This document shows, piece after piece, positions 1 to 26,799 of a stretch of 26,799 bases of DNA. The stretch covers positions 1-26,799 of IMG/VR virus record IMGVR_UViG_3300043395_003138. One strand, given 5' to 3'. Origin of the DNA: a virus. The notes below the pieces were generated by a model that was not told where the DNA came from, did no database searches, and saw nothing but the letters and a program-made list of their open reading frames with translations. Every line of letters begins with the position of its first letter. Positions within the stretch are counted from its first letter, which is position 1. The position numbers and the translations under genes are program-made.

Positions 1-779
1 AAGACGACCGTGCAACTGAATTGCTACATCGTTACTTTGTTGCCAAAGGCAAAAGCATTTATGAAGAACTAAGTCAGTTAGATCAGCAGATCGAAGAAGA
101 CGAAGACTTAGAAGAAGGCATTGGCGGCGCAGCTGACCAAGATTTCCATGACGAAATCATTGCCGACGAATCAGACTTAGAAAACGAAACATTATTCAGC
201 GAAGCCGATGACGAAGGCGAAGAAGAAGGTGACGACATGGCTGCTATGGACGAGCCAACAGAACCAGAAGCTACTGCTGACCTAGCAATGGGTGGCGAAG
301 AAGCTGGCGAAGAAGGCGGCGAAGCAGATCAAGTTGACGATGCTATGGCAAAAGTCGACGATGCTCTAGCTGAATTAAAAGCTTTATTTGCTGAAATCAC
401 TGGCGGCGAAGCCCCAGCAATGGATGCAGATATGCCAGCTGAAGAACCAGCTACAGAAGAATTCGAAGCTTTCGGTGAAAGCGCAACATTAAAAGCTGTT
501 CCAGCACCAACACATGGTGACAACGGCCAAAATACAAAAAGCCCAGTAAGCACAGGTCCTAAGATCAGTGGTAATGGTGCTAAGGCTGTTGACTTCACAG
601 GTCAAGCAGACGGCAAAGGCGGCACACAAGGTGGCGTTCTAAACCCAAGCACAAAAGAAGAAAACTTCGGCAATGTAAACAAAGTTGGCAATGCTAAAGC
701 TCCTGCTCTTAAGAGTGTAGCTGCTCCAAAAAGCAGTGATGCAGCCAGCAACAAAACAAGTCCAGTAGCAAAGAACTAA
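1..779 (+). CDS. Acidic prohead core protein, gp67/gp68-like (5' end outside window)
   Basis: The reading frame is open from the first bases (DDRATELLHRYF...), so the true start probably lies upstream and the gene is cut by the window edge; at least 258 residues are visible. The first TTG, at 21, has no reason to be the start. The opening helix (ND/DD-R-A-x-x-L-x-x-x-x-V-A, then I-x-EE) resembles the start of T4 gp67, the small acidic internal core protein of the prohead. It is followed by long Glu/Asp-rich low-complexity stretches and an Ala/Pro/Lys/Ser-rich tail. In T4, gp67 and gp68 sit between portal gp20 and protease gp21 and help build the scaffold core, which gp21 then degrades. The position directly before gp21, gp22 and gp23 fits that job. 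The exact T4 counterpart is uncertain, and it is much longer than gp67 (80 aa). It ends 4 bases before the gp21 start. Confidence 0.72.
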   Translation, partial: DDRATELLHRYFVAKGKSIYEELSQLDQQIEEDEDLEEGIGGAADQDFHDEIIADESDLENETLFSEADDEGEEEGDDMAAMDEPTEPEATADLAMGGEEAGEEGGEADQVDDAMAKVDDALAELKALFAEITGGEAPAMDADMPAEEPATEEFEAFGESATLKAVPAPTHGDNGQNTKSPVSTGPKISGNGAKAVDFTGQADGKGGTQGGVLNPSTKEENFGNVNKVGNAKAPALKSVAAPKSSDAASNKTSPVAKN

Positions 780-783
780 AAAC

Positions 784-1416
784 ATGGCCTTACCATTAGT
801 AGAAGCCCTAACATACGACCAAGCTGGTATTCGTACTCAGCTTGTGGAAAATTCCACTGGCGGCAAGGATCTCTACATGGAAGGCATTTTTATTCAAGGC
901 GGGGTACGCAATCAAAATCAAAGAGTTTACCCTGTTAATGAAATTGCTAGGGCATGTAGTAACATTGCTGAAAAAATTAAAAATGGTTTCAGTGTTCTCG
1001 GAGAAGCCGATCACCCTGATGACCTGCAAGTAAACCTAGACCGTGTTAGCCACATGATTACTAATATGTACATGAACGAAAACAACGGTATTGGTAAGCT
1101 AAAAATCCTACCTACACCAATGGGTAACATCGTAAAAACTCTATTAGAGAGTGGTGTTAAGCTAGGTGTTTCCAGTAGGGGATCAGGTAATGTCAATGAA
1201 TCTGGTGGCGTTACCGATTTTGAAATTGTCACGGTGGACATCGTGGCACAACCTAGTGCTCCAAATGCATATCCAAAAGCAATCTATGAGCGTGTTATGC
1301 ACGACCGTAGACGCAACGCCTTATTAGATGTTGCAACTGCTGTAAGACATGATACTAAAGCACAAAGATACCTCCAGGAAGAGGTTCTCAGGTTCATCAA
1401 TAACCTAAAAAAATAA
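784..1416 (+). CDS. gp21: Prohead maturation protease gp21
   Basis: This is the serine protease of the T4 gp21 family. It sits in the prohead core, activates itself, and cuts scaffold and capsid proteins after Leu/Ile-x-Glu sites to allow head expansion and DNA packaging. The 210 residues match the family length (T4 gp21 is 212). The two family hallmarks are present: GEADHP with the catalytic His at 77, and GVSSRG with the nucleophile Ser at 130 or 131. Between them lies the usual VSHMITNMY...GKLKILPTPMG strand region. The Asp/Glu-rich spacer typical of inactive versions is absent, so the enzyme looks functional. The ATG at 784 follows the upstream stop by 4 bases with only a weak ribosome site, which suggests translational coupling. 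The order core protein-21-22-23 is the conserved T4 head cassette. Confidence 0.95.
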   Translation: MALPLVEALTYDQAGIRTQLVENSTGGKDLYMEGIFIQGGVRNQNQRVYPVNEIARACSNIAEKIKNGFSVLGEADHPDDLQVNLDRVSHMITNMYMNENNGIGKLKILPTPMGNIVKTLLESGVKLGVSSRGSGNVNESGGVTDFEIVTVDIVAQPSAPNAYPKAIYERVMHDRRRNALLDVATAVRHDTKAQRYLQEEVLRFINNLKK

Positions 1417-1426
1417 GGGGAACTAG

Positions 1427-2530
1427 ATGAGCACATTAAAAGAACTATTCGGCACTGAGGTTTTATCTGAGGAAGTAACAAGCCAATTACAAGAAGCTTG
1501 GGATACTAAAGTCCGTCAACTACACGAAGAAGTCGAAGCAAACCTACGCGAAGAATTCAGTCAACGCTACGAGCATGACAAGGGTTTAATCGTTGAGGCT
1601 GCTGACAAACTTATCTCTGAAGCGATTCGTCGTGAACTAGAAGAGTTTGCTCAAGACAAGCGTGAAGTTGTTGAATCCAAAGTAGCATACAAGAAAGCAA
1701 TGCGCGAACACGCAGAATTGCTTAACCGTTTTGTTATGGAAACAATGGCTAAGGAAATCAAAGAACTTAGAGAAGACCGCGATGCTCAGAAACAGAACTT
1801 TGAAAAACTAGAAGAATTTGCGCTTCGCAAGCTTTCTTCCGAATTAAGGGAACTTAAAGAGGACGAAAACAAGCTTGTACAAGCTCGTGTTCAATTAGTT
1901 GCTGAGGGCAAACAAGTTATTGCCGAAGCCAAAGCTAAATTCATCAAAGAAGCTGCCGTTAAAGCAGAACAACTTCTAAGTGAAACACTTCGTTCTGAAA
2001 TCACTCAACTTCGTGAAGACATTCAAGTTAGCCGTGAAAACGCTTTTGGTCGTAAGATCATGGAAGCTTTCGCTGCTGAATTTATGGCCAGCGGTTTTGC
2101 CGATGGCACACAAGTTAAGAAATTAAACGATCAGCTAGCTGAGTTAAGCAGTCGTTTAGACGAAACAACTAAAATTGTTGAATCTAAAGATGCTGAAATC
2201 GCTCAAGCACAAAAGAAAATTCGCATAGCTGAAGATGCTGTAAAGCGTCAAAGCATTATGCAAGAGTTGGTAGCACCTCTTGGTAAAGAAAAGCGTGGAA
2301 TTATGGAAGATTTGTTAAAAACAACTCCAACAGAAAGCCTACGCGAATCATATAACAAGTACCTACCAGCAGTTCTCAATGAAACAGCAGTTCAACCAAA
2401 AGGTAAGACTGTTATTTCCGAGAGTACAGCATCGCAGACGACTGCGGTGACTGGCGACAAAACTTCTAGTGAGGACGCTGCAACCGCAGACATTATATCA
2501 CTAAGAAAATTAGCCGGAATTGGAAAGTAA
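1427..2530 (+). CDS. gp22: Prohead scaffolding core protein gp22
   Basis: This is the main scaffold of the prohead core, on which gp23 assembles and which gp21 later digests. The 367 residues are almost entirely Glu/Lys/Ala/Leu-rich helix, with heptad patterns indicating a long coiled coil from about residue 15 to 275. A Ser/Thr-rich linker and a short C-terminal tail ending SLRKLAGIGK follow. Identity rests on position between gp21 and gp23 and on the coiled-coil character, since gp22 sequences are poorly conserved. It is longer than T4 gp22 (269 aa). Several L-x-E triplets are possible gp21 cut sites. The ATG at 1427 has a strong AAGGGGA ribosome site about 6 bases upstream. It is co-transcribed with gp21 (10-base gap) and gp23 (18-base gap). 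The LRKLAGI tail recurs in the protein at 25192. Confidence 0.9.
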   Translation: MSTLKELFGTEVLSEEVTSQLQEAWDTKVRQLHEEVEANLREEFSQRYEHDKGLIVEAADKLISEAIRRELEEFAQDKREVVESKVAYKKAMREHAELLNRFVMETMAKEIKELREDRDAQKQNFEKLEEFALRKLSSELRELKEDENKLVQARVQLVAEGKQVIAEAKAKFIKEAAVKAEQLLSETLRSEITQLREDIQVSRENAFGRKIMEAFAAEFMASGFADGTQVKKLNDQLAELSSRLDETTKIVESKDAEIAQAQKKIRIAEDAVKRQSIMQELVAPLGKEKRGIMEDLLKTTPTESLRESYNKYLPAVLNETAVQPKGKTVISESTASQTTAVTGDKTSSEDAATADIISLRKLAGIGK

Positions 2531-2548
2531 TTAAAATAGGAGACTACC

Positions 2549-3730
2549 ATGTCTGAGAAACTTTTCGAAGCCCAAAATTGGACTGCAACTAAAGATGTTC
2601 TACTAGAAGGGCTTAATGGCAACAAAAAGGCCGTTATGGAATCTGTGTTAGAAAACACACGCAAGCAAGCATTGTTAGAATCTGCTACAGCAGGTGCTAC
2701 ACAAAGCGGTAATGTAGCCGTACTAAACAAGGTAATTTTACCTGTTATTCGTCGTGTTATGCCAACCGTTATTGCTAACGAAATCGTTGGTGTTCAGCCA
2801 ATGACTGGCCCAGTTGGCCAAATCCACACATTGCGTGTTCGCTATGCTGAAACAGCCGCTGGCGTTACAGCAGGTCAAGAAGCACTAAGCCCATTCAACA
2901 TTGCTAAAGCTTATAGCGGCAATGCAAATGCCAGTGCTCCAGCAGCCGACGCAACTGCTACACTAGAAGGTGTACCAGGTAAGAAATTAAGCATTCAAAT
3001 TCTAAAGCAAACAGTTGAAGCTAAGACACGCAAGATGTCTGCTCGCTGGACATTTGAAGCTGCTCAAGACGCTCAAGCTATGCACGGCTTGGATGTTGAA
3101 GCAGAAATCATGGCCGCTTTAGCACAAGAAATTACAGCTGAAATCGATCAAGAATTGTTAAACAGCCTACGCACTCTAGCTGGTGCCGCTACTCACACAT
3201 TCGCCCAAGACGGTTCTGTTGCTTTCACAGGCACACAGCACTTCGTTGGTGATCAACACGCTGTATTAGCTATCCAAATCAATGATGTTGCTAACCGTAT
3301 CGCTCAGCGTACACGCCGCGGTGCTGGTAACTTCGTAGTTGTAAGCCCAACAGCTTTAACAATTCTACAAAGTGCTACAACATCTGCTTTCGCTCGTACA
3401 ACAGAAGGTACATTCGAAGCTCCAACAAACACAAAATTCGCTGGTACATTAAACAGCAGTGTTAAGGTTTATGTTGACAGCTATGCTGACGCAACAACTC
3501 CTGTGTTAGTTGGTTACAAAGGTCCAAATGAAATGGACGCCGCAGCATTCTACTGCCCATACATTCCATTGATGAGTTCTGGCGTTGTTCTAGATCCATC
3601 CACAATGGAACCAGTAGTAAGCTTCATGACTCGTTATGGTTATGTTGAGTTAACAAACACAGCATCCAGCTTGGGTAATGCCGCTGACTACCTAGGCAAG
3701 ATTGCTATGGGTGCCGTTAAGTATGTTTAA
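2549..3730 (+). CDS. gp23: Major capsid protein gp23
   Basis: This HK97-fold protein forms the hexamers of the T4-like head. The conserved N-terminal block after the processing site is clear: PVIRRVMPTVIANEIVGVQPM followed by TGPVGQIHTLRVRYAE matches the T4 gp23 block around its GVQPM motif. Further family landmarks are RTRRGAGNFVVVSPTAL, VYVDSYA, VGYKGPNEMDA, FYCPYIPL and the end motif SFMTRYGYVEL. At 393 residues it is shorter than T4 gp23 (521), as in many T4-like phages of aquatic bacteria, so the large insertion domain of T4 is probably missing. The sequence ALLE/SATAG at residues 41-49 fits the gp21 cleavage rule, which would remove a 44-residue propeptide. A TAGGAGA ribosome site precedes the ATG. 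A strong terminator follows, and codon use is highly regular, as expected for the most abundant virion protein. Confidence 0.97.
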   Translation: MSEKLFEAQNWTATKDVLLEGLNGNKKAVMESVLENTRKQALLESATAGATQSGNVAVLNKVILPVIRRVMPTVIANEIVGVQPMTGPVGQIHTLRVRYAETAAGVTAGQEALSPFNIAKAYSGNANASAPAADATATLEGVPGKKLSIQILKQTVEAKTRKMSARWTFEAAQDAQAMHGLDVEAEIMAALAQEITAEIDQELLNSLRTLAGAATHTFAQDGSVAFTGTQHFVGDQHAVLAIQINDVANRIAQRTRRGAGNFVVVSPTALTILQSATTSAFARTTEGTFEAPTNTKFAGTLNSSVKVYVDSYADATTPVLVGYKGPNEMDAAAFYCPYIPLMSSGVVLDPSTMEPVVSFMTRYGYVELTNTASSLGNAADYLGKIAMGAVKYV

Positions 3731-3760
3731 TTCTTAAAAAGAATTATTTTACTAAACAAG

Positions 3761-3785
3761 AAAAGGACTCTTCGGAGTCCTTTTT
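3761..3785 (+). terminator. Intrinsic terminator after gp23
   Basis: A perfect 10-bp stem (AAAAGGACTC with GAGTCCTTTT) closed by the very stable C(UUCG)G tetraloop, followed by a T run. It lies 30 bases after the capsid gene stop and should end the head-gene transcript. A late promoter begins 5 bases after it. Confidence 0.93.
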
Positions 3786-3789
3786 CATT

Positions 3790-3797
3790 TATAAATA
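3790..3797 (+). promoter_or_regulatory. T4-type late promoter TATAAATA for the zinc-ribbon gene
   Basis: An exact match to the T4 late promoter consensus, placed between the gp23 terminator and the next gene. Only 4 bases separate it from the ATG at 3802. With the T4 spacing, transcription would start at or one base inside the start codon, implying leaderless translation or a somewhat different start site. Confidence 0.7.
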
Positions 3798-3801
3798 CCT
3801 T

Positions 3802-4035
3802 ATGTTAAAAACAGTAAGTGAACAAGTAAAACAAGAAAGACTTACCATTTGTAAGTCCTGTGATAGATACAGTCAAACACTGAGAACTTGCAAAGAATGT
3901 GGATGTTATATGCCCGCCAAAGCAATGTTTGCCGCAACATCTTGTCCAATTAACAGTTGGTCAGAAGCAGAAGCAGGCACAGATTTGATCAACAAACTAG
4001 AAGAAATGATACTGGCTTCTTGGAATAAAGAATAA
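3802..4035 (+). CDS. Small zinc-ribbon protein of unknown function
   Basis: A 77-residue protein with six cysteines: C17-x2-C20, C30-x2-C33-x-C35 and C48. The pattern CKSC...CKECGC...SCP is that of small zinc-ribbon proteins common in T4-like and other phages, where they often follow structural genes. The first two Cys pairs can hold one zinc ion; C35 and C48 may add to the fold. The C-terminal third is acidic and helical. No catalytic residues are seen, and the role could be protein or nucleic-acid binding. It has its own late promoter and no visible Shine-Dalgarno sequence, since the promoter abuts the ATG. No other in-frame ATG lies before the first Cys, so the start at 3802 is the only reasonable one. 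Confidence 0.82.
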   Translation: MLKTVSEQVKQERLTICKSCDRYSQTLRTCKECGCYMPAKAMFAATSCPINSWSEAEAGTDLINKLEEMILASWNKE

Positions 4036-4062
4036 AGTATAGTTTTGCCCATACCAAATTTT

Positions 4063-4070
4063 AATAAATA
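4063..4070 (+). promoter_or_regulatory. Probable late promoter AATAAATA
   Basis: The sequence TAATAAATAATAGTATG puts a late-promoter-like AATAAATA 5 bases before the ATG at 4076. The core TAAATAATAGTA recurs exactly in the candidate promoter near 11960. By T4 spacing the predicted start of transcription coincides with the A of the ATG. Confidence 0.6.
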
Positions 4071-4075
4071 ATAGT

Positions 4076-4471
4076 ATGAACAACTACCAAAAAATTCACG
4101 GAACCACAGTTGATAAGTTTGATATTGGAACAAAAAATCAAAGAATAGTTCTTACTGGGCAAACAATTAACGCACTAACAACAAACTTAGTCGATCGTGA
4201 TGGCAATTCTTATACTGCAAATTCTACGGTATTTTTCTCTGCGTACATAGTTGGACAAGGATCAAACACAGCAGCCTATGAACTAAAAGGTTGTTATCTA
4301 AATGGTACTACGACTACTACGGGTTATGTAGTTAACACTTATGTAGACACGGGAGAATTCACAGAACCCGCTGTTAGTTTTTCTGATCAAGGAGAAATGA
4401 CAGTAACTTGCACAGGCTTGTTTGGTGAAAATATTAATTGGACAGCTACCTTTGATTTTGTTTTGATATAA
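4076..4471 (+). CDS. Small beta-rich virion-associated protein (putative)
   Basis: 131 residues, rich in Thr, Asn, Val and Gly, with alternating hydrophobic patterns that predict an all-beta fold. The segments FFSAYIVGQGSNTAAYELKG, TGYVVNTYVD and the closing NWTATFDFVLI resemble a short beta-sandwich module often found on phage virion surfaces and fiber proteins. This is recognition by resemblance only. Only one Cys pair (ELKGCY and VTCTG) is present and there is no enzyme motif. The late-type promoter directly before it and the fiber genes after it support a structural role, such as a head decoration or appendage protein. No Shine-Dalgarno sequence is visible. Its stop codon lies inside the late promoter of the next gene. 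Confidence 0.7.
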   Translation: MNNYQKIHGTTVDKFDIGTKNQRIVLTGQTINALTTNLVDRDGNSYTANSTVFFSAYIVGQGSNTAAYELKGCYLNGTTTTTGYVVNTYVDTGEFTEPAVSFSDQGEMTVTCTGLFGENINWTATFDFVLI

Positions 4472-4474
4472 ATA
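4467..4474 (+). promoter_or_regulatory. T4-type late promoter TATAAATA for the 380-aa fiber-like gene
   Basis: An exact TATAAATA followed by CTT. It overlaps the final codons and stop of the preceding gene and lies 17 bases before the ATG at 4492. This would give a leader of about 12 bases. Confidence 0.82.
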
Positions 4475-4491
4475 CTTAAAATTGAACCATT

Positions 4492-5634
4492 ATGCCAATT
4501 AAGATCAATCATGCAACCGAAACACTAAAACCAGAAAGTGGTGTTATTAACATCGACGCCACCGGTGCATTAAAACTGCCTAAAGGGCAAAGTCTTAATA
4601 GGCCTTCAGGTCAAGAAGGCTATATCCGATTTGACACTAGCGTAAAAATTCCCGAGTTCTTTAACGGAACTGAATGGCAATATGTTGCTGATAAAAATTA
4701 TGTAGACAGTCAGATTAGTTCAGAAGGCAACAGCTTATCCAACACTATTAGCAATTTAAACTTAAACAGTTTAACTGATGTAACTATTTTTAGTCCATCA
4801 TCTGGAGACTTACTTTCATATAATGTAACATCTGGACAGTTTGTTAATCAAGCAAATAATTTAGCCCCAGTGACTAGATTGTTTACAGGCGACGGAACTA
4901 CATTAGAATTTGATATACAAAATACAGTTAGTAGTCCTAATAATTTGGTTGTATCCATTAATGGTATACAACAAGAACCATATTATAGCTACACAGTGGT
5001 CAATGGGAACATTGTCACTTTTGATGAAGCACCTGAACTAGGTGATAGAATTCAAATTAGAATACTGCGTAGCAGTTCGAGTAGTGAGAGAGCAAGACCA
5101 AAAATAACTTCTATAAGTTATGCAACAGTTGGTTCTTACACAACAATTACTCTTGTAGGAAAAGATATTTCCTATGGCACTGGCGCCAAAATTGGCAGCA
5201 ATAATATATCAAGAATTGATTATATTGCAGAATCTACTCTTCAACTAATGATTGAAACAAGCCAAATGAGCAGCTCTGTGTGGTCAACGCCCAGAGATTT
5301 AACATTAGTAGATACTAATGGTAACGAGTATACATATAAAAATTTAATCAATTATGGTCAGTCTAAACCTTACTGGACAGATACAAATTCCTATATCGGA
5401 ACTTTTTCAGCTGGAGACAGCATTAATTTTGAACTTGGAGTAAATAATGCTACAAGCTTCACAATCGACCCGGCTTATGACGGGGAGTCCGCACTTACTT
5501 GGTTAAGTGTTAGCGGAAACAGTATCGTAGGAACTGCTCCTAACAACAGTAGCCCTAGTCGATACGACTTCATAGTAAATGCTAGTAACGGTAGCGTTAA
5601 TATAACGAAAAACTACTGGATATTAGTAATTTAA
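4492..5634 (+). CDS. Fiber-like virion protein with Ig-like segments
   Basis: A 380-residue structural protein built from modules. The N-terminus (MPIKINHATETLKPESGVI, then GYIRFDTSVKIPEFFNG-EW) is the kind of start seen in T4-like fiber and appendage proteins. Residues about 125-200 carry the common fiber module FTGDGTTLEFDI...VSINGIQQEP-YSYTV...FDEAPELGDRIQIRI, which also ends the 1991-aa fiber. Residues about 203-290 look like an IPT/TIG-type Ig domain (KITSISYATVGSYTTITL...G). The last 90 residues resemble a He_PIG/cadherin-like domain (LTWLSVSGNSIVGTAPNN...YDFIVNASNG). Ig-like domains on phage virions usually give weak surface adhesion. It has its own late promoter but no clear ribosome site. 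An accessory fiber or head decoration role is inferred. Confidence 0.78.
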   Translation: MPIKINHATETLKPESGVINIDATGALKLPKGQSLNRPSGQEGYIRFDTSVKIPEFFNGTEWQYVADKNYVDSQISSEGNSLSNTISNLNLNSLTDVTIFSPSSGDLLSYNVTSGQFVNQANNLAPVTRLFTGDGTTLEFDIQNTVSSPNNLVVSINGIQQEPYYSYTVVNGNIVTFDEAPELGDRIQIRILRSSSSSERARPKITSISYATVGSYTTITLVGKDISYGTGAKIGSNNISRIDYIAESTLQLMIETSQMSSSVWSTPRDLTLVDTNGNEYTYKNLINYGQSKPYWTDTNSYIGTFSAGDSINFELGVNNATSFTIDPAYDGESALTWLSVSGNSIVGTAPNNSSPSRYDFIVNASNGSVNITKNYWILVI

Positions 5635-5688
5635 ACTTTATTCTCAAGTTGGCGGCACCAAACTTAAAAATGCCAAGGAGATTATAAG

Positions 5689-5892
5689 ATGCCTTTAATC
5701 AAAATACGATCTAGTTCACTTAGCGATAGTATAGACTTTCGAGGAGTGCCTACGGCATCAGAATGGTCTCAAATATCTACTACTCAATATGTTCGTGAAC
5801 ATATTAGTAGTGTCGTTGGTTCCAGTCCTAGTATCCTAGATACATTGAATGAACTAGCAAAGTCTATAAGCCCAGACTCAAATCAAGGCTAA
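5689..5892 (+). CDS. Short paralogue of the fiber N-terminus (stub)
   Basis: 67 residues that align along their whole length with the start of the 1991-aa fiber: MPLIKIRSSSLSDSIDFRG against MPIIKARASSIIESIDLRG, then the phage fiber segment TQYVREHISS...SILDTLNELAKSI against TAYVRTAVAD...EVLDTLAELAAAL. The protein stops where the fiber continues with GNDENF. A good ribosome site (AAGGAG) precedes the ATG, so it is probably translated. It could be a remnant of an older fiber gene whose body was lost, a separate capping or attachment subunit competing for the same docking site, or a spare N-terminus for recombination. It ends 38 bases before the giant fiber gene. Confidence 0.75.
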   Translation: MPLIKIRSSSLSDSIDFRGVPTASEWSQISTTQYVREHISSVVGSSPSILDTLNELAKSISPDSNQG

Positions 5893-5930
5893 CCGAATCT
5901 CAGTAGGGATTCAATAAAGAGGATAAAAAC

Positions 5931-8900
5931 ATGCCTATTATTAAAGCAAGGGCAAGCTCGATTATAGAGAGCATTGACCTACGAGGCACGCCAACAGCCC
6001 CAACAGCACAGCAAAGTGTTAACACATCACAACTAGCTTCTACCGCTTATGTTAGAACAGCAGTTGCTGATTTGATTAATTCTTCTCCGGAAGTATTAGA
6101 CACTTTAGCAGAATTAGCTGCGGCGCTTGGTAATGACGAAAACTTTTCAGTTACCGTCGCAAATAGTATTGCTACAAAAGTACCATTAGATGGTAGCGTA
6201 GCAATGACAGGACGCTTGACATTGTCAGCTGATCCTGTAAACAATTTACATGCTGTTACAAAGCAGTATGTTGATCAAGCAATTAGTGATCAAATGATTT
6301 ACAGCACAGATGATGTATCAGAAGGTCAAACAAATCTTTATTATACAAATGCTCGTGTTCGTAGTGCAGTAAGCTTGTTTAGTGATAATACAACAGTATT
6401 AGACTATAACAGTTCTACTGGTGAATTTACATACAATCATCCTTCAACAGATGGTATTTTAGAAGGTTCATCTAATCAATATTTCACAACAGCTCGCGCT
6501 CGAAACAGTATTAGTTTGTCCAGCGATGATGCAACTATTATTTCTTATAGTGCTCAAACTGGCCAAATTAGTTTCACAACACCTGATACAGATCAGATTG
6601 CTGAAGGTTCTACAAACTTATACTTTACAACAGCTCGTGCTCGCGCAAGTTTAAGCAATGGATCAAATATTGCTTATGACAGCGGTACTGGTGTTATTAG
6701 CACACAAGCTGCTGTTTGGAGTGTAAACGGTCAAGAACACGATGTTGTTTTAGACACAGATGATATCAACGAAGGTAGTGCAAACTTATATTTCACACAA
6801 GCTCGTGCTCGTGGAAGTTTCAGTTTAACTACAGATGACAGCAATATTTTAAGTTACAACAGTGGTAGTGGTACTTTAACTTGGGTAACACCAAGCACAG
6901 ACGCCATTGATGAAGGTAGTTCTAATTTATACTACACAGACAGTCGTGTTCGTGCCGCAATAAGCGGAAGTGGTGACATTAGCTATAACCAAGCAACTGG
7001 TAATTTTAGTTATTCTACACCAACTACAGACGGTGTCAATGAAGGTAGTACAAATCTATACTACACAAATGTTCGTGCTCGCAATGCAGTTAGCTTAAAC
7101 ACAGATAATTCTGATGTTTTAAGTTATGACAATACTACTGGTGAATTTACATTCAGTTTGGGTAGTCAAACAACAGACGATGTTGCTGAAGGTACAAATA
7201 ATTTATACTTTACAACAGGTCGTGCCCGTAATAGTATCAGCACAAGTGGTTGGAGTAACTTAAGTTACAACAGCTCAACTGGTGTTATTTCTATCAGTTC
7301 CCCAAGCACAAGTGATGTAACAGAAGGTACAAACCTATACTATACAGACACCCGAGTTCGTAATGCATTAAGTGCTATACACAGTGCTGGCGATGGCGAT
7401 CTTACATATGATAACACAACCGGTGAATTTGATTATGTCGGTCCAACTGCCACTGACTATCGTCAGGCTGTAAGCGCAGTCAAAGATAGTGGTCATGGCG
7501 ACTTCCAATACAATAGCACAACCGGTGTATTCACATACACAGGTCCTACAAACACTAACTATCGCAATGCTGTAAGTGCAACTGACGCAGGCGGTGATGG
7601 TAGTTTTGATTACAACAGTGCAACCGGTGTATTCACATACACAGGCCCAAGTGCCAGTGAAACTCGTGCTCACTTCAGTGTCACCGACACAGGTGGCGAT
7701 GGTAGTCTTGAATATAACAGCTCAACTGGCGTAATCACATACACAGGACCAAGTGACAGCGAAGTTCGCGCTCATTTCAGTGTTACTGACACTGGCGGTG
7801 ATGGCAGTCTTGAATATAACAGCTCAACCGGTGTATTCACATATACAGGCCCAAGTGACAGCGAAGTTCGCGCTCACTTTAGCGTTAATGACACAGGTGG
7901 CGATGGTAGTCTTGAATATAACAGCTCAACTGGCGTAATCACATACACAGGACCAAGTGCTAGTGAAACTCGTGCTCACTTCAGTGCTACAACAGCAACT
8001 GGTGCTCAGTACAACAGCTCAACTGGCGTAATCAGTTTATCTGGTATTCCAAACAGTAGCTTGACCAACGACAGTGTTACATTCAATGGTACAACTGTTG
8101 CGTTAGGTGCTAGTGGTTCTTTTGGTACAGATAGTGTAACAGAAGAAGGTAACTTGTACTATACAGATACCCGTGTTCGAAATGCTATTAGTTTAACAAC
8201 TAATAATTCAGCAGTTTTAGATTACAATAGTGCAACAGGTGAATTTACATTCAACTTAGCAGGCACTAACACTGACGAAGTAACAGAAGGTTCTACCAAC
8301 TTATACTTTACAACTCAGCGTGCTCGTGACAGCGTAAGCGCAACTGATGCAGGCGGCGATGGCTCATTCAGCTATGACAGTGCAACTGGTGTATTCACAT
8401 ACACAGGTCCAAGTTCTAGCGAAGTTCGTGCTCACTTAAGTGCTACATCTGCTTCTGGTGTAAGTTATGACAATACAACTGGCGTAATCAGTTTATCTGG
8501 TATTCCAAATAGCAGTCTAACAAACAGTGAAATTACATTAAACGGTACAACTGTAAGTTTAGGTGGCAGCAACAGCTTTACAACTGATGCAGTTAATGAA
8601 GGTACAACAAACAAGTACTACACAAGTGCTCGTGTTCGTAGCGAATTAAGTGCAAATGATGTTGAAGGCTCGGGAAGCTTCAGTTACAGCAGTTCAACTG
8701 GTGAGTTTGCATTTGACGCTACTGGTGTTGTTGCAACAGTTCAAGGTTACAAAGGTTATGTAACTTTAGACACAGACGATATCGGTGAAGGTACAACAAA
8801 CAAGTACTATACAACGGCTCGCACCCGTGCTGATGTAAGTGGTGGTACAGGCGTAACATACACACAGGCAACTGGTGTATTTGCAATTGGTCAAGATGTT

Positions 8901-11900
8901 AGCACAACAAGCAATGTTACATTCAATGATGTAGTAGTTGACGGTGACTTAACAGTTAACGGTACAATGACTGCTGTAAATTCTACAACAGTTACTATCG
9001 CTGACAAGAACTTGACATTGGCAAGTGGCGCCGCAACTGCCGCAATCGCTAACGGTGCTGGTATTACTGTTGATGGTGCTGGTGCAACTATCACTTATGC
9101 AAGTGCTACTGATAGTTGGAACCTAAACAAAGATGTCAGCATTACTGGTGGTTTAACAATCACAAGTAGCTTAACAGCTCCAACATTCGTTGGTGATTTG
9201 ACAGGCAATGTAACTGGTCAAGTTAGTGATTTAAGCAATCATACAACTGATGATGTTGCTGAAGGTGCAGACAACCTATACTTCACAAACAGTCGTGCCG
9301 CAGGCGCTATTAGTTTAACAAGTGATAAGACAAGTGTATTGAGCTACAACAGTGGCACTGGCGCATTTACTTTTACTATTGCTAATGCTTCTACCAGCGA
9401 CATTGCTGAAGGTACAAACTTGTACTTTACAACAACTCGTGCTCGTAATTCTATCAGCGTAACTGACAATGGTGGCGATGGCGCATTAAGTTATGATAGC
9501 GCAACTGGTGTTATTAGCTACACAGGACCAAGTGCCAGTGAAGTCCGTGCTCATATCAGTGCTACATCTGCTTCTGGTGTAAGTTATGACAATACAACCG
9601 GTGTAATCAGCTTGTCTGGTATTCCAAACAGTAGTTTGACAAACAACAGTGTAACTGTAAATGGCGCTACTGTTGCTTTAGGCGGAACTACTTCTTTTGA
9701 TACAGATAGTGTCGATGAAGGTTCTGTTAACCAGTATTACTTAGATAGTCGTGCTCGTAATGCGCTAAGTGTAACAACTAGCGATGCTACAGTATTTGAT
9801 TACGATCCAGCTACTGGTGAATTCACATTTAGCCTAGGTGGTTTAGATACCAGCGAAGTTACTGAAGATCCAAATGCAACAGTAACAAGCGGTACAATGT
9901 ACTTTACCAATGCCCGCGCTCGTAGCGCAGTAAGCGCAACTGACGCAGGCGGTGATGGCTCATTCAGCTATGACAGCACAACTGGTACATTTACATACAC
10001 TGGTCCAAGTGCTAGCGAAACTCGTGCTCACTTCAGTGCTGGCACAAGCGGAACTGGTTATGGCGATTTAAGCTATAACAGCACAACTGGTGCGTTTACA
10101 TACGACAAAGTTACAAGTGCTGATATTCGCGGCGAAGTAAGTGCTACAAAAACTGGTGGTGACGGCAACTTTAGTTACGATGAACCAACAGGTACATTTA
10201 GCTATACAGGTCCAGACGCAACTGATTATCGTTTAGCAATTAGCGTGACCGATAACGGCGGCGACGGCAGCTTAAGCTATGACGACTCCACTGGTGTTAT
10301 TAGCTACACAGGCCCAAGTGCCAGTGAAGCTCGTGCTCACTTTAGTGCAACTAAGGTAAGTGGCGATGGCGCATTTAGCTATAATGATACTACTGGTTTA
10401 TTCAGTTATACAGGTCCTACAAACACTAACTATCGTTTAGCAATTAGTGCTACAAAAGTAAGTGGCGACGGTTCTATCTCTTATAATGATACAACTGGTG
10501 TTATTAGCTACACAGGTCCTAGCGACAGTGAAGTTCGTGCTCACTTCAGTGCTACAACAAATACTGGCGCTCAGTACAACAGCTCAACTGGTGTATTCAG
10601 CTTATCTGGTATTCCAAATAGTAGCTTGACAAACAGCTCTGTTACAGTTAACGGTGCTCAAGTAAGTTTAGGTGGTAGTACATCTTTTGGTACAGACAGT
10701 GTAACAGAAGAAAGCAACTTGTACTTTACTGACAGTCGTGCTCGTAATGCAATTAGCTTAACAACTAATGACAGCACAGTATTAGACTATGATCCAACTA
10801 CTGGTGAATTTACATTCAACTTGGGTGGATTAGACACAAGCGAAGTAGCAGAAGATCCAAATGCTACAACAAGCAGTGGTACAATGTACTTTACAAACGC
10901 TCGTGCTCGCAGTGCAATCAGTGCAAGCGGCTGGCAAATCAGTTATGATTCTGCAACAGGTGTAATTTCTATGGCTACACCTGACACAGATGATGTATCT
11001 GAAGGTTCAAGCAACTTGTACTTTACAAACGCTCGTGCTCGTACAGCAGTTAGTTTAACAACTGACAACAGTGATGCGTTGAGTTATAACAGTACAACCG
11101 GTGTGTTCACATTCACATTGGCCACTGTTGACACAGATGAAATTGCTGAAGGCAATACAAACTTGTACTTCACAACAAGTCGTGCTCGCAACACTATTGT
11201 TAACGGTTCAAACATCGATTATGATGCAAGTACTGGTACAATCAGCACACAAGCAGCCGTTTGGAGTGTTAATGGTCAAGAACACGCAGTTGTTTTAGAC
11301 ACCGACGACATCAGCGAAGGTAGCACAAACCTATACTTCACAAATGCTCGTGCTCGTTCAGCGTTAACATTAACAACTGACGACAGTAACATTCTAAGCT
11401 ATAACAACGGTACTGGTGCTTTAGTTTGGACAACACCAACTACAGACAGTATCGACGAGGGTGCAACCAACTTGTACTACACAAATGCTCGTGCAGACGA
11501 TCGTATCGCGGCTGCTAGCATCCGTGATTTAAGTGATGTCAATAAGACAGCATCTTTACAAGACGGTTATACTTTAGTTTGGAGTAGCGTATTGGGCGAA
11601 TTTGTTCCACAGAACATTGCCGTTCAAGCCACAACAGCAAACTTTACTGGTGACGGTACAACAACAAGCTTTAATACAGGAGTTGAAGTTAGCTCTATTG
11701 ATAACACATCTGTGTTCGTCAACGGTTTAATTCAAGCTCCAACATATTCTTACACATTAAGTACAACTAATGGTGAGACAAGCATTGTGTTTGATACTGC
11801 TCCAGAAGCTAACGACTATATTTTCGTTCGTGTAATTTCTTCAGCAGCATTGACTGTTGGCGGAGTTCTAAACGAAAGCAGCACAGTTGACGGCGGTTCA

Positions 11901-11906
11901 TTCTAA
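5931..11906 (+). CDS. Giant repeat-built tail fiber protein (1991 aa)
   Basis: A very long trimeric-fiber-type protein, probably the main fiber shaft. The N-terminus (residues 1-75) has a docking segment MPIIKARASSIIESIDLRG and the phage fiber motif STAYVRTAVAD...LDTLAELAAALGNDENF, followed by the AVTKQYVD segment. From about residue 126 to 1860 it is made of repeats. I count 22 copies of a D-D-V/I-x-EG-x-x-NLYFT-x-x-RAR-x-x-S unit, and about 14 copies of a 34-residue GGDGSLSYNSTTGVxTYTGPSxSEVRAHFS-type unit. Rarer IPNSSLTN-x-S-V-T-x-NG segments and one DGDLTVNGTMTAVNS block also occur. The C-terminus has the FTGDGTTTSF...FVNGLIQAP module and ends VDGGSF. No cleavage domain is present. AGAGGAT precedes the ATG. 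It is almost free of Cys and poor in Lys. Host recognition or reach is the inferred role. Confidence 0.9.
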   Translation: MPIIKARASSIIESIDLRGTPTAPTAQQSVNTSQLASTAYVRTAVADLINSSPEVLDTLAELAAALGNDENFSVTVANSIATKVPLDGSVAMTGRLTLSADPVNNLHAVTKQYVDQAISDQMIYSTDDVSEGQTNLYYTNARVRSAVSLFSDNTTVLDYNSSTGEFTYNHPSTDGILEGSSNQYFTTARARNSISLSSDDATIISYSAQTGQISFTTPDTDQIAEGSTNLYFTTARARASLSNGSNIAYDSGTGVISTQAAVWSVNGQEHDVVLDTDDINEGSANLYFTQARARGSFSLTTDDSNILSYNSGSGTLTWVTPSTDAIDEGSSNLYYTDSRVRAAISGSGDISYNQATGNFSYSTPTTDGVNEGSTNLYYTNVRARNAVSLNTDNSDVLSYDNTTGEFTFSLGSQTTDDVAEGTNNLYFTTGRARNSISTSGWSNLSYNSSTGVISISSPSTSDVTEGTNLYYTDTRVRNALSAIHSAGDGDLTYDNTTGEFDYVGPTATDYRQAVSAVKDSGHGDFQYNSTTGVFTYTGPTNTNYRNAVSATDAGGDGSFDYNSATGVFTYTGPSASETRAHFSVTDTGGDGSLEYNSSTGVITYTGPSDSEVRAHFSVTDTGGDGSLEYNSSTGVFTYTGPSDSEVRAHFSVNDTGGDGSLEYNSSTGVITYTGPSASETRAHFSATTATGAQYNSSTGVISLSGIPNSSLTNDSVTFNGTTVALGASGSFGTDSVTEEGNLYYTDTRVRNAISLTTNNSAVLDYNSATGEFTFNLAGTNTDEVTEGSTNLYFTTQRARDSVSATDAGGDGSFSYDSATGVFTYTGPSSSEVRAHLSATSASGVSYDNTTGVISLSGIPNSSLTNSEITLNGTTVSLGGSNSFTTDAVNEGTTNKYYTSARVRSELSANDVEGSGSFSYSSSTGEFAFDATGVVATVQGYKGYVTLDTDDIGEGTTNKYYTTARTRADVSGGTGVTYTQATGVFAIGQDVSTTSNVTFNDVVVDGDLTVNGTMTAVNSTTVTIADKNLTLASGAATAAIANGAGITVDGAGATITYASATDSWNLNKDVSITGGLTITSSLTAPTFVGDLTGNVTGQVSDLSNHTTDDVAEGADNLYFTNSRAAGAISLTSDKTSVLSYNSGTGAFTFTIANASTSDIAEGTNLYFTTTRARNSISVTDNGGDGALSYDSATGVISYTGPSASEVRAHISATSASGVSYDNTTGVISLSGIPNSSLTNNSVTVNGATVALGGTTSFDTDSVDEGSVNQYYLDSRARNALSVTTSDATVFDYDPATGEFTFSLGGLDTSEVTEDPNATVTSGTMYFTNARARSAVSATDAGGDGSFSYDSTTGTFTYTGPSASETRAHFSAGTSGTGYGDLSYNSTTGAFTYDKVTSADIRGEVSATKTGGDGNFSYDEPTGTFSYTGPDATDYRLAISVTDNGGDGSLSYDDSTGVISYTGPSASEARAHFSATKVSGDGAFSYNDTTGLFSYTGPTNTNYRLAISATKVSGDGSISYNDTTGVISYTGPSDSEVRAHFSATTNTGAQYNSSTGVFSLSGIPNSSLTNSSVTVNGAQVSLGGSTSFGTDSVTEESNLYFTDSRARNAISLTTNDSTVLDYDPTTGEFTFNLGGLDTSEVAEDPNATTSSGTMYFTNARARSAISASGWQISYDSATGVISMATPDTDDVSEGSSNLYFTNARARTAVSLTTDNSDALSYNSTTGVFTFTLATVDTDEIAEGNTNLYFTTSRARNTIVNGSNIDYDASTGTISTQAAVWSVNGQEHAVVLDTDDISEGSTNLYFTNARARSALTLTTDDSNILSYNNGTGALVWTTPTTDSIDEGATNLYYTNARADDRIAAASIRDLSDVNKTASLQDGYTLVWSSVLGEFVPQNIAVQATTANFTGDGTTTSFNTGVEVSSIDNTSVFVNGLIQAPTYSYTLSTTNGETSIVFDTAPEANDYIFVRVISSAALTVGGVLNESSTVDGGSF
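7365..7976 (+). repeat. Six tandem 102-bp units inside the giant fiber gene
   Basis: Six head-to-tail 34-codon units start at 7365, 7467, 7569, 7671, 7773 and 7875. The last three are nearly identical at DNA level; units 4 and 6 share a run of more than 50 identical bases exactly 204 bases apart. Each encodes GGDGS-x-x-YNSSTGV-x-TYTGPS-x-SE-x-RAHFS. The high identity suggests recent duplication and possible copy-number change. Confidence 0.9.
10029..10541 (+). repeat. Second tandem array of 34/35-codon fiber units
   Basis: Five head-to-tail units, the first 35 codons and four of 34, of the same GDG-x-x-SYN-x-TTG-x-x-SYTGP type as the array at 7365-7976. They are more diverged at DNA level than units 4-6 of the first array, so this array looks older. 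Confidence 0.8.
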
Positions 11907-11921
11907 TCCCTGGGATTAGAA
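11901..11921 (+). other. Inverted repeat over the giant fiber stop codon
   Basis: TTCTAATCCC and GGGATTAGAA form a 10-base inverted repeat around a single T; the fiber stop codon lies in the left arm. It stands just before a strong terminator and may stabilise the mRNA 3' end. No T run follows it. Confidence 0.55.
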
Positions 11922-11924
11922 TGC

Positions 11925-11956
11925 AGAAAGGGAGAGGTAACTCTCCCTTTCTTTTT
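11925..11956 (+). terminator. Intrinsic terminator after the giant fiber gene
   Basis: A perfect 12-bp stem AGAAAGGGAGAG / CTCTCCCTTTCT with a GTAA tetraloop, followed by a T run. It lies 19 bases after the stop codon and directly before a candidate late promoter. Confidence 0.95.
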
Positions 11957-11957
11957 G

Positions 11958-11965
11958 GCTAAATA
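11958..11965 (+). promoter_or_regulatory. Candidate late promoter GCTAAATA for the 166-aa fiber gene
   Basis: It matches the late-promoter core only in TAAATA, but shares the longer string TAAATAATAGTA with the promoter at 4063. It also has the expected place, after a terminator and 19 bases before an ATG. Confidence 0.5.
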
Positions 11966-11984
11966 ATAGTAAACCAGATTTAAT

Positions 11985-12485
11985 ATGCCCATTTTTCGCG
12001 GAAAAAACATCGTTAGTTCAGTGTCCGATTACAAAGATAGTGTAAGAGTTGCCACACGATCTAACATTAATTTAGTGTCTACCGTTCTTTCCGTTGACGG
12101 TGTTTCTTTATCTGACAAAGATAGAGTGTTGCTATTAGGGCAAACTACACAATCTCAAAACGGAATTTATACTTGGTCGGTGTCAACTGGACTGCTGGTT
12201 AGGGCAGCAGATGCCGACAGTATTTTCGAACTTAGTCCAGGCTGTAAAGTCTATGTAGAAGAAGGTAATTCTTTTAGAAAAACAACTTGGACACTAATAA
12301 CACCCGGAGTTATTAGTCCAGGAACTACATCCTTAGTTTTTGCCAAAGAAGGCAGGATAAATGAAACAGATATCAGTGGAAACTACGGTACAAGCAACAA
12401 AACACTGCAAATTACAGTTGACGAAACTGGAGGAATAGACTCTATTACAGAGGTAGATATTAGTGTCGACGGCGGCGAGTTTTGA
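11985..12485 (+). CDS. Fiber-module virion protein (166 aa)
   Basis: This matches a widespread phage fiber module: VRVATRSNINL...LSVDGVSLSDKDRVLLLGQTTQSQNGIYTW followed by LLVRAADADSIFELSPGCKVYVEEG and ISPGTTSLVFAKEG. In prophage and phage tail fibers this unit sits near the N-terminal or middle region; here it is nearly the whole protein. The first residues, MPIFRGKNIVSS, resemble the MPI- starts of the neighbouring fiber proteins. The C-terminus, TEVDISVDGGEF, echoes the VDGGSF end of the giant fiber. A terminator and a candidate late promoter precede it, with no clear ribosome site. It may be a fiber subunit or adaptor; the exact place in the virion is unknown. Confidence 0.8.
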   Translation: MPIFRGKNIVSSVSDYKDSVRVATRSNINLVSTVLSVDGVSLSDKDRVLLLGQTTQSQNGIYTWSVSTGLLVRAADADSIFELSPGCKVYVEEGNSFRKTTWTLITPGVISPGTTSLVFAKEGRINETDISGNYGTSNKTLQITVDETGGIDSITEVDISVDGGEF

Positions 12486-12515
12486 CACCATTTAAGCAGG
12501 TTGCTCCAAAATTTT

Positions 12516-12523
12516 GATAAATA
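12516..12523 (+). promoter_or_regulatory. Late promoter GATAAATA for the 940-aa fiber gene
   Basis: GATAAATACTT, one base off the T4 consensus, lies between the 166-aa gene and the 940-aa fiber. By T4 spacing it would give a leader of about 50 bases, the longest among the late promoters seen here. The leader holds a self-complementary GAGTATATACTC at 12567-12578 next to the GGGAG ribosome-like sequence. Confidence 0.75.
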
Positions 12524-12581
12524 CTTTCGAGGATAATAGGCAACGATTTGTCTATGAATTCCGCGGGAGTATATACTCAAA

Positions 12582-15404
12582 ATGGCCAATCAAATCATTT
12601 TAAAACGCAGTGCGACCCCTGGTAAGGTACCTACCACAGGTCAATTAGCACTGGGTGAAATTGCAATTAACACACACGACGGTTTAATTTACATTAAAAA
12701 GGACAACGGCACAGCCAGCGTTGTTCAAATTGGTGGTGTAACCAGTGTTAACGGCGAAATAGGTTCTGTGGTATTAGACACAGGCGATATCACCGAAAAC
12801 GGTAATCTTTATTTTACAAATGCTCGTGCTCGTAGCGCATTAAGCGCAGGTTCAGGCATTAGTTATAATAGCACAACAGGTGCTATTAGCACAGCACAAA
12901 ACTTAACTACAGCAGGTAGTCCAACATTTGCTGGTTTAACATTAACTGGCAATCAAGTTATTACTGGTAATATTGTTCCAACAGCAGACAACACATATAG
13001 CTTGGGTAGCCCAACTATGCAGTGGAAAGATGTGTATGTTGGTCCAGGTTCTTTATATGTTGACGGTATTGAAGTTATTCACAGTTCTGGTCAAACCATG
13101 AACTTTACTTCTGACATAGATCAGAACATGCGTATTACAACAACCGGTACAGGTGTTTTACAGTTAGGTTCTAACTCAACAGTAGTACAGATGGCTGGTA
13201 CATTACAAATTACCAGCGGTAAGAACATTACAGACAGCGCAGGCACATCTGTTGGTTTCGGCAACGCAATCAACATGAACAGCAACAAAATTGTAGGCTT
13301 GGGAACTCCAAGTGCTAACAGCGATGCAGCAACAAAAGCTTATGTTGACACCGCAATTAGTGCAGTGAGCACAAGCAGTATCAGCCAAGGTAACTCAAGC
13401 GTTCAAGTTGTTGACAGCGGCACTGGTACAGTTACAGTTACAGTTGACGGAAGTACAGCTTTAACAGTTGGTAGCTCTGGTGTTGTTGTTGCTGGTAACT
13501 TTACAGTTAACGGTACAACTACAACAGTTAACTCTAACACAGTTGCAGTCGCTGACAATATTTTAACATTAAACAGTGATGTAACAGGTACACCAACACA
13601 AAACGCCGGTATTGAAGTTGAGCGCGGTGACGAAGCAAATACACAAATTCGTTGGAACGAAGGTTCTACAAAGTGGACATTCACAAACGATGGCGCAGTT
13701 TACTACCCAATGGCAACAAGCACAACAGACTTAGCAGAAGGCACAAGTTTGTACTTTACAGATGCTCGCGCCCGCGGTGCAATAAGTGCAAGTAGCGCAA
13801 CAGGTGTTAGTTTTAATAGCACAACTGGTCTTATTAGTTTAGGTAGTATTCCTAACAGCTCATTAAGCAACAGCAGTATTACAATCAACGGTACAGCAGT
13901 TAGTTTAGGCGGAACACGCACATTAGACAGCGATGCTATCAGCGAAGGTACAACAAACTTATACCATACAACTGCTCGCGCTCGCTCCGCATTAAGCGCC
14001 GGCACAGGCATTAGCTATAACAGCACAACTGGTGCAATCAGTACAAGTGCTATTCCAAACGCAAGTTTAGCAAACAGCAAAGTTACAGTTGGTTCTACAG
14101 ATATTAGCTTAGGTGCTACAGCTACAACATTAGCTGGTTTAACCAGCGTAACATCTACAGCATTTGTTGGTGCTTTAACAGGTAATGCTGATACAGCAAC
14201 AAGCGCAGGTAAGTGGACAACAAGTCGTACAATTACTTTAGCTGGCGATTTAACTGGTAGCGTTTCTATTGATGGTAGCGCAGGTGTAACATTAACTGCT
14301 ACAGTAGCAGCCAACAGCGTTGCATTAGGTACAGATACAACTGGTAACTATATGGCTGATGTTAGCGCAGGTACTGGCATCAGCGTAAGTCACACAGCAG
14401 GCGAAGGTTCTACTGCTACTATCAGTATTGACACAGCAACAACTGTTGACAAGACAACTGCTCAAACATTGACTAACAAGTCTTTAAGCGACAGTACAAC
14501 ATATATCATTGACGAAACTGATGGTACTAAGAAACTACAGTTCCAAGTTAGCGGTATTACAACCGGTACAACTCGCACATTGACAGCACCAGATGTAAGC
14601 GGTACAATCATTACAACCGGTGACACTGGTACCGTTACAAATACAATGTTAGCTGGTAGCATTGCTAATGCTAAATTAAGCAATAGCAGTGTAACAGTTG
14701 GTTCTACATCAATTAGTTTAGGTAGCACAGCTACAACATTAGCCGGCTTAACCAGTGTAACTTCTACAGGCTTTACTGGTGCATTAACCGGTAATGCAAG
14801 CACAGCTACTACATTAGCAACAGCTCGTGCAATCAATGGCGTAAACTTTGATGGCAGCGCGGCTATTACTGTTAAGGCAAGTACAACAAACGCATTGACA
14901 ATTGGTACTGGTTTAAGCGGCACAAGCTTTGATGGTTCAAGTGCAGTTACAGTTGCAATTGATTCAACAGTTACTACACTAACAGGTAGCCAGACATTAA
15001 CCAATAAGACATTAACAAGTCCTGCAATTACAACTCCTGTTGTAACCGGTACAACAACTTTCAAAACTGGCAGCACAAGTGTTGCAGATGAATATGTTGC
15101 TTACTTAAATGCATCAGCAACTACTGCTAACCAAGTGTTAGATTCTATCGCAACAGCAAGTTATACTTCAGTTCGTTACACAATTGAAGCTATTACTGCA
15201 AGTGCAGTTGAATTGGTTGAAGTTGTACTAACTTATGTTGGTTCTACAGTTTACATGAACGAAACTGCACTAGTTTCTAGCGCATCAGCGTTCCAAGCAA
15301 CATACGATGCTGACATCAGTGCAGGTAGCCTAAGATTGTTAGTTACACCAACAAACGCGAACACGAAGTTCAAAGTTAGAGCCACAGCGTTCAAAGTAAT
15401 CTAA
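12582..15404 (+). CDS. Tail fiber protein (940 aa)
   Basis: The N-terminus MANQIILKRSATPGKVPTTG followed by LALGEIAINTHDGLIYIKK is the well-known start of fiber proteins in T4-like phages (I-x-LKRS...P...L-x-LGE-x-A-x-N-x-x-DG). Three EG-x-NLYFT-x-RAR repeats of the type in the giant fiber occur near residues 70, 385 and 455. The middle has fiber motifs NFTVNGTTTTVNSNTV, AATKAYVD and two NKTL/NKSL blocks (QTLTNK). Duplicated segments of the form SISLGSTATTLAGLTSVTST also occur. The last 110 residues (from about VADEYVAYLNASATT to FKVRATAFKVI) change character to a compact beta domain without repeats, a candidate receptor-binding or tip domain. There is no S74 domain. The ribosome site is poor; the ATG at 12582 is chosen because the family motif begins there. 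Confidence 0.88.
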   Translation: MANQIILKRSATPGKVPTTGQLALGEIAINTHDGLIYIKKDNGTASVVQIGGVTSVNGEIGSVVLDTGDITENGNLYFTNARARSALSAGSGISYNSTTGAISTAQNLTTAGSPTFAGLTLTGNQVITGNIVPTADNTYSLGSPTMQWKDVYVGPGSLYVDGIEVIHSSGQTMNFTSDIDQNMRITTTGTGVLQLGSNSTVVQMAGTLQITSGKNITDSAGTSVGFGNAINMNSNKIVGLGTPSANSDAATKAYVDTAISAVSTSSISQGNSSVQVVDSGTGTVTVTVDGSTALTVGSSGVVVAGNFTVNGTTTTVNSNTVAVADNILTLNSDVTGTPTQNAGIEVERGDEANTQIRWNEGSTKWTFTNDGAVYYPMATSTTDLAEGTSLYFTDARARGAISASSATGVSFNSTTGLISLGSIPNSSLSNSSITINGTAVSLGGTRTLDSDAISEGTTNLYHTTARARSALSAGTGISYNSTTGAISTSAIPNASLANSKVTVGSTDISLGATATTLAGLTSVTSTAFVGALTGNADTATSAGKWTTSRTITLAGDLTGSVSIDGSAGVTLTATVAANSVALGTDTTGNYMADVSAGTGISVSHTAGEGSTATISIDTATTVDKTTAQTLTNKSLSDSTTYIIDETDGTKKLQFQVSGITTGTTRTLTAPDVSGTIITTGDTGTVTNTMLAGSIANAKLSNSSVTVGSTSISLGSTATTLAGLTSVTSTGFTGALTGNASTATTLATARAINGVNFDGSAAITVKASTTNALTIGTGLSGTSFDGSSAVTVAIDSTVTTLTGSQTLTNKTLTSPAITTPVVTGTTTFKTGSTSVADEYVAYLNASATTANQVLDSIATASYTSVRYTIEAITASAVELVEVVLTYVGSTVYMNETALVSSASAFQATYDADISAGSLRLLVTPTNANTKFKVRATAFKVI

Positions 15405-15422
15405 TAAAGGAATTTAACCAAA

Positions 15423-16802
15423 ATGGCAGCAACTAAAAAAATTCGAGTTGACCGTACATTCAGTACAAGCAATGATGTTGAAGATAAAGGTGCATCATCG
15501 GTTGTTGAAAAAGCTCGTCAGCTTGACACAAGCCGCACCATTAACGGTGTTGGCTTTAACGGTACCGCAAATATCAGTTTCGGTACAGACAGCGTAAGTG
15601 AAGGTTCTACTAATAGATACTACACAGATGCTCGTGCAAGAGCCGCAGTTAGTGCAAGCACTGGTATTAGCTATAACAGTTCAACTGGTGCTATTACAAA
15701 TAGTGGTGTATTAAGTGTTAACGGTAGCACAGGTGCAATTACCGGTATTGCTAACGCAAGTGATGTACACTACATTGGTACAACAAGCGTAGCATTAAAC
15801 CGTACCAGTGCTAACTTGGCACTAACAGGTATTAGCTCTGTTACATTACCAGGTAGTACAAGCGGTACAGTTCAACTTATCCCAACAGCAGCAGTTGGTG
15901 TTGGTACAGTATTAACAATTCCAGCAACAACTGGTACAATCGTTACAACTGGCGATACTGGTACAGTTACAAACACCATGTTAGCAGGTTCTATTGCCAA
16001 CGCTAAATTGACAAACAGCAGTGTTACCGTAACAGCAGGTACAGGTTTAAGTGGTGGTGGCGCAGTATCACTAGGTGGTTCAGTTACTTTAACTAACGCT
16101 GGTGTTACTTCTCTTACAACAAGCAGTGGTTTAAGTACAAACACAAGTGCTACAGGCGCCGTTTCTATTACAAACACTGGCGTATTAACTGTTGCAACAA
16201 GTACAGGTATAAGCACAAGTGCAAGCTCAGGTGCAATCACTCTTACAAACACCGGTGTAACAAGCGCAGTAGCAGGTACAGACATTAGCGTATCCGGAGC
16301 AACAGGTGCAGTTACAATTAACAATACAGCTACATTATCCACCGTTACCGGTCGTGGTGCCACAACTGGTTCAGCAATTAGTATTACGAATGCTACTGCT
16401 TCTACAAGCAAGATTACTGGTGCATTAATCGTAACTGGCGGTGTTGGTGTTAGCGGTGCTATGTATGTTGGTGGTGAAGTAACAGCTTACGCTTCTGACG
16501 CAGCCTTAAAGACAAATGTAGTAGCAATCGGCGATGCATTAAGCAAAGTCGAAGCTATCCGCGGTGTGTCATATGACTGGAACGAAGCAGGTGTTGCTTT
16601 AGGCTTAGGCACAGACAAGCAAATTGGTGTTATTGCTCAAGAAGTTGAAGCAGTATTACCAGAATTGGTTGTTCAAAGTGCTCACGAAGGTTACAAGACA
16701 GTTAAGTATGACAAGCTAACAGCATTGTTAATCGAAGCGGTCAAAGACCTAAGTGCTAAAGTGAAGACACTAGAAGCACAGTTGGGTAATAAGTCATTAT
16801 AA
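15423..16802 (+). CDS. Tail fiber/spike with C-terminal S74 self-cleaving chaperone
   Basis: A 459-residue fiber-type protein. The first 80 residues contain one EGSTNRYYTDARARAAVS repeat; the middle (100-345) is Thr/Ser/Gly-rich beta repeat shaft. Residues 355-459 form a Peptidase_S74 intramolecular chaperone: SDAALKTNV with Ser358 and Lys363 as the catalytic pair, then GVSYDW, QIGVIAQEVEAVLPELV and a C-terminal coiled coil (YDKLTALLIEAVKDLSAKVKTLEAQL). In this family the domain drives trimer folding and then cuts itself off just before the Ser, here between residues 357 and 358. The usual Arg in SD-x-RLK is Ala. AAAGGA lies upstream of the ATG and the gene follows the 940-aa fiber by 18 bases, so the two are probably co-transcribed. 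Confidence 0.92.
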   Translation: MAATKKIRVDRTFSTSNDVEDKGASSVVEKARQLDTSRTINGVGFNGTANISFGTDSVSEGSTNRYYTDARARAAVSASTGISYNSSTGAITNSGVLSVNGSTGAITGIANASDVHYIGTTSVALNRTSANLALTGISSVTLPGSTSGTVQLIPTAAVGVGTVLTIPATTGTIVTTGDTGTVTNTMLAGSIANAKLTNSSVTVTAGTGLSGGGAVSLGGSVTLTNAGVTSLTTSSGLSTNTSATGAVSITNTGVLTVATSTGISTSASSGAITLTNTGVTSAVAGTDISVSGATGAVTINNTATLSTVTGRGATTGSAISITNATASTSKITGALIVTGGVGVSGAMYVGGEVTAYASDAALKTNVVAIGDALSKVEAIRGVSYDWNEAGVALGLGTDKQIGVIAQEVEAVLPELVVQSAHEGYKTVKYDKLTALLIEAVKDLSAKVKTLEAQLGNKSL

Positions 16803-16805
16803 TTT

Positions 16806-16838
16806 CCTAGCAGTGGATGGGGCAACCCATCCACTAGG
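16806..16838 (+). terminator. Stem-loop after the S74 fiber gene
   Basis: A 10-bp stem AGTGGATGGG / CCCATCCACT with a GCAA (GNRA) loop, extended by CCT/AGG across a 3-base bulge. It lacks a T run, so termination is uncertain; mRNA 3'-end protection is possible. The last G of the stem is the first base of the next late promoter. Confidence 0.65.
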
Positions 16839-16845
16839 ATAAATA
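16838..16845 (+). promoter_or_regulatory. Late promoter GATAAATA for the 64-aa gene
   Basis: GATAAATACTT begins on the last base of the preceding stem-loop and lies 18 bases before the ATG at 16864. The predicted short leader contains an AGGAG ribosome site. Confidence 0.8.
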
Positions 16846-16863
16846 CTTCAACAGGAGATTAAA

Positions 16864-17058
16864 ATGCCGATTTTACCAGCAACAGGTACAGAAATTACAA
16901 TGGGTAGGGTTCGCCAATCTTATACCAATACAGCCCCGGCAGCTGGCGCTAACATTGCGCTAAGTGGCACAATGGCAAGTTATATTGGTCAATCAACAGG
17001 TACTCAAATTAGTTTGAGCTCTGCATTTGGTGGAAGAACATTCCCATATACATACTAA
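16864..17058 (+). CDS. Small virion-associated protein (64 aa)
   Basis: 64 residues starting MPILPATGTEITMGRVRQSY. It resembles a short module frequent in phage structural proteins, in which LPASG-x-ISMSQV begins the chain and I-S-L/M-S-x-x-G ends it; the C-terminus here reads QISLSSAFGGRTFPYTY. The module is usually attached to larger fiber or collar proteins, so a free small copy could be a fiber cap or accessory subunit. It has its own late promoter, a good AGGAG ribosome site and a promoter/terminator unit directly after it. There are no catalytic residues and no Cys. Confidence 0.78.
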   Translation: MPILPATGTEITMGRVRQSYTNTAPAAGANIALSGTMASYIGQSTGTQISLSSAFGGRTFPYTY

Positions 17059-17077
17059 TTCTAATAAGAAACTTAAC

Positions 17078-17085
17078 TATAAATA
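17078..17085 (+). promoter_or_regulatory. Late promoter TATAAATA overlapping a terminator hairpin
   Basis: An exact consensus whose last five bases form part of the 5' arm of the hairpin at 17081-17108. Predicted transcription starts near 17091, in the hairpin loop, so the RNA lacks the 5' arm. Confidence 0.8.
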
Positions 17086-17112
17086 CCTCAATAAAACTTG
17101 AGGTATTTTTTT
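17081..17112 (+). terminator. Terminator hairpin whose 3' arm is the next gene's ribosome site
   Basis: A 10-bp perfect stem AAATACCTCA / TGAGGTATTT with an 8-base loop, followed by a T run that ends directly at the ATG at 17113. The 3' arm contains GAGG, the only Shine-Dalgarno-like sequence for the next gene. RNA reading through from upstream would pair it with CCTC. Confidence 0.85.
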
Positions 17113-17670
17113 ATGACCGACGAAACCCAAAATAATTCTTTTGACTTGGACAAACTATTAGATACTTGTCCGTATCCTGTGTTCAGTGATTTTGAAAGAG
17201 AAAACTTTTACAATGAAACAGGAGCCGCACTGTCTCGATATGTTATTGATACTGTAAACAGGATAAGAAAAATAGACAGCGATTTGGACAGCGAAAATCG
17301 AACCTATGAAAGAAACTGTTTAGAAGCTGAACGCACCAAGCTAGTAAAGTTTTTAAAGAGCCAAAAATTCGAATCTTTAGAAGAAGCAATTACCAATTGG
17401 GAGTTTGTAGAACAAGAATATTGGACACACTTTCTTGGCAAAAAAGCCGCACTTGAACTTCTTACATTTGGTAAAACAACCTACGAAACAATGAGCTTAA
17501 TGGTTAAACTGCCCGAAGCCAATTATATCAAAGCAACACAGATCTGTGTTAAACTAGCAAACACAATTAAAAACGCAACAGAAGCCGCAGAAAAAGAAGT
17601 AGGCGTAGTTGCAGGGCCGGGCGGCACAGGTGTTAAGAAAAACATTATACTCAAGCGTCCTAATGTATGA
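17113..17670 (+). CDS. Conserved-looking protein of unknown function (185 aa)
   Basis: I do not recognise this protein. The start is set at the ATG at 17113 (MTDETQNNSF); the in-frame TTG 15 bases upstream lies in the terminator stem and is rejected. The chain is mainly helical and acidic, with aromatic-rich segments (PYPVFSDFERENFY, NWEFVEQEYWTHFLG) and a helical centre KKAALELLTFGKTTYETMSLM. A Gly-rich turn (AGPGGTG) and a basic end KKNIILKRPNV close it. No enzyme motif, signal peptide or membrane segment is present. The late promoter before it and 4-base ATGA overlap with the glycosyltransferase indicate late expression and a linked role, perhaps a small virion or assembly protein. Confidence 0.8.
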   Translation: MTDETQNNSFDLDKLLDTCPYPVFSDFERENFYNETGAALSRYVIDTVNRIRKIDSDLDSENRTYERNCLEAERTKLVKFLKSQKFESLEEAITNWEFVEQEYWTHFLGKKAALELLTFGKTTYETMSLMVKLPEANYIKATQICVKLANTIKNATEAAEKEVGVVAGPGGTGVKKNIILKRPNV

Positions 17671-18305
17671 TTGAAAATTTTAGGGTTGCTGTTTGTATTC
17701 CCGCTAGGGATCAAATGCACACAGCAACGACCTATTCTTTGTGGAATCTCTGCGAACTGCTTTCTCGCCTAGGAGTAGAAAGCAGGTTGTTTATTGCCGC
17801 TGGCACACTGATTTGCAATCAAAGACATAACTTAGTAGAATCTGCCAAAGAGTGGGAAGCAACTCATGTCATGTTTATTGACAGTGACATGGAATTTGAA
17901 CCGCATCATGTTATTGAATTGTTGGAATTTGATCAACCTATTGTTGGTGCCGCTTATAGCAAAAGAGTTGAACCACTGTTGCCTACAGCTTGGTATAAAA
18001 TAGATGACTGGGACAGTTGGGTTAAGTTTGACAAAGTAGAAGAAACTCATATACAAGTTGAAGCCATGGCTTTGGGCTTTTGTTTAATAAGAATGGATGT
18101 CTTTGATATAGTTCCCAAGCCTTGGTTTGTGTTAGGATATCATGAAGGTCAGTATACAGGAGAAGACATTGAGTTCTTTAGAATGTGTAATAAGCAAGGA
18201 TTAAAAATTTGGCTTGATGTGCAAACTTCTTGCGAGATAGGTCATCTAGGAATTAAGAGCTATAAAATATTTGGCGATGACGATGTAGACTTTGCCATTT
18301 CTTAA
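17667..18305 (+). CDS. GT-A type glycosyltransferase (family 2-like)
   Basis: 212 residues with the glycosyltransferase 2-like layout: the opening strand FRVAVCIPARDQMHT, then LICNQRHNLVESA, the metal-binding DxD motif in MFIDSDMEF (residues 72-74), IVGAAYSKR, and GEDIEFFRMC (166-168), which could supply the catalytic base. A late His in EIGHLG (194) is the usual third metal ligand in this class. No membrane segments are present, so it is a soluble enzyme using an activated sugar. The acceptor is unknown: phage DNA, a virion protein or host surface glycan are all possible. It starts by ATGA overlap with the preceding gene. Its last 53 bases overlap the convergent gene on the other strand, and no terminator is seen there. 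Confidence 0.88.
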   Translation: MIENFRVAVCIPARDQMHTATTYSLWNLCELLSRLGVESRLFIAAGTLICNQRHNLVESAKEWEATHVMFIDSDMEFEPHHVIELLEFDQPIVGAAYSKRVEPLLPTAWYKIDDWDSWVKFDKVEETHIQVEAMALGFCLIRMDVFDIVPKPWFVLGYHEGQYTGEDIEFFRMCNKQGLKIWLDVQTSCEIGHLGIKSYKIFGDDDVDFAIS

Positions 18306-18648
18306 GCCACTTGTTTAGTTTGTTTGTATTCTGTTCAGCAATAATAGATGTGTGACCGTTGTTAAATTCTTGTTGTAACTTTAAATCTTTTTCACAGCAT
18401 TCTATTAGCAAGTCTAAAGTTGTATCGTTTATAGACAGCAGTGTTTGAATCAACGGGTGTTGCTCTTTTTCTAAATTTAATAAATGTTGAACTTGCAAAT
18501 ACCATCTCTCAACATAACATATTTCTTCTCGAAATAAACTATTAAGGTATGGATTATTAAGCCGTTGATCCCAGCTATAAAATAAGTCTACTGACTTTGC
18601 TCTTTTAAGATGCCTCTTCCTGGGAAACTGTATTATCTCTGCTGGCAT
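18253..18648 (-). CDS. Helical protein of unknown function (131 aa)
   Basis: I do not recognise this protein. It has a basic start MPAEIIQFPRKRHLKRAK, then helices rich in aromatic and acidic residues (LFREEICYVERWYLQVQHLLNLEKEQHP), a pair of Cys (IECCEKD) and a basic end. There is no enzyme motif, signal peptide or membrane segment. It overlaps the Nudix gene by 44 bases at its start and runs 53 bases into the glycosyltransferase gene on the opposite strand at its end. Such tight packing is normal in phages, but it makes this the least certain of the minus-strand genes. No alternative Met start lies inside the first half. Confidence 0.68.
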   Translation of the reverse strand: MPAEIIQFPRKRHLKRAKSVDLFYSWDQRLNNPYLNSLFREEICYVERWYLQVQHLLNLEKEQHPLIQTLLSINDTTLDLLIECCEKDLKLQQEFNNGHTSIIAEQNTNKLNKWLKKWQSLHRHRQIFYSS

Positions 18649-19078
18649 TCTTATTATCCACCCAACTGTAAAAGTTTTTAAACTTTTTAATAAGCCTGGA
18701 AGAACTTATCATTTTTCTTGCTTTAGGATGTAATGGATTAGGCAACGAATCAATGCTAGTCCAAGCATACCCTGCGCTTTCCCAATTCAACTCTGGGACA
18801 AATTCTTTGTTGACAAGCACCACGAATGTATCGTAGATAAAATCTTTGCTTCTGCTTTGATATCTATGAAGCGGTGTTATCTTTTTAATTTTTGTTAAAT
18901 TTAATTCTTCTTTTAATTCTCGACGAAGTGCATCAGCTGGAGTTTCTTCGTGCTCTACTCGGCCTCCTGCAAAAGTCCAAGTGTTAGGATGAGTTTCACG
19001 AGCACTACGAAGTATAGTCATAACCTTGCCTGTACTTTCGCTTACAATAATAGCTCCAACTCCTTTGAACTGTTTCAC
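18605..19078 (-). CDS. Nudix hydrolase (MutT-like)
   Basis: The Nudix box is complete: G39-x5-E45-x7-R53-E54-L-x-E57-E58, with Asn in place of the usual final Gly. It is set in the family frame GVGAIIVSESTGKVMTILR...WTFAGGRVE. These enzymes split nucleoside diphosphates linked to another group; the substrate here (oxidised dNTP, ADP-ribose, dinucleotide, capped RNA) cannot be read from sequence. I chose the GTG at 19078 (157 aa, MKQFKGVGAI). It overlaps the gp15 stop as GTGA and has a GGTGGAG ribosome site 9 bases upstream. A GTG at 19093 would add five residues but lacks such a site. It is translated with the gp14-gp15 operon, an odd place for a housekeeping-type enzyme. Confidence 0.92.
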   Translation of the reverse strand: MKQFKGVGAIIVSESTGKVMTILRSARETHPNTWTFAGGRVEHEETPADALRRELKEELNLTKIKKITPLHRYQSRSKDFIYDTFVVLVNKEFVPELNWESAGYAWTSIDSLPNPLHPKARKMISSSRLIKKFKNFYSWVDNKNASRDNTVSQEEAS

Positions 19079-20430
19079 AAATATAATCTCCACCAGCCGT
19101 TTCTATATGTGCCTTCTGTGGCACTAATCCATTGACCTAATCGCCATTCATAGATAATGCTTGACGCAGTATTTAACACAATGGCATTAGAATTAGATGC
19201 ACTGTCAAAACTAACTACCCATGTACTTCCGTTGTACTGTATAATGTCATTGGCACTAGCAGAGGATGTGCCCCATGCACCAGAGTTAGGCAAGTCTGCT
19301 AAAATTAAATATCGTTGTCCTATCAACGGACTTGGCAGTCCTCGTCCTGGTCCAACTCTTGTAGGATCAATGATACCACTAATAGACGGGATATTAGTAA
19401 TAGGCAATGTATCTTGGTCGACAGTAATGTAAGCCAAATTACCTTGACTAGGATCTAGTTCATTAATAACTGCAATAATATCGTTGTTTGGATCACTGGG
19501 ATCGTCTCCTCGACGAAGTCTGATATTACTAATACCTAAGCGTATTTCCCCAAATGACTTTAATGAATCTGCCCAAGTTAAAGGATTGCCTTCATCGTCT
19601 ACTACGCCGCCAGATTTGTTAAGCAACAGTGCTTGATTGCCTTCGATGCGTACTTGAAGTTTTCTATCTTCAAATGTTACAATAACCCATTGCTTGGTAG
19701 GAGCCGGATCAACAGGATTCCAATCAAGTGGATTGTCTCCTTCGCTTAGTTTTTTAATGTCTGTTAATATAGTATGAATAAGCGTTTGCCTCTTAACTTT
19801 GGCAGGCGGATTAATAAAAACAGGAATAGTAAAGTTTAACGCGGTAACATCGATGATGTCGTCGGTGCCCATTGGAACTTGTCTAACGCTCCACACAATG
19901 TTAACTAACTCTGCATAAGTCAAATTACTCCAGTCAAATGGATTGTCGTTGGTTTTAAAATTAATACTTGGATTGAATAGAACTAACAACTGTTCCATTA
20001 ATTGTAGTTTTTGATCAGTGTTAGATGTCCAAATATCCACTTGTAGTGTTAGGTCGTAGGGCACAGGCACATGTCGTTCAATGGTGTAAGTATTGCCAAC
20101 TTCACCTTCTATGTACTCGCCAGTAGTAGGATCAAACTTCTTTTCGTAGACCTGCACCTTATTGATGTGTGTAGGGTTAGTTCTGCGTTCAGCACTGATT
20201 TGCATGTCTGTAACATAACAGCTGATAAACGGAACAGTATTAATCATATTCTCACTTTGGTTCTTCATAATGTGAGCAGCCATACGATTAATGTCACCGT
20301 AACGCACAGGCACTTGAATATAACTTTCGTTTCCGTTTCTGTCTTTACCGGTCTTAACACTGAACCCACCCAGTATACGCATAAACTGAGTTAGGTAGCG
20401 TCTTATTTGTTCGTCGTAAAAATACAGCAT
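19075..20430 (-). CDS. gp15: Tail sheath stabiliser/tail completion protein gp15, with long C-terminal extension
   Basis: The N-terminal 250 residues match T4 gp15, which caps the tail tube and sheath and joins the tail to the neck. Shared features are the opening YFYDEQIRRYLTQFMRI, the strand YIQVPVRYGDINRMAAHIM, TVPFISCYVTDM, the PVPYDLTLQVDIWT strand with MEQLLVLFNPSINF, and the ALNFTIPVFINPP segment. From about residue 250 to 451 there is an extension absent from T4 gp15 (272 aa). It is beta-rich and ends in a module of the type DIIQYNGSTWVVSFD...IVLNTASSIIYEWRLGQWI...GTYRNGWWRLYL, seen in other phage structural proteins. The extension could decorate the neck or anchor an appendage. It follows gp14 by one base. 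Confidence 0.88.
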   Translation of the reverse strand: MLYFYDEQIRRYLTQFMRILGGFSVKTGKDRNGNESYIQVPVRYGDINRMAAHIMKNQSENMINTVPFISCYVTDMQISAERRTNPTHINKVQVYEKKFDPTTGEYIEGEVGNTYTIERHVPVPYDLTLQVDIWTSNTDQKLQLMEQLLVLFNPSINFKTNDNPFDWSNLTYAELVNIVWSVRQVPMGTDDIIDVTALNFTIPVFINPPAKVKRQTLIHTILTDIKKLSEGDNPLDWNPVDPAPTKQWVIVTFEDRKLQVRIEGNQALLLNKSGGVVDDEGNPLTWADSLKSFGEIRLGISNIRLRRGDDPSDPNNDIIAVINELDPSQGNLAYITVDQDTLPITNIPSISGIIDPTRVGPGRGLPSPLIGQRYLILADLPNSGAWGTSSASANDIIQYNGSTWVVSFDSASNSNAIVLNTASSIIYEWRLGQWISATEGTYRNGWWRLYL

Positions 20431-20431
20431 G

Positions 20432-21478
20432 TTAGAAATCCGTTTTTGGCCTAATAACTTGGCTTAATGATTGACGCTCAGGCATCTCTTGGTTACCAAT
20501 AACCGTGGTATTTGTATTGTTAATAAATGGTGCGGCGTTCAATACTCGATCCTTAACATCTGCTAATCCTTCACCAGTTTGTACTCGTTGCCAGCGGGTT
20601 CCTCTGTAAACAAACAAAGTAGCCGGGTTATAGTCTGTACGCAAGAAGAAATCTCCTTGTGAAGGATTCAACGGGAAGCTCAAACCAGAGTCTAAAACTT
20701 CGCCGTGATCATAAGTTGGGTTTTCGTTACGCTGATAACTCTTGCTGGTTTTACTGATTAAATTATCTTCGTTGTCTAATAAACTAGGGGCAAGTTGTTC
20801 GCCTCTTTCAACAATAGCATTACTAATTTTTAATTCTGTTTGGTAAGTGCTTAACGCTTCTTTTAGTGTATCAACACCGTTATCTGCTTTTTGCTGTAGG
20901 ATATCTCTGTACTCTTGAGCATCAGTCATTGGGCTTGCTTTGATACGCCAAATGTGAGGATACCAAGTTGGACTAAAACCTTCTGCGGCACGACTAGCAT
21001 CTTGGATAACATAGAATTTATTGATAGCAGGCTTGCTTTGATCTAATAACAAATCATCGCGAACATGGGGAAGTTCGATGACATCGCCGGCCATTAGTTT
21101 TCGTCCCATGCGCTCAATCATGTCGTTGATGTGAAAGCTAACAAAAATTGTGTCAGCACTTAGAAACAAACCGAACTGAGTTAAGTCAAAGTCTTGGTCT
21201 CCGACATTGTACACTCCTCGAAGTTCATAGACATCGGGATCATAAATCCTGTCTCTGTTTTCTAAAAACAGCAAGTCTTGAATTTTTGTTTCGTTGAGTA
21301 TATCGTCGGCTGTATAGTTTGGTTTCGTTGGATCGTCGCTTGCTCCTTGATCGGCAGGCTGTAGATACTTGTGAACCAAAACAGCGGTTCCTCCCACAAA
21401 GAACTGCTCACGAATGATCTTGTCCATAAAGTGGAAGTCTTTTGTTTTTTCGTTTTTCCAAAGGCTTAGTCTAGGCAT
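20432..21478 (-). CDS. gp14: Neck protein gp14
   Basis: A 348-residue neck protein of the T4 gp14 type, which with gp13 closes the packaged head and receives the tail. Supporting features are the position immediately before gp15 in the T4 order, the early segment IIREQFFVGGTAVLVHKYL, the FGLFLSADTIFVSFHINDM block, AGDVIELPHVRDDLLL, and KFYVIQDASRAAEGFSPTWYPHIWRIKASP, which parallels the T4 gp14 FPMDNSLFEI region. The last third (NPSQGDFFLRTDYNPATLFVYRGTRWQ) is a beta segment common in virion proteins. It is longer than T4 gp14 (256 aa). The start ATG follows a GGTAAATACT sequence on the minus strand, a possible late promoter. It heads a minus-strand operon that runs against its T4 partner gp13, encoded 3 kb away on the other strand. 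Confidence 0.82.
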   Translation of the reverse strand: MPRLSLWKNEKTKDFHFMDKIIREQFFVGGTAVLVHKYLQPADQGASDDPTKPNYTADDILNETKIQDLLFLENRDRIYDPDVYELRGVYNVGDQDFDLTQFGLFLSADTIFVSFHINDMIERMGRKLMAGDVIELPHVRDDLLLDQSKPAINKFYVIQDASRAAEGFSPTWYPHIWRIKASPMTDAQEYRDILQQKADNGVDTLKEALSTYQTELKISNAIVERGEQLAPSLLDNEDNLISKTSKSYQRNENPTYDHGEVLDSGLSFPLNPSQGDFFLRTDYNPATLFVYRGTRWQRVQTGEGLADVKDRVLNAAPFINNTNTTVIGNQEMPERQSLSQVIRPKTDF

Positions 21479-21486
21479 AATGTTAG

Positions 21487-21494
21487 TATTTACC
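21487..21494 (-). promoter_or_regulatory. Possible late promoter GGTAAATA for gp14-gp15
   Basis: Reading the minus strand, GGTAAATACT lies 8 bases before the gp14 ATG. It matches the TAAATACT core of the plus-strand late promoters but not the first two bases, so it is a weaker candidate. It is the only late-like sequence upstream of this operon. Confidence 0.45.
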
Positions 21495-21506
21495 TATAAA
21501 ATTAAA

Positions 21507-21535
21507 TTGACAATAAATGGAAATTATTATATAAT
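21507..21535 (+). promoter_or_regulatory. Perfect sigma70 promoter for the metallopeptidase gene
   Basis: TTGACA (21507-21512), 17-base spacer, TATAAT (21530-21535): both boxes and the spacing are consensus for host sigma70 RNA polymerase. The start of transcription is expected near 21542, before an AAAGGA ribosome site and the ATG at 21559. This marks the gene as early or middle. Confidence 0.92.
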
Positions 21536-21558
21536 TGGTTATACGACAAAGGAATACC

Positions 21559-21960
21559 ATGGAATTCGTAGTCAAAACACGCAGTAAAAAGACAAAAAAA
21601 TTTATAGACAGTATCATGCCCAGTTTGATCAAGCAACTAGGCTTGACTAATAGTCGTAAATTTGTATTAATTGAAATTTGCCGACTTGACGCGGATAAAG
21701 GGTTGACTACTCCACTGCCGGGATTAGACAGTTATGTCATTGCTTTAAACCCTGCAAAATGGGAAGAATTAGGTTCCACACTTGCACATGAAATGGTTCA
21801 TGTCAGGCAATTAGCCAAAGGTATACTTAAAGCAGAAGGCGGCACCAAATGGTGGCGAGGAAAAAAGTACACTAAGCGTACCAAATATTTGGACATGCCT
21901 TGGGAAATCGATGCCTTTGCTAGACAAGAACTTTTATTTCGTCGCGCCCTTGAAATGTAA
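21559..21960 (+). CDS. Putative HExxH zinc metallopeptidase
   Basis: 133 residues with a classic zinc protease helix LAHEMVHVRQLAKG (His77, Glu78, His81) and a downstream PWEIDAFARQ whose Glu116 is a good third zinc ligand, as in gluzincins. The N-terminal half is a small alpha/beta region with SYVIALNP before the active-site helix. No signal peptide is present, so it should act in the cytoplasm. I cannot name a substrate; phage proteins of this build are mostly uncharacterised. The start is the ATG at 21559, with AAAGGA 6 bases upstream; the in-frame TTG at 21535 overlaps the promoter and is rejected. A perfect sigma70 promoter points to expression soon after infection, for example to act on a host protein. 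Confidence 0.82.
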   Translation: MEFVVKTRSKKTKKFIDSIMPSLIKQLGLTNSRKFVLIEICRLDADKGLTTPLPGLDSYVIALNPAKWEELGSTLAHEMVHVRQLAKGILKAEGGTKWWRGKKYTKRTKYLDMPWEIDAFARQELLFRRALEM

Positions 21961-21984
21961 TACTTTGTACTACATTCTCAATAA

Positions 21985-22013
21985 TTGACAATAATTGGTA
22001 AATTTGCTATAAT
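21985..22013 (+). promoter_or_regulatory. Perfect sigma70 promoter for the 377-aa/lipoprotein operon
   Basis: TTGACA (21985-21990), 17-base spacer, TATAAT (22008-22013). The surroundings AATTGACAATAA match the promoter at 21507, so the two look like copies. Transcription should start near 22020, before an AAGGA ribosome site and the ATG at 22039. Confidence 0.92.
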
Positions 22014-22038
22014 ATTGGTATAGCTTGTAAGGAACCAT

Positions 22039-23172
22039 ATGAAACCCACAGTAAGCATCAAACCACTGAATCCAAGAAGTGCTGATACGAAGTACACTGG
22101 CACAGAGCCTATTTGGAAAACTCAGCCCACCGACAATCGTTTTTCCGAAATGACTCGTGCATTTAATTGGTACGGGTATTTTTACGGCAAAAAAGATGCC
22201 AAAGAATTTGTTGCCATTTATTTAGACTTCAACGGTCGTACAAAGGACTCGAAGAAGATCCGTGCTTTACCCGACAGCCAAGTTAGAACGACTACAGGGT
22301 GGTTGTGCCGTATGGTACTAATGGGCTTGCAGTTAACAGAGCAAGAGCAAATCAAACTAGATAATTATCTCAATGAGTTGCTGTCTAGTAAAGAGGAAAA
22401 AGTAGAAGATGTTGCCGTAGAAGAAACAGCGAGTCGTCCAAATATCCAGGACCGACTCAACGAAAAGATGAGCGAGTGTCTGGGCGAAGTTGAAGGTCGC
22501 TTTGACGAGTTTGTTACAGCACAACAATTTAAAGGCGAGCCTAAGCTGATTGAACTGTTTACGCAGTTCAATGTTCAGCCTGCTCAACTTAAAACAGCTC
22601 AACAACTTATTGAAAATAAGGTTGCAGAGTTCAGCGAAATCCTTGACACCAAAGACAGTCAAGTGTTGGAAGCATATAAACATCTTGGTAAGCGCCAACT
22701 TAACGCTATTGTAAAATGGTGGCAACAGGCATTGGCTGATGTTAACAGCTACAACATTGTCAAGAAGGCTAGCCGCGCCCCTCGCAAGAAAAAGGCAGTC
22801 AGCCCTGAGAAGGTTGTCAGCAAGCTCAAGTTCCTAAAAGAATTTGATGAGCTAAAACTCAAAAGCGTGGAGCCAACTGCAATTCTTACAGCCACAGAAT
22901 TGTGGGTCTACAATACAAAGACTCGTAAGCTAGGCATTTACATTGTAGACCAATACGCTGGCGCATTAAGTGTTAAAGGCACAAAGGTAACTGGTTTCGA
23001 CGCCGCCGCAAGTGTTCAAAAGACTTTGCGTAAGCCAAAGGAACAATTAAAAGAGTGGGCCAGTAACGGAAAGCCTGCCGCTAAAAAGTGGTTTAAAGGA
23101 GTGCGTAGCACAGAGATTAAACTTAATGGTACAATCAACGCAGACATGATTCTGCTGAAAGCATACAAGTGA
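22039..23172 (+). CDS. Protein of unknown function (377 aa)
   Basis: I cannot assign a function. The N-terminal 110 residues form a compact-looking region (RFSEMTRAFNWYGYFYGKKDAKEFVAIYL...LPDSQVRTTTGWLCRMVLMG). A Glu/Lys-rich helical stretch (about 110-240) with WWQQALADVNSY follows, then a very basic linker ASRAPRKKKAV. The C-terminal domain (280-377) has a beta-type core, ATELWVYNTKTRKLGIYIVDQYAGALSVKGTKVTGFD, and a Lys-rich end. The basic linker and C-terminus suggest nucleic-acid binding. It is driven by a perfect sigma70 promoter, so it is probably made early or middle. Its stop overlaps the lipoprotein start (GTGA), so the two are translationally coupled. Confidence 0.85.
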   Translation: MKPTVSIKPLNPRSADTKYTGTEPIWKTQPTDNRFSEMTRAFNWYGYFYGKKDAKEFVAIYLDFNGRTKDSKKIRALPDSQVRTTTGWLCRMVLMGLQLTEQEQIKLDNYLNELLSSKEEKVEDVAVEETASRPNIQDRLNEKMSECLGEVEGRFDEFVTAQQFKGEPKLIELFTQFNVQPAQLKTAQQLIENKVAEFSEILDTKDSQVLEAYKHLGKRQLNAIVKWWQQALADVNSYNIVKKASRAPRKKKAVSPEKVVSKLKFLKEFDELKLKSVEPTAILTATELWVYNTKTRKLGIYIVDQYAGALSVKGTKVTGFDAAASVQKTLRKPKEQLKEWASNGKPAAKKWFKGVRSTEIKLNGTINADMILLKAYK

Positions 23173-24401
23173 AAAATATTCTTCTTGCTTCTTTGGTATC
23201 CGCCTTTTTAGTTGCCTGTGGCGGTGGCGGTGGCGGTACAACTGCGACTTCTAGCCCTGCTCCTGATCCAACACCAACACCCTTGACGACTTTGTTTGCA
23301 ACTTCATATGAAAATATGAAAAGTCGAAACTTGTCGCAGTTCAAGATTCCAGCAGGACTCAATATTAGCAGTGCATGGGCAGTAGGAGACTTCTTTGGAG
23401 ACGGCACTATTAGTATTATGCTCTCTGACAATAGCAACAGCATTTCTTGCTATAGTCCTGCCGGCATTGATCCGGCTTGCATTAGCGGCGCATCTGCTCC
23501 GTTGTACATCAATGACAGTCGTCGTGCAGTTTTTCGTTTTTATAAGTTAACAAGTTCTAACACACTTGAAGCAACCAACAGGACTGTACAAGGCTGTCTA
23601 ACTCCTCGCAAAGCTGTGGTTGCAGACTTTAATCGCGACGGTCATGCTGACATTTTTGTTGCTTGCCACGGATGGGATGCTGAAATAAACGGGCAATGGC
23701 CCGGTGAACCAAGCAAGCTCTTGATCAATGACGGGCATGGAAATTTTACTGCGTCTGATGTTGGAGCAACTGATCGCAATGCAAGCGGTGCTGGCTACTA
23801 TCACGGTGCTAGTGCGGCAGACATTAACGGGGATGGTTATCCTGATATTGTGTTAACTGATAACTTTCGAGCCGCCGGCAAAAACATTACGGTACTGATT
23901 AATCAGCAAACCAACCCGGTAACATTTGCAGTGGACGCCAATCGAGTTGGCGGACAAACAGACGGGCCTTACTTTTCTGTAGAGTTTATTGATTTAAACG
24001 GAGACGGCAAAGTTGACATTGTTGCCGGTGGCGGCGAAGCTCCGAATGGAAATGCAGAAACAGTTATTCTTTACAATGATGGCAACGGCTATTTTGGATT
24101 TGGAACAAGAAAAACAACGATTCCTGCGGTTATCAATCAAAGTAACATGCAAGCAATGACCCCGATGGACTTTACTGTATTCAGTAAAGCACCTGACGAA
24201 AAACTGCTAATGATTAGCCGCACTGATTATTCGATCCAGTCAGTTCAAATTTACAATATAAAAACAAACACTTCGACTATTGTTCGACAAACTGATAATA
24301 CTTGGGTTGAGTGGTGGTTGCCAGCAACTAAAAATGGTGTAAAAGGAATGATTCCTTACTCAGACACTAGAAACAAAGATGCTTGGGTTCCTATGCCCTA
24401 A
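23169..24401 (+). CDS. Lipoprotein with FG-GAP/VCBS beta-propeller repeats
   Basis: The N-terminus MKNILLASLVSAFLVACGG is a lipoprotein signal with lipobox LVAC and Cys17 as the lipidated residue. Six glycines and a Pro/Thr tether follow. Residues about 70-290 contain FG-GAP/VCBS motifs with calcium-binding DxDxDG-type loops: VADFNRDGHADIFVA (Asp153), AADINGDGYPDIVLT (Asp218), FIDLNGDGKVDIVAG (Asp275), and a weaker VGDFFGDGTISIML (Asp74). The fold is an integrin-like beta-propeller, expected on the periplasmic or outer face of the outer membrane. The GTG start overlaps the previous stop by 4 bases, with host-type sigma70 expression. Phage lipoproteins of other folds block receptors against superinfection; that role is a reasonable but unproven guess. 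The gene looks host-derived. Confidence 0.88.
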   Translation: MKNILLASLVSAFLVACGGGGGGTTATSSPAPDPTPTPLTTLFATSYENMKSRNLSQFKIPAGLNISSAWAVGDFFGDGTISIMLSDNSNSISCYSPAGIDPACISGASAPLYINDSRRAVFRFYKLTSSNTLEATNRTVQGCLTPRKAVVADFNRDGHADIFVACHGWDAEINGQWPGEPSKLLINDGHGNFTASDVGATDRNASGAGYYHGASAADINGDGYPDIVLTDNFRAAGKNITVLINQQTNPVTFAVDANRVGGQTDGPYFSVEFIDLNGDGKVDIVAGGGEAPNGNAETVILYNDGNGYFGFGTRKTTIPAVINQSNMQAMTPMDFTVFSKAPDEKLLMISRTDYSIQSVQIYNIKTNTSTIVRQTDNTWVEWWLPATKNGVKGMIPYSDTRNKDAWVPMP

Positions 24402-24418
24402 TAGCTAAATCCAAAACT

Positions 24419-24455
24419 AAATCTCCCGATAAATACAATATCGGGAGATTTTTTT
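24419..24455 (+). terminator. Terminator hairpin with embedded late promoter and ribosome site
   Basis: A perfect 13-bp stem AAATCTCCCGATA / TATCGGGAGATTT with a 7-base loop, followed by a T run reaching the ATG at 24456. It ends the early lipoprotein operon. The 3' arm carries GGGAGA, the ribosome site of gp13, and the 5' arm carries its complement TCTCCC. Confidence 0.93.
24428..24435 (+). promoter_or_regulatory. Late promoter GATAAATA inside the terminator loop
   Basis: GATAAATAC spans the top of the 5' arm and the loop of the hairpin. By T4 spacing transcription starts near 24441, in the 3' arm, so gp13 mRNA has a leader of about 15 bases with a free GGGAGA ribosome site. Confidence 0.82.
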
Positions 24456-25199
24456 ATGACTAGAGACGAGCTAATTAAAGAGATAGAATTGCGACTAGGC
24501 GGCGGCATGGTAGATGTTGAACTGGACCGCGACCACTATGATCTTGCTATAAACAAAGCAGTGAGAAAATATAAACAACGAGGATCTCGAGCCATACAAG
24601 AAAAATTTCTTCCGTTAAACATCCAAACAGAAGTACAAACTTATCAACTTCCAAAAGAAGTTGTTTTAGTAAGAGATGTGATGTTGCGACACACTGGCAG
24701 TATTGGTATTAGTGCTACAGGAGTTGACTTTGACCCGTTTAACACAATGTATTTGAGCAATATGTTATTGCAAAACAATAATAGTTTTTCTGGGTTACAG
24801 AACTACGAATTCTATGCAGACCGTCGTGAGTTGTTGTCTAGAATGTTTGGTGGCTATGTAACTTTTACATGGAATCAAAATGACCACACTTTGTTTGTTC
24901 ATAGAAAATTTAGAGCAGACGATAATGTTTATATGTGGTGCTTTGTTGAGCGTGACGAAACAGACTTGCTTACAGATCCTTATTCAGGACCATGGTTAGT
25001 TGATTATGCATTTGCTCAATCTAAATTTATACTGGGAGAAGCTCGTAGCAAGTTTGGACAAATTGCAGGACCTCAAGGCGGCACAACTTTAAACGGCGAT
25101 AACTTAAAAAGCGAAGCTGCCGCAGACATTGAAAAGTTAGAACGAGATTTAGAGTTATATGTCGACGGAAGCCAACCATTAGGATTTATAATTGGATAA
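24456..25199 (+). CDS. gp13: Neck protein gp13
   Basis: 247 residues of the neck protein type found in T4-like phages of aquatic bacteria, which with gp14 seals the portal after packaging. The N-terminus MTRDELIKEIELRLG...VDVELDRDHYDLAINKAVRKYKQRGSRA is the usual helical start (a LG-x-P/G...V-x-E-x-T/D-x-x-x-x-x-AI repeat with a Tyr-rich helix). A beta region (TYQLPKEVVLVRDV), the FNWxxxxxTLFVHRK-like strand FTWNQNDHTLFVHRKF, and the closing block LTDPYSGPWLVDYAFAQSKFILGEARSKFGQIAGPQGG then GDNLKSEAAADIEKLERDL follow. It is shorter than T4 gp13 (309 aa). The ATG is placed directly after the T run, with GGGAGA 7 bases upstream. Confidence 0.85.
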   Translation: MTRDELIKEIELRLGGGMVDVELDRDHYDLAINKAVRKYKQRGSRAIQEKFLPLNIQTEVQTYQLPKEVVLVRDVMLRHTGSIGISATGVDFDPFNTMYLSNMLLQNNNSFSGLQNYEFYADRRELLSRMFGGYVTFTWNQNDHTLFVHRKFRADDNVYMWCFVERDETDLLTDPYSGPWLVDYAFAQSKFILGEARSKFGQIAGPQGGTTLNGDNLKSEAAADIEKLERDLELYVDGSQPLGFIIG

Positions 25200-25497
25200 G
25201 CAACATAGAATTACCAGCGAAACTTTTCGCAGTCAGGGAGATGATCCTACAGTTCCGGATAACTATGTAGATCCGCAAGTTCTTGCCGACTTAAGAAGGC
25301 TAGCAGGCATAGACAGTTTGAGTTTATTAAAGCCCTATGCGCCTTCAGTAACCGAAGAAAAGAATATCAGTGACATTGGTACTGAAAGAGCAAAATATCA
25401 ACGCAAGCATGACATTCGTCCTGGCACAGACGAATGGTTTAAATTATGGTTTGCTCGTCCAAAATTAACTGGCGAAAATCCCGAGCCTAAAAAGTAA
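25192..25497 (+). CDS. Small protein with LRRLAGI motif (101 aa)
   Basis: Function unknown. The frame opens with a TTG at 25192 directly after an in-frame stop, overlapping the gp13 end by 8 bases. An AGGA ribosome site lies 7 bases upstream, so TTG is the most likely start; no in-frame ATG exists before residue 80. The chain is hydrophilic, with the motif DLRRLAGIDSLSLL near residues 33-46, like the SLRKLAGIGK end of gp22. It ends in a helical segment with HDIRPGTDEWFKLWFARPKLTGE, which looks conserved. There is no signal or membrane segment. Coupling to gp13 suggests a late or virion-linked function. Confidence 0.78.
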   Translation: MDKQHRITSETFRSQGDDPTVPDNYVDPQVLADLRRLAGIDSLSLLKPYAPSVTEEKNISDIGTERAKYQRKHDIRPGTDEWFKLWFARPKLTGENPEPKK

Positions 25498-25499
25498 GT

Positions 25500-25607
25500 A
25501 TGTTTATGAAACGCATTGTCAAATGGTTTAAAGACATATTTGAGCGCAGGCGCCTTCGTAAAAAGTTAAAAGCGTTGGCAAAAAAGCCACCCTTTATATA
25601 TTTCTAA
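25500..25607 (+). CDS. Very small basic protein (35 aa)
   Basis: A 35-codon frame, ATG at 25500 (or 25506), lies between two genes and ends 1 base before the next ATG. The product is strongly basic and amphipathic: MKRIVKWFKDIFERRRLRK followed by KLKALAKKPPFIYF. The neat fit between neighbours, the absence of other coding content and the helix-with-PFIY-end pattern, which I recall from small proteins of other T4-like phages, support a real gene. The role is unknown; membrane surface or nucleic-acid binding is possible. The ribosome site is weak. Confidence 0.68.
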   Translation: MFMKRIVKWFKDIFERRRLRKKLKALAKKPPFIYF

Positions 25608-25608
25608 A

Positions 25609-26136
25609 ATGAACGACAATATAAAACAAGACCTTTGGTCTTGGATTACAGACTTTATAGAAGTCAATCACGAATTTTACAATTTCAAGTTTCCTCCTTG
25701 CCCTTATGCAAAATCAGCAAGGCTTAAAGGCTTGGTTGATGTTCAAGTCTGTGATAAAAATCCTTTTAAGTTTTTCAACGAACAAGTTGACGATATAATC
25801 GCCGAACAGAAATTTAATGTTCGTTTGCTAGCATTTCCACACTACCACAAATGGAACTATTTGTTACACAAATATGTCAAGAACAAAAATAAGAAGTCTA
25901 CTAAAGATAACTTCTACTCTCAATACGGTCTTGCCGCAGAAACACAAAGCAAGTTTTCAGGATTGTTTTCAGGAAAACCGTATTTCATTGTAATCATAAA
26001 CAAACTGGACGATGTATTGGATGCTCAACGAACTTTGGAAAGAACCGATTACTATAAAAATTGGTCTGAAAAACACTTTGAAGAAGTGGTAGTTCGTAGG
26101 CAAAAGATGTTTGAAAAATACAGCAAAAAAGATTGA
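25609..26136 (+). CDS. Protein of unknown function with FPPCPYA motif (175 aa)
   Basis: I recognise no function. The N-terminal part reads DLWSWITDFIEVNHEFYNFKFPPCPYAKSARLKG, where the Pro-Pro-Cys-Pro-x-Ala-x-x-Ala motif and a second Cys (QVCDKNPF) are the most notable features. A central LLAFPHYHKWNYLLHKYV and a strand KPYFIVIINKLDDVLDAQRTLERTDYY suggest a small alpha/beta fold. The C-terminus is a charged helix. There is no signal peptide or membrane segment. It follows the 35-aa gene by 1 base with no own ribosome site visible, so it is likely translated by coupling. It ends where the next sigma70 promoter begins. Confidence 0.82.
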   Translation: MNDNIKQDLWSWITDFIEVNHEFYNFKFPPCPYAKSARLKGLVDVQVCDKNPFKFFNEQVDDIIAEQKFNVRLLAFPHYHKWNYLLHKYVKNKNKKSTKDNFYSQYGLAAETQSKFSGLFSGKPYFIVIINKLDDVLDAQRTLERTDYYKNWSEKHFEEVVVRRQKMFEKYSKKD

Positions 26137-26160
26137 CAGTTTAGGTTATTTTGTTATATA
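26133..26160 (+). promoter_or_regulatory. Sigma70-type promoter for the nucleotidase/kinase genes
   Basis: TTGACA (26133-26138), 16-base spacer, TATATA (26155-26160). The -35 box overlaps the stop codon of the gene before. Transcription should start near 26167, giving an almost leaderless mRNA for the ATG at 26169. Confidence 0.78.
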
Positions 26161-26168
26161 CTTGTAAC

Positions 26169-26663
26169 ATGAAAATCTACTTAGACATGGACGATGTTGT
26201 AGCTGACTGGCTTGTCTTGGCACAACAAATTTTAGGCAAGACCTGGGATCCGGGCGAGCGAATCCCACAACATGAGTGGGACACTCTTAAAGAAAACGAA
26301 CGCTTTTACTTTGACTTGCCATTAAAAGAAGGCGCACACGAATTAGTACACTGGGCTTTACAATATCAAAAAACACACCCTGAAACTTGTTCAGGTGTTA
26401 GGTTTTTAACAGCACTGCCGCATGATTATACCGTGCCTTTTGCCGCACAGGATAAAGTATGGTGGGCACATAGATATTTTCCAGGCGTTCCTGTATTCTT
26501 TGGGCCTTTTAGTCACGATAAGTGGCGTCACTGTAAGCCCGGAGATTTGTTAATCGATGACAGGCATAGTAATTGCAGTGAATGGCGTGCCGCTGGCGGC
26601 ATCGCACATGAATACACTACATGGAAAGAATGTAGATCTTGGCTAAAGGAGAACTTTGAATGA
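26169..26663 (+). CDS. 5'(3')-deoxyribonucleotidase (NT5C-type, HAD superfamily)
   Basis: 164 residues with the HAD phosphatase motifs: nucleophile motif MKIYLDMDDVVADW (Asp6 nucleophile, Asp8 acid/base) at the very N-terminus, motif II in VRFLTALPH, a Lys in FSHDKWRHC, and motif IV in LLIDDRHSNCSEWRAAGG. The enzyme removes phosphate from deoxynucleoside monophosphates and helps balance the dNTP pool during phage replication. The start is the ATG at 26169; the upstream in-frame TTG lies inside the promoter. There is no ribosome site between promoter and ATG, suggesting leaderless translation. Its stop overlaps the dNMP kinase start (ATGA). The two enzymes act in opposite directions on the same substrates. 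Confidence 0.9.
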   Translation: MKIYLDMDDVVADWLVLAQQILGKTWDPGERIPQHEWDTLKENERFYFDLPLKEGAHELVHWALQYQKTHPETCSGVRFLTALPHDYTVPFAAQDKVWWAHRYFPGVPVFFGPFSHDKWRHCKPGDLLIDDRHSNCSEWRAAGGIAHEYTTWKECRSWLKENFE

Positions 26664-26799
26664 TTATTGGAGTTTGTGGTTTTATTGGCAGCGGTAAAGA
26701 CACTATTGCAGACTATCTAGTTAACAATCACGGCTTTCGACGAGAAAGCTTTGCAAATACACTCAAAGACGCAGTAAGCGCAGTGTTTGGGTGGGACCG
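26660..26799 (+). CDS. Deoxynucleoside monophosphate kinase (partial, 3' end outside window)
   Basis: The first 46 codons are visible. MIIGVCGFIGSGKDTIADYL contains a P-loop GFIGSGKDT, and the following GFRRESFANTLKDAVSAVFGW matches the T4 gene 1 dNMP kinase type (GVKRSGKDTTADF...IKDALAYAWG). It phosphorylates dNMPs to dNDPs for phage DNA synthesis. It starts by ATGA overlap with the nucleotidase and has a strong AAAGGAG ribosome site 9 bases upstream, better than the nucleotidase itself. Confidence 0.88.
   Translation, partial: MIIGVCGFIGSGKDTIADYLVNNHGFRRESFANTLKDAVSAVFGWD

Follow-up and report, generated by a model that had tools for sequence, protein, structure and literature searches.

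A late promoter box nested in a terminator-like, Shine-Dalgarno-pairing hairpin in front of gene 13 in jumbo T4-like phages

A hairpin between a lipoprotein gene and a neck gene

The DNA analysed here (the window, 26,799 nucleotides) is a 26.8-kb record of a T4-like phage of jumbo type. The hairpin parts, genes, sigma70-type promoters and second element described below lie on its plus strand. At 24456-25199 the window encodes a gene 13-like neck protein that matches phrog_211 (E 3e-31), whose product name, head-tail adaptor Ad2, is shared with T4 gene 13. The preceding gene at 23169-24401 encodes a lipoprotein with FG-GAP repeats and the lipoprotein-type signal LVAC, and in relatives it is replaced by unrelated genes. 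It belongs to a variable cargo site (22039-24401) between a conserved phrog_11903 gene and gp13, which in relatives is occupied by unrelated lipoprotein or secreted-protein genes and in some of them by none. The two ORFs are separated by 54 bases, and the hairpin lies inside this gap.

The 5' arm AAATCTCCCGATA (24419-24431) and the 3' arm TATCGGGAGATTT (24439-24451) were identified as an inverted repeat and by folding, and they pair perfectly at 13/13 positions around a loop of 7 nt (24432-24438) in the RNA fold. At a spacing of up to 30 this is the longest inverted repeat of the window. The region 24400-24480 folds with -23 kcal/mol (z = -5.4), and none of 200 shuffled sequences was equally stable. 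A T4-type late promoter box, GATAAATA, is found at 24428-24435; its first four bases are the last ones of the 5' arm, and its other bases are the first ones of the loop. In relatives the box reads GATAAATA or GCTAAATA, and the reported variants include TATAAATA, CTAAATA in Aeh1 and ATAAATA in CBB and GAP32 (PMC1524935, PMC5259590). The 3' arm carries the Shine-Dalgarno (SD) sequence of gene 13, GGGAGA (24443-24448), which pairs with TCTCCC (24422-24427), an anti-SD lock in the 5' arm that covaries in relatives. A T7 tract (24449-24455) fills the spacer between the SD and the ATG of gene 13 at 24456, 5 nt past the full stem. The first-pass annotation of this DNA had described a perfect 13-bp hairpin with a T run, a late promoter across its top and the gp13 SD in its 3' arm paired to TCTCCC, and the repeat search, the RNA fold and the coordinates of the two paired motifs confirmed each of these points.

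The window contains two perfect sigma70-type promoters (TTGACA-17-TATAAT) that were found by sequence scan at 21507-21535 and 21985-22013 and are putatively early. They lie 2.9 and 2.4 kb upstream of gp13 and are conserved in relatives. Exactly two such promoters occur within 6 kb upstream of gp13 in 5/5 genomes of the window group, at 2.1-3.3 kb, and from base composition far less than one perfect match would be expected per genome. In four of these five genomes no late box lies between the promoters and gp13, and in the fifth (G001) there is one at -1221. Between the two promoters and gp13, the hairpin at 24419-24451 is the sole strong terminator-like site on the plus strand. Judged by the promoter sequence, the RNA that arrives from upstream would be early. 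The motif ATAAATAC occurs six times in the window, always on the plus strand, with no copy on the minus strand and no copy of the reversed motif in the window. The late sigma factor family of gp55 (phrog_234) is present in the relatives G003, 121Q and PA5oct; the window itself is a genome fragment. The window also has hairpins that stand in series with a late box and are not nested with it, at 3761-3797 and 11925-11960 (terminator-like) and at 16812-16845 (without a T-tract).

Conservation at gene 13 and recurrence at other genes

Among 23 distinct gp13 leaders taken from related viral contigs, 22 carried the element. Across 19 distinct aligned leaders, the stem pairing was kept in 93.5% of the cells, compared with 90.3% when the partners were shuffled (0/500 shuffles reached the observed value) and 35-49% when they were slid. 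Double compensatory changes were seen at three stem pairs, among them a pair next to the SD where U-A replaces C-G. In the leader L212 one C and its partner G were lost together. The 5' arm marks a sharp onset of conservation; the DNA before it cannot be aligned. The upstream genes form six groups that share no detectable similarity, while the gp13 proteins are all of one family. As the element persists through replacements of the upstream gene, it belongs to gp13, and the idea that it is a feature of the upstream gene was rejected. A natural loss was observed in L214 (1400-1501), where gp13 has no late-box hairpin and GGAGATTTAGTATG is retained.

The same layout was found in ten distant jumbo phage isolates of the enteric type, whose gp13 is about 32-36% identical. 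Their stems are different, and each matches its own SD. The gp13 stem is ACCCCTAAATATG...ACATGTTTAGGGGT-ATTTTTATG in CBB, XbC2 and Kaldavass, with a slight difference in GAP32, and GCACCCCTAT...ATAGGGGTGC-TTTTATG in Munch. The layout was not found at gp13 of PA5oct, Atu_ph07, Phosso, SCTP-2 and Vibrio 2.275. No copy of at least 9 bp was found in S-WAM2, HTVC008M, Vibrio 2.275 and PA5oct, the last of which has one 8-bp copy. These four genomes rule out a general trait of all T4-like phages and, since the element is missing from several T4-like genomes, it is lineage-specific.

The first-pass annotation had proposed to look for nested late boxes in related T4-like genomes, and such boxes were found. 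We scanned 11 genomes, which were the window, four related contigs, 121Q, XaC1, Munch, SNUABM_19, PA5oct and T4. A late leader was defined as a late box followed by an SD and an ORF (n = 282), and a nested hairpin as a hairpin of at least 9 bp that includes the box, has the SD in its 3' arm and has a 5' arm mostly missing from the late RNA. Nested SD-hiding hairpins occurred in 31 of the 282 late leaders, compared with a mean of 0.76 and a maximum of 3 when the flanks were shuffled; in this count and in the p-values orthologous copies are treated as independent, and by gene the 31 leaders form about 13 groups. The main groups are gp13, the gene at 17113 of the window, the tail sheath gene and a DnaJ-like gene after ClpS in 121Q. 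Late boxes lay in such hairpins at a rate of 49 per 1000, compared with 1.4-6.8 per 1000 for permuted motifs. As a positive control, T4 gene e and I-TevII were recovered by the same scan. A sigma70-type promoter within 3 kb upstream, with no late box in between, was found for 11/22 nested leaders and for 30/193 others (p = 5e-4, orthologues counted separately). The shuffles, the permuted motifs and the covariation rule out a chance hairpin.

The window itself contains a second element, TATAAATACCTCAATAAAACTTGAGGTATTTTTTTATG, at 17078-17115. Its box TATAAATA overlaps the 5' arm AAATACCTCAA, and the 3' arm TTGAGGTATTT carries the SD GAGGT and is followed by a T-tract and the ATG at 17113. The gene served by it (17113-17670) matches the profile phrog_1409 and is of unknown function. 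In four related contigs the homologues of this element covary (CCTTGA/TCAAGG, CCTCGA/TCGAGG and CCTCAA/TTGAGG). A protein search of viral contigs for relatives of the 17113 gene found nothing, and we therefore used a DNA pattern scan of the viral contigs, which gave at least 56 distinct inner sequences of the second-element type. Among the 56 distinct matches listed, the pairing was extended by at least 3 inside the fixed core in 30, compared with 3.1 in shuffles, and an ATG followed within 10 nt in 41. This second copy and the many copies in relatives rule out a one-off element. We conclude that the element is real, conserved and recurrent.

At the tail sheath gene, a conserved SD-hiding hairpin of 10-14 bp has a late box atop its 5' arm and no T-tract. 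It is located at 262793 in 121Q, 139132 in XaC1, 121384 in Munch and 111586 in SNUABM_19, with the sheath annotated in the first three. Late boxes lie 240 nt to 2 kb upstream of the second element of the window and of the sheath copies, and the RNA that reaches these copies is probably late, not early. Nested elements with a T-tract were also seen at 35041 in 121Q, 239030 in Munch, 230555 in SNUABM_19 and 270474 in XaC1. In 121Q and Munch this element separates ClpS from the gene that follows, a DnaJ-like one in 121Q, and a perfect sigma70-type promoter lies about 1.2 kb upstream of it.

Predicted late start and predicted termination

The T4 late box spans -13 to -6 (PMC1524935). With this numbering, the late start (box start + 13) would fall within the 3' arm, on its third base (24441), and thus beyond position 24431, where the 5' arm ends; the late RNA would therefore lack the 5' arm. 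The earlier claim that the late RNA starts within the 3' arm is supported in this way, and the comparative evidence agrees with it. In related phages, the distance from the late box to the ATG peaks at exactly 13, which was observed for 18/32 distinct boxes in the sister-group loci and for 5, 6 and 2 genes in G001, G003 and G002, respectively. Leaderless late mRNAs would give such a peak, and it is an independent hint for the start offset. In the enteric jumbo phages, the box-to-ATG comparison showed that the 13-nt spacing is absent or rare. Late boxes 12-13 nt before an ATG were also seen in the window at 3790-3802 and 4063-4076 and at the gp13 starts of the loci L013-L049; at such sites the predicted start falls on the start codon or within 1 nt of it, and the late mRNAs are probably leaderless. 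In computed folds of the read-through RNA, the gp13 SD had an unpaired probability of 0.00, and the late RNA was weakly folded.

The hairpin can be read as a stem followed by a U-tract in two ways, with 13 pairs and TTTT or with 10 pairs and T7, and it was called terminator-like in the scan. Its terminator score is modest (d = 6) with all 13 pairs and reaches its best value (27) when the stem is trimmed to 10 bp. From the stem and the T-tract, termination at the hairpin is predicted. Outside T4, a run of at least four T was found in 19/30 hairpin leaders (stems of at least 8 bp) and in 20/248 other late leaders (8%; p ~1e-12). Across the copies, the stop codon of the upstream gene is located 5-21 nt before the hairpin (17 nt in the window), and a ribosome at a stop codon within such a distance can suppress termination (PMC4824070). 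With these gaps the termination is likely to be leaky, and the pairing of the ribosome binding site would then be a second safeguard.

The same gaps also speak against termination, and the element could be a translational lock of the T4 gene e type only, with the T-tract as an AT-rich unstructured spacer. In line with this, gene e and I-TevII of T4, recovered by the same scan, have no T-tract, and it is also missing from some other copies such as those of the tail sheath. However, the enrichment of T runs outside T4 argues against a mere spacer, and so does the terminator-like hairpin of 13 pairs at 24419-24451, the only strong one on its strand between the sigma70-type promoters and gp13. We regard a lock without termination as unlikely, though it keeps some weight. 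The element could conversely be an ordinary terminator of the upstream unit, with gp13 translation unaffected and the overlap with promoter and SD as mere sequence economy. The intergenic space is short, and the window terminators at 3761-3797 and 11925-11960 are placed just before late boxes. But many copies without a good U-tract still keep the SD paired, the letters of the stem change along with the SD, and a box in a hairpin whose 5' arm precedes the inferred start occurs far more often than in shuffles or with permuted motifs, which makes this explanation very improbable. A DNA-level role of the palindrome, as an operator or as a protein-bound cruciform at the late promoter, would fit the perfect inverted repeat around the promoter. 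It is hardly credible, since the stem sequence is not conserved between groups, and what is kept is the complementarity to the local SD.

Relation to known hairpins and a proposed cistron insulator

The late-promoter bypass of hairpins that hide a ribosome binding site is known and established in T4. The T4 genes e, soc, 49 and I-TevI have such hairpins, which are opened by an internal late promoter, according to the sections on these genes in PMC3014915 and PMC2988022, and the pairing of the SD in upstream-driven RNA is described to reduce T4 lysozyme synthesis 100-fold (PMC3014915). The gp13 element resembles the gene e type in that the SD is hidden in the upstream RNA and that the 5' part of the hairpin contains the late promoter and, with the inferred start, is missing from the late RNA; in T4 the late RNA is translated. 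In contrast, the T4 copies recovered in our scan lack a T-tract, and those sections do not describe them as terminators (PMC3014915, PMC2988022). In T4 the hairpins serve lysis, accessory and endonuclease genes, whereas the copies described here stand before core virion genes (neck and tail sheath) and before genes whose function is unknown. Aeh1 mobE and T4 segB also combine a hairpin that hides the ribosome binding site with a late promoter, for a gene in an early or middle unit, but they are homing endonucleases and not virion genes, and no terminator is described for the hairpin in the section on them (PMC2988022). Compared with a T4-type late promoter, the box sequence and its place before virion genes are alike, and relatives encode a gp55-family sigma factor, but here the box lies within a hairpin that extends across the predicted start. 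Compared with an intrinsic terminator, the G+C-containing stem, the T-tract and the place behind an upstream gene are alike, but here the T-tract also spaces the SD from the AUG, and the following gene begins 5 nt past the full stem. What is new is that a T-tract gives such a hairpin the appearance of an intrinsic terminator, and that the hairpin is used for core virion genes. Rfam gave no match in 16000-26799 at gathering scores, and no known riboregulator or riboswitch was recognised there. Our literature searches turned up no report of a late promoter within a terminator and no transcript maps of PA5oct, which does not prove their absence.

We consider it probable that the element is an insulator with two locks for a late gene, which combines partial termination, the SD lock and an own late promoter. 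For this phage we infer the start site, the termination, the early timing and the effect on translation from the sequence, and the steps would be as follows. A polymerase coming from the upstream unit would transcribe the whole hairpin and the U-tract, and part of the polymerases would terminate there. In the read-through RNA, the SD of gene 13 would be folded into the stem and gp13 would not be translated; a lock of this kind has been demonstrated for the T4 genes e and I-TevI. A gp55-type sigma factor would start the late RNA at the box in the hairpin top. This RNA would begin inside the 3' arm with a leader of about 15 nt and, without the 5' arm, the lock could not refold. The T-tract would act both as the U-tract of the terminator and as the spacer between SD and AUG, and gp13 would be made from its own late promoter only. 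The same layout serves other late cistrons of this phage group and of the enteric jumbo phages, some of them behind another late gene.

The first-pass annotation had interpreted the element as a switch between early and late expression. This stands in so far as the stem is kept, the predicted late start is past the 5' arm and the hairpin lies between the sigma70-type promoters and gp13 (5/5). It does not cover the copies where the arriving RNA is probably late. Because the layout also occurs behind late genes, a cistron insulator fits better than an early/late switch alone.

More tentatively, we suggest that a recurrent cassette of about 40 nt, consisting of terminator, lock of the ribosome binding site and late promoter, is a standard means by which certain T4-like jumbo phages, and many of their uncultivated relatives, fence off late cistrons. 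It may arise repeatedly at different genes, be kept when the upstream gene is exchanged and let the cargo be swapped; this is plausible but falls short of probable. If true, variable cargo genes could be swapped beside essential virion genes with their timing undisturbed, which offers a testable explanation for the uptake of variable lipoprotein cargo beside the neck gene. The element itself extends a regulatory device of a few T4 genes to the essential virion genes of giant phages and adds a probable termination function to the same hairpin. With the promoter inside a terminator and the SD in its 3' arm, it is a compact natural design that can be found by its pattern.

A minor observation concerns the annotation of gp13 in 121Q (L062, 1935). 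The annotated start (ATGAGGTGC...) sits on the SD, and the in-frame ATG after TTTTTT, as in relatives, is the likelier start.
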